The notes under the pieces: model-generated
Told to the model about the DNA's origin: nothing
The model's database searches: none
What the model saw: only the letters and a program-made list of their open reading frames with translations
Shown here: in pieces, positions 1-64,000 of the stretch
Layout of the letters: the number at the start of each line of letters is the position of its first letter
Position numbering within the stretch: the first letter of the stretch is position 1
Made by a program: the position numbers and the translations under genes
Source: Acetobacter tropicalis
GTDB lineage: Bacteria; Pseudomonadota; Alphaproteobacteria; Acetobacterales; Acetobacteraceae
Direction: 5' to 3'
NCBI RefSeq assembly: GCF_001580915.1
Contig: NZ_LHZQ01000220.1
Span: 1 to 64,000 of the forward strand
Length of the DNA stretch: 64,000 bases

Positions 1-146
1 GCCCGTAACAAGGTAGTCTTGCCCGCACCTGATGGTCCCACCAATGCCACGAATGAGCCGGTTGGCACGTCCAAAGAGACATCATTCAGGAGGCGCTTCC
101 GTGTGCCCGGGGCATTCCGCACCAGATTCTGGATTACAACGCTCAT
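1..146 (-). CDS. cysA: Sulfate/thiosulfate ABC transporter ATP-binding protein CysA (N-terminal part, runs off the window)
   Basis: Only the first 48 or so codons are present. The start ATG at 146-144 overlaps the cysW stop codon in an ATGA arrangement. The peptide has a typical ABC ATPase opening: a short strand region, then the P-loop GPSGAGKT around residues 37-44. From the family, this subunit would hydrolyse ATP on the cytoplasmic face to drive sulfate or thiosulfate import through the CysT/CysW channel. The name depends on the position directly after cysT and cysW, because the discriminating parts of the protein lie outside the window. Confidence 0.8.
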
Positions 147-946
147 GCCTGTTTCTCCCGCCAACGGGTGATCCATTCGGGCACGGAACGCAGCAGAACC
201 GCGCTCATAGCCATGACCGCCAAGAGCGTTGCCATGGTGAAAGCCGCAACAGTCTGGTACCCATTATAAAGACTTTCAATGTGCAAAGGCATGGTTTCGG
301 TCAGCCCCGGAATATGCCCGGAAACCACAGAAACAGCGCCAAACTCCCCCATGGCACGCGCGGTTGTCAGCAAAACACCTGAAAACAGAGCCACTCGCGC
401 GCCGGGTAATGTGACACGCCACAGAATTTGCCAGAACCCTGCACCTGCAAGCATTGCGGCCTCTTCCGCATCGCGTCCCTGCTGCTCCATCAGCGGCACC
501 AGAGTGCGCACCACATACGGCAGCGTTACAAACAACGTAGCCAGCATGATGCCAGGCACAGCAAACGCAACATGAATCCCTGCCTGCTCCAGAGCCTGCC
601 CCCACCAGCCTTGAGCCCCGAACAGTAACAACCAGACCAAACCGGACACGACGGGTGAAATGCTGAGAGGAAGTTCTACCAACACAAGTAATACTGAACG
701 CCCTGGAAAACGGTATTTCGTCAACAACCACGCTGCCAGAACCCCAAACAGCGTATTGAGAGCAACAGACACGACACTCACTTCTAGCGTCAGCCAGATC
801 GCCGCAATGCCATCCGGATCTTTCAGCGTTTCGAGGGCAGGGCCAATCCCGTTTTTCAGGGCCTCGGTCACCACCACAGCAGGCGGCATGAGCAAAACAA
901 TGGCGATAACAGCCCACGAGACTACCCAGAGCAGGTAGGTTTTCAT
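143..946 (-). CDS. cysW: Sulfate ABC transporter permease CysW
   Basis: A 267-residue inner-membrane permease of the binding-protein-dependent transport family. The sequence shows about six hydrophobic segments and the EAA loop that docks to the ATPase ([16 protein letters not shown], about residues 165-180), followed by [17 protein letters not shown], characteristic of CysW. An upstream ATG at 961 exists, but the ATG at 946 overlaps the cysT stop in an ATGA and gives the usual short N-terminus, so 946 is preferred. It sits between cysT and cysA with 4-base overlaps on both sides, so the three are almost certainly cotranslated. Confidence 0.92.
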
Positions 947-1794
947 GCGGCATCTCCCCACGCCGAGAACTTCCGCCGCACCAGACCGACAAGAGCAAGA
1001 GCGGCCAGAGATGTCAGCAACAATACAAGGGCAATGGCAGTTGCGCCGGGATAGTCAAACTCCTGCAACCTTACCACTACCAGCAGGGGGGCTATTTCAC
1101 TGCGAAAGGGCTGGTTTCCTGCAATAAAAATAACAGAACCGTATTCTCCCACTCCACGCGCAAACGCCAACCCAAACCCTGTAATCAAGGCGGGGACCAA
1201 TGGTGCCAGCACCACCCTGATAACAACCTGCCAAGGTCTCGCTCCCAACAGCACGGCGGCTTCTTCAAGATCACGAGGAAGGTTTTTCAGCACGGGCTCC
1301 ACTGTACGGACGACAAAAGGAAGCCCAACAAACATGAGAGCCAGAACTATACCGGGGCGACTATACGCCACCACGATGCCCAACTTGGCCAAGGGAGCCC
1401 CCAACCAGCCTTGAGGCCCGTAAAGCGTAGCCAATGTTATGCCAGATACAGCGGTAGGGAGCGCTAAAGGCAGATCGATCAATGCATCCGCAAATCTGCG
1501 GCCCGGCAGCTCTCCTCGCACCAACGCCCAAGCCAGAATCAGCCCCAGCGGAATATTGAAGAGCGCCGCCATAGCTGCACAGGAAAAACTGGTCCAGAGA
1601 GCGGCAAACATGCGCGTATCATGCAGCGCGCCGACCACCGCCCCCATGCCATCCTGCCATGGCCTTATGGCAAGCGCACATAACGGCAGGATAATAAAAA
1701 AGCCGGTCCACACAAGCGTTGCCGCAAGTGACAGCCGGTAGCCGGGCAGAGCGGACTCACCGCCTCGCAGGAAGGTTAAAAACGTCTGCTTCAT
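943..1794 (-). CDS. cysT: Sulfate ABC transporter permease CysT (CysU)
   Basis: A 283-residue integral membrane permease, partner of CysW in the sulfate/thiosulfate importer. It has about six membrane segments and the EAA loop DLEEAAVLLGARPWQV (about residues 180-195), followed by FARGVGEYGSVIFIAGN, the CysT/CysU signature. No strong Shine-Dalgarno sequence precedes the ATG. It is the first gene of the transport trio and starts 189 bases after the end of cysNC, with a perfect 10-bp hairpin in the spacer. No periplasmic sulfate-binding protein gene lies upstream; it may be beyond the window edge or elsewhere. Confidence 0.92.
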   Translation of the reverse strand: MKQTFLTFLRGGESALPGYRLSLAATLVWTGFFIILPLCALAIRPWQDGMGAVVGALHDTRMFAALWTSFSCAAMAALFNIPLGLILAWALVRGELPGRRFADALIDLPLALPTAVSGITLATLYGPQGWLGAPLAKLGIVVAYSRPGIVLALMFVGLPFVVRTVEPVLKNLPRDLEEAAVLLGARPWQVVIRVVLAPLVPALITGFGLAFARGVGEYGSVIFIAGNQPFRSEIAPLLVVVRLQEFDYPGATAIALVLLLTSLAALALVGLVRRKFSAWGDAA

Positions 1795-1929
1795 TACAGC
1801 ATAGACATTTCAAGAAAGAGACTTTTGGTGATGCCAGCATCCTCACAATACCGCACATGACCTGCGCCAGACGGTAACGGCATGTGAGGCCAAACATCAG
1901 CCATGTCACTTTCCTCACTGCACGCCACA

Positions 1930-1958
1930 CCCGGTTTCTTAACAAATCAGAAACCGGG
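1930..1958 (-). terminator. Hairpin between cysNC and cysT (possible attenuator or processing site)
   Basis: A perfect 10-bp inverted repeat: cccggtttct at 1930-1939 and agaaaccggg at 1949-1958, with a 9-base loop. It lies 26 bases after the cysNC stop on the transcribed minus strand. No T-run follows, so it is not a classical intrinsic terminator. It could reduce transcription into cysTWA or protect the 3' end of the cysHDNC message. Confidence 0.5.
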
Positions 1959-1983
1959 CCTTAAACGAACATTCTCTTACAAA

Positions 1984-3864
1984 TCAGGAACGAACCTGCG
2001 TCACGCTAGATAATGTCGTGGCGTCTTTCACAAACGCAGCAAGCGTTTTGACAACACTTTCTGCTGTGCCCGAGGACGTTTTCAGGTGAAGAGCAGGGGA
2101 TTGAGGCGCTTCATACGGCGCATCAATCCCGGTGAACCCAGTGATCTTTCCAGACCGTGCGGCTGCATACAGCCCTTTGGGGTCCCGCTGTTCACAGGTG
2201 GTCAGATCCGCATCCACAAAAATTTCCGCGAATCCGTCCCCAATAACCTGGCGCGCCAGAGCACGGTCAGACTGCAACGGAGAAATCAGGGCAACCAGCA
2301 CAATCTCGCCAGCATCCCGCAGAATACGAGCCACTTCTGCCGCACGCCTTACATTTTCTGTCCGATCCGCTTCAGAGAAGCCAAGATCCTTGCACAAGCC
2401 TGAACGTAAAGTATCGCCGTCCAGCACCGTTACATCCAGGCCGGAAGCAAACAATGCAGCTTCTGCGCCACGAGCGAGAGTACTTTTTCCTGCACCAGAG
2501 AGCCCAGTCAGCCAGAACACGCCCCCACGATGCCCCTTGGCGCGCTCCCGATCCTGAAGGGTAACGGTGCTGGCGCTGGGGTGAATCACTTTTTCACCGG
2601 CAGCAATGGTTGCTGCCTCAATAAGCGGGGCACCACCTACAATACGCTGCTGACGGTCCACCAGCACACCACGACCGTCCGCCGTACCGGGCACAAACGG
2701 GTCAAACTGCACATTTTCTGCGGCCGAAAGAGTGATTTCAGCAAAACCTTCAGCAGGCACTTCTTCACCAGGCTGTTCGGTCAGGTCTTCCAGATTCAGG
2801 ACGGAATCAATGGAGGTGACCGTTACTGCATGTTCTGCCGTAGCCAGACGGAGCTTGAAGCTTTCCCCAACCCGCAAGGGTTCCTGACGCAGCCAGAACA
2901 GACGTGTGCGAATACGGGAAGCCTCAACAGGAGGGGCTTCCGGCAAATGGAGAAGGTCTCCACGGTCAGGAATAACATCTGGCTCAAGTGTAACTGCAAT
3001 AGATTGCCCGGCCACAGCAGAAACCTGTGGAGCCGTGTGCCAGCTTTCAATGGAGGCGATGCGAGCAGGGGTTTTCTGTGTGCCGATAATAACCGTGTCA
3101 CCAACGCGGACACGCCCACGTTCGATACGCCCGGCCACGTACCGCTTATCATTAAAGCGGTAAACATCCTGCACAGGCAGGCGCAGAGGCAGGTTGGCGC
3201 GTGAAGCAGGTGAGGGCACCTGCGCCAGAGCTTCCGTCAGCGTCGGGCCTTTATACCACGGCATACGATCGGAACGGGCGGCAATATTGTCTCCGTCACG
3301 GGCAGATGCCGGCACGAAGAGGGCTGCTTCAAGGTCGAGCTTGCCGAGAAGTTCAGAGACAGACTGTTCAACCGCTTCAATCTTCTTCTGGTCAAAATCA
3401 AGCAGATCCACCTTGTTCAGCAGCACGATGACATGCCGGATTCCAATAAGATGCAGCAACATGGCGTGGCGACGGGTTTGCTCACGCGCACCTTCAGCAG
3501 CATCGACCACCAGCACGGCAGCTTCAGCGTCCGCAGCGCCTGTAATCATATTGCGCAGAAACTGGCGATGTCCCGGCGCATCCACAATCACAAATTCCCG
3601 TCCGCCGAGCAGGAAAGGAATACGCGTGGAATCAACAGTTACACCCTGATCACGCTCAATCTGCAGAGAGTCGAGCAGGAAGCTCCACTCGATCTTCAGG
3701 CCGCGCTTTTTGGATGACTCAATAATCTGGGCAACCTTACCTTCCTGAAGATTGTCCGTATCGTGAAGCAACCGCCCAATAAGGGTGGACTTTCCGTGGT
3801 CAACATGCCCGACAATAACGATAGGCGTTGCGGCGTCCTGAGACGAAATAAGACTTTGGCTCAT
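1984..3864 (-). CDS. cysNC: Bifunctional sulfate adenylyltransferase subunit 1 / adenylylsulfate kinase CysNC
   Basis: A 626-residue fusion. The N-terminal part (about 1-440) is the CysN GTPase, with P-loop GHVDHGKST at residues 19-27, DAPGH (G3) and NKVD (G4). With CysD it makes adenosine 5'-phosphosulfate (APS) from ATP and sulfate, driven by GTP hydrolysis. The C-terminal part (from about 445) is an APS kinase with P-loop GLSGAGKST, the DGD motif and GLYAAARSG; it phosphorylates APS to PAPS. The fusion is common in alphaproteobacteria (CysNC/NodQ type). It starts 26 bases after cysD. The kinase is notable because the adjacent reductase looks APS-specific. Confidence 0.95.
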
Positions 3865-3890
3865 GATGAAATTCCAGTCCGCACTAAAGA

Positions 3891-4685
3891 TCAGAGATAA
3901 CCGGCAACACGCAGCCGTTCAAACGCATCTTCGGACTCATGGTCCATGGCGCGGCCTGCGCGCTCAGATGTGCGGGTGGTTTCAAGCTCGGCAATCACTT
4001 CTGCAACCGTCGCCGCGTTACTCTCTACTGGGTTGGTGATGTCCTGATCACCCAGAGAACGATAACGCTTGCCGTCCTTGGCAAAATACAGATCAACCAG
4101 CGGAATGCCTTCACGCTCAATATAACGCCAGATATCGATCTCACGCCATGAAAGCAGCGGATGCACACGGATATGCATCCCTTCTTCATGCGGTGTCGCA
4201 TACTGGTCCCAGAACTCAGGAGGCTGGTTCCGGATATCCCATTTGTGGCTGGCACCACGTGGGCTGAACACACGTTCTTTGGCGCGCGTACCCTGTTCAT
4301 CACGCCGGATACCAGCAATAACACCCTGCAGCTGATGCTTTTCAATCATGGCGGCAAGTCCAGCCGTTTTACGAGCGGCGGAACGCGCAGCAGGCGGAAG
4401 TGAAGGGTCCATTTCCTCTACGGGTGGGCATGTTCCAAGCAGCAGCTCCAGATCCCACTTCTTGGCGTATTCATCACGGAACGCATACATTTCCGGAAAC
4501 TTTTTGCCCGTATCCACATGCATAACCGGAAACGGCACACGGCCAAGAAAGGCTTTTTTGGCAAGCCAGACCATAACATTGGAATCCTTGCCCAGCGACC
4601 ACAACATGGCCAGAGGGCGAAGCTTGCGATAGGCTTCCCGAAGAATAAAGACGCTTTGCGCCTCAAGCTGATCAAGATGGTCCAT
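3891..4685 (-). CDS. cysD: Sulfate adenylyltransferase subunit 2 CysD
   Basis: A 264-residue member of the PP-loop ATP pyrophosphatase (PAPS reductase-like) superfamily. The PP-loop SLGKDS is near residues 30-35. [12 protein letters not shown] and the C-terminal [14 protein letters not shown] are typical of CysD. It is the catalytic subunit of ATP sulfurylase, forming APS with CysN in the cytoplasm. It lies between cysH (63 bases upstream) and cysNC (26 bases downstream) on the same strand, consistent with one operon. The length is slightly short against the roughly 300-residue enterobacterial protein, as in other alphaproteobacteria. Confidence 0.95.
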
Positions 4686-4748
4686 GTTACGATCAAAACC
4701 CGTTTCTAGAAAAATAGATGTGAACCCGTAGAGGCCAGAAAATATCCA

Positions 4749-5435
4749 TCACCCAGCCGTATGGATACCACACTCTGTTTTGGAATGACCTGCCCAACGC
4801 CCGGCACGGGCATCTTCACCATCACCAACAGGGTGGGTACAGGGCCCACAACCAATGGAAAGATACCCTTCAGCCACCAGAGGATGTGGGGGCAGGCCTC
4901 GCCGCGCCATTTCCTCGGTAATGTCTTTGCCTGTCCATGCAGCCAGTGGATTGAGCCGAACCTGACCATCAGCTTTTTCTTCCACCACCGGGAGTGCCGC
5001 CCGGGTTACTGCCTGACCACGCTTGCGGCCCGTCACCAAAACTGCAAAGGGCAGGGAGGCTGCATCAAGCGGCTCAACCTTACGCAATTGGCAGCACGCA
5101 TCAGGATCAAACGCCCACAACTCTCCTGAAGGATCGCGTTCTTTGAGAGCCGCAGGCGAAGGCTTTACATCCTGCACATTAGTGAGCCCCAGGAAACGGG
5201 CCAGTTCTGCCCGATACGCCAATGTTTCTGGAAAATGTTTACCTGTTTCTAGAAACAACACCGGCATATCCGGAGCGGCTTCCGCCACAAACGCCAAAAG
5301 CAAGGCAGACTCAGCCCCAAAGGAAGAGAGAACCGCAATTCTATCTTTCAGAAGCAGAGACGCTAACCGCAAAAGTTTTACAGGATCATCTTCTTCTGCA
5401 CGCAGAGCGGAGAGAACCTGTGGTTCAACAGACAT
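4749..5435 (-). CDS. cysH: Assimilatory adenylylsulfate (APS) reductase CysH
   Basis: A 228-residue thioredoxin-dependent reductase that converts activated sulfate to sulfite. The PP-loop region SSFGAESA is near residue 38. The C-terminal catalytic motif is ECGIH. The protein also has a Cys-Cys pair (DACCQL) and a second Cys pair (CGPC), the four [4Fe-4S] ligands that in this family mark enzymes using APS rather than PAPS. It is the first gene of the cysH-cysD-cysNC set. No sulfite reductase gene is present in the window. Confidence 0.92.
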   Translation of the reverse strand: MSVEPQVLSALRAEEDDPVKLLRLASLLLKDRIAVLSSFGAESALLLAFVAEAAPDMPVLFLETGKHFPETLAYRAELARFLGLTNVQDVKPSPAALKERDPSGELWAFDPDACCQLRKVEPLDAASLPFAVLVTGRKRGQAVTRAALPVVEEKADGQVRLNPLAAWTGKDITEEMARRGLPPHPLVAEGYLSIGCGPCTHPVGDGEDARAGRWAGHSKTECGIHTAG

Positions 5436-5988
5436 AAAAGCACTTTCCAGAAAAAGCCAATGATTGCCGTGTTTGGCCTCAATTACACACGAAAACAGGC
5501 ATCTTCAAGGACAATTCACCCCACTGGAACGCGAAATTTGCATTCAAGCTATTCACAACCCTCAAGGCATCTTTCGTCAAGCGCCATGAACCACGCTGAA
5601 TTTCCGTGATACATACCGCATCCTTGGGATGTATCCCCCAATCACAACCAGCAATAATTTTGCGGCCTTGAGGCGACTTATGTCCAGTTCTGACATCCCA
5701 CTACACAACCCGTTCAAGTCTGGCGTTGATGGAAGAGACATGGACAGCGCGCCAGACGGTTTCAAGCCACAAGAAGGATGTTAAGCTTACAGAAGGAAGA
5801 AACCTGCGCCACATCATTTAGTTGGCATAATATATCTTATGCGATTTTTATGCCGCCGCTATTATGGGCTTGGAACTGCAATATCGGATTGCTCAGGATG
5901 ATTTCGACCGCACACTTTCTCTCACCATGTCAGTGTGCGGTCACCTCTGCTTTTCTAACGCGACAATCTGAAAGAATCTGACCCCGAG
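5436..5988. other. Intergenic region upstream of cysH (553 bases)
   Basis: I see no convincing gene. The region must hold the cysH promoter at its left end. A 62-codon minus-strand reading frame at 5577-5765 has a hydrophobic stretch but no recognisable family and no clear ribosome site. The right end carries a perfect 11-bp inverted repeat (5906-5942), listed separately. A weaker 8-bp inverted repeat is at 5718-5725 and 5750-5757. Confidence 0.5.
5906..5942. repeat. Perfect 11-bp inverted repeat
   Basis: gaccgcacact at 5906-5916 and agtgtgcggtc at 5932-5942 are exact reverse complements around a 15-base loop. It lies 46 bases beyond the stop of the minus-strand DUF333 gene, so it may end or stabilise that transcript. 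No T-run follows on the minus strand. A protein-binding palindrome is possible. Confidence 0.6.
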
Positions 5989-6273
5989 TTACTGTGCTGG
6001 TGGTTTAGGATTGTCACGACGGAACAAAGCCCACTCCTCCATTACTGTTCCGTCCGGCAGATGGCAAAAGTTCACTTGCCCTTTCTTGTCGTCATGCTGG
6101 GCAGTCAGAGTGCCGCCTTTCTTGGTACAATAGAGTGTTGCCGGGTTCGGCATCCGCAATGGACGCACCCGTTGCGTGGAGCGGTCCTCGTGATGTGTCT
6201 GACAACCAGCCAGAGCGCCCAGCGTGCATGCCATCAGAGTTACCCGAGCGGCGTGTTGAAAAATCTGCTTCAT
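5989..6273 (-). CDS. DUF333-family lipoprotein
   Basis: A 94-residue protein with a lipoprotein signal: a hydrophobic stretch ending LGALAGC, with the lipidated Cys at about residue 24. The mature part has the DUF333 pattern: NPATLYCTKKGG (about 43-54), then a Cys before LPDGTVMEEW near 71-81. Members are small periplasmic or outer-membrane lipoproteins, sometimes labelled putative hemolysins without good evidence; the function is unknown. An AGG-containing ribosome site precedes the ATG. It stands alone, flanked by spacers of more than 500 bases. Confidence 0.85.
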   Translation of the reverse strand: MKQIFQHAARVTLMACTLGALAGCQTHHEDRSTQRVRPLRMPNPATLYCTKKGGTLTAQHDDKKGQVNFCHLPDGTVMEEWALFRRDNPKPPAQ

Positions 6274-6784
6274 GACCTAATTATCCTGTCTAATTCCTGC
6301 AGAATGGCTCGGCCAAAAGCAGGTTTCTTCCCCCGCTCCTATTCCGACCTGTATGGCTTGTTGTAGGCATAAGTTTCGGAAATTGTCATGCCTGTTCTCA
6401 ACGCCATGCATAGACACCCTCCTTCACAACCCACACAGCAAAAACCTGAATGCAGCGGGAGAACTATTTGTGTGGGAACAAACCAAAGCGTTAGACTAAG
6501 TTCCCCCCAATAATCGGCTAAAACACCAATTAGATGTGCTCATTAGCGCTATATCTAAGCACCTGAAACGGGAACTTGGAGCCCCAACCATCAGCACAGA
6601 GACAGAGATAAAAACTTATCTTAAATCTGGCGCAAAAAATCCTCAGCTTACCGTGACTGATTTTTAGAGGCGCCACCGCGCTCAACGGAAATACCTTTTA
6701 CAGCCCTCATCTGCCGTGCTGGCATTCATGCTGCAAAGCAGATATGCTACGATCTCCAAATCATAAAAAAATCTGGTTTCTCAC
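6274..6784. other. Intergenic region upstream of bioB (511 bases)
   Basis: No intact gene is recognised. A plus-strand reading frame open from about 6500 and ending at TAG 6665-6667 encodes a plausible-looking hydrophilic peptide (ISKHLKRELGAPTIS, then TETEIKTYLKSGA). It lacks a good start and ribosome site, so it may be the tail of a decayed gene or chance. The bioB promoter should be near 6720-6784. Confidence 0.35.
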
Positions 6785-7819
6785 ATGCCTGATGGTTCTT
6801 CCCCTGTTTCCCGTCCCTCCTCCGCCACGGCTGCGCCTGACGCAACCGGCGTTGATATCCGTCATGACTGGACGGTAGCTGACATTCAGGCCCTGCTAGA
6901 TCTCCCTTTTCCGGAACTGATGTTTCGTGCTCAGACTATTCACCGCGCTTTTTTTGACCCAACCGATATCCAGATCTCTACTCTGCTTTCCATTAAAACA
7001 GGCGGTTGCCCTGAAGATTGCGCTTATTGTCCCCAAAGCGCCCGGCATGAAAAAAGTGTAAAAGCGGACCGTCTGATGGCCGTGGAAAATGTGCTGGTAG
7101 AAGCCCGCAAGGCACGGGATGCCGGAGCCAGCCGCTTTTGTATGGGGGCGGCCTGGCGCTCACCCAAGGAGCATGATCTGGAAACCGTGTGCGCCATGGT
7201 GGAAGGTGTAAAAGAACTTGGGTTGGAAACGTGCGTGACACTAGGCATGCTGGATTCTGGACAAGCCGGAAAACTCAAGGATGCCGGCCTCGATTACTAT
7301 AACCATAACCTTGATACCTCACCGGAATTCTACGGGGAAATTATCAGCACCCGCACTTACCAAGACCGGCTGGACACGCTTTCTCATGTGCGGGACGCTG
7401 GCATCAATGTCTGTTGTGGCGGCATTGTTGGCATGGGTGAAAACGAAACAGACCGTGCTGGCCTGATTGCAGCCCTCGCTACTCTCCCCACGCACCCTGA
7501 AAGCGTACCCATCAATTTGCTGGTACGCGTAAAAGGTACACCCCTAGGGGAAGCTGAAGAAATTGATCCGCTGGATTTTGTGCGGATGATTGCTGCTGCG
7601 CGTATTAGCATGCCAAAAAGCAGGGTGCGCCTTGCCGCAGGTCGTGAAAATATGAGCGATGAAACCCAGACGTTGTGCTTTCTGGCCGGGGCGAATTCCA
7701 TTTTTTATGGAGAACGCCTGCTGACCACTCCTAACCCCCAGGCGCAGCGCGACCGTCTTCTGCTTGATCGTCTGGGTATGCACACTACGGGTATTGGTCT
7801 GGACTCTGCTCAGGCCTGA
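6785..7819 (+). CDS. bioB: Biotin synthase BioB
   Basis: A 344-residue radical-SAM enzyme that inserts sulfur into dethiobiotin, the last step of biotin synthesis. The radical-SAM cluster motif CPEDCAYC gives Cys75, Cys79 and Cys82. Other family features are GAAWRSP, the conserved YNHNLDTS, and the C-terminal [17 protein letters not shown]. Length matches the family. The first 25 residues are a variable, Ser/Pro/Ala-rich extension. The ribosome site is weak. No other biotin genes adjoin it; the next gene, queE, follows after 23 bases on the same strand and may be cotranscribed. Confidence 0.96.
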
Positions 7820-7842
7820 GCAGAATCTGAAACCGGAAAATA

Positions 7843-8487
7843 ATGACGTATTCTGTAAAGGAAATGTTCCTCACCCTGCAGGGTGAAGGAGGACAGGCTG
7901 GTCGCGCCGCCGTATTTTGTCGTTTTACTGGCTGCAATTTATGGACCGGACGAGAAGAAGACCGCTCCAAAGCAATATGCCAATTCTGTGACACAGACTT
8001 TATTGGCACAGATGGCGAAGGTGGCGGAAAGTTCGAGCATGCAGATGCATTAGCGGATGCCATTTCAAGCCTGTGGCCTGATAAGCCTGCCTCCGCTGCC
8101 ATACCTGGGCTTGTTGTCTTTACAGGAGGAGAGCCCCTCCTCCAGCTTGATTCTGCTTTGATTAATGCCATGCATCAGCGAGGCTTTAACATTGCAGTCG
8201 AAAGCAACGGCACTGTGGAGGCGCCGGCAGGGATCGACTGGCTGTGCATCAGTCCGAAAGCTGGAGCCCAGCTTGAGCAGAAGCGAGGAACAGAACTCAA
8301 GCTTGTTTTCCCGCAACCGGGCCTTGATCCAGCCCTGTTGGAAAGCCTTGATTTCAAATATTTCTGGCTACAACCCATGGATGGCCCTGACCAAAACGCC
8401 AATATACAGGCTGCCATCCGCTATTGTATGGCTCACCCCAAATGGGGCCTTTCTCTCCAGACACACAAATTGACCGGTATTCCCTGA
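7843..8487 (+). CDS. queE: 7-carboxy-7-deazaguanine synthase QueE
   Basis: A 214-residue radical-SAM enzyme that converts 6-carboxytetrahydropterin to 7-carboxy-7-deazaguanine on the way to preQ0 and queuosine. Cluster cysteines are C31, C46 and C49 in the CX14CX2C spacing typical of QueE with an extended loop. TLQGEGGQAG near the N-terminus and FTGGEPLLQL (about 92-101) are family motifs. It begins a queE-queC-queD run, three bases before queC. Confidence 0.95.
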   Translation: MTYSVKEMFLTLQGEGGQAGRAAVFCRFTGCNLWTGREEDRSKAICQFCDTDFIGTDGEGGGKFEHADALADAISSLWPDKPASAAIPGLVVFTGGEPLLQLDSALINAMHQRGFNIAVESNGTVEAPAGIDWLCISPKAGAQLEQKRGTELKLVFPQPGLDPALLESLDFKYFWLQPMDGPDQNANIQAAIRYCMAHPKWGLSLQTHKLTGIP

Positions 8488-8490
8488 TCC

Positions 8491-9219
8491 ATGCCCTTCC
8501 CTGCCAACGCTCAAAAAGAATCAGCACTCGTTCTGTTTTCTGGAGGACAGGATTCCGCCACCTGCCTGGCGTGGGCGCTCGCCCACTTTGGTCGCGTGGA
8601 AACCATGGGGTTCGATTATGGTCAGCGCCACGCGGTGGAACTGGACTGTCGGGAAGCCCTGCGTGAAGGAATGCGCCATCAAAACCCTCTCTGGGCGGAA
8701 CGGCTGGGCATGGACCATACATTAGCTCTCGGTGCTCTTGGCGATATCTCGGAAACAGCCCTCACACGGGATGCTGAAATTGCCATGGCGGAAGGCGGCC
8801 TTCCCAACACGTTTGTGCCGGGGCGGAACATCATCTTTCTCACCTTTGCTGCTGCCCTCGCGGCGCGGCGCGGCATAAGGCATATTGTTACCGGTGTTTG
8901 TGAAACCGATTATTCCGGTTATCCAGACTGCCGTGATGACACCATAAAAGCCGTTCAGGTGGCCCTCAATCTGGGCATGGACGCGCGCTGTGTGTTGCAC
9001 ACCCCACTGATGTGGATCAATAAAGCCGAAACATGGAATCTGGCAGAAGAACTGGGCGGCCATGATCTGGTGACACTGATCAACCGTGAAAGCCATACCT
9101 GTTATCTGGGTGAACGGACTGCTCTGCATTCATGGGGCCACGGTTGCGGAAAATGCCCTGCCTGTGATCTCCGCCGTGCGGGATGGGAAGACTATGAAGC
9201 GGAGAAGGCTCATGCCTGA
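8491..9219 (+). CDS. queC: 7-cyano-7-deazaguanine synthase QueC
   Basis: A 242-residue ATP-dependent amide/nitrile synthetase that turns 7-carboxy-7-deazaguanine into preQ0. The PP-loop SGGQDS is at residues 17-22, followed by the conserved GFDYGQRH. The C-terminal region has four zinc-ligand cysteines (SHTCYLGE, then GCGKCPAC). It starts 3 bases after queE, and its last 8 bases overlap the queD start, indicating translational coupling. Confidence 0.96.
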
Positions 9220-9742
9220 TCTGGTTTTTACCCGCCGCTTTTCCATGGGCCACCGGCTTATTCATGGTGCCAGCGAGTCCTGTGCTCTGCCTCATGGGCA
9301 TAATGAATTTGTCACTGTAAAATTGTCTCCCACCCAGCAGGTCCGGCTGGATGGTAAAGGCAATATGCCCGTTTCATTCCAAAAAGCCAAAAGCACCTGG
9401 CACCGTTTTGTGGACGAAAAGCTGGATCATGCCCTGCAACTGGCGGAAGATGATCCTCTTCTGGCTTGGTTTCAGACCCATGAACCGGAACGCGCACGCC
9501 GGATTGTCGTCACCCCCGGCGACCCCACCACGGAACTGATGGTTTGCCTCATGATGGCAAAGATCTCGGCCTTCCTGCGTGCGGAGGGAGATATGCTGCG
9601 TTGCACCGAGCTTTCCTTGCAGGAAACCCCGACCAACACGGTTACCTTTAGCGGCAACCCGGATGAGCTCATTCCCACTGGGCGGGCTGGGGCTGAGTGT
9701 TGGTGGCACCGGGCTGATATGAGTATTTCGGACGTGTCCTGA
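9212..9742 (+). CDS. queD: 6-carboxy-5,6,7,8-tetrahydropterin synthase QueD
   Basis: A 176-residue protein of the 6-pyruvoyltetrahydropterin synthase family, making 6-carboxytetrahydropterin from dihydroneopterin triphosphate. Zinc-binding histidines are H14, H28 and H30 (HGHN), and C24 is the expected catalytic Cys. The start at 9212 has a strong GGAGAAGG ribosome site (9201-9208) inside queC. It is somewhat longer than the roughly 120-residue minimal QueD, with extra sequence in the middle and a tail. It completes the preQ0 operon; folE is not in the window. Confidence 0.92.
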
Positions 9743-9839
9743 AAGATGACTTCAATACTCTGCCATTGGTATCATTTGTACTGCGTGCTGACCGTACCAG
9801 CGGAAAAACAGCGAAAATCACCAGCGCATGCACAGGCGT

Positions 9840-9864
9840 GAGCATGGTATTCAGCACCATGCTC
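9840..9864. repeat. Perfect 9-bp hairpin downstream of queD
   Basis: gagcatggt (9840-9848) and accatgctc (9856-9864) with a 7-base loop, about 100 bases after the queD stop. There is no T-run on either side. It may help end or protect the que message. Confidence 0.45.
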
Positions 9865-9908
9865 CCATAGACTTCACGCTCAAGCTTTTCCCATTCCCCT
9901 AAACGCCA

Positions 9909-9947
9909 AAAATTGTCTGGGCCCCGAAAAGCAACCCAGACAATTTT
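9909..9947 (-). terminator. Hairpin terminator of mqo (probably bidirectional)
   Basis: A perfect 13-bp stem, aaaattgtctggg (9909-9921) and cccagacaatttt (9935-9947), with a 13-base loop, starting 7 bases after the mqo stop. The A/T-rich stem ends give short T-runs in both directions, so it can also stop transcription from the que side. Confidence 0.75.
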
Positions 9948-9954
9948 GGCTTTT

Positions 9955-11454
9955 CTATTCCTTCAGTTTCAGAACGTCCGTCGTTTTGTCACGCAGTTGC
10001 GTGCAAAGTGCGGGATTATCGGCCAGTGTCTGTCCGAAAGAAGGAATGATCTCTTTGAGCTTGGAATCCCACTCAGGAAGCTTCTCTGCGAAACATTTTT
10101 TCAGCACCGTCAACATGATTGGGGCAGCAGTGGAGGCTCCGGGAGATGCCCCCAGCAATGCAGCCACAGAACCATCCTGACTGGCGATGACTTCTGTACC
10201 AAACTGAAGCACGCCGCCTTTCTTGGCATCTTTCTTGATGATCTGCACACGCTGGCCTGCAGTCACCAATTCCCAGTCTTCCGAGCGAGCCTCCGGCACA
10301 AAGTCCCTCAAGGCGCTTATCCGCTCGCTGTTTGACTGCAAAACTTGTTGGATCAGATATTTGGTCAGCGGCCAATTGTCCTTTGCCACCGCCAGTATGG
10401 CACCTATATTGTTGGATTTTATGGATTTGGGAAGGTCAAGCAGAGAGCCGTTTTTCAAAAAACGGGTAGAGAACCCTGCATACGGCCCGAACAAAAGCGC
10501 CCGCTGACCATTAATCATCCGGGTATCCAGATGCGGGACAGACATGGGAGGAGCCCCCACGGAGGCCTTGCCGTAAACCTTTGCATGATGCTGGGCGATG
10601 ATATCCGGGTTCTTACAGCGCAGGAACTGGCCGCTGACCGGGAAACCACCCACGCCACGGGATTCAGGAATACCCGTTTTCTGGAGTAGAGGGAGCGCCC
10701 CACCACCACCCCCGATAAACACAAATTTTGCACTGACCGTACGCTGGGTATTCAGGCGTAAATCCTGCACCTGAACATGCCAGCGTCCATCATTCCCACG
10801 CTTGATATCCTGCACTTCATGTCTGGTATGCAACGTACAGGCCGGGGTGCTGGACAGATACCCAAACAGCAGCCGTGTCAAAGCCCCAAAATTCACATCC
10901 GTGCCGTTCAGGCTCCGGGTTACAGCCATTTTCTGGCCAGCAGGCCGATTTTTCATGGTCAATGGCATCCACTGTGCCATCTGCACAGGGTCTTCCGAAT
11001 ATTCCATGCCTGCAAACAGGGGATGAGCGCTCAGGGCTTCATACCGCTTCTTCAGAAAGCTGACATTCGCATCGCCCCATACAAAGCTCATATGCGGCAC
11101 AGGCGTAATGAAATCACGTGGGGTAGCAATAATCCCCTGCTCTACCAGATACGCCCAGAACTGACGGGAAATCTGAAAGGATTCGTTAACGGCAACAGCC
11201 TTGCTGATATCCACGCTGCCGTCAGCCTGCTGCGGGGTGTAATTGAGTTCGCACAGCGCGGAATGGCCGGTGCCCGCATTGTTCCAGGCATCCGAGCTTT
11301 CTTCCGCCACGTTATCCAGGCGTTCAAAAATACTAATGCTCCAGTCTGGCTGAAGCTGTCTAAGAAAAGCCCCGAGCGTGGCGCTCATTACGCCTCCACC
11401 AATCAGGACGACATCAACGGAAGAAGAGGTATCGGTCGTGGTGGAACTCATCAT
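9955..11454 (-). CDS. mqo: Malate:quinone oxidoreductase
   Basis: A roughly 499-residue FAD-dependent, membrane-associated enzyme that oxidises malate to oxaloacetate and passes electrons to ubiquinone. It has the N-terminal FAD motif [14 protein letters not shown] (about residues 15-28), [12 protein letters not shown]-like sequence in the form [20 protein letters not shown], and [14 protein letters not shown] in the middle. A longer frame starts at 11574, but the added 40 residues are unlike the family. Two adjacent ATGs (11454 and 11451) follow a GGAGACC ribosome site, whose spacing suits the second better. Acetic acid bacteria commonly use Mqo for the malate step of the TCA cycle. Confidence 0.94.
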
Positions 11455-11714
11455 GGTCTCCGAATTGGTCAGCCCTGTCCTGTTTTGTCCGCACAAAAAG
11501 AACAGTGCCGGAAAGCATTTCCGAATGCAGCGCTTCCTGCCATGACGCAAGAGCAGAGGCAGACGGAGCCGCACCTATGGGAGAGTCATATGCCACACCT
11601 TCGCTGCAAACATCTTCTCATCTCTGCGAGAGCGGAGCAGCATTGCACTGAACCCCCGCGTATTGCGCACGTTCACACCGCGACCCGTCAACGCGTATTG
11701 CAAAGGAAGATGAT

Positions 11715-12146
11715 ATGGCGATCAAGAAATTCGGCACTGCCCATTGGGAAGGTCCCATCAAGGAAGGCAAAGGCACAGTTTCTACAGAAAGTCAGGCTTT
11801 GAACCAGCAGCCTTATGGCTTTAATACACGCTTTGAAGGCAAACCCGGCACCAATCCGGAAGAATTACTGGGCGCGGCCCACGCTGCCTGCTTCTCCATG
11901 GCGCTTTCCCTTATTCTGGGTGACGCGGGGCTTACGGCAAAATCCATCGACACAAAGGCCGAGGTCAGCCTGAACAAAGCGGCTGACGGTTTTGAAATTG
12001 ACGCCGTTGCCCTGACACTCAAGGCTGACGTTCCCGGCGCGTCCAAGGGACAGTTTGAAGAACTGGCTAACAAAGCCAAGACAGGCTGCCCTGTCTCCAA
12101 ACTGTTCAAGGCAACAATTACGCTGGATGCGACACTGGTCGCCTGA
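11715..12146 (+). CDS. osmC: OsmC-type peroxiredoxin
   Basis: A 143-residue thiol peroxidase of the OsmC/Ohr family, which reduces organic hydroperoxides. The start follows an AAGGAAG ribosome site. The N-terminus (GTAHWEGPIKEGKGTVSTES) closely follows OsmC, and the two reactive cysteines are C59 (AACFSMAL) and C125 (TGCPVSK). It is divergent from mqo, with a 260-base shared upstream region. Its TGA stop abuts the aroC stop with no spacer. Confidence 0.93.
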   Translation: MAIKKFGTAHWEGPIKEGKGTVSTESQALNQQPYGFNTRFEGKPGTNPEELLGAAHAACFSMALSLILGDAGLTAKSIDTKAEVSLNKAADGFEIDAVALTLKADVPGASKGQFEELANKAKTGCPVSKLFKATITLDATLVA

Positions 12147-13217
12147 TCAGCCGATCTGGCCTCGGTGCCGCAAAAGATGGTCTGCCAACACGCAGGCCAT
12201 CATCGCTTCTCCCACCGGCACAGCACGAATACCCACACAGGGATCATGCCGCCCTTTGGTGATGACGTCTTTTTCCTGTCCATCACGCGTGATGGAAGGA
12301 ACAGGGGTCAGCATGGAACTGGTGGGCTTGACTGCAAACCGCGCCACTATCGGCTGCCCGCTGGAAATGCCTCCCAGAATGCCGCCTGCATGATTAGCCC
12401 CAAACGCCACTTTCCCGTTTTCCATGAAAAGCGGATCGGCATTTTCCACGCCGGTCAGGGCAGCGGCGGCAAAGCCGTCACCAATTTCCACTCCCTTAAC
12501 GGCGTTAATACTCATCAGTGCCGCAGCAAGGTCTGAATCCAGTTTCCCGTAAACAGGAGCTCCCAGACCTGCTGGCACGTTTTCAGCGACGACTTCAATC
12601 ACCGCCCCAATGGAAAGACCAGCTTTACGGATACCGGAAAGATATTCTTCCCATTCCGGAACAACCGCAGCATCGGGGCAGAAAAAGGGGTTACGCTCCA
12701 CTTCCTCCCAGTCCCACCGGCTCTGGTCAATTTTGTGCGGGCCAAGTTGAACCAGCGCGCCACGCACACGAATATCGTCCCCCAAAAGACGCCGGGCGAT
12801 TGCTCCGGCGGCCACACGGCAGGCTGTTTCACGCGCGGAGGACCGCCCCCCTCCGCGGTAGTCGCGAATACCGTATTTCAGATCATAGGTCAGATCTGCA
12901 TGGCCGGGGCGGTAGGTCTGGGCAATATCACCATAATCCCGTGACCGCTGGTCCGTATTTTCAATCAGCAGGGAAATAGGTGTACCTGTGGTCTGCCCTT
13001 CAAACACGCCAGACAGAATACGCACCGCGTCCGGCTCACGCCGCTGGGTGGTAAAGGCGGATTGCCCCGGCCGCCGACGGTCCAGAAAAGGCTGGATATC
13101 AGCTTCTGTCAGCGCCAGACGCGGCGGGCAGCCATCCACGACACAGCCAATGGCCGGTCCATGGCTTTCCCCCCATGTGGTAACACGAAACATCTGGCCA
13201 AAGGTGTTGTAGGACAC
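12147..13217 (-). CDS. aroC: Chorismate synthase AroC
   Basis: A 356-residue flavin-dependent enzyme converting 5-enolpyruvylshikimate-3-phosphate to chorismate, the last step of the shikimate pathway. Visible signatures are [17 protein letters not shown] (residues 15-31), [21 protein letters not shown]-type sequence near 100-120, and [18 protein letters not shown]. Length matches the family. It begins 8 bases after the fabI stop and ends back to back with the convergent osmC gene. Confidence 0.97.
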
Positions 13218-13225
13218 GGTTTTAC

Positions 13226-14065
13226 TTAGTCCCCAGCAACAGAAATATCAGGTGCGGTCGGATTTTTCATGCCCACCATGTGGTAGCCGCTATCCACATG
13301 ATGAACTTCACCCGTCACGCCGGAAGAAAGGTCTGAAAGCATGTAGAGCCCGGCCCCCCCCACTTCTTCAAGAGCCACATTGCGTTCCAGCGGTGCGTTA
13401 TACTGGTTCCATTTGAGGATATAACGGAAATCACCAATGCCACTGGCAGCAAGAGTCTTGATCGGGCCAGCAGAAATGGCGTTTACCCGAATGGCATCCT
13501 TACCCAGATCAGCCGCCATATAACGCACGGAGGCCTCAAGAGCCGCCTTTGCGACGCCCATCACGTTGTAATGCGGCATCACGCGCTCGGCCCCCAGATA
13601 GCTCAGGGTAAGCAGAGAGCCGCCATTTTTCATCAGACGCGCTGCACGCTGTGCAACGGCCGTGAAGGAATAGCAGGAGATATCCAGCGCCGTCAGAAAC
13701 GCATCCCGCGGGGTGTCCACATACCGGCCACGCAGATATTTTTTATCAGCCCAGCCAATGGCGTGCACCACAAAATCCAGCTCACCCCATTCCTGTTCAA
13801 GCTTTGTGAACACGGCATCAATAGCTGCATCATCAGTCACATCGCATGGCAGCACCAGGGATGCGCCAATGCTTTCGGCCAGAGGTGTCACGCGCTTGCC
13901 CAGAGCTTCACCCTGATAGGTAAAGGCCATTTCCCCGCCCTGAGCCGCCACTGCGCTGGCAATTCCCCATGCGATGGAACGATCATTGGCCACCCCCATG
14001 ACCAACCCTTTTTTACCCTGCATCAGCGTACCCTTTGCGGGCAATGTGGTGTCATGAGACGACAT
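13226..14065 (-). CDS. fabI: Enoyl-[acyl-carrier-protein] reductase (NADH) FabI
   Basis: A 279-residue short-chain dehydrogenase that reduces trans-2-enoyl-ACP in fatty acid elongation. The nucleotide-binding segment [11 protein letters not shown] is at 24-34. The active site shows Y156, Y166 and K173 in the FabI-type Tyr-x6-Lys arrangement. A GAGG ribosome site sits about 8 bases before the ATG. The roughly 15-residue N-terminal extension before MQGKKG is unusual; an alternative start at that Met (14023) is possible. It forms a two-gene unit with aroC. Confidence 0.95.
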
Positions 14066-14375
14066 GCTGCAAACCTCGACCTATCTGTTTACGAATGTGC
14101 AAGAACTTTAAGTCGGGTGGTCGCATACCCGCACGGACTAAACAAGACCTTGCGTTCGTCCTTGGGCTGAAAACCTGCCCGTCTGCCACATACCTGCTGA
14201 TTACACCGGGAAAATGAAAACTGTCAGGCACTCTACTCAACCGCATTTCCCTGGTTTCTCAAGAAAAGCAGACCACTGGCAGTAATCGCCTCTCCTCACC
14301 CTCCGCCATTAGCAGTATGAAAACAGAGACGGGCTCGCACCCTTTGACCATCCGATGCGAGACAAAGAGGACAGC
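14066..14375. other. Divergent promoter region between fabI and pdxH
   Basis: About 310 bases separating two divergently transcribed genes. It should contain both promoters. I see no gene, repeat or clear hairpin here. Confidence 0.4.
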
Positions 14376-14978
14376 ATGACTGAACAGACACTTATTGATC
14401 TGAACGCAGACCCATTTGAGCTCTTTTCCGCATGGATGAAAGAAGCCGAAAAAACCGAGCCCTCTGACCCCAACGCCATGGTGCTGGCCACCAGCACGCC
14501 CGATGGCCATCCCTCCGCACGTATCGTTCTCCTGAAGGGCATGGATCGGCGTGGTTTTGTTTTTTACACCAACCAGCACAGCCGCAAGGGCGAGGAACTG
14601 GCCGCAGACCCTAATGTTGCCTTGTTGTTCCATTGGAAGAGTCTGCGGCGACAGATCCGGATTGAAGGAACGGTCACACCGGTAACACCCGAGGAAGCCG
14701 ATGCTTATTTTGCGAGTCGGAGCAGGATATCACGGCTGGGGGCCATTGCCTCTGACCAGTCCCGCCCCTTGGCTGACCGTTCCATTTTTGAAGCACGCCT
14801 GAAAGCGGCTGAAGAACAGTATGGAGAGGGCGATATTCCGCGTCCGGCCAACTGGTCCGGGTACCGAGTGGCTCCTGCTGCGTTTGAGTTCTGGCAGGAG
14901 CGGCCTTACCGGCTGCATGATCGGGCCAGATGGACACCCGATGGAAATGAATGGAATGTAACCCGGCTGTATCCTTAA
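14376..14978 (+). CDS. pdxH: Pyridoxamine/pyridoxine 5'-phosphate oxidase PdxH
   Basis: A 200-residue FMN-dependent oxidase that makes pyridoxal 5'-phosphate. It has MVLATSTPDGHPSARIVLLKG (about 35-55), FYTNQHSRKGEEL, the SDQSRPL segment, and the C-terminal FEFWQERPYRLHDR and WNVTRLYP typical of the family. An in-frame ATG at 14355 would add seven residues. The ATG at 14376 has a GAGG ribosome site at good spacing and is preferred. Confidence 0.95.
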   Translation: MTEQTLIDLNADPFELFSAWMKEAEKTEPSDPNAMVLATSTPDGHPSARIVLLKGMDRRGFVFYTNQHSRKGEELAADPNVALLFHWKSLRRQIRIEGTVTPVTPEEADAYFASRSRISRLGAIASDQSRPLADRSIFEARLKAAEEQYGEGDIPRPANWSGYRVAPAAFEFWQERPYRLHDRARWTPDGNEWNVTRLYP

Positions 14979-15025
14979 CAGCCATTTTATGACAGCGTTG
15001 AATGAGAGATGGGGACATAAAAAGA

Positions 15026-15904
15026 ATGAAAGACGTTAGAAAAATACTGCTTCCCTTGCCCAGCATCTCAAATGGTGAAGCGGCTCTGATACGCGGTTAT
15101 AATTTTGCCCGCCGGTTTGGGGCGCACCTTGCCGTGCTGCATGTCCGTCCAGATGGACGAGACATTGCGCCTATGGCAGGCGAAGGACTTTCGGGTGCCA
15201 TGGTGGAAGACCTGATGCGCTCCGCAGAGCATGAAAGCGCCCGCCACGCGCACGAAGTGCACCAGCTTTTTGAGCAGTTTGCCGCCACCCATCCGGATAT
15301 TCAGGTTGTGCCCCCACGCTCTCCCTTCCCATGGGATGAGCCAAGCATGAGCTTCAATATTCTCTCCGGCGCGGAAAGCGAGATCGTACCTGCTCACGCA
15401 CGGCTTTCTGACTTTACGCTGGTCCCTCACCCGGATTCAGGAGAAGAAGTTTCTTCCTCCGAAACCCTGCATGCCGTCCTGTTTGACAGCGGGCGTCCCG
15501 TTGTCATCGCACCGCGCACTCCACCGCAGGGCCTTATCAAACGGGTCTGTATCGGCTGGAATGGTACAGCGGAATCCTCCTCGGCACTGCGCGGAGCATT
15601 GGCCTGGGCTCTGACCGCGGACGCTGTACGTGTGCTGCATTGTGAGGATTATCAGCGCCGCGGTCCCAAAGCGCGGGATGTGCTGGATTACCTGTCTTTC
15701 CATGGCATCAAGGCAGATGCGGTTGCCTTCAACCCGGTAGATCGGGATGTTGGCAAAGGGCTTCTGGCGGCCTGTAAGGATTTCGATGCGGACATGCTGG
15801 CCATGGGCGCGTATTCCCATTCCCGCCTGCGCCAGCTTATTCTGGGCGGCGTAACCCGTCATGTTCTGGAACATGCGGACCTCACCGTTCTGATGAGCCG
15901 CTAA
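15026..15904 (+). CDS. Universal stress protein (UspA family)
   Basis: About 292 residues. The C-terminal part (from about residue 165) has the Usp fold with VCIGWNGTAESSSALRGALAWA, and the nucleotide-binding tail MGAYSHSRLRQLILGGVTRHVL, matching the G-2X-G-9X-G(S/T) pattern loosely. The N-terminal part (from ILLPLPS) looks like a diverged second Usp domain, so this is a tandem-Usp protein. Such proteins bind ATP and act in stress survival; the specific role is unknown. The start could be 15002 instead; neither has a strong ribosome site. Confidence 0.85.
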   Translation: MKDVRKILLPLPSISNGEAALIRGYNFARRFGAHLAVLHVRPDGRDIAPMAGEGLSGAMVEDLMRSAEHESARHAHEVHQLFEQFAATHPDIQVVPPRSPFPWDEPSMSFNILSGAESEIVPAHARLSDFTLVPHPDSGEEVSSSETLHAVLFDSGRPVVIAPRTPPQGLIKRVCIGWNGTAESSSALRGALAWALTADAVRVLHCEDYQRRGPKARDVLDYLSFHGIKADAVAFNPVDRDVGKGLLAACKDFDADMLAMGAYSHSRLRQLILGGVTRHVLEHADLTVLMSR

Positions 15905-15989
15905 CCCGGCAAGCATAATACTGCGTCTCGTTCCCTCCCTTTTACGGGATGGGCGAGAGGCAGGAAAAAGAGAGAAAAGCGGTCATAGT

Positions 15990-16844
15990 TCAGGAGCAGG
16001 AAACAGACGCTCGCGCAGAAATGGGAGCAGGCTCATCCACGCTCAGGGTCATACCATCCCATGCTGGCTCCATGGTGTCTGGCAGATTATTTTTCATCCA
16101 ACGCCAGTCCATATCCGTTCCCATATGGGTCAGAATGGTTCGCCGCGGTTGAAGGATATCCTGCCATTCCACAACCCGTTCCAGCCATGCATGAGCGCTG
16201 TGGGGTTTTTGCTGAAAGCAATCGACAATCCACGTCTCAACCCCGGTCAAGGCATCCAGGGATTCAGGGCCTAGCTCAACCACATCCGTGCTGTAGGCAA
16301 AATTTCCACACCGCAATCCGCTGGAATGGATACGGCCATGAACCTGCTGAAATACGGTAAAAAGATAGCCTGCCATTTCAAACTGTCCCTGCTCTGGCAC
16401 AGGACAGGCCTCAACAACCGCACGAAAAAATTCAGGTGATGTCCATGGTTTGAAGACGTAATCAAACCGCGTCTGGATTTCATCAAGCACTGAAGCCGCG
16501 CCATAAGCCTTAATTGGCTGCCGGATAATACGATTGATCCCACGTACTTCGTCCAGCCCCGCGATATGGTCTGCGTGAGCGTGGGTATAAAAAATGGAAC
16601 GAAACGCCTTGATTCCGTTTGTCAGAAGCTGAGCCCGGATATCCGGGCTGGTGTCCACCAGAATATTTTCGCCATTCCCCATCTCCAGGAAAATAGAGGC
16701 ACGGGAGCGACGGTTTTTCGGCTCCGCTGGGTCACAGCGCCCCCAGATGCCGTGCCCATCTTCTCCTCCCAGCATCGGCACACCAGCCGAGCCGCCACAC
16801 CCCAGAATGGTGACCTTCATTTCTCCCGGCCTCTCCCCACTCAT
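15990..16844 (-). CDS. MBL-fold metallo-hydrolase, PhnP-like
   Basis: A 284-residue metallo-beta-lactamase-fold protein. Metal-binding motif THAHADH gives H88, H90, D92 and H93. N-terminal GCGGSAGVPMLGG and SRASIFLE resemble PhnP/RNase Z-like phosphodiesterases that cleave cyclic phosphoribose or related phosphodiesters. No phn genes are nearby, so the substrate is unknown. The start at 16844 overlaps the tatD stop (ATGA) and has a GGAAGG ribosome site; a start at 16820 is the alternative. It is the last gene of the eight-gene operon beginning with mltB. Confidence 0.85.
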   Translation of the reverse strand: MSGERPGEMKVTILGCGGSAGVPMLGGEDGHGIWGRCDPAEPKNRRSRASIFLEMGNGENILVDTSPDIRAQLLTNGIKAFRSIFYTHAHADHIAGLDEVRGINRIIRQPIKAYGAASVLDEIQTRFDYVFKPWTSPEFFRAVVEACPVPEQGQFEMAGYLFTVFQQVHGRIHSSGLRCGNFAYSTDVVELGPESLDALTGVETWIVDCFQQKPHSAHAWLERVVEWQDILQPRRTILTHMGTDMDWRWMKNNLPDTMEPAWDGMTLSVDEPAPISARASVSCS

Positions 16845-17641
16845 GCCGCCTTCCGGAACAGCCGATAAAAATTTTCAGTGGTCATGCGCGTGAAGTCGGC
16901 CATCTCCTGACCCCGAACCTCTGCAATACAGGCTGCGGTATAGGCCACATACGCGGGCTCATTCCTTTTACCCCGCCGCGGCACAGGAGCCAGATAAGGA
17001 GAATCTGTTTCCACCAGAATCCTGTCAGCCGGCAGGGTACGGGCTACCTCACGGAACTCACCGCATTTCGGAAACGTCGAAATACCGGAGAAACTGACAT
17101 ACCCTCCCAGATCGACAACACACTGGGCCAGTGCGGCGCTGGAAGCAAAACAATGCAGCAGAATAGGGAATGCCCCAACCTCTGTTTCTTCCCGGAGGAT
17201 CTGCGCAATATCCTCATCCGCCTGTCGCGCGTGGATGATGATCGGCACGTTCAACTCGCGGGCCGCCCCGATATGCTGCCGAAAGCTCTCCTGCTGAAGG
17301 GGGCGCACGCTTTCTTCCCCATGGAAATAATCCAGACCACTCTCGCCGATCCCAATTACTTCCGGGGCATCTGCACATGCCGCAATCGCCTGCACGGAGG
17401 GCACGGGCTCTTCCTCAACATGGTCTGGATGCGTGCCCACACTGCACCACACGCGCACGTCAGGCGTGCTGAACTGTGTCAGTGCTTTTTGCTGGTCAGC
17501 ACGTGCCAGACGCGTACCGATGGTGACCATACCACTCACGTTCGCTTCTTTGGCTGCTGCCAGAAGCACGGGAATTTCTTCCGCCGTGAAGTGATCCAGA
17601 TGGCAATGAGAATCGATCAGTCCTGCCATGGTAGAACTCAT
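16841..17641 (-). CDS. tatD: TatD-family metal-dependent hydrolase
   Basis: A 266-residue TIM-barrel protein of the TatD/YcfH DNase family. The metal site begins with DSHCHLD (residues 10-16), followed by GIGESGLDYF, IIHARQ, LLHCFASS and VETDSPYLAP, which supply the other ligands. Members are cytoplasmic 3'-5' DNases or related hydrolases. It is joined to metG upstream and the MBL gene downstream by 4-base ATGA overlaps. In many bacteria this gene also follows holB/metG, which supports the YcfH-type assignment. Confidence 0.92.
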   Translation of the reverse strand: MSSTMAGLIDSHCHLDHFTAEEIPVLLAAAKEANVSGMVTIGTRLARADQQKALTQFSTPDVRVWCSVGTHPDHVEEEPVPSVQAIAACADAPEVIGIGESGLDYFHGEESVRPLQQESFRQHIGAARELNVPIIIHARQADEDIAQILREETEVGAFPILLHCFASSAALAQCVVDLGGYVSFSGISTFPKCGEFREVARTLPADRILVETDSPYLAPVPRRGKRNEPAYVAYTAACIAEVRGQEMADFTRMTTENFYRLFRKAA

Positions 17642-19182
17642 GAAGGCTCTGCCGTGGGTTCTACATAACGCGGGAAGATACCCTGTGGCGCTGGCAGCTT
17701 GCGCCCAGCCGGAAGCAGGTTTTCCAGTGCAGCGAATGTCCGCTCACCATCTTCAACCCCAAGCTGGGTCAACATGCGATCCATGCTCTGCGGCATGAAC
17801 GGCTGAAGCACTGTAGCAATACCGCGCAATGCATCCAGCAGAACCCGCAGAACGTCTTTCATCCTTTCGACATCGGTCTTACGCAGCGCCCACGGAGCCT
17901 GATGATCAATGTAGGCATTGCCTGCCCGGATTACTTTCCAGACGTCTTCCAGTGCATCCGTCAATGCACAGCGTTCCAGTTGGGCGGCCATCAACTCCGG
18001 CAGAACACTCACCTGCCCCAGGAGATGGGTATCAGCTTCCGTCAGCGCCCGACGCTCTGGAATGATACCGTCGCAGTTTCGGGCAACCAAAGAGAGTGTG
18101 CGCTGACAGAGATTGCCAAGATCGTTCGCAAGTTCCACGTTGTTGCGCGTGATCAGGGACTTGCGGGAAAGATCACTGTCTCCGCCAAACGGTACTTCCC
18201 TCAGCAGGAAGAACCTGACGGCATCCACACCAAATTCTTTTGCCAGATCACGCGGGTCGACCACATTGCCCAAAGATTTGCTCATCTTCTGGCCTTCAAT
18301 GGTCCACCAGCCATTGGCAAAAATCTTCTTTGGCACCTCAATACCGGCAGCCATCAGGAAGGCTGGCCAGTAAATGGCATGGAAACGAGCAATATCCTTG
18401 CCCACCAGATGCAGATTTGCAGGCCAGAACGCAGCACGGGGCGCGTCAGGATTAGGGTAGTCCAGCGCACTCAGGTAATTGGCCAGAGCATCAAACCAGA
18501 CATACATCACATGGGCTTCATCCCCCGGCACGGGAATGCCCCATTTAAAGCTGGTGCGGCTGATGGAAAGATCGCGCAGCCCCTGCTTCACGAAGCTGAC
18601 AATCTCGCGCTTGGTGCTGTTGGGGCCTAGAAAGTCAGGATGACTTTCATACAGTTCCAGCAATTTGTCCTGAAATGCTGACAGCTTGAAAAAATAGGAG
18701 GGCTCCTTCACCCAATCGACAGGTGCGCCGGTAGGAGCAACTTTCTTGCCCTCCGGCCCGTCAAGCAGTTCATCTTCACCGTAGAAACACTCATCCCGAA
18801 GAGCGTACCATCCCTCATACGCCCCCAGATAGATGGCACCACTTTCCGCCACTTTCTGCCAAAGAGCCTGCGCACCGGTAATATGACGCGGTTCCGTCGT
18901 GCGAATGAAGTCATCATAGGAGATGGCCATGGCATCCGCCATGTTCCGGAAATCCGCAGAAACGCGGTCCACAAAAACTTTGGGGTCAATACCTGCTGCC
19001 TGTGCAGCCTGTTCCACCTTCTGGCCGTGCTCGTCCGTTCCGGTCAGAAAAAAGACCTCGTCCCCCGCCAGCCGGTGAAAACGCGCCATGACGTCCGCAG
19101 CAACGGAGGTATAGGCGTGCCCGATGTGGGGAGCGCCATTCACGTAATAGATTGGGGTCGTGACATAAAAACGGCCGGTCAT
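17638..19182 (-). CDS. metG: Methionyl-tRNA synthetase
   Basis: A 514-residue class I synthetase charging tRNA-Met. HIGH is at residues 19-22 and KMSKS at 299-303. The zinc-knuckle region (around 126-150) lacks the four cysteines of the E. coli-type enzyme, and the C-terminal dimerisation domain is absent. Both fit the shorter MetG form common in alphaproteobacteria. It overlaps holB upstream and tatD downstream by ATGA. Confidence 0.96.
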   Translation of the reverse strand: MTGRFYVTTPIYYVNGAPHIGHAYTSVAADVMARFHRLAGDEVFFLTGTDEHGQKVEQAAQAAGIDPKVFVDRVSADFRNMADAMAISYDDFIRTTEPRHITGAQALWQKVAESGAIYLGAYEGWYALRDECFYGEDELLDGPEGKKVAPTGAPVDWVKEPSYFFKLSAFQDKLLELYESHPDFLGPNSTKREIVSFVKQGLRDLSISRTSFKWGIPVPGDEAHVMYVWFDALANYLSALDYPNPDAPRAAFWPANLHLVGKDIARFHAIYWPAFLMAAGIEVPKKIFANGWWTIEGQKMSKSLGNVVDPRDLAKEFGVDAVRFFLLREVPFGGDSDLSRKSLITRNNVELANDLGNLCQRTLSLVARNCDGIIPERRALTEADTHLLGQVSVLPELMAAQLERCALTDALEDVWKVIRAGNAYIDHQAPWALRKTDVERMKDVLRVLLDALRGIATVLQPFMPQSMDRMLTQLGVEDGERTFAALENLLPAGRKLPAPQGIFPRYVEPTAEPS

Positions 19183-20126
19183 GCTTTACTCGCAATGGTC
19201 ATGGCTTGGAGAAGAGATTCCTGTTTATCCAGATTGAAGCGTTCCGTCTCGCCCTGAAGACGCATAATGGCCTCCCAAGCCTGAGCAAGAGCATTGGACT
19301 GATTAAGCCCCTGCCGTGCGGACTGACGCGCCCTATTCTGAAGAAAATCAGATAACAGACTGAAAAATAAATTAAAACCGTCGTCTTTGCGCAAAACAGC
19401 TTCCGCAATCTGATAGGATCGGCTGACAGAAACACCCGCCACAGCTTCCTGCGCCAGATCAGCCATCTTACCGCCTTGATCCGCCAGAAGGGCAAGCGCT
19501 CTTCCGGGTGCTCCCTGCGCGCTTTCAAGCATACGCGTCATGTCAGCCGGAGAAACGTCCGGCACCTGCCGAACAATCACACTTTGCAGGCTATGCGTAT
19601 CAAGGGGAGCCAGATCAAGCTTACGGCACCGGCTGCGAATGGTGGGTAACAACCGGCCCGGAGCAGAACTAGTCAATAAAAGCACAGCCTGCGGAGGCGG
19701 TTCCTCCAAAATCTTCAAAAGGGCATTGGCGGCACTTCTGTTGAGCCACTCCGCACCATCCACAATCACAACGCGCCAACCTCCCTCCGCCGCTGTGCGG
19801 CGCAGGAACGCGTTAATAGGCCGGACCTCATCCGCAACAATTTCACCACGAAACCGCTGCCGTTTCTCATCAAAACTTCGGCTAACGACCAGCAGATCCG
19901 CATGTGTTGCTGCGGAGATGCGCCGCCCTGCCGGACTATCTGCATCTTCTCCGCCCAATATAAGGCGCGCCACGCGAAATGCGAACGTCGCTTTGCCTAT
20001 GCCCGGTGGCCCGGTAATAAGCCACGCATGAGGCATTCGTCCGGAAGCAAGAGCCGTGCGAAAGGCCTGCAAAGCGGCCTCATGCCCTTGCAGATACAGC
20101 GATGCAAGGCGCGGGTCCTCCTGCAT
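19179..20126 (-). CDS. holB: DNA polymerase III subunit delta'
   Basis: A 315-residue AAA+ clamp-loader subunit. The Walker A region GPPGIGKAT is at 39-47, VVIVDGAEWLNRSAANALLK supplies the Walker B region, and SRCRKL is the sensor/arginine segment. It acts in the replisome with the tau/gamma and delta subunits to load the beta clamp. It starts 9 bases after tmk and overlaps metG by four bases, the conserved tmk-holB-metG-tatD order. Confidence 0.93.
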   Translation of the reverse strand: MQEDPRLASLYLQGHEAALQAFRTALASGRMPHAWLITGPPGIGKATFAFRVARLILGGEDADSPAGRRISAATHADLLVVSRSFDEKRQRFRGEIVADEVRPINAFLRRTAAEGGWRVVIVDGAEWLNRSAANALLKILEEPPPQAVLLLTSSAPGRLLPTIRSRCRKLDLAPLDTHSLQSVIVRQVPDVSPADMTRMLESAQGAPGRALALLADQGGKMADLAQEAVAGVSVSRSYQIAEAVLRKDDGFNLFFSLLSDFLQNRARQSARQGLNQSNALAQAWEAIMRLQGETERFNLDKQESLLQAMTIASKA

Positions 20127-20135
20127 GATAGTCCT

Positions 20136-20768
20136 TTACTGAAGACGTGCGCGAATATCTTTGACAATCATGGCATTGACCGCCTCTGGTGAGAGGCCAT
20201 CCGTACTGATACGGCGGACGCGGCCGGTATCCTGCCGGGCGATCTCCTGAAAACCCGCCAGAACCCGGGCGTGAAACCCTTCATCTGACAGTTCATAACG
20301 ATCAACTGGAGCCCCCCGCGCTGCCAGCCGTAGCCGAGCGACATCCCGCGGAGCTTCCAGCAGAAACGTCATATCCGGATCACGCCCCAACTGCTCCTGC
20401 AGACGAGAAATCAGACGCAAGACATCCGGGTTTCCCTCTGCGCGACCATAACCCTGATAAGCCAGCGTGGAATCCGTAAAACGATCACACACCACCACTT
20501 TCCCGGCTTCCAGCGCAGGCGTGATCACCTGATCAACATGATCATATCGTGCCGCAAAATGCGTTAGTATCTCTGCCCGGAGAGAGAGCGGATGTTTACC
20601 AAACAGAAGAACCTGCCGTAATTCTTCGGCTCCCGGAGAACCACCAGGTTCCCGCGTGGTCACAACATCCACACCAGCGGAGAGAAGTGCTGCCTGCAGC
20701 AGTTTAAGCTGCGTGGACTTCCCTACGCCTTCTCCACCCTCCAGCGTAATAAACAGACCTTTACTCAT
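20136..20768 (-). CDS. tmk: Thymidylate kinase
   Basis: A 210-residue P-loop kinase phosphorylating dTMP to dTDP. The P-loop GGEGVGKST is at 11-19, TREPGG at 38-43, and DRFTDSTLAYQGYGR (about 95-110) is the DR(F/Y) signature. It lies 3 bases after the dac gene and 9 before holB. Confidence 0.96.
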   Translation of the reverse strand: MSKGLFITLEGGEGVGKSTQLKLLQAALLSAGVDVVTTREPGGSPGAEELRQVLLFGKHPLSLRAEILTHFAARYDHVDQVITPALEAGKVVVCDRFTDSTLAYQGYGRAEGNPDVLRLISRLQEQLGRDPDMTFLLEAPRDVARLRLAARGAPVDRYELSDEGFHARVLAGFQEIARQDTGRVRRISTDGLSPEAVNAMIVKDIRARLQ

Positions 20769-20771
20769 GTC

Positions 20772-21992
20772 TTAAAGATGCAATCTGCGGGCCGCACGCC
20801 CCAGAACACCCAGCGCTGGCACATCCTGCCCGACCACAACGGGTACCAGCGCCTGTCGACCACCCGGCAACAATACCGTCAGTTGCCCAGCAGGCTGCCC
20901 CTGCTTGAGGGGAGCAGCCAACGGTCCCTGATAATCCAAAGACACATGCGTTGAGTTGCGCCAGCCATGGGGCAACAGCATGGTGAAGTCCTGGGCCACA
21001 ACCAAGGGGACTGTCTGAACCTGCCCCATCCATACGGGAGCCTGTTCTACCACATCCCCTTTGCTGAGAATTTTTGCGGATTCAAAGTTGGCGAACGCCC
21101 ACCCCATCAACCGCTCGCTCTCACGGGCACGAACATTGGACGTTGGCATGCCATTCAGAGCCAGAATGACGCGACGCCCTTCCCGTTCAGACGATGCACA
21201 TAGACCAAAACCACCTGCATCCGTGTGGCCAGTCTTCAGGCCGTCTGCCAGTCCCTTGACCACCAGAGCATTCCGGTTTTCCTGCCGGATCTTGTTGAAG
21301 AAAAACTCTTTTTCCGAGAAATAATGATAATATTCTGGAAAATCATGGATGAGGCGCAAGGCAAGATACGCAACATCGCGTGCGGACATATAGTGGCCAT
21401 CAGCAGGCCAGCCCGTTGCGTTCAAGAAATGTGAGTTAGTGAGCCCCAACTTCCCTGCCATCTCATTCATCAGGGCGACGAATTGCTCTTCCGACCCGGA
21501 GATACCTTCAGCCAACACCACGCAGGCATCATTACCAGACTGGATCACCATACCCTGGATAAGGTCTTCAACAGAAACGCTCTGCCCCAATGGCACGAAC
21601 ATCCGTGATCCCTGCATGCGCCACGCTTTTTCGCTCACAGGCAGGGTCTGGTCCAGCTTCAGGCGGCCAGATTTCAGCATGGTGAAGGTAACGTACGCCG
21701 TCATCATCTTGGTGAGAGATGAAGGCGGCATCCGTTCATCCGCTGCCTTTTCAAGCAACGTTGCGCCGCTGTTGTAATCCAGAATGCAGGCCCAGCGCGC
21801 TACGGTATCCACCGGCCCTACCGGCGTAATGGCGGGCGTTTCCGGTACGGGAGCAGGCTGCGTGGCCGCTGCTGCGGCAGGTACATGCGCATGGGCCGCG
21901 CCACCCCTTACCTTACGGGCAAACGCATTGAATGAATAACCAGTGGAGGCAAGGGCCGCACCCCCTGCGAGAAGAAACCGGCGAGTATGCAC
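20772..21992 (-). CDS. D-alanyl-D-alanine carboxypeptidase (penicillin-binding protein 5/6 family)
   Basis: A 406-residue serine peptidase that trims the terminal D-Ala from peptidoglycan stems in the periplasm. Active-site motifs are S92-L-T-K95, S152-G-N154 and K253-T-G255. The N-terminus (TRRFLLAGGAALASTG) is a signal sequence with a twin-arginine pair. The start codon is GTG (21992-21990) with a good AGGAAAG ribosome site. A long Ala/Pro linker (about 30-60) follows the signal. It belongs to a wall cluster with rlpA and mltB. The symbol could be dacA, dacC or dacF; I leave it open. Confidence 0.93.
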   Translation of the reverse strand: MHTRRFLLAGGAALASTGYSFNAFARKVRGGAAHAHVPAAAAATQPAPVPETPAITPVGPVDTVARWACILDYNSGATLLEKAADERMPPSSLTKMMTAYVTFTMLKSGRLKLDQTLPVSEKAWRMQGSRMFVPLGQSVSVEDLIQGMVIQSGNDACVVLAEGISGSEEQFVALMNEMAGKLGLTNSHFLNATGWPADGHYMSARDVAYLALRLIHDFPEYYHYFSEKEFFFNKIRQENRNALVVKGLADGLKTGHTDAGGFGLCASSEREGRRVILALNGMPTSNVRARESERLMGWAFANFESAKILSKGDVVEQAPVWMGQVQTVPLVVAQDFTMLLPHGWRNSTHVSLDYQGPLAAPLKQGQPAGQLTVLLPGGRQALVPVVVGQDVPALGVLGRAARRLHL

Positions 21993-22000
21993 GTTCTTTC

Positions 22001-22882
22001 CTATTCGACGACAATATGAGATCCGGTTAAACCATCAGCAAGGGCATGCCTCAGGGCCACATCCGCCTCGCTTATAGTCGCAAACGGTCCGTGACGGACA
22101 GCCCACATTTTTCCCTGCTGGGTAAATGAAGGGACAACAGACGCTCCCTGACGGGCCGCCTCTCGGGCGGCAGCGTAACGGGATGTAAAATCGGCCGTCT
22201 CGACCCAGAACTGACCAGCAACAGGCATCCCCTGCCGCCATGTCGCGGGGAGATCAGACAGAACGATGGGACCACCTGCCACTGTAGCTTCCTGCGGCGC
22301 AGACTGCTGAACAGCCGGAACGGCGCGCCCGACTCTGGCCCCTGCCTTCGCTTCTTTCAACTGGGTCTGGGTTACCGTTTCCAGTGGAGCCGCATTGATC
22401 TGCAACATGGGGCCACCGGGCAGGATTTCAGCAAGATGACGGCTGGCTGCTTCATCTTCCACAATTCTTACACGCGCTGGCGCGGTTCCCATTCCCAGCA
22501 GATCCGCTGCCTTACGTGACAAGCCAAGCAGGCGACCAATTTCCTTCGGGCCCCGATCATTCAACCGGACCGTTACTTCCCGCCCATTATCCAGGTTCAT
22601 CACCGTAACCACCGCAGGTAACTGCAAGGTGGGATGGCTTCCTGTCATGGTCGCGTCATCACGCACTTCACCATCCGTAGTTAGCGCTGATGCGGTCTTT
22701 TCCTGTTTCTGACGAACAGCCAAGCCTGTTGCCTGATAGGAAAAATCCTCTCTGGGATAGAACCAAGCATTTTCCACCTGCCAGCCCGACCCCACCACAT
22801 AATGTACGGAAGGCTGAACCTTGGGCACCGGCCTGGAACAGGCCACAACCCCTACACAGCACAGCAGAACGGCTTTTTTCAC
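22001..22882 (-). CDS. rlpA: RlpA-like septal/endolytic transglycosylase lipoprotein with SPOR domain
   Basis: A 293-residue lipoprotein (signal ending GVVAC, Cys15). The double-psi beta-barrel domain spans about 30-155, with TVMNLDNGREVTVRLNDRGP and ADLLGMG. The C-terminal part (about 215-293) is a SPOR domain that binds denuded peptidoglycan, with GQFWVETADF near its start. RlpA proteins cleave naked glycan strands or mark division septa. Translation starts at GTG (22882), overlapping the mltB stop as GTGA. Confidence 0.9.
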   Translation of the reverse strand: MKKAVLLCCVGVVACSRPVPKVQPSVHYVVGSGWQVENAWFYPREDFSYQATGLAVRQKQEKTASALTTDGEVRDDATMTGSHPTLQLPAVVTVMNLDNGREVTVRLNDRGPKEIGRLLGLSRKAADLLGMGTAPARVRIVEDEAASRHLAEILPGGPMLQINAAPLETVTQTQLKEAKAGARVGRAVPAVQQSAPQEATVAGGPIVLSDLPATWRQGMPVAGQFWVETADFTSRYAAAREAARQGASVVPSFTQQGKMWAVRHGPFATISEADVALRHALADGLTGSHIVVE

Positions 22883-23895
22883 ACTATGGCACTACCTAGA
22901 AGACCGACTCCCAGAGCATAGAAGTCTGAAGGATTGTAACGGCGGATCACGTTGAAATTGTGGTAAACCATATAGGCTTCCCCACCTGCACCATCCGGGC
23001 GGATAACCGCCCCTTCCAGACCCGGCCGAGAAAAGCCTCCGCCTAACAGAGGCCTTACGCCCAAGCCCGCCCAGTAGGAAACGGGATGCACGGCAGCACG
23101 ACCAATCTGGGACTGATCCAGCGTATCAGGCACTTGCACCTGTTCGCCCCAAGGTTCTCCTGCCTGCCAATGACATTTGGCAAGATAGTTTGCGATAGAG
23201 GCAAAAACGTCTGCTTCATTATTCCAGATATCGCGCCGCCCCCCTGCCGGGAAACTGGCTGCGTAACGTTCATAAGCGCTGGGCATGAACTGTGGTTGTC
23301 CCATAGCACCCGCATAGCTTCCCAACATGCCGGAGGGCGTGATGTCACCGTTGTTCAGAATGTGAAGTGCCTTGAAGAGTTCGGCACGGAAAAAGCTGGA
23401 TCGTCTGCCATCAAAAGCCAGAGTCGCAAGGGAATCGACCACATGGTAGGTTCCCATTCTGGTGCCGTAAGCAGATTCCAGCCCCCAGATTCCCGCAATG
23501 GCACCACGGTCCACGCCATAGGCCTGACTGATCTGGCTAAGCAGGGCCGTGCGTTGCGCAACAGCATTTTGACCATCTGAAATTTTCTTGTCCGTGATCA
23601 CCCGGTCTTTATACTGAGCCCACGTAAGGGTGAATTCCGGCTGATGCCGGTCAGCTTTCAAAACCTTGGCATTTGGTTGCGTTGTCAAAGCCAGGGCTTC
23701 ATCCAGCATTGAAGCGGAAAGCCCTTGCTGGATGGCTTCCCGTCGAACACCTGCCAGAAAGGCAGCATAGCTCCCCGTTGCAGCCGGGCTGCTCGCCTTC
23801 TTGACATGCTTTGCCGAAGCAGCGCTGCGGGCGAATGCAGGTAAGAGCAGCGAGGACATAGTCCCACAAACGAGGGTTCTTCTTCTCAGCATCAT
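22879..23895 (-). CDS. Lytic murein transglycosylase (MltB/SLT2 family)
   Basis: A 338-residue exported enzyme that cleaves the glycan backbone of peptidoglycan with 1,6-anhydro formation. A signal peptide covers about 1-28 (cut near FARSAASA). The catalytic Glu is E140 in GIWGLESAYG, followed by GAMGQPQFMPSAY and FASIANYLAKCHW, family signatures. There is no lipobox, so it is probably soluble in the periplasm rather than MltB proper. It is the first gene of the packed operon. Adjacent ATGs at 23895 and 23892 are both possible starts. Confidence 0.92.
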   Translation of the reverse strand: MMLRRRTLVCGTMSSLLLPAFARSAASAKHVKKASSPAATGSYAAFLAGVRREAIQQGLSASMLDEALALTTQPNAKVLKADRHQPEFTLTWAQYKDRVITDKKISDGQNAVAQRTALLSQISQAYGVDRGAIAGIWGLESAYGTRMGTYHVVDSLATLAFDGRRSSFFRAELFKALHILNNGDITPSGMLGSYAGAMGQPQFMPSAYERYAASFPAGGRRDIWNNEADVFASIANYLAKCHWQAGEPWGEQVQVPDTLDQSQIGRAAVHPVSYWAGLGVRPLLGGGFSRPGLEGAVIRPDGAGGEAYMVYHNFNVIRRYNPSDFYALGVGLLGSAIV

Positions 23896-24069
23896 TCACC
23901 AGTCACGCTATGATCTATCGTTAACTGGAGCGGATATAAGCGTATTTATCCGCCTGCGCGCCATCTCTTTTTTCTGCAGGCTCTATCGCTTTTCCGTCTC
24001 GGCAACCTTGCCCTCCTCCCCGTTGCCTGTCAGAGCAGGTGCCTCTCTTACGTGGAATATTTTGACTGA

Positions 24070-24645
24070 ATGCCAGACTCTCTGGAGCATTTTCTCGCAG
24101 CAACCACTGCCTATCCGGCGGTACAGGTGCTTATTGTCATCCTGGCCACCTTCATTCTGGAGGACGCGGCAACAGTACTCACCGCCATTCAGGTTAAACT
24201 GCATGCGCTCGGGCCGTTTGAAGCACTGATCGCACTTTATGTTGGCATTGTGCTGGGTGATGTCGGGCTTTACGGAATGGGGTATCTGGCCGCCCGCTGG
24301 GCTCCTGCCCGCCGCTGGATCAACACTCCCGAGCGCGATATGCAGCGCCAATGGCTGACAGAAAAACTGTTTAAGGTGGTTTTCATCAGCCGCTTTATTC
24401 CAGGCACCCGTCTGCCGCTTTATACAGCCTGCGGGTTCTTCAACGCTGGATTGCGCACCTTCACATTGGCTACACTCGCCGCCACGTTAATCTGGACATC
24501 TGCGCTATTTGCGCTATCGCTCCGCATTGGTGGCTTTCTTCTGGCTCACCTTGGGGCTTGGCGCTGGGCTGGCATTCTCGGCTTTGTGCTGGTTATCATT
24601 ATTATGGGTCGCATTGCCGCCCGCATGCAGAAACAGGGAAAATGA
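24070..24645 (+). CDS. DedA/VTT-domain inner-membrane protein
   Basis: A 191-residue polytopic membrane protein. The family motif is ISRFIPGTRLPLYTACGFF (about 113-131), with an N-terminal acidic re-entrant-like segment (ILEDAATVLTAIQVK) and GDVGLYGMGYLAARW. DedA proteins are implicated in proton-dependent lipid or drug transport, including recycling of undecaprenyl phosphate in several bacteria. The stop overlaps the next ATG (ATGA), so it is coupled to the ATP-grasp gene downstream. It is divergent from the mltB operon. Confidence 0.88.
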   Translation: MPDSLEHFLAATTAYPAVQVLIVILATFILEDAATVLTAIQVKLHALGPFEALIALYVGIVLGDVGLYGMGYLAARWAPARRWINTPERDMQRQWLTEKLFKVVFISRFIPGTRLPLYTACGFFNAGLRTFTLATLAATLIWTSALFALSLRIGGFLLAHLGAWRWAGILGFVLVIIIMGRIAARMQKQGK

Positions 24646-25739
24646 CCAAGCTGCCCTCTTCAGTCCGAGATTATTCTGCTGTGCCATCTGAAAATGGCTC
24701 TCCACTTTCCAGTTTTGAATTCTGGCCGGGCTGGATTTTTTATACGCCCATCGTGATCTACTGGATCCTGCTGGGGCTCCGTTACCGGGACTTCAGCACA
24801 CCAACCGCAGCGAACCCCCGTATTGAAACGGGCGGTCTGTGCGGAGAAAGCAAAAGCGGCATCCTGGATATGGCTGGAACCACAGCCTCCCGCTGGATTG
24901 CCCCTTACACCACCCTGTTCACCAGCTCTGACGATATGCGCCGTGCACAGGAAGCCATGACCCAGAAAGGCCTAAGCCTGCCCATCGTTGTAAAGCCTGA
25001 TATCGGCTGCAATGGTACTGGTGTAAAACTGGCACGGACAAATCAAGAACTGGATGCGGCTTTGGCAGCTTTCCCGCGGGGCATAAAACTGGTCATACAG
25101 CGCCTTATTCCTTATCGGCATGAAGCTGGCCTGTTCTATATCCGCCACCCTGATAGCGCTCATGGCACGCTCTCATCCCTGACGTATAAGGATATTCCTG
25201 CGCTGGCAGGAAACGGGCATGATACCGTGCGGGAACTGTTAAAGCAGGACCCGCGCACCCGCCTTCTGCTTCATATCTACACCCCACGCCTGCAAAACCG
25301 TCTGAACGATGTTCTGGAGGAAGGGGAAACTATTGATCTCGTTTTCACGGGTAATCACTGCAAAGGGGCCATTTTCCGTAACGGAGCCGAGGATATTACT
25401 CCTGCCCTTACAGCACGCCTGGATGAAATCATGCAGGACGTCCCTGATTTTCATTTCGGTCGAGTGGATGTGAAATTCGAGTCTGTCGAGGCTCTTCGAG
25501 CCGGTGAAAAATTTGAGATCATTGAAATCAATGGCGTAGGGTCTGAGGCTATCCATATATGGGACTCACGCACCACCCTGCGCGAAGCCTATGCAGCCCA
25601 GTTCCACCATTATGGGGAAACATTCCGGATAGGGGCCAAAAAGAAAAAGGCAGGCTGGAAATCCAGCGGCCTTTGGCACGGCGTACGCCTGTGGCGCAGA
25701 CAAAAGCGCCTGTTAGCCTCTTACCCCATGAATGACTAA
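24642..25739 (+). CDS. Membrane-anchored ATP-grasp ligase-like protein, substrate unknown
   Basis: A 365-residue protein. An N-terminal aromatic/hydrophobic segment (about 26-47, FEFWPGWIFYTPIVIY) could anchor it in the membrane. NPRIETGGLCGESK (about 58-71) follows. The remaining sequence has ATP-grasp features: PIVVKPDIGCNGTGVKL (about 113-129, the nucleotide-binding Lys and Gly-rich loop), a central QRLIP segment, FHFGRVDVKFES and FEIIEINGVGSEA, with the metal-binding Asp/Glu/Asn residues. The fold joins a carboxylate to an amine, as in D-Ala-D-Ala ligase, but the Ddl-specific surroundings are missing. The start is fixed by the ATGA overlap with the DedA gene. The function is not known to me. 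Confidence 0.8.
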   Translation: MTKLPSSVRDYSAVPSENGSPLSSFEFWPGWIFYTPIVIYWILLGLRYRDFSTPTAANPRIETGGLCGESKSGILDMAGTTASRWIAPYTTLFTSSDDMRRAQEAMTQKGLSLPIVVKPDIGCNGTGVKLARTNQELDAALAAFPRGIKLVIQRLIPYRHEAGLFYIRHPDSAHGTLSSLTYKDIPALAGNGHDTVRELLKQDPRTRLLLHIYTPRLQNRLNDVLEEGETIDLVFTGNHCKGAIFRNGAEDITPALTARLDEIMQDVPDFHFGRVDVKFESVEALRAGEKFEIIEINGVGSEAIHIWDSRTTLREAYAAQFHHYGETFRIGAKKKKAGWKSSGLWHGVRLWRRQKRLLASYPMND

Positions 25740-26074
25740 AACCTTCAGGGCGGGGATAGCCAGGACCTTCTCGCCCACAACGCTTACCACAAGTAATAAG
25801 AAACAGCTCAAAAACTCAGTAAGGCCGCCACGCGGTATTTTTACACCAGTGCGAGTGGCTTTTTTAATTATTCTCTTCAAAAGCCAACAGATCAAATTCT
25901 GATTGTACGCTCTTCACACTCGGATGCATCATCTTTTTACGCGAATGACACTTTTAGCTGTTGGAAATGTCTTCTTGTATCATCGCAGTGAACCGCTCTC
26001 TCAGCGCTAAAATGCTTGGCAGATCCCATCCTTCAGACTACCGACATTTTTTCTGCTTTTGTTGCTTTACGGTT
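25740..26074. other. Intergenic region between convergent ATP-grasp and permease genes
   Basis: 335 bases between two genes pointing toward each other. It contains one probable terminator (25827-25866). I see no gene in the remainder. Confidence 0.5.
25827..25866 (+). terminator. Probable intrinsic terminator after the ATP-grasp gene
   Basis: gccacgc (25827-25833) can pair with gcgagtggc (25851-25859) with a 2-base bulge. A run of seven T begins at 25860. It is about 90 bases beyond the stop of the plus-strand gene. Confidence 0.5.
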
Positions 26075-27646
26075 CTATTCCGAAACAGAGACATCCTTGC
26101 CCAACCGTGAGTGGCTTCGACCATAAAAATGGTAGCTGGCCCACCCGCACAGAATATAAACCACCAGCAGGACAGCCGGCACTGGGTCGCCGGAAAACAC
26201 GGCCATAATGATATCAATGAAGAGCGGGGCGGCCATAATCAGGCAGAACAGAATACCCAACAAGGGCACATAGCCAAGCCAGATTCCCTTTATTCGAAAA
26301 CCACCACCGGGCACGCTGAAAGACCGTGGAAAATCTGGGGCAGTATTCCGTATCCAGATCACGGTAAAGCACACAATGCCGAATGCCGTAGCCGTGCCAA
26401 GACTGACAAGATCACCAATAATATCAATCGGCAATGTCGCCGTGGCCACAGCCACCAAAAGACCAAGCACGATGGTGCCGATCCAAGGTGTTTTATAACG
26501 TGGATGCAATGTGCTGAAGACAGGCATCAGCAGGCCATCTTCCGCCATGGCGAAAAAGATACGGCTTTGGGCATAAAGTAGCCCGAACAGAACCGAGCAC
26601 AGGCCAACCACCGCCCCTATTTTCACAAAAACGGCCAGCCAGGGCTGATGCATGGCATTCACCGCTATTGCCAATGGATCAGCTACATCCAGCGTCTTCC
26701 ATGGCACCACCCCAATCAGGACGGCCGCCACAACAATATAAACCGCCGTGCAGATCAACAGGGACAGGATAATCCCTACCGGGATATCCCTGCGCGGATT
26801 ACGGGCCTCCGATGAGGCCGTAGAAACAGCTTCAAAACCAACATACGCAAAGAAAATAATGGATGCCGCCCGGAAAATTCCCGGCAATCCGTAGCGGAAG
26901 CCCCCTTCATGCGGCGGGATAAAGGGCGTCCAGTAAGAGGGATGGATCTGCCATACGCCAAGCCCCACAAAAACGGCCAGAACGCCGACTTTCAGGAAAA
27001 CAATGGCCGTGTTGATCCGCAGAGATTCCTTTACTCCCAGAATCAGCAAGCCTGTCACAACCAGAATGGAGGCAGCGCCGACCGCATCCAGTCGACCTGC
27101 CACGGAAACATGACGTTGTGTTCCATCCAGCGCGACCTGCATGGTTGTGGTGCTTAAGGCCGAGGGAACATGAATCCCGAAATCCTGTAGGAAACTTACC
27201 GCGTAGCCGGAAAATCCGGCAGCCACGCCCGCGCAGGAAATGCCGTATTCCAGCAGAAGTAACCATCCCACACCCCATGCCCACGCTTCCCCCATGGAAA
27301 CATAGGCATAAGTGTAGGCAGAACCAGAAACCGGCATAGCTGAGGCCAGTTCGCCATATGCCAGCGCCGTAAACAGGCAGGCCAATCCGGCGACAACAAA
27401 AGAAAGAAGAATAGAGGGGCCAGCGTAATTGGCAGCGGCGGTGCCGGTCATGACATAAATGCCAGCACCAATAGTGGAGCCTACACCCAACATGGTGAGT
27501 TGAAGCGGGCCTAATGTGCGGGTTAACCGCTGAGCGCCATTTTCCTGCTCGATTCTCTCAAGTGATTTACGGCGAGACCGCCCCGTATCCGGGCAGGATG
27601 AAAACCCCATGAGAGCCTGTATAACCTCCACCACGCGCCGGCACAT
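26075..27646 (-). CDS. Amino acid permease, APC superfamily (CAT type)
   Basis: Up to 523 residues with about 12-14 hydrophobic segments. The N-terminal RRKSLERIE, LTMLGVGSTIGAGIYVMTG and GPSILLSFVVAG match cationic/general amino acid transporters of the YfnA/CAT group. FFAYVGFEAVSTASSEARNPRRD is the conserved loop after the sixth or seventh segment. The substrate cannot be read from sequence. The start is uncertain: ATG 27646 has no clear ribosome site, and the Met at 27610 lies after a distant GGAGG. It is a single-gene unit. Confidence 0.9.
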   Translation of the reverse strand: MCRRVVEVIQALMGFSSCPDTGRSRRKSLERIEQENGAQRLTRTLGPLQLTMLGVGSTIGAGIYVMTGTAAANYAGPSILLSFVVAGLACLFTALAYGELASAMPVSGSAYTYAYVSMGEAWAWGVGWLLLLEYGISCAGVAAGFSGYAVSFLQDFGIHVPSALSTTTMQVALDGTQRHVSVAGRLDAVGAASILVVTGLLILGVKESLRINTAIVFLKVGVLAVFVGLGVWQIHPSYWTPFIPPHEGGFRYGLPGIFRAASIIFFAYVGFEAVSTASSEARNPRRDIPVGIILSLLICTAVYIVVAAVLIGVVPWKTLDVADPLAIAVNAMHQPWLAVFVKIGAVVGLCSVLFGLLYAQSRIFFAMAEDGLLMPVFSTLHPRYKTPWIGTIVLGLLVAVATATLPIDIIGDLVSLGTATAFGIVCFTVIWIRNTAPDFPRSFSVPGGGFRIKGIWLGYVPLLGILFCLIMAAPLFIDIIMAVFSGDPVPAVLLVVYILCGWASYHFYGRSHSRLGKDVSVSE

Positions 27647-27715
27647 TTCGTTACGAATCCGGCTCTAATACATCAATAGAAGGCGGCGTGCCTCCTCGGC
27701 AAGCCACTCTTTGTT

Positions 27716-28564
27716 TCAGGCACTGAAATGGAAAATCAGCGTCGCAATAAGTCCTGCTCCCATACAGTAATAAGCGAAGGGAGAGAGCGCCCATCTATCA
27801 TGGTCACGGAAATAACGCATCAGGAAAGCCGTGCTGGCCAAAGCAGTTACTCCGGAAATCACGGCAGCTATCAGTGCTACGTGCATCTGCCCAGGCTCCA
27901 GAACCATATGCCGCATTTTAAAGGCTTCTCGCGCCGTAGCCGCAATAATCACGGGCTCAGCCATCAGAAAAGAAAAGCGAGCCGCCGTGTCATGCCGCAA
28001 CCCCCGGATCAAACCGCCACAAATGGTCGCGCCAGACCGGGAAAAACCCGGCAAAAAGGCTATGCACTGAAACACACCTATCACCAGAGCATCACGCATG
28101 GTCATGTCCGCTACAGTGCGCACACCGTATCGACCACCCAAGCCCCGCAGCTTTTCTGCTAAAAGCAACATAACGCCATTCAGAAACAGAAAAATGGCGG
28201 CTGAAGGAGCAGAGCCGAATAAACTCCGCAGCAAATGCTCGAACAATCCACCGATGATAACCGCAGGGATAGTCGCCACAACCAGCAGGAAGAGGATATG
28301 CATGCTCTCCATCTGGATCCTGCTTCCCAGCAGACCTGCGGACCCTTTGAACAAAGCGGACCAGTCTTTCCAGAAAAAAATCAGCAACGCCACAGACGTG
28401 CCGAGATGCAGCATCACCAGAAAAGGTAAAAATGCTTCGTCATGCAGATTGTAAGACCAGTGCAGGAGCGCGGGCAAAATGACCGCATGCCCCAGACTGC
28501 TGACCGGAAAAAGTTCCGTCGCCCCTTGCAGGACGGCTATGATAATAGCCTGAATGAAAGACAT
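27716..28564 (-). CDS. uppP: Undecaprenyl-diphosphatase UppP (BacA)
   Basis: A 282-residue membrane enzyme dephosphorylating undecaprenyl diphosphate for reuse as the wall-precursor carrier. Both catalytic regions are visible: LQGATELFPVSSLGH (about 11-25) and PGFSRSGATI (about 170-180). In the common form the first reads EFLPVSSxxH; here it is ELFPVSSLGH. A longer frame begins at 28711, but the family start is the ATG at 28564. Its start region is divergent from the MCE gene. Confidence 0.95.
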   Translation of the reverse strand: MSFIQAIIIAVLQGATELFPVSSLGHAVILPALLHWSYNLHDEAFLPFLVMLHLGTSVALLIFFWKDWSALFKGSAGLLGSRIQMESMHILFLLVVATIPAVIIGGLFEHLLRSLFGSAPSAAIFLFLNGVMLLLAEKLRGLGGRYGVRTVADMTMRDALVIGVFQCIAFLPGFSRSGATICGGLIRGLRHDTAARFSFLMAEPVIIAATAREAFKMRHMVLEPGQMHVALIAAVISGVTALASTAFLMRYFRDHDRWALSPFAYYCMGAGLIATLIFHFSA

Positions 28565-28680
28565 TGATACACAACCCAGTTCTGGCCACACAAGCTTGTC
28601 CTTGCACCAAGTCCCCGCCTGCTGCAAGCATTCATAACCAATGGGCTCTGGCCTTGCCTCATGATGGAGAAAACAGATCA

Positions 28681-29139
28681 ATGATTGGGAGAGGCCGTAC
28701 CGGCGCCACACTTTTCAGCAGCGCCGTTCTGGCTGGCACGCTGGCATTTGCTCTGTATGCTCGTGCCACCCAGACCGCTCCCGGACAGGAGCGGTATGAC
28801 CTCTCAGCCCGTTTTGTGTCCGCCAATGGCCTTGCACGCGGCGCGGACGTAGCGTTGGCGGGAGTACCCGTTGGCCGGGTTTCCTCCGTTACACTCGACC
28901 CTACCTCCCAAATGGCCATTGTGAAATTCAGGATGAACACCGAACTCAAGATCCCTGACGACAGCACGCTGACAATTGGCAGCAGCACGCTTTCTTCCGA
29001 TAATGCCCTGATCATTGAGCCAGGCCATTCCCGCGCCATGGCAGCCCCCGGCACGTTGCTGACCCATACACTTGAGCCTTCCAGCCTTGAGCAACAGGTG
29101 AGCAATTACATTTTTGGCGGTGGCAATCTGGATCAATGA
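28681..29139 (+). CDS. MlaD-like MCE-domain protein
   Basis: A 152-residue protein with one N-terminal membrane segment (about 9-27) and one MCE domain: YDLSARFVSANGLARGADVALAGVPVGRV, followed by KIPDDSTLTIGSSTLSSDNALIIEPG. MlaD subunits form periplasmic hexamers carrying phospholipids between the membranes, held by MlaE/MlaF. Length fits MlaD, but no mlaE, mlaF, mlaC or mlaB gene is adjacent, so this is an orphan copy. The ATG at 28681 has only a distant GGAG. Confidence 0.85.
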   Translation: MIGRGRTGATLFSSAVLAGTLAFALYARATQTAPGQERYDLSARFVSANGLARGADVALAGVPVGRVSSVTLDPTSQMAIVKFRMNTELKIPDDSTLTIGSSTLSSDNALIIEPGHSRAMAAPGTLLTHTLEPSSLEQQVSNYIFGGGNLDQ

Positions 29140-29202
29140 AGGCCGTTGCCTACGCGCACATTGGCGGCTGAGATTTTTTGTAACAAAAACAGCAAGAACG
29201 CC

Positions 29203-29232
29203 TTGACGACCCCACCCCACCAAGGGTAGATC
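29203..29232 (+). promoter_or_regulatory. Possible sigma-70-type promoter of the CAU tRNA gene
   Basis: TTGACG at 29203-29208 is followed after 17-18 bases by GTAGATC (29226-29232), about 17 bases before the tRNA 5' end. The -35 box is good and the -10 box is poor. Confidence 0.4.
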
Positions 29233-29248
29233 ACCTCCACCGAACGAT

Positions 29249-29323
29249 GGCGGCGTAGCTCAGTGGTAGAGCAGGGGAATCATAATCCCTTGGTCGGCGG
29301 TTCAAATCCGTCCGCCGCTACCA
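29249..29323 (+). tRNA. tRNA with CAU anticodon (probably elongator tRNA-Met)
   Basis: A 75-base cloverleaf with encoded CCA. The acceptor is ggcggcg paired with cgccgct (one G-U at the end), the D arm gctc/gagc, the anticodon stem gggga/tccct with loop atcataa, the anticodon cat at 29281-29283, and the T loop ttcaaat. The G1-U72 pair and lack of an initiator C1-A72 mismatch argue against tRNA-fMet. A lysidine-modified tRNA-Ile2 cannot be excluded, because it has the same genomic anticodon. Confidence 0.9.
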
Positions 29324-29343
29324 TCTTTCCTAAAAAGCCATAA

Positions 29344-29376
29344 CTATTAAATAGCTAATAGCTGTTTTTAGTTTTT
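29344..29376 (+). terminator. Weak terminator after the tRNA
   Basis: ctatta (29344-29349) and taatag (29356-29361) form a short A/T-rich stem, followed by a T-rich tract ctgtttttagttttt. It lies about 20 bases beyond the tRNA 3' end. Confidence 0.35.
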
Positions 29377-29547
29377 GGGAAATCAGGCTTCCTTTAAAAA
29401 TTCCAGCTGATTTAACAGCTTGCTGTGTCTTATCCGCAGAGACGCTCAAGCCTCATACGGCTTCATCCATCATCACATAAAGAAACGCCGTACGCGTGCA
29501 CCCTTCACATAGGCACACGCCACACAGCGCTTACTTAAAATATTGAA

Positions 29548-30000
29548 TCAGCCTTCAGATAATTCGGGCTGAGGCTGAATGTCCGGCTGAGGTTCTTCCC
29601 CCCGCACCGGAGCATCGCCTTCTTCTCCACGAGAAACATCCCCACCATCTTCGGAACCGCTTGAGGTATTACGCTGGCGAGACGCCTGACGCTCTGCTCG
29701 CTCCTGCTGGCTCTGCTGGGCAGCCTGAGCCATGGCGTTCATAATGCGGAAATAATGTTCGGCGTGCTGAAAATACGCTTCAGCCGCAACACGATCGCCC
29801 GCACCTGTCGCATCCCGACCATGCTGAAGATATTTTTCAAAAAGCTGCTGTGCCGTCCCACGTACACGAACATCTGGGCCATGACTATCGAACACGTGGT
29901 TCCGGTTCATCGGAATCTGACCATTCAGATGCCGGGAAGAACCACCACTCCCGCTACCACTAGAGCGATGATTTCTGGTTCGCATCCGTTTTACATTCAT
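29548..30000 (-). CDS. DUF4167 domain protein
   Basis: About 150 residues. The conserved domain spans about 33-90: NHVFDSHGPDVRVRGTAQQL, then EKYLQHGRDATGAGDRVAAEAYFQHAEHYFRI. The N-terminus is basic and Ser/Gly-rich (RTRNHRSSGSGSGGSSR), and the tail is acidic and low-complexity. The family is confined mainly to alphaproteobacteria and often sits after prmC, as here. The basic N-terminus suggests nucleic-acid or ribosome binding, but the function is unknown. A Met at 29985 is an alternative start. Confidence 0.88.
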   Translation of the reverse strand: MNVKRMRTRNHRSSGSGSGGSSRHLNGQIPMNRNHVFDSHGPDVRVRGTAQQLFEKYLQHGRDATGAGDRVAAEAYFQHAEHYFRIMNAMAQAAQQSQQERAERQASRQRNTSSGSEDGGDVSRGEEGDAPVRGEEPQPDIQPQPELSEG

Positions 30001-30251
30001 GAGCTATCGCAGCACTTTCACGTTCATGGCATTCTGCATGAAGAAACAGTCGAACTTTTCAAGACGTGCTTCCTGACTGAAGGCCGAATTGTGTGTCGGA
30101 ACGGGCTTCTTTTCAGCAGAGGAAAACCATTGCTGAGATAAAGGCCCTCATTGCTTTATTCATATGGCGGAAAAAATAAATGATAATCGCCACATTTCTG
30201 AATAAGCAGTTATGATCTTAGCAATCCACCAAGCTAAAGCCAACCTATTTT

Positions 30252-31139
30252 TTATGTGATTGCATCAGTCCTGACCCGTAAAACTGCGGCCCTTGGCACC
30301 CCACCCAGATCCGGCCTGATTTCAACAATCTCCAGCCCGTGTTCCGCAGCAACATGCCGTAGATCCCGCGACTGATGAATCCCGATCTCGAAAATGGCCA
30401 CCCCTTGTGGGGAGAGGAGATCAGGTAGCCGCCCACAAAGGAAACGATACGCCTCCATACCATCTTCCCCTCCGTCCAGCGCGGTGAGCGGTTCATGCAG
30501 TCGGACTTCGGGCATCAGCTCAGCAAGATCAGATGTTGGAATGTAGGGCGGATTGCTCAGTAGCACATCAAAACGCTGGCCTTTCAACGCATCATCCCAT
30601 CTACCAGCAAGAAAAAAGGCGCGCTGTGCCATCCCGCATCGTTTGGCGTTGTGTGCAGCCAGAATCGCGGCCTCGGGGTTGATATCCACGCCAATGCCCC
30701 ACGCCTTCTGATATTCCGCCAAAGCCGCAAGTAAAAGGCAACCTGTTCCCGTTCCCATATCCAGCACAGACAAGGCTGCCTGCACGTCAGGACAGTAATC
30801 AAGGAGACAGGCGAGAACGGTCTCACTATCACCACGCGGGATCAATGTTGCCGGAGAAACAGCGAGATCAAGCGTCCAAAACCCTTTGCTGCGGGTTATG
30901 AACGCCATGGGTTCATGCGCAGCCCTACGGGCCAGATAAGACAGAAAGGGTTCTGCAGGCACATCATCTCTGGGGGATGCAGCCAACATTTGCTCCGGGC
31001 TTTTGCCCAGCGCATACGCCAGAAGAAGCCGGGCCTCCCGCCGAGGATTTTCAATGGCAGACGCTGCCAGCACCTGCGCACCATGAGCAAGCAACTGACC
31101 CAGCGGCTGGCTGGCTGCATGTTTTTCTGCTCTACTCAT
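30252..31139 (-). CDS. prmC: Release factor glutamine methyltransferase PrmC (HemK)
   Basis: A 295-residue SAM-dependent methyltransferase that modifies the Gln of the GGQ motif in RF1 and RF2. It has an N-terminal helical domain (about 1-85), the SAM-binding VLDMGTGTGCLLLAAL (about 125-140) and the catalytic NPPYI (196-200). The segment usually written IPRP(E/D)TE reads IPRGDSE here, a small departure. prfA is the next minus-strand gene upstream, but a plus-strand gene lies between them. Confidence 0.94.
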   Translation of the reverse strand: MSRAEKHAASQPLGQLLAHGAQVLAASAIENPRREARLLLAYALGKSPEQMLAASPRDDVPAEPFLSYLARRAAHEPMAFITRSKGFWTLDLAVSPATLIPRGDSETVLACLLDYCPDVQAALSVLDMGTGTGCLLLAALAEYQKAWGIGVDINPEAAILAAHNAKRCGMAQRAFFLAGRWDDALKGQRFDVLLSNPPYIPTSDLAELMPEVRLHEPLTALDGGEDGMEAYRFLCGRLPDLLSPQGVAIFEIGIHQSRDLRHVAAEHGLEIVEIRPDLGGVPRAAVLRVRTDAIT

Positions 31140-31172
31140 AAGGAACCCTTTATCAGAGCGGTACTGTTTGAA

Positions 31173-31649
31173 ATGACATTTTCATCCTGCACCGGACGCG
31201 TCCTGCGGGTGCTCTTACCCTTCTGCGCTGCCATTGTCTCCCTTACGGCCGGTGCATCAATGGCACATGCAGGCGAATTTACGGTGACTGACGAGAAAGC
31301 GGATGCAGAAATCTCCGAGATTTCCCGTCTTTATCTTGATGGAAAGCTGGCTGCCATTTTCAAACTGGATGACAAAAATCGCGGGAAGACCGTGCGCATC
31401 CCGACCCCGATTGGCCGGATTGACCACACTTATACCCTCTGCGGCGAAATCACCATTCGCACACCAGAAGGACGGGTGGAAACGCACGAAGTCAGCAATG
31501 ATGGCACGCTTCACAATCCGGATGGCCATCACCTTTATGCGCTGGGCTCCAACAACTTTACCGAATTCTTCCTGATGGACCCCGATGATGACTCCATTGC
31601 GGAGCATCACCCTACCCATTCCAATGTTTGCTCCATGCCGGTCAGTTAG
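31173..31649 (+). CDS. Secreted protein of unknown function, between prfA and prmC
   Basis: A 158-residue protein with a clear Sec signal peptide (about 1-33, cut after MAHA). The mature 125 residues are hydrophilic and have two cysteines (TLCGEI and NVCSMP) that may form a disulfide. Recognisable stretches such as RLYLDGKLAAIFKLDD, RIPTPIGRIDHTYTLCGEI and YALGSNNFTEFFLMDPDDDS do not match any family I know. It is divergent from prmC (33 bases between starts) and convergent with prfA (52 bases). The reading frame extends upstream to 30915, but that part is antisense to prmC and unlikely to be translated. Confidence 0.75.
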   Translation: MTFSSCTGRVLRVLLPFCAAIVSLTAGASMAHAGEFTVTDEKADAEISEISRLYLDGKLAAIFKLDDKNRGKTVRIPTPIGRIDHTYTLCGEITIRTPEGRVETHEVSNDGTLHNPDGHHLYALGSNNFTEFFLMDPDDDSIAEHHPTHSNVCSMPVS

Positions 31650-31701
31650 CCGTTCGGGTCAACATCTCGGCAGAACTTGGAACACTCGGCCAAGGCCGAA
31701 C

Positions 31702-32760
31702 TCAGAACCCTTCTGCTGCCAGAAGTTCGGCCTGCTCTTCCTGTGTCAGGGCATCCACAAAATCATCAATTTCGCCGAGCATGATGCGATCAATCTTGTA
31801 GAGCGTCAGATTGACCCGATGATCTGTCACGCGGCCCTGCGGAAAATTATACGTCCGGATACGCTCTGAACGGTCGCCCGTCCCCACCTGAGATTTCCGG
31901 TTCGCTGCGCGGGATGCGTGGGCTTCTGCCCGTTCCCGCTCATACAGCCGCGCCCGCAAAATCTTCATGGCTTTTGCGCGGTTCTTATGCTGGCTTTTTT
32001 CTTCCTGCATGGCCACCACTATGCCGGTGGGCAGATGGGTAATGCGCACAGCACTTTCGGTCTTGTTCACATGCTGGCCACCAGCGCCAGACGCCCGATA
32101 GACGTCAATCCGCAAATCACCTTCATCAACCGTAACATCAACCTCTTCTGCCTCAGGCAGCACCGCCACGGTTACGGTGGAGGTATGAATCCGGCCCTGA
32201 CTTTCCGTTGCAGGCACACGCTGCACACGATGAACACCAGATTCATATTTCAATCGTGCGAAAACGCCCTTCCCGCTGATTTCCGCAATCCCTTCGCGCA
32301 GACCACCAAGCTCGCTCTCATCATAATCCATGATGGAAAAACGCCAGCCCCGCAGATCCGCGTATCGACGATACAGATCAAACAGTTCTGCTGCAAAAAG
32401 AGCTGCTTCGTCTCCACCGGCGGCAGGCCGCACTTCCAGGATGGCACTTCTCTCGTCAGCAGCATCTCGCGGAAGCATGGCCAGACGCACATCCTGCCGT
32501 AGTTGCGGCAATGTTTCCTGAAGTTCGGCCAGTTCCAGCTCGGCCAGTTCTTTCATTTCCGGGTCTGCCAGCAACGCTTCCGCCTGCTGGGCAGCCTGCT
32601 CAGCCGAGCGCAGCGCGGTGATGCGCGCTACCAGTGGCTCAATTTCTCCATATTCACGGGATGCCTGCGTGAAAGCCTCGCCGCTTATGCCACTGGCCAG
32701 CTGGGCTTCCAGTTCAAGCGCCCGGCTGACAATCCTGTCCAGCCGTTCATCCAAAGTCAT
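31702..32760 (-). CDS. prfA: Peptide chain release factor 1
   Basis: A 352-residue class I release factor recognising UAA and UAG. The codon-recognition tripeptide PAT is at 183-185 ([14 protein letters not shown]) and the catalytic GGQ at 227-229. The Gln is the target of PrmC encoded downstream. The start overlaps the hisS stop as ATGA, so the two are translationally coupled. Confidence 0.97.
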
Positions 32761-34058
32761 TGCGCCGTTGATCCACCCACGCCTGCAAACACTGCCTTTG
32801 CGTCAGAAAGAAGTCGATCACGAGAGACCTCTTCCTCCTGCCCGGTCTCCATGGCTTTGACCCTGAAGGCCCCTTTGGCCAACTCATCCTCGCCCAGGAA
32901 AATCACGTGGCTGGCATTCTGCTTACCTGCCCGCTCCATACGTTTACGCAAGGAGCCACGATACCCGATTTCCACCCGCACTCCCTGCCGACGCAGCCCC
33001 TGCAATATCTGGAAGAGTGCTTTTTCATCGGGCGAACCAACCGGCACGATCACAACCGAGCGCGGCGCAGCCGGAGACGCATCCAGCAACATGGAAAGAC
33101 GCTCCACACCAGCAGCCCAACCAATGGAAGGCACTTCCGGCCCACCCATCTGCTGAACCAGGCCGTCATAACGGCCGCCTGCCATCACCGTGCCCTGAGA
33201 GCCCAGCTTGCTGGTCACAAACTCGAAGGTGGTGTGATTATAATAATCCAGCCCACGCACAATGCTTGTGTTGACCTTGTACTCAATTCCGAAGCCATCA
33301 AGCGTGCGGCGCAGATCATCCCAGAATGTGCGGGCTTCCGGCGTCAGAAACTCTTCCATCATGGGGGCATCTGCCACCAGAGACCGATCACCCGCGTCCT
33401 TGCTGTCCAGAATCCGCAGCGGATTTTTCTCCAGCCTGATGCGGCTTTCTTCCGAAAGGCGATCCTTATAGCCGGCGAAGTAAGACACCAGCGCAGCACG
33501 CCACGCATCCCGGCTGGCCGTATCGCCCAGCGTATTCAGCTCCAAGGTCACGTGTTCCGCCACACCCAGCGCCGTAAGCACCTGATACCCCAACGCTATT
33601 GCCTCAGCATCAGCAAGAGGTTCTGCCGCACCCATCAGTTCCGCACCAATCTGATGGAACTGACGATAACGCCCTTTCTGTGGCCGCTCATGCCGGAACA
33701 TGGGGCCTGCATAGAAAACCTTCTGCGGCAGGGATTGCGTAAGCCCATTTGTCACCAAAGCGCGGCAGATGGCAGCCGTGCCTTCCGGGCGCAGGGTCAG
33801 GCTTTCGCCATCACGGTCACTAAAAGAATACATTTCCTTGGAGACAACATCTGACGTATCACCCAGCGAGCGCGAAAATACTTTCGTGTCCTCGAAAATC
33901 GGGGTGGACCATTCATCAAACCCGTATAGCCCCGCAATATGGCGCGCTGTTGAGACAACATGCGTGTAACGCCGCTGCTCCTCGCCAATAAGGTCGTGCG
34001 TTCCTCTTACGGGTTGAATGGTGCTCACAGATCTTTTCCCGATCACAGCGCCCGCCAC
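32757..34058 (-). CDS. hisS: Histidyl-tRNA synthetase
   Basis: A 433-residue class II synthetase. The N-terminal [22 protein letters not shown], motif 2 [16 protein letters not shown] and the histidine-binding [12 protein letters not shown] are all present. The C-terminal anticodon-binding domain covers about 335-430. It overlaps prfA by four bases. It is preceded by a strong ispG terminator, so it probably has its own promoter in the short gap. Confidence 0.97.
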
Positions 34059-34098
34059 CGGCTATTACGCAGCGGGCTGTCTCTTCAAATTTTACGAT

Positions 34099-34143
34099 AA
34101 AAAACCAAGGCGCATGGTCTGATTGCCCGGAATCAGACCATGC
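34099..34143 (-). terminator. Strong intrinsic terminator of ispG
   Basis: A perfect 13-bp stem: gcatggtctgatt (34112-34124) and aatcagaccatgc (34131-34143), with a 6-base loop. On the minus strand it is followed shortly by six T (complement of 34099-34104). It starts 13 bases after the ispG stop. Confidence 0.9.
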
Positions 34144-34156
34144 TGGGCCTCAGCTT

Positions 34157-35317
34157 TTATTTAGCGGAAGACATTTCCGGCAGTTCTTCCGTCTTGCCTT
34201 CAGCCTTTTCCTTGGCTTCTTCGGCCTGAATGGCTGCCACACGGGCTTCCACCAGTTCCACCACATGCTCAATCATGTCGCCAGCCGGAATGGTATGGTC
34301 CTGCTTGCCAGCAGAATAAACCATATGACGGCCTGAACCACCGCCCGTTACACCCAGATCCGTCATCAGGGCTTCACCCGGTCCGTTCACGACGCACCCG
34401 ATAATGGAAAGCGTCAGCGGAGTTTTGATATGGGCCAGACGGTCTTCGAGCGTCTGAACCGTTTCCACCACATTGAATCCCTGACGGGCACAGGACGGGC
34501 AGGAAATAATCTTTACGCCACGGTGACGCAGGCCAAGGGATTTAAGAATATCCCACCCGACCAACACTTCTTCTTCCGGCGCGGCAGAGAGCGAAACGCG
34601 CATGGTATCACCCACACCGGCCCACAGCAGATTGCCCAGACCAATGGAAGATTTGACAGTGCCGGCACGTTTGCTGCCAGCTTCCGTGATACCGATATGC
34701 AGCGGGTAGTCACATGCATCAGCCAACTGCTGGTAGGCAGCCACCGCCATGAAGACATCAGATGCCTTCACGCTGATCTTGAATTCACGGAAATCGTGAT
34801 CTTCCAGAATCTTGGCATGTTCCAGAGCGCTTTCTACCAGTGCTTCCGGGTTAGGCTCGCCGTATTTTTCCAGCAGATGCTTTTCCAGAGACCCGGCATT
34901 CACACCAATACGGATGGAACAGCCGTAATCCTTGGCGGCATTGACAACTTCTTTCACACGTTCGGCGTTGCCAATATTACCGGGGTTGATACGCAGGCAG
35001 GCTGCGCCAGCCTTGGCGGCTTCAATGGCGCGCTTGTAGTGAAAGTGAATGTCCGCCACGATGGGCACGTTCACTTCCCGCACAATTTCTTCAAGCGCCT
35101 TGGTGCTTTCTTCGTCCGGGCAGGACACGCGGACAATATCCACACCAGCCAGTTCTGCACGGCGGATCTGTTCGATCGTGGCCTGTGCATCACTGGTCAG
35201 GGTGTTGGTCATGGTCTGGACAGAAATCGGCGCATCCCCACCGACGGCTACCTTGCCGACATGGATCTTCCGTGATTTCCGACGCTCGATATACTGGTAA
35301 GGCCGGTAGCCACTCAT
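34157..35317 (-). CDS. ispG: (E)-4-hydroxy-3-methylbut-2-enyl-diphosphate synthase (flavodoxin/ferredoxin) IspG
   Basis: A 386-residue [4Fe-4S] enzyme of the MEP isoprenoid pathway. It has [20 protein letters not shown] at the start, a TIM-barrel part to about 260, and the C-terminal cluster domain with [11 protein letters not shown] and [10 protein letters not shown] providing the three cysteine ligands. The last 30 residues are a charged Glu/Lys-rich tail. The gene lies 131 bases after the RodZ-like gene and ends in a strong terminator. Confidence 0.97.
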
Positions 35318-35448
35318 CTTACATCCTTTTGTCGAGACGACAGTTGATCAGGCAAACCGTGTTGTGGTGCACGATCACCCATTACGTTTGATGCCTTCCT
35401 GCCAAAATCAATGCGCGTTGGCTACATGAAAGCGCGTAAAAGAGGCAT

Positions 35449-36831
35449 TCAATGTCCGCCCAATCCCTGTAACTGACGGGCATTCAGGTCATCCGCGCTG
35501 GTTTCAGGAGGGGGGCTGCTCTTACGCCGCGGCATGGAATGCACTGGCATGGCTGGCGCATTCTCCTGCACGACACCGTCCTGATCCGGCTGGGCGGATG
35601 AAGAAGCGGCCTTTCCGCCTACCTGCAATGTGGAGGATGGCACATCTTCCGACTGCGAGCCATTATTCTGTTGTTGCGGCTTTGAAGAACTCTGCGGTGA
35701 AGCAAGCCCGACAGCAGGAAGCGACGGAGCGGCTGGTACGGATGATGATGCCGAGGGGGATGTAACCACACTCGATACCGGCGCCCCCGCAAGGCTCCCG
35801 TCCCGCACAGCGTCAACCGTCAACGGCAGCTTCCGCCGCACCGCGCCATTACGACCAAGATGAGGCGTTGTCACACTTCCGGCAGCAACCATAACGCCGC
35901 CAGCATTACCAACTGTCAGACTATAGGGGCCGTTTTCTGGTGGTACATCCCACTGGTCACCTGGCTGCATGATGTGGTCATACACCACTTTTCCGGCACC
36001 ATCCTTCACTTGCACCCAACTCGCGGCATCCGCCTTCAAGACAAGTTGGTTTGCGTCTGCTCCAGTAGACTCGCTCCCTTCGGCACTGTCCGAAGACGGT
36101 GCCGGTGTATTCGCCGCAGGAGAAGAAACACCTTCTGTCCCGCCAGCCAAACCGGAAGCCTGTTCTGTCGCTCCCTGCGCTGATGGGGCCAACGGATCAT
36201 TCAAAGCTATGGCAGGAGCTGAATGCTCTGCGCCCCCTAAAGGCGCGCCCGATACCGGGACTGACGCAGGCTGCGGTGGAGGAGAAGCGCCCGGATCAGG
36301 CAAGATGGACGCCACCTGCGGGGAAGGAGCATTGGCCGTTTTCTCGCCCGGAATAATCTCCGCCACGGGCGGCACATGCTCAGGCACCGGAGGGGCATGG
36401 CCTACGAATTGGTACCAGCCCACATAGGCCCCCACCAGCACCAGCAACCCGAGAGAAACTGTAACCCCCGGCGGAATCCGCCGATCAGGCGGTGGTGCCG
36501 GAAAAGTCAGTTCGGGCTTGCGGTTTCGAACCTTCCCTTCCCGCTTGTAGCGCTGCACCACATCTTCAGCGTCAAACCCCAAGGCCTGCGCGTACGTGCG
36601 CAAGAAGCCCAAGGCGTAGGCCTCTGCCGGAAAAACCCCGGCACGCCCACTTTCCAAGGCCTCAAGATAAGCTTCCCGAATACGCAACCAGTCGGCTATC
36701 TGCGGTAATGTCCAGCCAAGCTGCTCCCGCCGCATACGCAACGCGCTTCCCACACCAACACTCGCCACATCTGGCAGGACGGGGGAAGCGGCAGGTTTTT
36801 CCTGCTCGGGAACAGAACGGGTATCAGCCAT
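35449..36831 (-). CDS. RodZ-like helix-turn-helix / DUF4115 membrane protein
   Basis: About 460 residues. The N-terminal HTH_25 domain (about 28-95) contains GSALRMRREQLGWTLPQIAD and YALGFLRTYAQALG. One membrane segment (about 125-142) separates it from a Pro/Ser/Ala-rich periplasmic linker, a DUF4115 beta domain (about 240-330, ADAASWVQVKDGAGKVVYDH) and a long low-complexity tail. RodZ couples MreB to cell-wall elongation in rods. The start 36831 overlaps the upstream gene's stop by 8 bases; a 21-residue longer form is possible. Its position near ispG is the same as in other alphaproteobacteria. Confidence 0.85.
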   Translation of the reverse strand: MADTRSVPEQEKPAASPVLPDVASVGVGSALRMRREQLGWTLPQIADWLRIREAYLEALESGRAGVFPAEAYALGFLRTYAQALGFDAEDVVQRYKREGKVRNRKPELTFPAPPPDRRIPPGVTVSLGLLVLVGAYVGWYQFVGHAPPVPEHVPPVAEIIPGEKTANAPSPQVASILPDPGASPPPQPASVPVSGAPLGGAEHSAPAIALNDPLAPSAQGATEQASGLAGGTEGVSSPAANTPAPSSDSAEGSESTGADANQLVLKADAASWVQVKDGAGKVVYDHIMQPGDQWDVPPENGPYSLTVGNAGGVMVAAGSVTTPHLGRNGAVRRKLPLTVDAVRDGSLAGAPVSSVVTSPSASSSVPAAPSLPAVGLASPQSSSKPQQQNNGSQSEDVPSSTLQVGGKAASSSAQPDQDGVVQENAPAMPVHSMPRRKSSPPPETSADDLNARQLQGLGGH

Positions 36832-37909
36832 CAGCATCCATACGTCGCTGCTGGCGCACCAGTGCCAGCACAGCTTGATCAACAAGGTCCGCAATAATGT
36901 CAGCCACAGGCTGAACGGCCTTCACCATTCCGACAGACTGCCCGGCCATGACAGATCCGTTTTCAACATCTCCCTCTATTACAGCCCGACGCAGGGCGCC
37001 AGCCCAGAAATGTTCGATCTCAAGCTGGGCTTCCTCACGCGAGATCGCGCCACTCTGAAAGCGACTGATCACATCCGCCTGATGCGCCACGAAACGGCTG
37101 CTTCCTTCATTGGCCAGTCCCCGCACCGGAATAACGGGAAAACGTTCGTCAAGCTGAACGGAAGTTATGGCATCCCGCGCATTAGCCCGCACAAACGCTT
37201 TTTTGAACTTTTCATGGGCAATACTTTCCGCCGCAGCGGCAAAACGGGTGCCTAACTGGCCGCCGGAAGCCCCCAGTTCCAGATAGGAAACCAGCGCGTC
37301 CCCACGCCCCAGCCCGCCAGCCACAAATACCGGCACCTGATCGATGTGGGGCAGAATTTCCTGAGCGAGCACCGTCAGAGAAACGGGGCCGACATGACCG
37401 CCAGCTTCCGCCCCTTCAATCACCAGCGCATCTACACCCATTTTGATCAGCCGTTTAGCCAGCACCAGAGCAGGCGCAAAGGCCACCACCTTAGCACCGC
37501 CATCCTTGGCGGCCTTGATGGCCGCCCCCGGTGGAATGCCACCAGCCAGCACAATATGGCCAACGCCTGCCTGCAAACACACATCCACCAACTCGGAAAG
37601 CTGGGGGTGCATGGTGATCAGGTTCACGCCGAATGGCTTGTCCGTCAGCGCACGGGTAGCCGCTATTTCTTCCGCCAGACGGTCCGGTTCCATGGCGCCA
37701 CAGGCAATCACCCCAAACCCACCAGCGTTGGAAATGGCGGAAACCAGATGACGCTCACTAACCCAGGACATCGCCCCGCCAAGAATGGCATACTGGGTCC
37801 CCAGAAAATCTGCACCACGTTGGCATAGGTGCTGAAGGCGCTTGCGCGCCCGTTCTTTCTCGGACTCGGTCGGCAATGCCGTCAGATCGCGTTCCATCAG
37901 GTCAGACAT
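36824..37909 (-). CDS. Nitronate monooxygenase / NPD-family flavoprotein
   Basis: A 361-residue TIM-barrel FMN enzyme of the nitropropane dioxygenase group, which also includes FabK-like enoyl reductases. Visible are YAILGGAMSWVSERHLVSAISNAGGFGVIA, DKPFGVNLI, EGAEAGGHVGPVS (the conserved Glu-Ala-Gly-Gly-His with the catalytic-type His) and VFVAGGLGRGDAL. FabI is encoded elsewhere in the window, so a FabK role is not needed. The start overlaps the lysC stop by 8 bases, and its stop overlaps the RodZ-like start by 8 bases. The physiological substrate is unknown. Confidence 0.85.
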   Translation of the reverse strand: MSDLMERDLTALPTESEKERARKRLQHLCQRGADFLGTQYAILGGAMSWVSERHLVSAISNAGGFGVIACGAMEPDRLAEEIAATRALTDKPFGVNLITMHPQLSELVDVCLQAGVGHIVLAGGIPPGAAIKAAKDGGAKVVAFAPALVLAKRLIKMGVDALVIEGAEAGGHVGPVSLTVLAQEILPHIDQVPVFVAGGLGRGDALVSYLELGASGGQLGTRFAAAAESIAHEKFKKAFVRANARDAITSVQLDERFPVIPVRGLANEGSSRFVAHQADVISRFQSGAISREEAQLEIEHFWAGALRRAVIEGDVENGSVMAGQSVGMVKAVQPVADIIADLVDQAVLALVRQQRRMDADG

Positions 37910-39155
37910 TATCCAGCCCATACGCTGTATGCAGGGCACGCACTGCCAGTTCCGCGTATTCAGCAGCTACCAGAACAGAAACCTTGATTTCGCTGGTCGA
38001 GATCACCTGAATATTGATCGAGCGTTCAGAAAGTGTGCGGAACATGGTGCTGGCCACGCCGGCGTGCGAGCGCATGCCTGTGCCCACCACGCTGATTTTC
38101 ACCACATCATCATCCGTTACCAGTTCTTCGTACTGAACAGCGTCCCGCACGGATTCCAGTGTGCTGATAGCGCGCGGCAGGTCTGTCTTGCTGGTTGTGA
38201 ACGTCATGTTCGTTGTGCCGTCAGCACCCGTGCTCTGCACGATCATATCCACATTGACGTTGGCTTCACTCAACGGGCCGAAAATTGCAGCGGCAATCCC
38301 CGGACGATCAGGAATCCGCCTTACAGACAGCTTGGCCTCATCACGGGAATACGCGATGCCAGTCACCAGTTTCTTTTCCACTATTTCGTCCTCATCCACC
38401 ACCAGGGAGCCGGGAAGCTTACCTTCAACCAGGGCTGGCCCATCTACAAAGCTTGAAAGAACCTGCACGCGCACGCCCTGCCGCATGGCCAGACCGACGC
38501 TCCGTGTCTGAAGAACCTTCGCACCGACAGATGCCAGTTCGAGCATTTCCTCATAGGTAATTTTTTCAAGCTTGCGTGCTTTTGACACAATGCGCGGATC
38601 TGTCGTGTAGATCCCGTCCACATCGGTATAGATATCACACCTGTCTGCCTTGATGGCTGCGGCCAACGCAACGGCCGAGGTATCAGACCCCCCACGGCCC
38701 AGCGTGGTCACACGCCCGTCCGGCCCCACGCCCTGAAAGCCAGCCACCACAGGCACAACACCTTCCGCCATGCATCCCAGCAGATGGGCGCCGTCAATTG
38801 TGTCCAGGCTGGCCTTGCCATGTGCCGAATCGGTCCGGATAGGAACCTGCCATCCGGCCCAGGAACGTGCGGGCACACCAAGTTTCTGCAGGGCAATGGC
38901 CAGAAGGCCACTGGTCACCTGCTCACCGGTCGCCACAATGGAATCATATTCCCGCGCGTCATGCAGGTCAGAAAGCGCATCGCAATAACCGACCAGCTTG
39001 TTGGTTTCCCCCGCCATGGCGGAGACAACAACCAGCACATCACAACCGGCGTCTTTCTGTTTCTTGACACGCTCGGCCACGGCCTTAATGCGCTCAATAT
39101 CCCCCACGGACGTTCCGCCAAACTTCATGACGATCCGAGGCACGGAACCGGGCAT
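37902..39155 (-). CDS. lysC: Aspartate kinase
   Basis: A 417-residue kinase that starts the aspartate-derived amino acid pathway (lysine, threonine, methionine, diaminopimelate). The N-terminal KFGGTS is at 11-16, TLGRGGSDTSAVALA and DIYTDVDGIYTTDPR are substrate-site segments, and two ACT regulatory domains occupy about 265-417. The domain order matches feedback-regulated LysC of alphaproteobacteria. It leads the minus-strand operon and is divergent from ubiG. Confidence 0.96.
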   Translation of the reverse strand: MPGSVPRIVMKFGGTSVGDIERIKAVAERVKKQKDAGCDVLVVVSAMAGETNKLVGYCDALSDLHDAREYDSIVATGEQVTSGLLAIALQKLGVPARSWAGWQVPIRTDSAHGKASLDTIDGAHLLGCMAEGVVPVVAGFQGVGPDGRVTTLGRGGSDTSAVALAAAIKADRCDIYTDVDGIYTTDPRIVSKARKLEKITYEEMLELASVGAKVLQTRSVGLAMRQGVRVQVLSSFVDGPALVEGKLPGSLVVDEDEIVEKKLVTGIAYSRDEAKLSVRRIPDRPGIAAAIFGPLSEANVNVDMIVQSTGADGTTNMTFTTSKTDLPRAISTLESVRDAVQYEELVTDDDVVKISVVGTGMRSHAGVASTMFRTLSERSINIQVISTSEIKVSVLVAAEYAELAVRALHTAYGLDNV

Positions 39156-39329
39156 AATTTTTTCTCCACCAGACAGGCCGTAAACAGACCGTTCTTTTCA
39201 CCTTCCACGCGCACTGCTGGCATGAAAGACGCAAAAGGACGGTTGCGAAGCTTCACAAGGCGCGTCACATACCCTTCCCGGCCCCCTCTCGTCCAGCGGG
39301 GGAGATCAGCAGGAAAGGAATTTTGTTCC

Positions 39330-40070
39330 ATGCATCCCTCCAGCCGCGACGCTGCATCCTCCGTTTCCCCCGAAGAAATTGCCCGCTTTGGCGCTCTGGC
39401 GGATAAATGGTGGGACCCCTCCGGCCCCATGCGCCCCCTGCATGCCATGAATGAACTGCGCATAAGCTGGGCCTGCCGCCACTTTCCCCTGCGTGGGCGC
39501 TCCAGCCGCCGCGTACGCGTGCTTGATATCGGCTGCGGCGCGGGTTTGGCGAGTGAGGCTCTGGCTAGGGCGGGGCATGATGTTCTGGGCCTTGACGCCT
39601 CTCCAAACGGTATTGCCGCCGCACGGACGCATCTTGAAAATCACCCGCTTCCCGATGGCTCCGGCCCGCTGACTTATCGTGTTGGCAGCGCAGAAGAACT
39701 GGTGGCGGAAAACGCCAGATTTGATGCCGTAGTCGCCTTAGAAATTATAGAGCATGTAACTGATCCTGAAAGATTTATGCACATGCTGGCTGATCTGGCG
39801 GAACCGGGTGGCATTGTGATTGTATCCACCATGAACCGCACCCTGAAATCTCTGGCCATTGGCAAAATTGGGGCGGAATATCTGCTCCGCCTCCTGCCGG
39901 TTGGTACGCATGAATGGCGGAAATTTATTACCCCTGCCGAACTGGGCCGGTATGGCCGCTCAGCAGGTCTGAGCATTCAGGCTATTGCGGGCATGGTGCC
40001 CAGCCTGACCGGCTGGAAGGAAAGCCGCAACCTTGATGTAAATTACATTGCGGCTTTCAGAAAAAGCTGA
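39330..40070 (+). CDS. ubiG: Ubiquinone biosynthesis O-methyltransferase UbiG
   Basis: A 246-residue SAM methyltransferase that performs both O-methylations in ubiquinone synthesis. It shows FGALADKWWDPSGPMRPLHAMN (about 20-41), the SAM loop VLDIGCGAGLASEALARAGH (about 64-83), EIIEHV, and the C-terminal MVPSLTGWKESRNLDVNYIA region. The ATG at 39330 follows AGGAAAGGA. It is divergent from lysC. Ubiquinone is also the electron acceptor of Mqo encoded elsewhere in the window. Confidence 0.95.
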   Translation: MHPSSRDAASSVSPEEIARFGALADKWWDPSGPMRPLHAMNELRISWACRHFPLRGRSSRRVRVLDIGCGAGLASEALARAGHDVLGLDASPNGIAAARTHLENHPLPDGSGPLTYRVGSAEELVAENARFDAVVALEIIEHVTDPERFMHMLADLAEPGGIVIVSTMNRTLKSLAIGKIGAEYLLRLLPVGTHEWRKFITPAELGRYGRSAGLSIQAIAGMVPSLTGWKESRNLDVNYIAAFRKS

Positions 40071-40081
40071 TTCCGGCGCGC

Positions 40082-41341
40082 TCAGGAAGCCGGAACGCGC
40101 AAAAATTCAAAACATGTGGGGCTGCCAATTGGCGTAAAGTCCCATGTGAAACTGATCTTTCCCGTCGTTTTATCAACCCGGAAAGATGTGATAGAATCAC
40201 TCCTCTGGTTTGCAACGTACAAATAGCTGCCTGACGGATCAAACATGAGCGACCGCCCATAATCCGCATGGGTCCAGATCTCATCCACCAATGTCAGGCC
40301 CCCATCCTTGGCAACCTGAAACACAGCCAGCGAATCCCCCAGCCTGTTGGATACGTAGAGAAAATGTTCATCAGGAGAGAGCAGAATGCCTGCGGCCAAC
40401 GTGCTGCCACGGAAATGCGCTGTCACGCTACTGACAGTCTGCTGCGGCGCTATCTTGCCTGTCTGCGGGTCAAAATCCGCGACCACAACCTTGGAGTCCT
40501 GCTCACATAGCAGATAGAGCTTATGTCCATCCGACCCAAACTCAAAATGTCTGGGTGCAGAACCCGGCGTCATGGTTGTAAAGGGCACAGCGGCAGGAGT
40601 GAGCTTGCCGGTATCCAGATTGATGGTCCACACGTAAACACGGTCCAGCCCGGCATCCATCACCAGAACATATTTGCCTGTGGGATCAGCCTTCACCATG
40701 TGCGGATGGGCTGATGAATGATCGCTGATGGCAAAATTGCCCGGCGGGTTATCCGCCGCCCGATCTGGCATGCGGGGCCCGGTATTGTGCAGCAGTTCGG
40801 TCATACGGCCCAGAGAGCCATCGGCCAGAACATGCAGAACCCCGACCGTTCCCCCGGTATAATTAGCGACCATGACATACCTGCCAGACGGGTGGACGCT
40901 CAGATGCGCCGGGTCCGCGCCGCCGGAGGCAACAGTATTCAGCTTTGTCAGGGCACCTGTTGCATGATCAATTGAGAACGCCGTTACAGAGCCACTATGC
41001 GCCGTATCAAAATCATTGATCTCACTGACGGCATACAGAAAACGTTTATCGGGTGAGAGCGCAATATAGGACGGACTGGCAATGTCCGTAAATGTCATCA
41101 GGTTTGTCAGAACGCCCGTCTTCGGATCCATTTCAAAGACGGTAATCCCTTCCCCATTTCCTCCCGGCGGCCCGTGCTGGGTATATCCCCCCACATAACA
41201 ATATGTGCGCTCCCGTGATTCCGGATCAGCCGGATCTGGAGCCTTGGCCGTATCGTCCTGAGCGTAGGCTGGAAGCGCTACCGTCACGGCTCCGGCCATG
41301 CCAGCAAGCCCGAACAGACGACGGGAAAGAGAATGAGTCAT
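40082..41341 (-). CDS. Exported lactonase (6-phosphogluconolactonase-type beta-propeller)
   Basis: A 419-residue seven-bladed propeller of the YbhE/lactonase family: YCYVGGYTQHGPPGGNGEGI at the start of the mature part, SPSYIALSPDKRFLYAV, HPSGRYVMVANYTGG, HPHMVKADPTGKYVLVMDAG and FDPSGSYLYVANQRSDS. The N-terminal 27 residues form a signal peptide with SRRLFGLAG, a twin-arginine-like motif, ending PAYA. This places the enzyme in the periplasm, unlike cytoplasmic Pgl. A 9-residue longer TTG start is possible. It follows the DUF2147 gene by 30 bases. Confidence 0.88.
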   Translation of the reverse strand: MTHSLSRRLFGLAGMAGAVTVALPAYAQDDTAKAPDPADPESRERTYCYVGGYTQHGPPGGNGEGITVFEMDPKTGVLTNLMTFTDIASPSYIALSPDKRFLYAVSEINDFDTAHSGSVTAFSIDHATGALTKLNTVASGGADPAHLSVHPSGRYVMVANYTGGTVGVLHVLADGSLGRMTELLHNTGPRMPDRAADNPPGNFAISDHSSAHPHMVKADPTGKYVLVMDAGLDRVYVWTINLDTGKLTPAAVPFTTMTPGSAPRHFEFGSDGHKLYLLCEQDSKVVVADFDPQTGKIAPQQTVSSVTAHFRGSTLAAGILLSPDEHFLYVSNRLGDSLAVFQVAKDGGLTLVDEIWTHADYGRSLMFDPSGSYLYVANQRSDSITSFRVDKTTGKISFTWDFTPIGSPTCFEFLRVPAS

Positions 41342-41371
41342 AAACAAGAGCCTTGTTGTTCTTTTCAATTT

Positions 41372-41863
41372 TTAATGCGGCATTTTACACACCGGGCCGA
41401 TGGTTCCCTGATAACGGGTCCATGTCTGGGTTTCGCCAAAAAGCGGCAACCCGATATATCCCCGCAGTTTTAGAACATCTTTTCTGGGAGACCATATCTG
41501 CGCCTGATAAACGCTTCCGGTGTCAGGGTCTAGAATCTTGCCGTTCCAACGCCCGCCTTCATCAGAAGATGCCCGGAAATCGGTAAGCATCAGAAGATTG
41601 CACTCCGAATTCCCCTTTTTGTCACGCGGAACATCCGTGCCCTCATATTGCAGCCCAACAAGGTGACCACATACCGTATCCCCGCACGTTCCTATCTTGA
41701 ACACGCCATCATGGCCCTGGCTAAGCCAATACCCCTCAAATGGGTTAGCTGGAGAGCTTTCCGCTTTGGCGGCGTCTGGCGCGATCAGGAACGCACACAT
41801 CAGAACTGGGTAAAGGAATGCTGCAAGCCATCTGTTCTTTCTGCTCACCTTGTCCCTCTCCAT
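41372..41863 (-). CDS. DUF2147 secreted protein
   Basis: A 163-residue exported protein; the signal peptide covers about 1-34 (ending DAAKA). The DUF2147 domain follows: FEGYWLSQGHDGVFKIGTCG, CGHLVGL, RWNGKILDPDTGSVYQAQIW and LRGYIGLPLFGETQTWTR. The family is periplasmic, with a lipocalin-like predicted fold and no settled function. Four mature cysteines may form two disulfides. It sits 30 bases upstream of the exported lactonase on the same strand. Confidence 0.9.
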   Translation of the reverse strand: MERDKVSRKNRWLAAFLYPVLMCAFLIAPDAAKAESSPANPFEGYWLSQGHDGVFKIGTCGDTVCGHLVGLQYEGTDVPRDKKGNSECNLLMLTDFRASSDEGGRWNGKILDPDTGSVYQAQIWSPRKDVLKLRGYIGLPLFGETQTWTRYQGTIGPVCKMPH

Positions 41864-41969
41864 ATTCCTGCAACCAACCTGTCTGGCTGCGTCTTTGCCT
41901 TGGCACCTTAAGCTTCAACAATCAGGTAGGCAGGTGTAGTCACCCCGCCGTTTTAGCACTTTTCAACAG

Positions 41970-42434
41970 TCAGCTATCTGTGCGCCGAACCCACGGAATA
42001 GCCACAACATCTACGCCTTCTTCACGCAGCATTTCATGGTCACGTTCTGTCGCGTTTCCATAAATGCCCCGTTCAGGGGCCTCACCGTGGTGAATCCTTA
42101 CAGCTTCTTCCGCAAAGCGGTCACCCATGTTCTCGCAGTTCTGCTCTACCGCCTGCCGTATTTTCTGAAAGGCGATCAGAACCTTATCGGGCATTCCTCT
42201 GCCTGCAGGGCCCTGCACCGCAGGCTCAGATACAGGCTTCTCTGGCTTATCGGAACGCCTGTTCAGCCCACCTTTAGCTATAGCTGGCGCCATCAAGGCC
42301 TGCTGAACATCTGATGTTCCGCATTCAGGGCAGCTTAAAAAGCCTTCCTTCTGCAAGTGTGCAAAGGTCGCGCTATCGCGGTACCAGCCCTCAAACGCAT
42401 GGCTGTTGACGCACTGCAAGCGGTAACAGATCAT
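41970..42434 (-). CDS. DUF1178 protein
   Basis: A 154-residue cytoplasmic protein. The N-terminus MICYRLQCVNSHAFEGWYRD with LSCPECG supplies C8, H12, C35 and C38, probably a zinc ribbon. The C-terminal half has NCENMGDRFAEEAVRIHHGE and GIYGNATERDHEMLREEG, the DUF1178 signature. The function is unknown. It lies between grxC (39 bases) and DUF2147 (106 bases) on the same strand. Confidence 0.9.
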   Translation of the reverse strand: MICYRLQCVNSHAFEGWYRDSATFAHLQKEGFLSCPECGTSDVQQALMAPAIAKGGLNRRSDKPEKPVSEPAVQGPAGRGMPDKVLIAFQKIRQAVEQNCENMGDRFAEEAVRIHHGEAPERGIYGNATERDHEMLREEGVDVVAIPWVRRTDS

Positions 42435-42473
42435 TGTCCTTCTCTTTCAGGCGGCAGCAGAACCTCCTTGCTT

Positions 42474-42734
42474 TTAGGCAAGTCCGAGTGCTGCATCCAG
42501 TTTTCTCTGCCGTTCCAGCGCCATCAGGTCATCACATCCACCCAGCGCTTTCTCTCCTACAAACACCTGAGGCACTGTGGTGCTGCCGCCTGAGCGGTCA
42601 TAAGCCTGCTGGCGTTCCGGCGTTCCGCGCGGAGCATTGATTTCCTGAAACGCAACATTCTTGCTGCGCAGCAACTGCACAGCCCTTACGCAATAAGGAC
42701 ATCCGGGCTGGGTATAAATTTCAATGGCTGGCAT
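42474..42734 (-). CDS. grxC: Glutaredoxin 3
   Basis: An 86-residue dithiol glutaredoxin with active site C12-P-Y-C15, TVPQVFVGEKALGGCDDL (cis-Pro and glutathione-binding segment) and a typical C-terminus. It reduces protein disulfides and mixed disulfides with glutathione in the cytoplasm. A longer frame starts at 42764, but MPAIEIYTQPGCPYC is the family start. Confidence 0.93.
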   Translation of the reverse strand: MPAIEIYTQPGCPYCVRAVQLLRSKNVAFQEINAPRGTPERQQAYDRSGGSTTVPQVFVGEKALGGCDDLMALERQRKLDAALGLA

Positions 42735-42821
42735 AGGGGTGTCCCACTCTATTTTGTGTTTCATTCATTAAAGACGCTTTTGCGCCATGTGATGCCCGCC
42801 ATATACGGCACCACACCTGTT

Positions 42822-43637
42822 TCATGTCGTTTCCAATATCGGAAAGTCCAGATCAATCTCTTTTTGCGATGGCACTTCAGCCGCCACCAGTACCGAGACC
42901 GAACGGGCACCTGCCTGCAGCAAGGCGTTGGTACAGGCCGTTGCCGTTGCGCCAGATGTCAGCACATCATCCACCAACACAACCTCCTTACCTGAAATCA
43001 GTTCCGCATACGGTGCCCTGACCACAATAGCGCGTGCCATTTCCTCCTGCCGTTCCCGGCGGGAAAAACGCGCAAGACGTGAGGTGGCGCGTGTACGGGC
43101 CAAACCATCTGGCCGACAGGGGACACCGGCAAGCCTCGCCACTTCCCATGCCAGAAGAGCAGCCTGATTATAACGCCGCTTCAAAAGACGCATCCTGTGA
43201 ACAGGCACAGGCACCACAAGGCAATCTGGCGTAAAAAGAGCCTGCCCTGCCTGCCACATCCGTTTCCCCAGAAAACGGGCATTTTCCTGCCTATCCGCAT
43301 ATTTCAACTGTAAAATCAGATCTCTGGCACCCTTGTCATACAAAAAGGCTGCACGTGCATGATCCCACACCGGAGGGTGGCGCTCACATTTGGCGCACCA
43401 TCTTTCTGCATTCAAATACGCTTCTGATGCCTGAGGTGCGCCGCATTTGACGCAGAAAGGCTGCGTAATCGGTGTGAGACGCCCAAAACAGACAGAACAG
43501 ACGCCGCCCGCCACGTCTGTTTCCACGCCACATAACTGGCAGGATGGCGGAAAGAGCATATCAAGTGTTCCATGGCCCAGCCAATGCGCCGCCATCCTGA
43601 ACATCAGCCGCGTTCTTCCGCCTCCCTCAGATGTCAT
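42822..43637 (-). CDS. ComF family phosphoribosyltransferase-like protein
   Basis: A 271-residue protein. The N-terminal part has several Cys pairs (CQLC, CSVC, CVKC, CAKC) of a double zinc finger. The C-terminal part is a type I phosphoribosyltransferase fold with KRRYNQAALLA and the PRPP loop VVLVDDVLTSGAT. ComF homologues are linked to DNA uptake in competent bacteria; in others the role is not established. The ATG at 43637 follows AGAGGGGA at good spacing and is preferred to 43661. It is divergent from the methyltransferase gene. Confidence 0.88.
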   Translation of the reverse strand: MTSEGGGRTRLMFRMAAHWLGHGTLDMLFPPSCQLCGVETDVAGGVCSVCFGRLTPITQPFCVKCGAPQASEAYLNAERWCAKCERHPPVWDHARAAFLYDKGARDLILQLKYADRQENARFLGKRMWQAGQALFTPDCLVVPVPVHRMRLLKRRYNQAALLAWEVARLAGVPCRPDGLARTRATSRLARFSRRERQEEMARAIVVRAPYAELISGKEVVLVDDVLTSGATATACTNALLQAGARSVSVLVAAEVPSQKEIDLDFPILETT

Positions 43638-43684
43638 GCGTCCCCTCTTGGCAAACGCCAAAGACTAGCGCAGACCATAAAGCC

Positions 43685-44566
43685 ATGGAGGCTCCTATCA
43701 TTTTTGACCGCCCAGCCGTGCGTCTGCACAAGACACGTGCTGCACGTTTACAACAGGCCGTCACACCCATTCTCACCGCTGCTGCGGATATTCTGCTGGA
43801 ACGTCTGGATGATGTCACGCGCCCCCTTCATTCGGCTCTGGATTTAGGAGGACGCGGGATTATCGCGCCACGCCTCTTGAAACGCGGAATGGACGTTGTC
43901 TGTTGTGAGTCCACACCTCCTCCCACCTTATCCGAAAGCGCACCAACTGTGTGCGTTGATGAAGAGTGGCTGCCTTTCGCGCCTCACAGTTTTGATCTGG
44001 TTGTTGCCAACCTGTCCCTTCATTGGATCAATGATCTTCCGGGCACGCTGACCCAGCTCCGCCTGACCCTCAAGCCAGACGGACTGTTTCTGGCCAGTGT
44101 TCCCATTCTGCCAACGTTACGGCCGCTCAAACAGGCGCTGGAAATGGCGGAACTCGCTTTGAGTGATGGTGTTTCCCCCCGCGTTTCTCCTCTTCCCACA
44201 CAGCAGAGTTGCGCCCACTTGCTTCAACGGACAGGTTTTGCCCTCCCTGTAGTGGATACGGAAAAACTGGATCTTCGATACCGCTCATTGACCGGCCTCA
44301 TACGGGATTTGCGCGCTGCCGGAGAAACCAATGCATTAAAACTGCGCAGCCACATCATTCCACCGCGCATGCTGTTTCCTGCCGCAGCAGCAGAACTCGC
44401 CGCACTGGAGGATCAGGAGGGGACTTTTGCCATGCCGTTGCACATGGCCATTCTTACGGCATGGAGCCCTTCCCCCTCACAACCCAAACCTCTCCAGCCG
44501 GGACAATTCACGCACTCTCTTGAAGAAGCGCTGAAAAACCCAGTTCCGCCGAATACACCTTCCTGA
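43685..44566 (+). CDS. SAM-dependent methyltransferase, BioC/NDUFAF5-like
   Basis: A 293-residue class I methyltransferase. IIFDRPAVRLHKTRAARL at the start, SALDLGGRGIIAPRLLKRG (diverged SAM loop) and FDLVVANLSLHWINDLPGTL are typical of the alphaproteobacterial group related to BioC and to mitochondrial NDUFAF5, a complex I assembly hydroxylase. The SAM loop is less canonical than in BioC (DLGGRG rather than DxGxGxG), as in NDUFAF5. I favour the NDUFAF5-like reading. Its stop is 4 bases from the convergent moaA stop. Confidence 0.8.
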   Translation: MEAPIIFDRPAVRLHKTRAARLQQAVTPILTAAADILLERLDDVTRPLHSALDLGGRGIIAPRLLKRGMDVVCCESTPPPTLSESAPTVCVDEEWLPFAPHSFDLVVANLSLHWINDLPGTLTQLRLTLKPDGLFLASVPILPTLRPLKQALEMAELALSDGVSPRVSPLPTQQSCAHLLQRTGFALPVVDTEKLDLRYRSLTGLIRDLRAAGETNALKLRSHIIPPRMLFPAAAAELAALEDQEGTFAMPLHMAILTAWSPSPSQPKPLQPGQFTHSLEEALKNPVPPNTPS

Positions 44567-44570
44567 GGCT

Positions 44571-45587
44571 TTATCCGCCAGTCACACTCATATGGCGGGC
44601 TGGTCCCTGAACATCTCCGGGCTTAACCCCCAGCATGAAATTATGACCTCGTGGCTTGAGGGCAATGGCTGTTTGAATACCAGCCAACAGCGCTGCATCA
44701 TCCCCACCGGAACGCATGATTTCGCGCAGGTCAATCCCGTCTTCCTGCCCCAGGCACGTGTAAAGCCGCCCGGTACAGGACACTCTTACCCGGTTACAAC
44801 TATCACAGAAATTATGGCTCATAGGGGTAATGAACCCAATGCGTCTTCCGGTTTCAGCAACCCGCATATATCGGGCAGGCCCGCCCGTTCTGTCTCCCAA
44901 AGGTTCCAGCGTCCAACGGCGTGCCAACTGTTTTTTTACCGTGGAGAGCGGAAGGTATGTGGCCGTACGGTCTTCCCCTGTCTCGCCCATCGGCATGGTT
45001 TCAATCAGACAGAAATCCGCCCCGATGTCTCCACACCATGCCAGCATGTCATCAAATTCATCATCATTCACACCTGCCATGGCAACGGTGTTAATTCGCA
45101 CAGCCAAGCCTGCCGCCCGTGCTGCACGGATGCCCTCCAGTGTGGCAGCAAGCTTTCCTCGTCGCGTTATCTGCGTAAAACGTGCCTCATCCAACGTATC
45201 CAGACTAACGTTCACGCGACGCACACCGGCTTTGAACAATGTTTCCGCATAAAGGGCCAACCTGCTGCCGTTAGTCGTCAACGTCAGTTCCTCAAGCCCC
45301 CCGTCCTGTTCAGGATGATGAAGCCAGTGACCAAGATGCTCGAGAAAGACGCCGATATCCTTGCGAACAAGCGGCTCCCCGCCAGTAAGACGCAATCTTT
45401 TAACGCCATGCTCCACAAACACGCGGCACAGACGAAAAAGTTCTTCGAAATCAAGAACATCAGCGCGCGGCAAAAACGTCATGCTTTCGGCCATGCAGTA
45501 AACACACCGCATGTCACACCGATCTGTCACCGACATTCGAAGATAGGAAATACGGCGGCCAGCAGGATCAATTAAAGAGGACAACAT
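44571..45587 (-). CDS. moaA: GTP 3',8-cyclase MoaA
   Basis: A 338-residue radical-SAM enzyme for the first step of molybdenum cofactor synthesis. The N-terminal cluster is C24-x3-C28-x2-C31 (CDMRCVYC). The second cluster is FCDSCNRVRVSCTGRLYTC. The chain ends in the conserved Gly-Gly. RLTGGEPLVRKDI and the SLDTLDEARF segment agree. A longer TTG start at 45605 is possible. No other moa/moe genes are near. Confidence 0.96.
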   Translation of the reverse strand: MLSSLIDPAGRRISYLRMSVTDRCDMRCVYCMAESMTFLPRADVLDFEELFRLCRVFVEHGVKRLRLTGGEPLVRKDIGVFLEHLGHWLHHPEQDGGLEELTLTTNGSRLALYAETLFKAGVRRVNVSLDTLDEARFTQITRRGKLAATLEGIRAARAAGLAVRINTVAMAGVNDDEFDDMLAWCGDIGADFCLIETMPMGETGEDRTATYLPLSTVKKQLARRWTLEPLGDRTGGPARYMRVAETGRRIGFITPMSHNFCDSCNRVRVSCTGRLYTCLGQEDGIDLREIMRSGGDDAALLAGIQTAIALKPRGHNFMLGVKPGDVQGPARHMSVTGG

Positions 45588-46150
45588 AGGTCCACTATAT
45601 AGCAAAACACCATCACGTTGTCGAAATCCAAATGCGGGCCGCGCCTATCGGGCACGAGAGCTTCTTCAGCCAAAGAAACAATGTGTAGAAAAGAAAAAAG
45701 AGCATAACCTACGCCACAAACCAACCCTGGCTCGTCTTCGCTCATTATCAGAAACGAAGAGCCAAACAGAAACAGTGACTAATGGCTTGTAGGATGGTCT
45801 GGAAAATCAGGCTCTATAGCGCAAGTTGCGCGTGTCAGATTTTTTCGGCGACTCTTCTAAAGTAAGAGCCGTCTTCAATGTATGAAGAAAAATAAAGAAT
45901 TCGGGGACGGAAGGCAACCTATACGCCCCCTTCCCAACTCTGAGGCCCCTTATCCTGCATTGTTTCAAACGCAGATGAAGGAAGACACTCATTATATCCT
46001 ATTGCTACCGTATTCCCCCGCCTGACTGGAGACATTGCAAAAGTTAGCCCTTTCGCAAAAAACATCCTCAGCCGTCAGCGTTGACCTACACCCAGCACGA
46101 ATATCGTACTCGTGCTGGATGCCGGGTTCAACACCATGCGAAAAAAGCGC
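45588..46150. other. Intergenic region between moaA and galU (563 bases)
   Basis: I find no convincing gene. Reading frames here are short, lack ribosome sites and encode unrecognised peptides. The moaA promoter lies at the left end. A 9-bp hairpin is at 46092-46118, just after galU, and an imperfect inverted repeat is near 45846-45872. The rest is A/T-richer than the flanking genes. Confidence 0.4.
46092..46118 (-). terminator. Hairpin after galU
   Basis: ccagcacga (46092-46100) and tcgtgctgg (46110-46118) form a perfect 9-bp stem with a 9-base loop, 32 bases beyond the galU stop. No T-run follows, so it may only stabilise the message end. Confidence 0.45.
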
Positions 46151-47035
46151 TCACAGGGTTTGGGTATAATTTTTCAGGAAGTCTTTTACATCATCAGCCA
46201 AATCAGGGCGTTCGAGGGAGAATGCAATCTGCGCTTCCAAGAAGCCGATCTTATTGCCGCAATCAAAACGACGGCCTTCATACCGCAGACCATGGAACGG
46301 AACTTCGCCAATGGTTTTTGCCATGGCGTCTGTCAATTGCACTTCACCGCCTGCACCTTTTTCCAGCTTGGAAAGATAAGGCATGATTTCAGGGGTAAGA
46401 ATATAGCGTCCAATAATGGACAGGTTGGACGGTGCCTCTTCAGGTTTCGGCTTTTCAACCAGACCTTTCACCTCGACCAGACGCCCATCATCCTTACCGG
46501 TGTCCAGAATACCATAGCGGTTGGTGTGTTCACGCGGCACTTCGGTAACGGCAACAACGCTACCACCCGTCTGGTAATAGGCATCAGCAAGCTGCTTCAG
46601 GCAGGACGTTTTTGCCTGCACAATGTCATCGGGTAGCAGAATGGCGAACGGATCATCCCCAATAAAGCTGCGTGCACACCAGATGGCATGCCCCAAACCC
46701 AGCGGTTCCTGCTGACGCACCGCCACCAGAGATCCTGCTTCAATGGAACTCGGCTTCAGGGCTTCCAGCGCCTCTACCTTGTTACGCTCACGCAGTGTTG
46801 CTTCCAGTTCGTAAGCAATATCGAAATAATCGATCAGGGAATCCTTTCCACGGCCTGTAATCAGGCAGAATTCCTCAATCCCTGCTTCACGCGCTTCATC
46901 AATCGCATATTGAATGAGAGGCCGGTCAACAACTGTCAGCATTTCCTTGGGCATGGCTTTGGTTGCCGGCAGGAAGCGTGTACCCAGTCCTGCAACAGGC
47001 AGAACTGCTTTACGTAAAGGCTTGGGCTTGGACAC
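46151..47035 (-). CDS. galU: UTP-glucose-1-phosphate uridylyltransferase
   Basis: A 294-residue nucleotidyltransferase making UDP-glucose, precursor of exopolysaccharide, cellulose and lipopolysaccharide sugars. The N-terminal AVLPVAGLGTRFLPATKAMPKEML is the signature. GLGHAIWCAR, LLPDDI, GLVEKP and GGEVQLTDA are all present. It stands alone between two spacers, downstream of tRNA-Leu on the same strand. Confidence 0.96.
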   Translation of the reverse strand: MSKPKPLRKAVLPVAGLGTRFLPATKAMPKEMLTVVDRPLIQYAIDEAREAGIEEFCLITGRGKDSLIDYFDIAYELEATLRERNKVEALEALKPSSIEAGSLVAVRQQEPLGLGHAIWCARSFIGDDPFAILLPDDIVQAKTSCLKQLADAYYQTGGSVVAVTEVPREHTNRYGILDTGKDDGRLVEVKGLVEKPKPEEAPSNLSIIGRYILTPEIMPYLSKLEKGAGGEVQLTDAMAKTIGEVPFHGLRYEGRRFDCGNKIGFLEAQIAFSLERPDLADDVKDFLKNYTQTL

Positions 47036-47340
47036 GAATACGACACCTTGAATTAAAGTTCAGTTGCAACAAATGCGCCACGGTATCGCTACTATCGGGG
47101 GCCTGCTTCGTCAAATCAGCCCAGATAGCGCCACACCTGCTCTTGTAGAGAGCGAACTCTCCGATAAGGTAACGCATTTGCGATAACAAAGATTACCGGG
47201 ATTTTAAACAAACAAAGAAAGGCCTGACTATGGCATTTGGGCCATTTTCAGACTGAAATAATATTTTTATGCTAAAAATTCATGATTCCGAGAAAAATCA
47301 GCTTTTATGTTTTGCTGAATTTTTCCGGAAATCAGAGAAT
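47036..47340. other. Spacer between tRNA-Leu and galU
   Basis: 305 bases, A/T-rich toward the tRNA. It holds a probable tRNA terminator (47288-47328) and must include the galU promoter near 47050-47110. No gene is seen. Confidence 0.45.
47288..47328 (-). terminator. Probable terminator of tRNA-Leu
   Basis: Positions 47288-47302 pair with 47314-47328 in a roughly 14-bp A/T-rich stem with two single-base bulges. It starts about 12 bases after the tRNA 3' end on the minus strand and has T-runs within the stem. Confidence 0.45.
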
Positions 47341-47427
47341 TGGTGCGGCCGAGAAGACTCGAACTTCCACGGGGTATTCCCCCACAAGCACCTCAAGCTT
47401 GCGCGTCTACCATTCCGCCACGGCCGC
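47341..47427 (-). tRNA. tRNA-Leu (GAG)
   Basis: An 87-base class II tRNA with encoded CCA (47343-47341). The acceptor is gcggccg/cggccgc, the anticodon stem caagc/gcttg with loop ttgaggt, and the anticodon GAG is at 47394-47392. The long variable arm (a stem around gggg/cccc) is typical of leucine tRNAs. Confidence 0.95.
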
Positions 47428-47501
47428 CCCGTGACAACCAGTACCGAAAGAGCGATACCGTTTGGTGAGAAGCCCTATAACCGAACCAACATCAGGCGGC
47501 A

Positions 47502-48191
47502 ATGACCAACAAACACTTTTTATGGGAAATCAGCAAAAACCCGGTCCCTTACCCTTATGCTCTCTCCCGCATGCAGGATATTGCCCAGAAAATCCGCTCC
47601 CAGCAGGCAGAGGAACGCGTCTGGCTGCTTGAGCATCCCCCTCTTTATACAGCCGGCACCTCCGCCAAACCGGCAGATCTCTTCAACCCCCACCATTACC
47701 CTACCTATGATGCCGGACGCGGCGGCCAATGGACCTATCACGGCCCCGGTCAACGAATCGCCTATGTCATGATGGATCTGCAAAAATCCCACGGGCAGGT
47801 CCCGGCGCGCGATTTACGGGCCTATGTGCATGCTTTGGAAAATTGGATCATCCGCACATTGGCAGAATTCGGCTTGAAAGGAGAATGTCGGGATGGACGT
47901 GTCGGTGTGTGGGTCATTGATCCGCAAAGCGGTCAGGAAGAAAAAATTGCCGCAATTGGGGTGCGCGTTTCACGCTGGGTCAGTTGGCATGGCATAGCCA
48001 TCAATCTTCACCCCGACATGGCGGATTTTGACGGCATCGTGCCCTGCGGCATTCGGGAATTTGGGGTCACCAGTTTTCAGAAACTTGGCCTGCCGGTGAC
48101 CTTTGCCCAACTAGACGCCGCCTTAGCCAAAAACTGGACGGCGGTGTTTGGTGAGTCCCCTTCAGCGCTTACGCCTCTTCAAGACGAATAA
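47502..48191 (+). CDS. lipB: Octanoyltransferase LipB
   Basis: A 229-residue enzyme that transfers octanoyl from acyl carrier protein to lipoyl domains. The family signatures are [13 protein letters not shown] (about 72-84), K148 in [17 protein letters not shown], and the catalytic C182 in IVPCGI. The last 23 bases overlap the end of the convergent LolA-like gene. Confidence 0.95.
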
Positions 48192-48762
48192 ACAAAGTAC
48201 GGCGCCGCTCATCAACAAGCCGGATCTCATACAAAGCGAGCCTTGCGCCATCATCCCGGAAAATCAGGGTAACGAGGCCCTGAGACGGGTTTTCCGTGCG
48301 CGCAAGTGACACCTGAAGAATTCCGGCAGGCTTCTGAATGTTTGTCACCGTCACAGCCCCTGTGAGCGACAAAGGATTGCCCATCAGAAGCCCCAGCGGG
48401 TTGTGGGCCAGCCCCATACGGGTTTCTGAGCCTGTCTGACTGTCTTTAAATACGGCGTGAGAGCCAGATGCCTCCAGATCCATGGGATGAGGCGCTGTGT
48501 AAATCAGGTGGAGATACCCTGCATGATATGTCAGCACGCCTCCGCCTGTCGTACCATTGGGCCATGTCTGGCTAAAGGGCACATTCTGCAATTTCACAGC
48601 GCGAAGATAGGATTCAACCCTGTGAACATCATCCTGCCCGGCGGGAGCACCCACGCGGCCTGTGGCACACGCTGCCAGCGCCAGCGGCCCGAACAGAGCG
48701 ATGCGGCGGGAAACGCCATAGCGCATGGGGCGACTGGCAGAACCGTCAAACAGAATGGTCAT
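48169..48762 (-). CDS. LolA-like lipoprotein
   Basis: A 197-residue protein with a lipoprotein signal ending ALAACATG (Cys about 32) after a long basic n-region that includes SRRIALFG. The mature part resembles LolA-type carriers: [36 protein letters not shown], and [19 protein letters not shown] at the end. Ordinary LolA is a soluble periplasmic carrier of lipoproteins; a lipidated form would be membrane-tethered. The start at 48762 overlaps the bolA stop (ATGA). A start at 48726 is possible. Confidence 0.75.
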
Positions 48763-49097
48763 GAAAGAGCTGCATCCTCTTCTGGTGTCCGTAATGTCAG
48801 GGCCAGAGCGTGCAGACCGCTGCCAAATTCATAACCAAGCGCGTCATGCACCATGCGTGACCGATTCACGCGGCTCACCCCTTCAAACAGCTGACTGACC
48901 AGCAGAACGCGAAAATGCGTTTCCGTCGCACCGGCTTCTGGTCCTCTTGTCATGGCCACATGATGAGCATGACGGCTGCTTTCATCCAGAATTTCGAGCT
49001 TTTGTGGCGCAAATGCGGCGGTCAGTGCCTCTCGCACACGGCAGGCCCGTGCGCCACTCGCCTCAGATGTCGATGCAGAATTGCGACGCGAAGCCAT
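48759..49097 (-). CDS. BolA family protein
   Basis: A 112-residue protein with the BolA fold: LTAAFAPQKLEILDESSRHAHH, then ETHFRVLLVSQLFEGVSRVNRSRMVHDALG. BolA proteins bind monothiol glutaredoxins with an Fe-S cluster or act as transcription regulators. The N-terminal 15 residues are Ser/Ala-rich. It is the first gene of a two-gene unit with the LolA-like lipoprotein, and divergent from the J-domain gene. Confidence 0.92.
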   Translation of the reverse strand: MASRRNSASTSEASGARACRVREALTAAFAPQKLEILDESSRHAHHVAMTRGPEAGATETHFRVLLVSQLFEGVSRVNRSRMVHDALGYEFGSGLHALALTLRTPEEDAALS

Positions 49098-49123
49098 ATG
49101 TTCCCCCTTGCACAGAACAGTTC

Positions 49124-49753
49124 ATGACGCACATAACCCTGATGATGAAGCGAAGGAATACCCGTCATCGGGCGTTCGATCCGGATCCGGACGCCCCGCA
49201 GCGCTGCTGTGACATGCCCGATTGTGACAAACCCGCCGGTTATCGCGCCCCTCGTTCGCGTGAGACGCTCAACCAGTATTACTGGTTCTGCCTCGAGCAT
49301 GTGAGGGAGTATAACGCCCGGTGGGACTATTACAAAGGCATGTCACCCGGCCAGATCGAAGCGCATCTGCGTGCCGATATCGCATGGGATCGGCCATCGT
49401 GGGCGTTTGGGCAGAGTTCAGCCCGCCCCCGCAGCCAGAATTTCAATGAAGAAGAGATCCTCGATCCGCTGGATATTCTTGGTCAGAATCGTCGCGCCCG
49501 CGCAGAACGTCGCCGTCAGGCGGCCAGACCGCATATCCCCGACGCCCTGCGTGAACCACTGGCAACGTTGGGTCTGGACTGGCCTGTCACGATGGATGAA
49601 GCCAAGGCCCGTTACCGCTCGCTGGCCCGCAAGCACCATCCAGACACAAACAATGGAGATCGTGAGGCGGAAGAACGCCTCAAGGTTATCAACGTTGCCT
49701 TTACGATCGTGAGATCACATCTTGCAGGAGAGGGTCTCGAAAAAGCTGGCTGA
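49124..49753 (+). CDS. J-domain (DnaJ-like) protein upstream of cobS
   Basis: About 209 residues. The J domain is at the C-terminus (about 150-205), with the HPD triad at 172-174 in RSLARKHHPDTN. Four N-terminal cysteines (C28, C29, C34, C56) around DMPDCDKPAGYRAPRS and YYWFCLEH may bind a metal. The middle has a conserved FNEEEILDPLDILG segment. J proteins deliver clients to DnaK. The gene is followed 93 bases later by cobS on the same strand. Starts at 49142 or 49145 are alternatives, since none has a strong ribosome site. Confidence 0.85.
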   Translation: MTHITLMMKRRNTRHRAFDPDPDAPQRCCDMPDCDKPAGYRAPRSRETLNQYYWFCLEHVREYNARWDYYKGMSPGQIEAHLRADIAWDRPSWAFGQSSARPRSQNFNEEEILDPLDILGQNRRARAERRRQAARPHIPDALREPLATLGLDWPVTMDEAKARYRSLARKHHPDTNNGDREAEERLKVINVAFTIVRSHLAGEGLEKAG

Positions 49754-49846
49754 TCGTGCAATCCTGCATCCCCTTCTCTGCCCACCGGGCTCTGTGCATC
49801 TGGCCGCATGACCGGAAAGCCCACTTAAAAATCAGACGGATAAAGA

Positions 49847-50854
49847 ATGACTGCTTCTGCAAGCCCGGCTTCCACGGGTGACCTCCCCCCGATTTCCGCC
49901 CTTTCAGCGCCGGATCGCGAAGTCTCGGTCCGCGAAGTGTTCGGCCTTGATTCTGACTTCACGGTCCCTGCCTTCTCCCTCCGCACCGAGCATGTGCCAG
50001 AAATTGATCCGGCCTATCTGTTCGATCACGATACCACCCTGTCCATTCTGGCCGGGTTTGCCTTCAATCGGCGCGTTATGGTGCAGGGCTTTCACGGAAC
50101 AGGTAAATCCTCCCACATTGAACAGATTGCGGCCCGGCTGAACTGGCCGTGCATCCGCATCAATCTGGACAGCCATGTCTCCCGTATTGATCTGGTGGGG
50201 AAAGACGCCATTGTGGTGCGTGATGGCCAGCAGGTGACCGAATTTCAGGAAGGTCTGCTGCCATGGTGCCTGCAACACCCCTGCGCACTGGTGTTTGATG
50301 AATATGATGCCGGACGCCCGGATGTGATGTTCGTGATCCAGCGCGTGCTGGAAGTGGAAGGGCAACTCACCCTCCTTGATCAGAACCGTGTCATCAAGCC
50401 GCATCCATGGTTCCGTCTGTTCGCCACAGCCAACACCATCGGTTTGGGCGATACCACGGGCCTGTATCATGGCACCCAGCAGATCAATCAGGGCCAGATG
50501 GACCGCTGGAACATTGTCACATCACTGAATTACCTGCCGCATACGCAGGAAGTCGGTATTGTGCTGTCCCGCCTGGGCATTGACCCGAATGACAAAGCAG
50601 CCCGCGGTACCATTGAAAACATGGTGGCCCTTGCCAACCTGACACGTGCAGGATTCATGGCGGGCGATCTTTCCACGGTCATGTCTCCCCGTTCGGTCAT
50701 TGCGTGGGCTGAAAACGAACGGATTTTCAAGGACACAGCTTTTGCGTTCCGCGTCACGTTCCTCAACAAATGTGACGAAGCCGAGCGCAACATGGTGGCG
50801 GAATATTACCAACGCTGCTTCAACACGAGTCCTCTGCCTAAAAAGGGCTTCTGA
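49847..50854 (+). CDS. cobS: Cobaltochelatase AAA+ subunit CobS
   Basis: A 335-residue AAA+ ATPase of the aerobic cobaltochelatase, which with CobT drives CobN to insert cobalt into hydrogenobyrinate diamide. Walker A is GFHGTGKSS (81-89), Walker B VFDEYD (149-154), and FRLFATANTIGLGD is the sensor region. The N-terminal REVFGLDSDFTVPAFS is typical of CobS. cobT follows 25 bases later. cobN is not in the window. Confidence 0.95.
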   Translation: MTASASPASTGDLPPISALSAPDREVSVREVFGLDSDFTVPAFSLRTEHVPEIDPAYLFDHDTTLSILAGFAFNRRVMVQGFHGTGKSSHIEQIAARLNWPCIRINLDSHVSRIDLVGKDAIVVRDGQQVTEFQEGLLPWCLQHPCALVFDEYDAGRPDVMFVIQRVLEVEGQLTLLDQNRVIKPHPWFRLFATANTIGLGDTTGLYHGTQQINQGQMDRWNIVTSLNYLPHTQEVGIVLSRLGIDPNDKAARGTIENMVALANLTRAGFMAGDLSTVMSPRSVIAWAENERIFKDTAFAFRVTFLNKCDEAERNMVAEYYQRCFNTSPLPKKGF

Positions 50855-50879
50855 AGTTTGAAGGGAGAGCGGTTTTTCA

Positions 50880-52820
50880 ATGGCTGACAGCAGGAGAGGA
50901 GCACAGGCTCCACCGCCGGGCCATAACCGGAATCAGGGAGCGTCAGACTCGGAAAACCGGATTGACGCCTTCAAGCAGGCCACAGCCGCTACCCTGCGTG
51001 CACTGGGCGGCCAACGCGATACGGATGTCTCGTTTCATACGGGCAATATGCCGGTCGCGCCCCTCAGTGTGGGGGGGAGTGTGCGCCTTCAGCAGCCCTC
51101 CCGCCATCTGCGGGAAGATGAAATTTCGCGTATTCGCGGTGCTGCTGATGCACAGGCGCTAAGGCTGAAACATCACGATGCCGATCTGCACAAATCGCGC
51201 ACGCCTGACGATAGCATGGCGCGGGATGTGTACGATGCGCTGGAACAGGCGCGTATTGAAACCGTAGGCGCACGGCACATGAAAGGGGTCGCCGCCAATC
51301 TGCGGGAGCGGCTGGAACAGGACTGCCGTGAAGGCGGCCTTGAACGTATGACTGACCCCAGTCAGCTTTCTCCCGCTGTAGCGCTGGAGCTTCTGGCGCG
51401 CGAATATCTGACGGGCGAACCTGCCCCGGTGGCAGCGCAGGGTATCCTGCATAAATGGCGGGAAACCCTTCCCCCAAAGGCTTTGCAGGCCCTTTCCAAG
51501 CTCAGTGAAAATCAGGATGATCAGGCTGCTTACGCCCGCACATCCCGCCAGCTTCTGGCTGCCTGCGCCCTGACGGAGGAAGACACATCTTCTGACGAAC
51601 TGGAAGAAGATCCCGACGGTTCGGACTCTGCCGATAGTCAGGATGAGAATGACGCATCTCCGCCTGAATCAGAAGAAAACGCACCGCCAGCCGAACCAGA
51701 ATCGACCGAGGCCGCTCCACAGCCTCAACTGATGGCCGGAAGTGGTGAAGCCTCACCAGACATGCTGGAAGAGGAAACCGAGGGCAGCGGAGCAGAAGGA
51801 ACGGGCGATGCCGCAGGGCCGGGCAACCGCCCGGAAACCCCGCCAGGCGAAACCGCCAAGACCTACCACGCTTACACCACAGCATTTGACGAAGAAATTC
51901 GCGCCGAAGATCTGTGTGATCCAGAAGAACTCAACCGTCTCCGCCACCAACTGGACCTGCAACTGGCCACCTTGCATGGCGTAGTCTCGCGTCTGGCCAA
52001 CAAACTGCAACGCCGTCTGATGGCGCAGCAAACACGGTCCTGGGAATTTGATATGGAAGAGGGTCTGCTTGATGCTGGCCGCCTCTCCCGTGTGGTGGTT
52101 AACCCCCTGCTCTCTCTCTCCTACAAGCAGGAACGCGACACGGAATTCCGGGATACCGTTGTCACGCTGCTGGTGGACAACTCCGGTTCCATGCGGGGCC
52201 GCCCTATTTCCGTGGCAGCTTCCTGCGGGGATATTCTTGCCCGTACGCTGGAACGCTGCGGGGTAAAGGTGGAAATTCTCGGCTTCACCACGCGCGCGTG
52301 GAAAGGGGGCCAGAGCCGTGAAAAATGGCTACAGGATGGAAAGCCGCCAGAGCCCGGCCGCCTGAATGATCTGCGTCACATCATTTACAAAGCGGCCGAT
52401 ATGCCGTGGCGCCGCGCCCGCACTAATCTTGGGCTCATGCTGCGCGAAGGCCTGCTGAAAGAAAATATTGATGGCGAAGCCCTACTGTGGGCATGGAAGC
52501 GCCTGAAAAACCGGCCGGAATCCCGCAAGATTCTGATGGTAATTTCAGATGGCGCTCCGGTAGATGACAGCACGCTTTCCGTTAATCCGGGCTCCTATCT
52601 TGAAGATCACCTGCGTGAGGTGATCCATATGATTGAAGACCGCAGCCCCGTGGAACTGACAGCAATCGGCATCGGGCATGATGTGGGGCGCTATTATCAG
52701 CGCGCCGTCACCATTACCGATGCGGAAGAACTCGGGGGCACCATGTTGCAGGCACTCTCCGGTCTGTTTGATGAAAAAAGTGCCCAGCGTGGCCGCCGGA
52801 AGGCGCGGTCACGCAGGTAA
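50880..52820 (+). CDS. cobT: Cobaltochelatase subunit CobT
   Basis: A 646-residue partner of CobS. The N-terminal domain (about 1-230) has an [16 protein letters not shown]-like start and the [17 protein letters not shown] segment. A highly acidic low-complexity linker spans about 235-330. The C-terminal von Willebrand factor A domain (from about 420) contains the MIDAS D433-N-S435-G-S437 in [13 protein letters not shown]. The last 12 bases overlap the convergent decarboxylase gene. Confidence 0.95.
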
Positions 52821-54278
52821 GGTTTCGGCGCTCGCCCGGTGCAGGGTTTTCCCTGTCCGGGTTTCGGCCAGATCAAGCAGGGCATTCAGCAGAATATCGG
52901 CGTCCTGCTCCGTGGTGCGGTGATTGACAATAGCCGCACGAATGGCCCGCTTCCCATGCAGCGTGGTGGTGGAAGGTGCTGCAATTCCACTTTCATGCAG
53001 ATCCTTCACCAGTTCGCCATTCAGCGTATCCAGATCCTCGTTCTCCACCACCACACGGAAACAAACGATATTCAGGGTAACTGGAGCCAGCAGTTCCAGA
53101 GATGGCGTGTCGTCAATCCGGGCTGCCAGATAACGTGCGACAGCACAGGACCGGGTCACCACCTCCCCCAGCCCATCGGTGCCAAATCCGGCCAGAGTGA
53201 ACCAGACCTTGAGCGCCCTGAAGCCACGAGACAGATCCGGCCCCAGATCACAGAACCACGGCGCACCGGCCGCCAGTCCTCGGTCTTCCCTCGCCAGATA
53301 AGCTAAGGACTGGGCAAAAGCTGCGGCCTGCTTCCCTTCTTCACGCACAATAATGCATCCGGCATCGTATGGCGTCTGCGCCCATTTATGGAAATCCAGC
53401 GCTATGCTGTTGGCCTGCTCCATCCCGGCAAGTGCTGGAGCATATTCAGCCGAAAGCCGCGCTAAAGCGCCAAAAGCGCCATCCACGTGGAACCAGAGCC
53501 CCTCATCCCGCGCAAAAGCCGCCAGATCAGCCAATGGATCAATGGAACCCGTATCGACTGTTCCCGCAGTTCCCACCACCAGAAAGGGCTCAAACCCGGC
53601 TGCCCTGTCCTCCGCGATCATGGAGCGCAATGCGTCCATATCCATACGAAATGCCGCATCCATCGGCACACGCCGCAATGCATCGGTTCCCAGCCCTGCC
53701 AGATCAAAAGCGCGGGCAATACATCCATGGGCTGTTTGCCCGGCATATCCCACCAGCCTGCGGCTTTGTATCCCCTCAGCCCGCATTTTCACGCCCGCGG
53801 GCACCGCGCGGCTGGCCGTAATCACACCAATGAAATTCGCCATTGAAGATCCGGTAACCAGTACGCCGGTCGCTGTTTCCGGAAAACCGAGCATGCTGGC
53901 TGTCCAGCGAATGACCATCCGTTCCACTTCAACCGGAGCATGATCACGTCCGCCAAGATTGGCGTTAAGCCCAGCGGCTAGGATCTCAGCCAACATGCCC
54001 TGAGGGGTGCCACCGCCATGCACCCACCCCATAAAACGCGGATGCCGGTTACCAACCGCATAGGGCAGAACCTGCTGGGCAAACTGATGGTAAAGCTGCT
54101 CAACCGGAGCGCCTGACTGTGGCAAAGGCGCATCATGAAATCCCTGCCTGACACTTTCGGGCATAGGTTGCCACACTGGCCCTGCAGCCACGGTCTTCAC
54201 GTTATCCAGCATGTCATCCAGCATGCGGTGGCCCAGAGCACGCAGGTCTTCCCAGTTTTCCGGATCAAGCCCAGCCAT
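52809..54278 (-). CDS. Group II pyridoxal-phosphate-dependent decarboxylase (aromatic amino acid decarboxylase-like)
   Basis: A 489-residue fold-type I PLP enzyme. The PLP lysine is K298 in [14 protein letters not shown]264-V-D266 binds the cofactor ring, and [29 protein letters not shown] and [12 protein letters not shown] are conserved. Relatives decarboxylate aromatic amino acids, glutamate or diaminobutyrate; the usual DxxK motif is intact but the substrate cannot be assigned. It starts 3 bases after the YfeH-type transporter gene on the same strand. Confidence 0.88.
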
Positions 54279-54281
54279 GGT

Positions 54282-55274
54282 TCATTCTCCTACTTCGGCT
54301 GGTGTCAGGAGCGCTTTTTCTGCCTCGTGCTTCTTCATCATGACCGCAAATTTACGTGCCAGCACAGCACAGACAAACAACTGGATCTGATGATAGATCA
54401 TGAGCGGCAACACAACGAGCCCGACCGAAGCTGGCGGAAAGAGCACATTGGCCATAGGCACCCCTGAGGCCAACGTTTTCTTGGACCCGCAGAACACCAC
54501 GGCAATCTCGTCCCGCAAAGGCATACCCACCATCCGGCTGCCAAAAGCCGTGATGACCAGCACACACACCAACAACAGAAAGTCCACCACGGCAATCAGA
54601 CCGAGTTCGCTCAGCGGCAGACGGTGCCACAGCCCTTGAATCACGGCATCACTGAACGCTGTGTAAACCACGATCAGGATTGATCCGCGATCCGTCATGG
54701 ATAGCAACTTCTTGTTGCGGTGCGCCCATGCGCCAATCCACGGCTGAAGAATCTGCCCCAGCACAAACGGAAGCAGAAGCTGGAAGACAATATCCATCAC
54801 GCCACCGGACTGCCCACCATGGCGCGCCAGCACCAACCCGACCAGAAACGGCGTAATGAAAATGCCAAAAACATTGGATGCCGTCGCCGCACACACAGCA
54901 GCGGGCACGTTCCCCCCGCCGATGGATGTGAACGCAATGGAAGATTGAACGGTGGACGGCAGACAGCACAGGAACAGAACGCCCAGCCATACCTCATTCT
55001 GCAACAGGCCGGGAAAAACGGCATGCAACGCCAAACCCAGCAGCGGAAACAGCACAAACGTGCAGCACAGGATCATCAGATGCAGACGCCACGCGGTCAG
55101 CCCTTCCACCACGGCCTTACGAGAGAGGCGCGCGCCTTGCAGGAAAAACATCATGGCAATGACAATAATGGCCAGCCACCGAAAAACCGGTACGGCCGCG
55201 CCATGGCAGGGAACAAACGTGGCCAGCAGCACAGTGCCGATCAGGCTGAGAAGAAACGGATCTAATCCAAACAT
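54282..55274 (-). CDS. Bile acid:sodium symporter-like transporter, YfeH type
   Basis: A 330-residue membrane protein with about ten hydrophobic segments. LDPFLLSLIGTVLLATFVP at the start, LPSTVQSSIAFTSIGGGN, LQLLLPFVLGQ-like sequence and VVFCGSKKTLASGVPMANVLFP follow the E. coli YfeH pattern (SBF-like family). YfeH substrates are not established. The family start is the Met at 55274; a 23-residue longer form from 55343 is unlikely. It is immediately upstream of the decarboxylase gene, suggesting a shared substrate or product. Confidence 0.88.
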   Translation of the reverse strand: MFGLDPFLLSLIGTVLLATFVPCHGAAVPVFRWLAIIVIAMMFFLQGARLSRKAVVEGLTAWRLHLMILCCTFVLFPLLGLALHAVFPGLLQNEVWLGVLFLCCLPSTVQSSIAFTSIGGGNVPAAVCAATASNVFGIFITPFLVGLVLARHGGQSGGVMDIVFQLLLPFVLGQILQPWIGAWAHRNKKLLSMTDRGSILIVVYTAFSDAVIQGLWHRLPLSELGLIAVVDFLLLVCVLVITAFGSRMVGMPLRDEIAVVFCGSKKTLASGVPMANVLFPPASVGLVVLPLMIYHQIQLFVCAVLARKFAVMMKKHEAEKALLTPAEVGE

Positions 55275-55399
55275 GCCGCGTACCGTCTTTCCTGTTTTTT
55301 CCGGGACGTATGGTCCGTAACCCAAGGCACAGCCAACCCGCACTATTTTTTCACATCAAGATTGCGTCTGCCGTCTGCTTACGCCACCTTTACGCACAA

Positions 55400-56335
55400 A
55401 TGAAAGCACACACCATTCCCCCTCTGGCCTCTCTCATGCTCGTGAGTGCGGGTCTGACCTACCTTGCAACCTCACCCGTGCGGGCGCTGGCGGCACCACC
55501 CGGAAGCTGCGCTGTTATAAACCATGGTGCGGTTCAGGCGTCCGCCCACGGCGTGACGTATCAAAACACCACCGTACGCACGCCGGATGGCAGCACCACG
55601 CTTACCGTCAAGCAGATGCATTACACCGCCCCGGAGGGGGATGACGATTCCATACAAAATCAGGCGGATGCGGCATCGCTCCTGCTGGTTTCCGCCATGA
55701 CGGGCCACCACAACGCTGCCTGCTCTGACTGGCTGCAACAGCAGGGCCAGAGCGTGGCCAAAGGGCTGAAAGCTGGAGGCACCTATGATCTGGCATGGAG
55801 TAGTGCTGCAATCAGCCGCGGCACCGCGCATGTCGGTATCGGGTCGGCTCACCTTAAACTGGAAGGCAGCACCACAGCCCACACAAGTGCGGCCACCCTG
55901 GGCCTAACCGGACTGTCCTTCCGGAATGTCGCTAATCAGGACCTTCTCCCCACCACCGCCCATGCTGCGTTCTCTCTTCCTGCATCGGAACTCCCCGCGC
56001 TTATGGCGGCTATCGGCGGCAAGGCAGAGCAAGCCCCGGCGGTGCATGTCACCATCTCCAGTTTTGACGCGCAACGCGACACCGTGCAGTTGAAGGGAAA
56101 TGGCACGGCAACCCTTACCGGTAACGTCAACGCGACCTCAGCATCCGGTCATCTGGAAATAACGGAACTGGAATCCCTGATCGAAAAGGCGCGTGCAGCC
56201 CAGCAGATGAAACTCGCAGCCGGTCTCGTTCTGGCCCGTCTGGTCAGCCATACGCAAAACGGCGCGAATGTCTGGAATACCAGTTGGGAAGGCGGCGTTC
56301 TGACTGTGAACGGCTTCCCTCTTCCATTAAAATAA
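55400..56335 (+). CDS. Exported protein, possibly DUF2125-like
   Basis: A 311-residue protein with a signal peptide (about 1-32, ending VRALA). The mature part is rich in Ala, Thr and Gly with alternating beta-like segments: TVRTPDGSTTLTVKQMHYTA, GTYDLAWSSAAISRG, and a helical segment ITELESLIEKARAAQ followed by WEGGVLTVNGFPLPL. The closing pattern recalls DUF2125 or AsmA-like proteins, but I could not confirm this. It is divergent from the transporter gene. A longer start at 55310 is less likely. Confidence 0.7.
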   Translation: MKAHTIPPLASLMLVSAGLTYLATSPVRALAAPPGSCAVINHGAVQASAHGVTYQNTTVRTPDGSTTLTVKQMHYTAPEGDDDSIQNQADAASLLLVSAMTGHHNAACSDWLQQQGQSVAKGLKAGGTYDLAWSSAAISRGTAHVGIGSAHLKLEGSTTAHTSAATLGLTGLSFRNVANQDLLPTTAHAAFSLPASELPALMAAIGGKAEQAPAVHVTISSFDAQRDTVQLKGNGTATLTGNVNATSASGHLEITELESLIEKARAAQQMKLAAGLVLARLVSHTQNGANVWNTSWEGGVLTVNGFPLPLK

Positions 56336-56602
56336 CGAGAAGCGTCGCACTCTCCTGAGCACGCTCCACCATCGTCTGAAGCGAGAGCGTATCGAAGAAG
56401 CCGGGTAAAAAATCAGCAGATGTTGGCTGGCGAGGGATTTGTGGGGCCAAACAGGCAACTGTGGCGGCCCGATGATGGGCCTTCACGACGGCGTTCAACC
56501 GCAATCGTCGTTGCCCACGGCAAGACCAACGTACCATTCTTTTTCAAAACAGCGTCTTAAGCTGCTTTTACAAGAATACGGTGGCAGCCACCTTATGCTC
56601 CC

Positions 56603-57046
56603 CTACCACCCAATCGGCCCCATGCCTGGGTCCCAGTTCCCCCATGCGGGGTTCCAGGCTCCCCATGCGCCCCAGTTCCATTGGGCATCATCATACATCT
56701 GAGCCGTCATTTCCTGCTCATCTGCTAACGCCTGTGCCTGCACATATTGCTGGTAACGGCTATAGGCCGCCTCATCCCCCACATACAGGCAATCACACAC
56801 CAGCGGGTCTGAATACACGTAGAACACGTGATCATTCTTCACGCGCCTTACAAAATGATGCGCGGGCAAACGGTTCAGCATGGCCTGCCGTTCGGGCGTA
56901 TCTGCCGGTTTCTGAAAGAAACCCGCCGCGGCCAGATGGTCTTCCTTCCCTTCAATCTGTTGGGACGCCGTTTCACAAGATGGAAGCATCATCAGCAGCC
57001 CAAAAGACAGAACAGCCAGAAATCCGATAGGCGGGCGATGCATCAT
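56603..57046 (-). CDS. Small lipoprotein with a Trp/Gly-rich C-terminus
   Basis: A 147-residue lipoprotein: signal GFLAVLSFGLLMMLPSC with the lipidated Cys24, preceded by a good AAGGAAACAGG ribosome site. The middle has AHHFVRRVKNDHVFYVYSDP followed by VCDCLYVGDEAAYSRYQQY, with a Cys-x-Cys. The last 25 residues are almost only Trp, Gly, Asn, Ala and Pro (for example WNWGAWGAW). I do not recognise a family. Homologues in related bacteria seem likely from the conserved-looking core. The two adjacent ATGs at 57046 and 57043 are both possible. Confidence 0.75.
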   Translation of the reverse strand: MMHRPPIGFLAVLSFGLLMMLPSCETASQQIEGKEDHLAAAGFFQKPADTPERQAMLNRLPAHHFVRRVKNDHVFYVYSDPLVCDCLYVGDEAAYSRYQQYVQAQALADEQEMTAQMYDDAQWNWGAWGAWNPAWGNWDPGMGPIGW

Positions 57047-57316
57047 CCTGTTTCCTTTTCCTTTGGCAGACCAGAAAGGATCTGACAAAGCTGCCCCCCC
57101 CTTTCCCCACATCTAAAGACGGAAATGAGCCCCTGTGATGCAGGCAGGAAGGCAGCATGGTCGTCTGGCGGCCTCTTTATGCCTAACAGCCCCCTGCTTT
57201 TGTGCCAGAAAACTCTTTTTTAAAGATGGTTTGAAGCAATCAACACGTCAGCCCCATCAAGCCATCCAGCAGCTTCTCCTGTTTCCCCGCCCAAACCTTG
57301 CCGGAGCAGAGAGGAC

Positions 57317-60300
57317 TCAAGCCCTCTCTGCTACAGGTGCTCTCTCCACCAGCTTGACCAGATCACGCAATACCCGGCGGGCCAGATCAATACGCTGCAC
57401 ATTGGTTAATTCGCGCACCACCGCCAGTTTGTGGTCAGGCCGTAATCTGACAGCACCGTCTTTCCAGCGGCCCATCCATTGCACCAACCCAGCGGGGTTC
57501 TTGAAGCTATTCTGACGGAACTGAAGCACCATTCCTTTTGGCCCAGCTTCCAGACGCTCAATGCCCGCAGCCCGACACAATCTTTTAAGATCAACAATAT
57601 CCAGAAGGTTTTTCACCTCTGGCGGCACTGCGCCAAAGCGATCCACCAGTTCGGCTTCCATGGCTTCCAGCTCCGCATCGGAAGCAAGCCCGCTGATACG
57701 CCGGTACAGTCCCAGCCGCACCGGCAGGTCCGGCACATAATCAACGGGGATAAGTACAGGCAATCCGACAATGATGTTGGGGGTCCAGTCCCTGTCCTCG
57801 GCACGTCGACGGCTGGCGTCCGCACGCAGATCAGCCACGGCGTCTTCCAGCATCTGCTGGTACAGTTCAATGCCAACTTCGCGCACATGGCCAGACTGCT
57901 GATCTCCCAGCAGGTTACCCGCCCCGCGCAGATCAAGATCATGAGACGCCAGCGTAAAGCCAGCGCCAAGCGTATCCAGAGTCTGCATGACTTCCAGCCG
58001 CTTTTCGGCTGAGGCCGAGAGAACGTGGGTTTGCGGCCATGTCAGGTAGGCGTAACCACGTTGCTTTCCACGGCCAACGCGCCCGCGTAGCTGATACAAC
58101 TGCCCCAGCCCGAACATGTCAGCCCGATGGATGATCAGCGTGTTCACGGCAGGCATATCCAACCCGCTTTCCACAATATTGGTGGAGAGCAGGATGTCAT
58201 ATTTCCCGTCAGAAAACTCGGTCATAACCCGTTCAAGTTCTGTGGGAGTAAGCCTGCCGTGAGCCTGGATCAGCTTGGCGTCCGGCACAATGGCTGTCAG
58301 CCTTTCCGCCAGCCGGTCCAGATCTTCAATACGCGGGGCCACACAGAAAATCTGCCCACCCCGGAAGCGTTCACGCTGAATGGCCTCCCGAATCACAACG
58401 CTGTCAAACGGCATGATGAATGTCCGTACTGCTAGCCGGTCCGTCGGCGGCGTGGCAATCAGGCTCATCTCCCGCACACCGGAGAGAGAAAGCTGCAACG
58501 TTCTGGGCAACGGCGTTGCAGAAAGCGTGAGCACATGCACATCATCGCGCAGCGCTTTCAGTTTTTCCTTATGCGCCACACCAAAATGCTGCTCTTCATC
58601 AATAATCAGCAGTTCAAGGGCCGCGAACTGGACCGTCTTGGCCAGCAACGCGTGCGTGCCGATCACCACATTGATAGACCCATCAGCCAGCCCTTTGCGC
58701 ACGGCTGTGGCATCCTTGCCCGTTACCATGCGGGAAAGCTGGGCTACCTTGATGGGGAAGCCCTCAAACCGGGCAGCAAAAGTGCGGTAGTGCTGGCGCG
58801 CCAGCAAAGTAGTCGGCACCACCACGGCCACCTGCCCGCCAGACATGGCGGCAACAAACGCAGCCCGCAGCGCCACTTCCGTCTTGCCGAAGCCTACATC
58901 CCCGCACACAAGCCGATCCATCGGGCGGCCTGAACCCATATCCTCAAGCACATCAGCGATGGCGCGGGCCTGATCATCCGTTTCCACAAACGGGAAGCGG
59001 GCACAGAATTCATCCCACAAGCCCTCCGCCGGGGCCAGCACTGGTGCTTCCTTCAGCGCACGGGCCGCAGCCGTCTTGATCAGGTCGGACGCCATATCGC
59101 GGATGCGCTGTTTCATCCGGGCCTTACGGCCCTGCCACGCAACACCGCCCAGCTTATCCAGCGGCACCCCGGCCTGATCCGAGCCAAAGCGGCTCAGCAA
59201 TTCAATGTTTTCAACCGGCAGGTAAAGCTTTTCATTCCCGTCATACAACAGGCGAAGGCAGTCATGCGGCGCCACGCCAACACTGACGGTTTCCAGCCCA
59301 TCATACCGGCCAATGCCGTAATCCTGATGCACCACTAGATCGCCCGCCGTAATTTCTCCGGCCTCGGCAATCAGTTCATCGGCACGGCGGCGGCGGCGTG
59401 GTGGGCGGCCAATACGCTCCCCAAGCAGATCCTGCTCAGAAACAAACGCCATGTCCTCCGCAACAAAGCCGCGTTCCAGACCCAGCGTCAGCAAGCCAAC
59501 AGAACCGGGCTTGGCCTTTTTCGCCTGCTCCCAGTTTTCATAGCTCTGGGTCACCACCCCATGTTCGCGCAGCAGGGTGCCAATGCGCTCGCGTGAGCCC
59601 TTGCTCCACGCCGTCACATACGCGCGGCGATTGACCTGCACCCAATCCCGCACCTGCTCGCCCAGCAGAGTGAAAACCTTTTCACGCTCGGCATTGGGCA
59701 CGATCTTGGCGAACATCTTGCCGGGGCGTCCGCCCACATCCATACCGCGGGCCCCATCGGGCTTGGCATAGGGGCTAAACGCCACAACCGGCAGACGGCT
59801 GAGGATGGCATTCCATCCTTTGGAATCCAGATACAGAAGATGCGGCGGCAGAGCCCGATATGGCGTTTCTCCCTCCCGCGGCGGCTGACGACGCGCCTGA
59901 TAGTGATCGTCAATCATTTCCAGCCGGGTTTTGAGCACCTCTTCCGCCTGATAATCGAGCGAGACCGACACGCCGGGCAGATAGTCAAATACCGTTTCCA
60001 TCTCGGTATGAAAAAGCGGCAACCAGTGTTCCAGCCCCGGATACCGGCGGCCGTCGCTTACATGTTCATAAAGCGGGTCCGCTGCAGCGGCAGGCCCAAA
60101 CACGTCCCGCCAGCCCGTGCGGAAACGGGAGATACTTTCGGGATCAAGCGAAAACTCGGAAACGGGCCGCAGGGTCAGTTCCTGCAGGCGCGATGTAGAC
60201 CGCTGGCTACCCGGATCAAAGGCCCGGATATTTTCAACTTCATCACCGAACAGATCCAGTCGCACAGGTTCTGCTGCCCCGGCGGGATAAAGATCAAAAA

Positions 60301-60799
60301 TCCCCCCACGGCTGGCAAATTCACCGGCTTCCATCACCGTATCTGTACGGGTGTAGCCATTGGCCACCAGAAGTTCGATCAGAAATTCCTGATCAAGGCT
60401 TTCTCCCTGCCGAATGGTCAGGGACTGGCCTTTAAACGTGCTGCGGGGGGCCACGCGCTGCACAACCGCAGCCACCGTTGTCAGAATCAGGCGCGGCTTG
60501 CCATTGGCTGGCTCCAGAAGCCGGGTGAGAGTCGCCACACGTTCGGCCACAATGGTCGGGTTGGGAGAAACCCGATCATACGGCAGGCAATCCCAGGCGG
60601 GAAAGCGAAGTGTCTCAACATCAGCCCCCATATAGGCCAGCAGATCAGCCAACCGTGCGGTAGAGGCATCATCCCGGGCAATATGCAGCACCGGTCCCTT
60701 GTGCTCACGTGCTCTGCGCGCCAGCAGGAAGGCATCATACCCCTCCGCAACCCCCCATATGGAGGCTATGCGGTCCTCGACACTCGCTTCTGCCGTCAT
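57317..60799 (-). CDS. mfd: Transcription-repair coupling factor Mfd
   Basis: A 1160-residue superfamily 2 translocase that removes stalled RNA polymerase and recruits UvrA. The UvrB-like N-terminal region (about 30-330), the RNA-polymerase-interacting domain (about 480-560, GDLVVHQDYGIGRYDGLE), the helicase core with Walker A GDVGFGKTEV near 635 and DEEQHFG, STNIVESGLDMP, the QLRGRVGRG motif, and the C-terminal TRCF domain are all visible. The start overlaps the sdhE stop by ATGA. Confidence 0.97.
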   Translation of the reverse strand: MTAEASVEDRIASIWGVAEGYDAFLLARRAREHKGPVLHIARDDASTARLADLLAYMGADVETLRFPAWDCLPYDRVSPNPTIVAERVATLTRLLEPANGKPRLILTTVAAVVQRVAPRSTFKGQSLTIRQGESLDQEFLIELLVANGYTRTDTVMEAGEFASRGGIFDLYPAGAAEPVRLDLFGDEVENIRAFDPGSQRSTSRLQELTLRPVSEFSLDPESISRFRTGWRDVFGPAAAADPLYEHVSDGRRYPGLEHWLPLFHTEMETVFDYLPGVSVSLDYQAEEVLKTRLEMIDDHYQARRQPPREGETPYRALPPHLLYLDSKGWNAILSRLPVVAFSPYAKPDGARGMDVGGRPGKMFAKIVPNAEREKVFTLLGEQVRDWVQVNRRAYVTAWSKGSRERIGTLLREHGVVTQSYENWEQAKKAKPGSVGLLTLGLERGFVAEDMAFVSEQDLLGERIGRPPRRRRRADELIAEAGEITAGDLVVHQDYGIGRYDGLETVSVGVAPHDCLRLLYDGNEKLYLPVENIELLSRFGSDQAGVPLDKLGGVAWQGRKARMKQRIRDMASDLIKTAAARALKEAPVLAPAEGLWDEFCARFPFVETDDQARAIADVLEDMGSGRPMDRLVCGDVGFGKTEVALRAAFVAAMSGGQVAVVVPTTLLARQHYRTFAARFEGFPIKVAQLSRMVTGKDATAVRKGLADGSINVVIGTHALLAKTVQFAALELLIIDEEQHFGVAHKEKLKALRDDVHVLTLSATPLPRTLQLSLSGVREMSLIATPPTDRLAVRTFIMPFDSVVIREAIQRERFRGGQIFCVAPRIEDLDRLAERLTAIVPDAKLIQAHGRLTPTELERVMTEFSDGKYDILLSTNIVESGLDMPAVNTLIIHRADMFGLGQLYQLRGRVGRGKQRGYAYLTWPQTHVLSASAEKRLEVMQTLDTLGAGFTLASHDLDLRGAGNLLGDQQSGHVREVGIELYQQMLEDAVADLRADASRRRAEDRDWTPNIIVGLPVLIPVDYVPDLPVRLGLYRRISGLASDAELEAMEAELVDRFGAVPPEVKNLLDIVDLKRLCRAAGIERLEAGPKGMVLQFRQNSFKNPAGLVQWMGRWKDGAVRLRPDHKLAVVRELTNVQRIDLARRVLRDLVKLVERAPVAERA

Positions 60800-61119
60800 T
60801 CCGTCTTCCCGGCTCCTTTGGCGCGGCTGGCTTCCACCATCCGGCGTAACATGGGGGTGGCTTTTTCCTCGGGCAATGGCAGGCGGCCAAACAGCCAGTC
60901 TGTCAGTTCCGGGTCCGGCATCTGCATGATGGCTTCCATATCCGCCAGATCAGCCTCGCTCATGGTCGCCACGTTGGCCTCCACAAACCCGCCGATCAGA
61001 ATATCGGTCTCAAATGTACCACGATGATTGGCGCGGAACACCAGCCTGCGGCGGCGGGCGGCAAGCGGATCATCCTCGGATACGGCGGAAGCGGGGGCAC
61101 TACTAAAATTGTCTTGCAT
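60796..61119 (-). CDS. sdhE: FAD assembly factor SdhE
   Basis: A 107-residue protein of the SdhE/CptB (DUF339) family that assists covalent FAD attachment to succinate dehydrogenase. The conserved segment RRRLVFRANHRGTFETDIL (about 22-40) contains the essential RGxxE motif. MPDPELTDWLFGR follows. The first 20 residues are variable. It is coupled to mfd by a 4-base overlap and divergent from recG, a common alphaproteobacterial arrangement. Confidence 0.93.
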   Translation of the reverse strand: MQDNFSSAPASAVSEDDPLAARRRRLVFRANHRGTFETDILIGGFVEANVATMSEADLADMEAIMQMPDPELTDWLFGRLPLPEEKATPMLRRMVEASRAKGAGKTE

Positions 61120-61187
61120 GGCGTTACTGTCCTATAGCCTTGGCATTCCTGTCTGTCAGCCGCCAAACAGAGGCTTATGCATCTTCG

Positions 61188-63329
61188 GTGTCCAGTCCCT
61201 TTTCCATCACATCCTCTCCGGTTACGGAGCAGACGGATCTTTCTCCCCTTTCCGCAGTGCTGGCCCCACTTGACAGCCTGCCCGGCGTCAGCGCCGCGCG
61301 TGCAAAGCTGCTCAGCCGCATAGCGGGCGGCTCCCGCGTGCTGGACCTGCTGTTCTGCCTGCCGGAAAGTGTAACAGACCGCCGCGCCCGCCCGCCGCTT
61401 GCGCAACTCAGCCCTGACAGCATTGCGACAGTCGCAGGCACGGTTCTGGATATCCGGGCCCCTGCCCCCCGCACGCGCCAGCCGTGGCGTGTCACCATTG
61501 AAGATTCGACCGGACGCCTCGAACTGGCTTTTTTCTCCCCGTGGCAGGCCAAGCAGGTCGTGGTTGGCGAATCTATTGTGGCCTCTGGCAAGGTCGAGCG
61601 GTTTCATGACAGGCTGACCATGACCAGCCCGGACTATCTGCTCCCCGCCCGCTCGGCAGACCGCATTCCACGTCTGGACCCGGTCTGGCCCCTTACCGCC
61701 GGACTGTTCACCGGGCAGGTAAGACAGGCCATGACCGCCGCACTGGAGCGCCTGCCTGCCACCCTGCCTGAATGGCACGCGCCTTCCATTCTCAAGCGCA
61801 GACGCTGGCCTGATTTTGTCACCGCCCTGACCTGGATGCAGTTTCCTGACCGTATTCCCGGCAGCGAATCAGGCGAGGAATGGCGGAGCGAACAAACCCG
61901 AGCCCAGGCGCGGCTGGCCGGTGACGAACTGCTGGCAGATCAGCTTGCCACCCGCATTGCCCAACGTGCCTCCCGCAGTCGGCCCGGCCGTTCATTGAGC
62001 GGGGATGGCCACCTGCAACAACAGGCACTTGCCACGTTTGGCCATACGCCCACGCCCGGCCAGAAAAAAGCCCTGTATGAAATTGAAGCCGACATGGCCG
62101 CTCCTTACCGGATGAGCCGCCTGTTGCAGGGCGATGTCGGCGCGGGCAAGACGTTGGTTGCCCTGCTGGCCATGCTACGGGCAACAGAAGCTGGCGCACA
62201 GGCGGCCATCATGGCCCCTACGGAAATTCTGGCCCGCCAGCACGCCCTGACATTTGAACGCCTCTCCCCCGTGCCGGTGGTCTATCTCTCCAGCTCCGTA
62301 AAGGGAAAAGCCCGCAAGCAGGTGCTTCAGGCCATTGCGGATGGCTCTGCTCCTCTGGTGGTGGGAACACACGCACTGGTTCAGGAAACCGTGCAGTTTG
62401 CAGACCTCGGCCTCGCCGTAATTGATGAGCAGCACCGCTTTGGGGTGGAGCAACGTCTGGCGCTGGTTGAAAAAGGCCATAACGCGGACATGCTGGTCAT
62501 GACCGCCACACCGATCCCACGCACCCTTTTGCTTACCCGCTTTGGGGACATGCAGATCAGCAAACTGGAAGGCAAACCAGCAGGGCGCAAACCGGTGCGC
62601 ACATCCCTGCACAGCATTGGCACAATGGACGACGTGCTCGCCGGCCTTGACCGTGCCCTTGCCAAAGGCGCGCAGATCTTCTGGGTCTGCCCTCTGGTGT
62701 CTGAAAGCGAAGCACTGGACATCGCGGCCGCTGAAGCCCGCCATGCAGACCTGACAGAACGATTCGGCCCCATAGCCGGACTGGCCCATGGGCGGCAGGA
62801 CGCCGCAGTGCGGGAAGAAGCGCTTCAATCCTTTGCGCAAGGCAAAACCCGCATGCTGGTGGCAACCACGGTGATTGAAGTGGGGGTGGATGTGCCAACC
62901 GCCACTATCATGGTGATTGAACATGCAGAACGCTTCGGCCTTGCGCAGTTGCACCAGCTACGCGGCCGCGTCGGGCGAGGCGCAAAGGACTCGTTCTGCC
63001 TCATGCTGCATGATGACGGGCTGGGCCACACAGCCCGTCGCCGCCTCACCTGCCTGCGCGAAACCGAAGATGGCTTTCTGATTGCCGATGAAGATTTCCG
63101 CCTTCGTGGCGGCGGAGACGTAACGGGCCGCAGGCAGTCCGGTCTTCCGGATTATCGTATGGCCTCGGAGATCCTCGTGGATATGCTGCTGGATGCCGCG
63201 CACGAGGAAGCGGAACAGATCCTGCCCGACACGGCCCCAGATCAGAATGCGCCATTGCCCCCGGCAGCGCAGGTATTGCTGGCTCTGTTCAACAAGACCG
63301 ATGCCGCCCGTATCTTTGCTGGCGGCTAG
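61188..63329 (+). CDS. recG: ATP-dependent DNA helicase RecG
   Basis: About 713 residues. The N-terminal wedge/OB region (about 25-230) includes LDSLPGVSAARAKLLSRI and VAGTVLDIRAPAPRTRQPW. The helicase core has Walker A LLQGDVGAGKT (about 313-323), DEQHRFGV, ATTVIEVGVDVP, QLRGRVGRG and the C-terminal GRRQSGLPDYRMA. RecG reverses stalled forks and processes branched DNA. No ATG exists at the N-terminus: the GTG at 61188 and a TTG at 61140 are the candidate starts. Confidence 0.93.
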   Translation: MSSPFSITSSPVTEQTDLSPLSAVLAPLDSLPGVSAARAKLLSRIAGGSRVLDLLFCLPESVTDRRARPPLAQLSPDSIATVAGTVLDIRAPAPRTRQPWRVTIEDSTGRLELAFFSPWQAKQVVVGESIVASGKVERFHDRLTMTSPDYLLPARSADRIPRLDPVWPLTAGLFTGQVRQAMTAALERLPATLPEWHAPSILKRRRWPDFVTALTWMQFPDRIPGSESGEEWRSEQTRAQARLAGDELLADQLATRIAQRASRSRPGRSLSGDGHLQQQALATFGHTPTPGQKKALYEIEADMAAPYRMSRLLQGDVGAGKTLVALLAMLRATEAGAQAAIMAPTEILARQHALTFERLSPVPVVYLSSSVKGKARKQVLQAIADGSAPLVVGTHALVQETVQFADLGLAVIDEQHRFGVEQRLALVEKGHNADMLVMTATPIPRTLLLTRFGDMQISKLEGKPAGRKPVRTSLHSIGTMDDVLAGLDRALAKGAQIFWVCPLVSESEALDIAAAEARHADLTERFGPIAGLAHGRQDAAVREEALQSFAQGKTRMLVATTVIEVGVDVPTATIMVIEHAERFGLAQLHQLRGRVGRGAKDSFCLMLHDDGLGHTARRRLTCLRETEDGFLIADEDFRLRGGGDVTGRRQSGLPDYRMASEILVDMLLDAAHEEAEQILPDTAPDQNAPLPPAAQVLLALFNKTDAARIFAGG

Positions 63330-63541
63330 ATGTTTCGTTCCGAAGTTTGAGAACGCACTGCCTTTTCACGGGAGCAGAAGGATGCGCCATGCGCCAGCTT
63401 CACCACAGGAGCCGGAGCGCCCACGCGAACACATTCCTACCCAGCCCTCCGTCCAGTCGCCATTTGAGAAGACGGCAGGAGAGCGGGCTGGCTCGAAATT
63501 TTGGAGAAGTGAAACACCCACATTTTAAGAACGGAAGAGAG

Positions 63542-63585
63542 CCGCCCTGCCCCCAGAATTTTTTCAACAACATTCTGGGGGGCGG
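63542..63585. terminator. Bulged hairpin between convergent recG and thiE
   Basis: ccccagaat (63551-63559) pairs with attctgggg (63572-63580), extended by ccgcc (63542-63546) with ggcgg (63581-63585) across a 4-base bulge. It lies between two convergent genes and probably ends both messages. The T-runs are short. I see no gene in the rest of 63330-63627. Confidence 0.6.
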
Positions 63586-63627
63586 TTTCAGATGATCCCT
63601 TCGTGACGGCGCGTTACAAGACGTGCC

Positions 63628-64000
63628 TCAGACGACAGCGCGTGCCTCGGCGTCCGCTTCCGCCAGCCAGCGCTTCACCTGCCCTTCCGGATCAGCATGC
63701 AGCGTAAAGTCAGAGACCGCGGCCACGCTATCCGCACCGGCGTCCAGACAGGCCCGTAGCCGCTCAAACGTGATGCCGCCGATCGCCACCAGAGGCAGAT
63801 CACCGATCAGCTTTTTCCATTCTGTCAGTTTTTCCACACCCTGCGGGCCAAAGGCCATCTTTTTCAGGCGCGTGGGCCAGATGGGGCCAAGGGCAACATA
63901 ATCCGGTGCGCAGGCCAACGCCCTGTCCAGCTCTTCATGACAATGCGTGCTGATACCCAGCCGGACACCAGCCTTCCGGATTGCGGCCAGATCTGCCGTA
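63628..64000 (-). CDS. thiE: Thiamine-phosphate synthase ThiE (C-terminal part, runs off the window)
   Basis: The frame is open to the window edge, giving about 123 C-terminal residues. GISTHCHEELDRALACAPDY, YVALGPIWPT, GVEKLTEWK, LVAIGGITFERLRACLDAGADSVAAVSD match the second half of the ThiE TIM barrel, which joins the thiazole and pyrimidine halves of thiamine phosphate. The true start lies beyond 64000. Confidence 0.92.
   Translation of the reverse strand, partial: TADLAAIRKAGVRLGISTHCHEELDRALACAPDYVALGPIWPTRLKKMAFGPQGVEKLTEWKKLIGDLPLVAIGGITFERLRACLDAGADSVAAVSDFTLHADPEGQVKRWLAEADAEARAVV

Follow-up and report, generated by a model that had tools for sequence, protein, structure and literature searches.

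What might a DedA-type membrane protein and an ATP-grasp enzyme of an unnamed family, encoded by overlapping genes in the genome of an acetic acid bacterium, do together? Within the window (the whole stretch of 64,000 nucleotides of Acetobacter tropicalis DNA that was analysed), a gene for a 191-residue VTT/DedA-type integral membrane protein (24070 to 24645, forward strand) is followed by one for a 365-residue ATP-grasp carboxylate-amine ligase (24642 to 25739, forward strand), whose ATG start lies within the ATGA that holds the stop of the first gene (24642 to 24645, forward strand; sequence GGAAAATGACC). An earlier note on this DNA had called attention to that overlap; both reading frames were found at the positions it gave, and the pair is real and conserved. 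Among the 106 loci that encode the two proteins in separate reading frames (loci that are in part non-independent), 67 show the in-frame NTGA overlap again, and comparison with A. senegalensis gave a dN of 0.017 and dS of 0.56 for the VTT gene, and a dN of 0.055 and dS of 0.99 for that of the ligase. The overlap is thus beyond chance, because it recurs in this manner and because dN lies far below dS, and both genes are under purifying selection. Close relatives belong to Acetobacter species, A. senegalensis displaying 92% protein identity. The note knew of no described pathway for such a pair, and none was found in the open-access literature searched. The answer developed here, which we regard as reasonably probable taken as a whole, is that the ligase is a carboxylate-amine ligase acting on the head group of an aminolipid, with taurine as a candidate amine, and that the DedA protein moves the product.

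The first of the two proteins is a member of the DedA/VTT family (PF09335, 53 bits; gathering cut-off 33.9), with an all-helical model (pLDDT 78) and with residues L30-E31-D32, G63-D64, R108, P111-G112, R114, G122 and W142 invariant across 18 homologues. Its assignment as the undecaprenyl phosphate transporter UptA was rejected, the similarity being weak (NF052604, 22.6 bits against 250). The VTT profile was built from length-filtered seeds. Of the 129 distinct ligase homologues collected, a set weighted to the Acetobacteraceae, 98 have a VTT gene immediately before them or joined to them as a fusion. Such fusions are known from two separate settings, in genome G029 (574 residues, loci L006 and L082) and on an Azospirillum plasmid (590 residues); the latter gene (L136, 8362 to 10134) carries the annotation 'VTT domain-containing protein' and nothing more. 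In a sample of 198 genomes from the gammaproteobacterial order of G066, drawn without regard to the ligase gene, 24 contained a strong ligase match, and a VTT gene lay upstream in 9 of these. The DedA protein is a frequent, non-obligatory partner of the ligase. The earlier note had staked its pairing on homologues usually keeping a DedA neighbour, which holds for primary copies in the Acetobacteraceae and is partly refuted elsewhere, with VTT upstream at only nine of the 24 gammaproteobacterial loci.

Neither a VTT gene nor an acyltransferase gene was present in the sequence read around 15 of the 129 homologues, which are mainly second copies in the Acetobacteraceae and plasmid copies, together with a few at contig edges. 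Second paralogues in Gluconacetobacter and Komagataeibacter, some of them on plasmids (L074 and L093, near 5052 to 7324; L097, 5928 to 8866; L143, 5148 to 8086), have no DedA or acyltransferase neighbour and are divergent from a methyltransferase gene (annotated as such on a Komagataeibacter plasmid, where an iron-containing redox enzyme gene adjoins it).

The model of the second protein (AlphaFold2, 32 aligned sequences; pLDDT 87.3, pTM 0.85) displays an ATP-grasp fold. Structural comparison using Foldseek and VIA-align gave 448 PDB matches at E <= 0.001, and among the matches listed ATP-grasp enzymes lead: the top matches are ligase domains of cyanophycin synthetase, which align at Z 18.2 and rmsd 4.0 across 277 residues, with bifunctional glutathione synthetase also present and RimK/LysX-type enzymes likewise structural neighbours. 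A search of PDB sequences with the single protein returned nothing useful and a profile search was needed; the best match to the family profile (E 2.3e-11) agrees with the fold. Alignments of 17 and of 32 homologues established that K118, R274, D276, E295, N297, W307 and D308 are invariant, and the fold together with the invariant K118, D276, E295 and N297 places the protein within the ATP-grasp superfamily. Since these four residues occupy positions where binding of ATP and metal would be expected, the enzyme is, to judge from its sequence, probably active.

The earlier note had portrayed this protein as an unassigned ATP-grasp enzyme outside any context typical of a D-alanine-D-alanine ligase (Ddl), and had recommended comparison with Ddl, RimK and carboxylate-amine ligases; that it is an ATP-grasp enzyme other than Ddl has held up. 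No curated Pfam or NCBIfam family scored above its cut-off, the ATP-grasp and RimK hits being sub-threshold, and PHROGs gave zero matches. Assignment was rejected in turn as a Ddl (TIGR01205, 13.3 bits against 245.65), as a member of the RimK family (TIGR00768, 22.3 bits against 143.4; PF08443, 20 bits against 21) and as a cyanophycin synthetase (TIGR02068, 20.5 bits against 850, the 365-residue protein aligning with the ligase region alone), the ligase domain of that last enzyme nonetheless being the closest structure. The description 'membrane-anchored' fared less well. A conserved aromatic hydrophobic segment, WPGWIFYTPIVIYWILLGLRY (residues 28-48; 24723 to 24785, forward strand), might form a membrane-contact helix: the model places a helix at residues 30-47, and FEFWPGW is kept in most homologues. 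The maximum Kyte-Doolittle mean over 19 residues is just 1.39 (residues 28-46), so that anchoring is borderline, and for the aromatic segment WPGWIFYTPIVIYWILLGL, conserved and moderately hydrophobic, contact with the membrane is plausible from sequence and model.

Could the pair instead serve cell-wall synthesis, as a peptide ligase resembling Ddl, together with a DedA protein that recycles undecaprenyl phosphate? The genes for dac, rlpA, mltB and an UppP-like protein lie within a few kilobases in the window (the first three at 20772 to 23895, reverse strand, which from sequence we take to be a DD-carboxypeptidase, RlpA and MltB), undecaprenyl phosphate is carried by some DedA proteins, and Salinivibrio relatives of the ligase are automatically annotated as 'D-alanine--D-alanine ligase'. 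Nevertheless, the scores of the two proteins fall far below the Ddl and UptA cut-offs, a true Ddl is encoded elsewhere in the same genome (G000:C193, TIGR01205 277.2 bits), and outside the acetic acid bacteria it is acyltransferases, not wall genes, that are the conserved neighbours. The dac and mltB genes recur in a small-genome relative (L104) and are absent beside the ligase at the gammaproteobacterial and plasmid loci read. We consider a function in wall synthesis very improbable, and the wall-peptide role that the earlier note had entertained is not supported. Two further observations concern these genes: a UppP/BacA-like undecaprenyl pyrophosphatase gene, as judged by its sequence, lies about 2 kb downstream of the pair (27716 to 28711, reverse strand), and may represent ancestral synteny of acetic acid bacteria, a similar gene being found near the pair in L104; and coding sequences near 8926 to 10113 in L137 and L138 are automatically named 'D-alanine--D-alanine ligase', a label for which the window's own member, scored against the curated Ddl cut-off, gives no support.

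Those acyltransferases are the neighbours to which the ligase is more strongly linked. In all 24 of the ligase-bearing gammaproteobacterial genomes a gene with an Acetyltransf_5 domain (the N-acyltransferase domain of OlsB and OlsF) is found nearby, the distance between starts being 0.4-4.4 kb in 23 of them; in the remaining genome (G395) it comes after a fragment of the ligase gene located where a contig ends. Just 129 of the 198 genomes contain the domain at all. In any one genome a same-strand neighbour of this type would be expected by chance within 5 kb with a probability of less than 0.7%, and the rough product of such chances, taking one genome from each of six families, is about 10^-14.5. 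The partner takes three forms: a bifunctional OlsF-like protein; an OlsB-like protein with a PlsC-type acyltransferase (L130-L132, the domains of the L131 pair having been read by Pfam); and an OlsB-like protein alone, directly 3' of the ligase gene in Variovorax. An OlsF-like gene directly precedes the VTT-ATP-grasp fusion in G029, and one is linked to the ligase in an alphaproteobacterial metagenome-assembled genome. Linkage to an N-acyl-amino-acid lipid synthase, the property that we propose should mark an aminolipid ligase, was therefore found in the 24 gammaproteobacteria, in Variovorax, in G029 and in that assembled genome. Outside the Acetobacteraceae an OlsB/OlsF-like N-acyltransferase, not DedA, is the most constant partner of the ligase, and we consider it very likely that the ligase acts in an aminolipid pathway. 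The joint role in an envelope lipid that the earlier note had suggested is accordingly likely; the stronger link, to ornithine-type aminolipids, had escaped it.

Three gene orders were distinguished in the gammaproteobacteria: (i) VTT-ligase-DinB-TANGO2-YHS-(DoxX-like)-OlsF-like; (ii) ligase-OlsF-like-DinB-TANGO2-YHS, without VTT; and (iii) DinB-ligase-OlsB-like-PlsC. In Salinivibrio the order is VTT-ligase-DinB-NRDE, with no annotated OlsF within 9 kb. The cluster at L078 (8415 to 13720), and those at L079, L112 and L120, combine the ligase with DinB-like, TANGO2/NRDE, YHS-domain, in some cases DoxX-like, and OlsF-like genes. Conserved companions of this kind, together with the location of several ligase copies on plasmids or secondary replicons, could be read to indicate that the enzyme makes a secreted lipopeptide-like signal or a siderophore-like molecule from a lyso-aminolipid, rather than a bulk membrane lipid. 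That proposal appears highly unlikely, as the linked synthases have both the N- and the O-acyltransferase domains of diacyl membrane lipid synthesis, and as wide presence at a conserved place in acetic acid bacteria fits a structural lipid.

The synthases linked to the ligase are themselves distinctive. Seven of them scored 378-432 bits against the OlsF equivalog NF052615 (cut-off 620), as compared with 818-899 bits for four unlinked OlsF proteins of related genomes, often the same genome, and several genomes hold both the linked OlsF-like protein and an ordinary OlsF. In a tree that carries long-branch warnings, most unlinked OlsF proteins are separated from the linked group by long branches, and four unlinked copies of family f36 fall within it. 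Loci of the linked type include L078 (11957 to 13720), L121 (8806 to 10587) and L129 (5812 to 7581). This distinctness in sequence suggests a dedicated lipid; the ligase-linked subfamily is probably an undescribed aminolipid synthase, and the gammaproteobacteria appear to possess a separate aminolipid pathway that includes the ligase. The divergence from ordinary OlsF would also be expected for an enzyme with a different acceptor and, with the coexistence of both forms in several genomes, might mean that the ligase works before acylation, generating a small amide, or an amine resembling a dipeptide (ornithyl-taurine, for instance), that a dedicated OlsF/OlsB-like N-acyltransferase then acylates. 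Such an order of events seems unlikely: ligase-bearing Acetobacteraceae mostly have a single OlsB-type gene, and a substrate residing in the membrane is suggested both by the hydrophobic segment conserved in the ligase and by its DedA partner.

In the Acetobacteraceae, OlsB and the pair are encoded at unlinked loci. An OlsB-type gene is present in 145 of 150 sampled genomes of that family, such that its co-occurrence with the pair is uninformative, and also in the genome under study, where it scores 280.7 bits against an equivalog cut-off of 320 and is OlsB-like, below certified OlsB. Two genomes (G279 and G344) contain the VTT-ligase pair without a clear OlsB hit, possibly as a result of incomplete assembly.

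One genus of this family was of particular relevance. A protein chain from a PDB alignment, 8gy2_A, is presumably the AdhA of Gluconobacter oxydans, and on that basis genus g162 was taken to be Gluconobacter: in a 397-genome sample of the family, the AdhA of G660 is 100% identical to the chain, and those of eight other g162 members are 78-99% identical. The 150-genome draw contained no AdhA nearly identical to it. Plasmid pGOX1, also considered as a marker of Gluconobacter, was set aside because it was too weak. In G596 (C1:288695-290752) and G628 (C3:2083163-2085220), AdhA has one in-frame TGA, and may be a pseudogene or reflect a sequencing artefact. The pair was found, with VTT directly upstream of the ligase, in all 11 g162 genomes tested, among them two (G252 and G329) that carry the g162 code and are absent from the AdhA list. 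Passages of two papers describe cerilipin as the ornithine-taurine lipid of Gluconobacter cerinus (PMC4484230, PMC12493201); where the open-access literature, in which a published gene could be missed, speaks of 'taurine transfer', it names no gene for that step. The presence of the pair throughout g162 fits a ligase that makes cerilipin, and does not single it out for that role, because the pair occurs widely among the acetic acid bacteria. Taurine is named by the report from this one genus and by nothing beyond it, a search for taurine-lipid reports in other ligase-bearing groups having found none. The sulfur-containing aminolipids of roseobacters (PMC8319176) were set aside, their head group having been assigned as aminopropane sulfonate, not taurine, with no ligase invoked.

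The pathway that we envisage would begin with an ornithine lipid made by the OlsB-type pathway in the genome under study, or with a related lipid made by the dedicated OlsF-like synthase in gammaproteobacteria. Using ATP, the ligase would convert the free alpha-carboxyl in the amino acid head of that lipid into an acyl-phosphate, and would then join the activated carboxyl to a small-molecule amine. That the enzyme is a head-group amide ligase, as opposed to a catalyst of some other reaction, we judge fairly probable; taurine (yielding cerilipin) would be the best single candidate for the amine, and its use by acetic acid bacteria is a possibility of less than even strength. A different reaction, in which a small acid is activated and attached to a lipid amine, be it the delta-amine of ornithine lipid or a different one, gains some credence from the RimK/LysX-type structural neighbours and from the free delta-amine of ornithine lipid; we think it unlikely, given that fold and profile alike match best to the ligase domains of cyanophycin and glutathione synthetases, which activate the carboxyl of a growing substrate, and that the taurine of cerilipin has no carboxyl to activate. 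In the preferred scheme, the DedA/VTT protein would carry the lipid, either finished or as a precursor, across the inner membrane. Its transport of the aminolipid product, to which we assign evenly balanced chances, is supported by analogy to PetA, the DedA protein of B. subtilis that transports phosphatidylethanolamine (PMC12893004); flipping cannot be obligatory, because many operons with a linked OlsF have no DedA gene. The most specific version of the scheme is more doubtful: that the pair comprises the missing enzyme of the cerilipin taurine step and a flippase dedicated to aminolipids, with a sister system in gammaproteobacteria that employs its own OlsF-like synthase to make an unknown aminolipid with a two-part head.

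Chemical knowledge of taurine transfer to ornithine lipid goes back to 1976; recent papers, in the passages that list the step, give it without a gene name. The ligase offers a concrete candidate, ready for gene knock-out in acetic acid bacteria, which are genetically tractable, and in gammaproteobacteria; its partner is a DedA protein for which gene fusion and operon structure indicate a likely cargo, in a family where most cargoes are unknown; and the existence of a second OlsF-like subfamily, the one linked to the ligase, implies that gammaproteobacteria make an aminolipid so far undescribed.

Set beside systems already described, the VTT protein resembles the lipid transporters UptA and PetA in its domain and in its E-D, G-D and R-x-x-PG-x-R motifs; it differs from UptA in falling outside that equivalog, and from both in being encoded with, or fused to, an ATP-grasp ligase. 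The ligase domain (G) of cyanophycin synthetase and the glutathione synthetases phosphorylate, and so activate, the carboxyl at the end of a larger substrate before adding a small amine to it. The present enzyme has the same fold, and in profile alignment a GDG-ST-EL segment and an E-x-N metal site in common with them, and would be expected to employ the same acyl-phosphate chemistry, placing an amine onto a carboxyl; unlike cyanophycin synthetase, it lacks that enzyme's other domains and possesses the aromatic N-terminal segment and a family-specific SEA-HIWD motif. The ligase-linked synthases have the same domain set as the OlsBA and OlsF ornithine lipid synthases, and constitute a subfamily distinct from OlsF. 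Finally, the synthesis of cerilipin needs an amide ligase of such a kind; the passages describing that lipid do not give the gene for its taurine step, for which the ligase, present with its partner in every tested genome of the genus identified as Gluconobacter, is a candidate.
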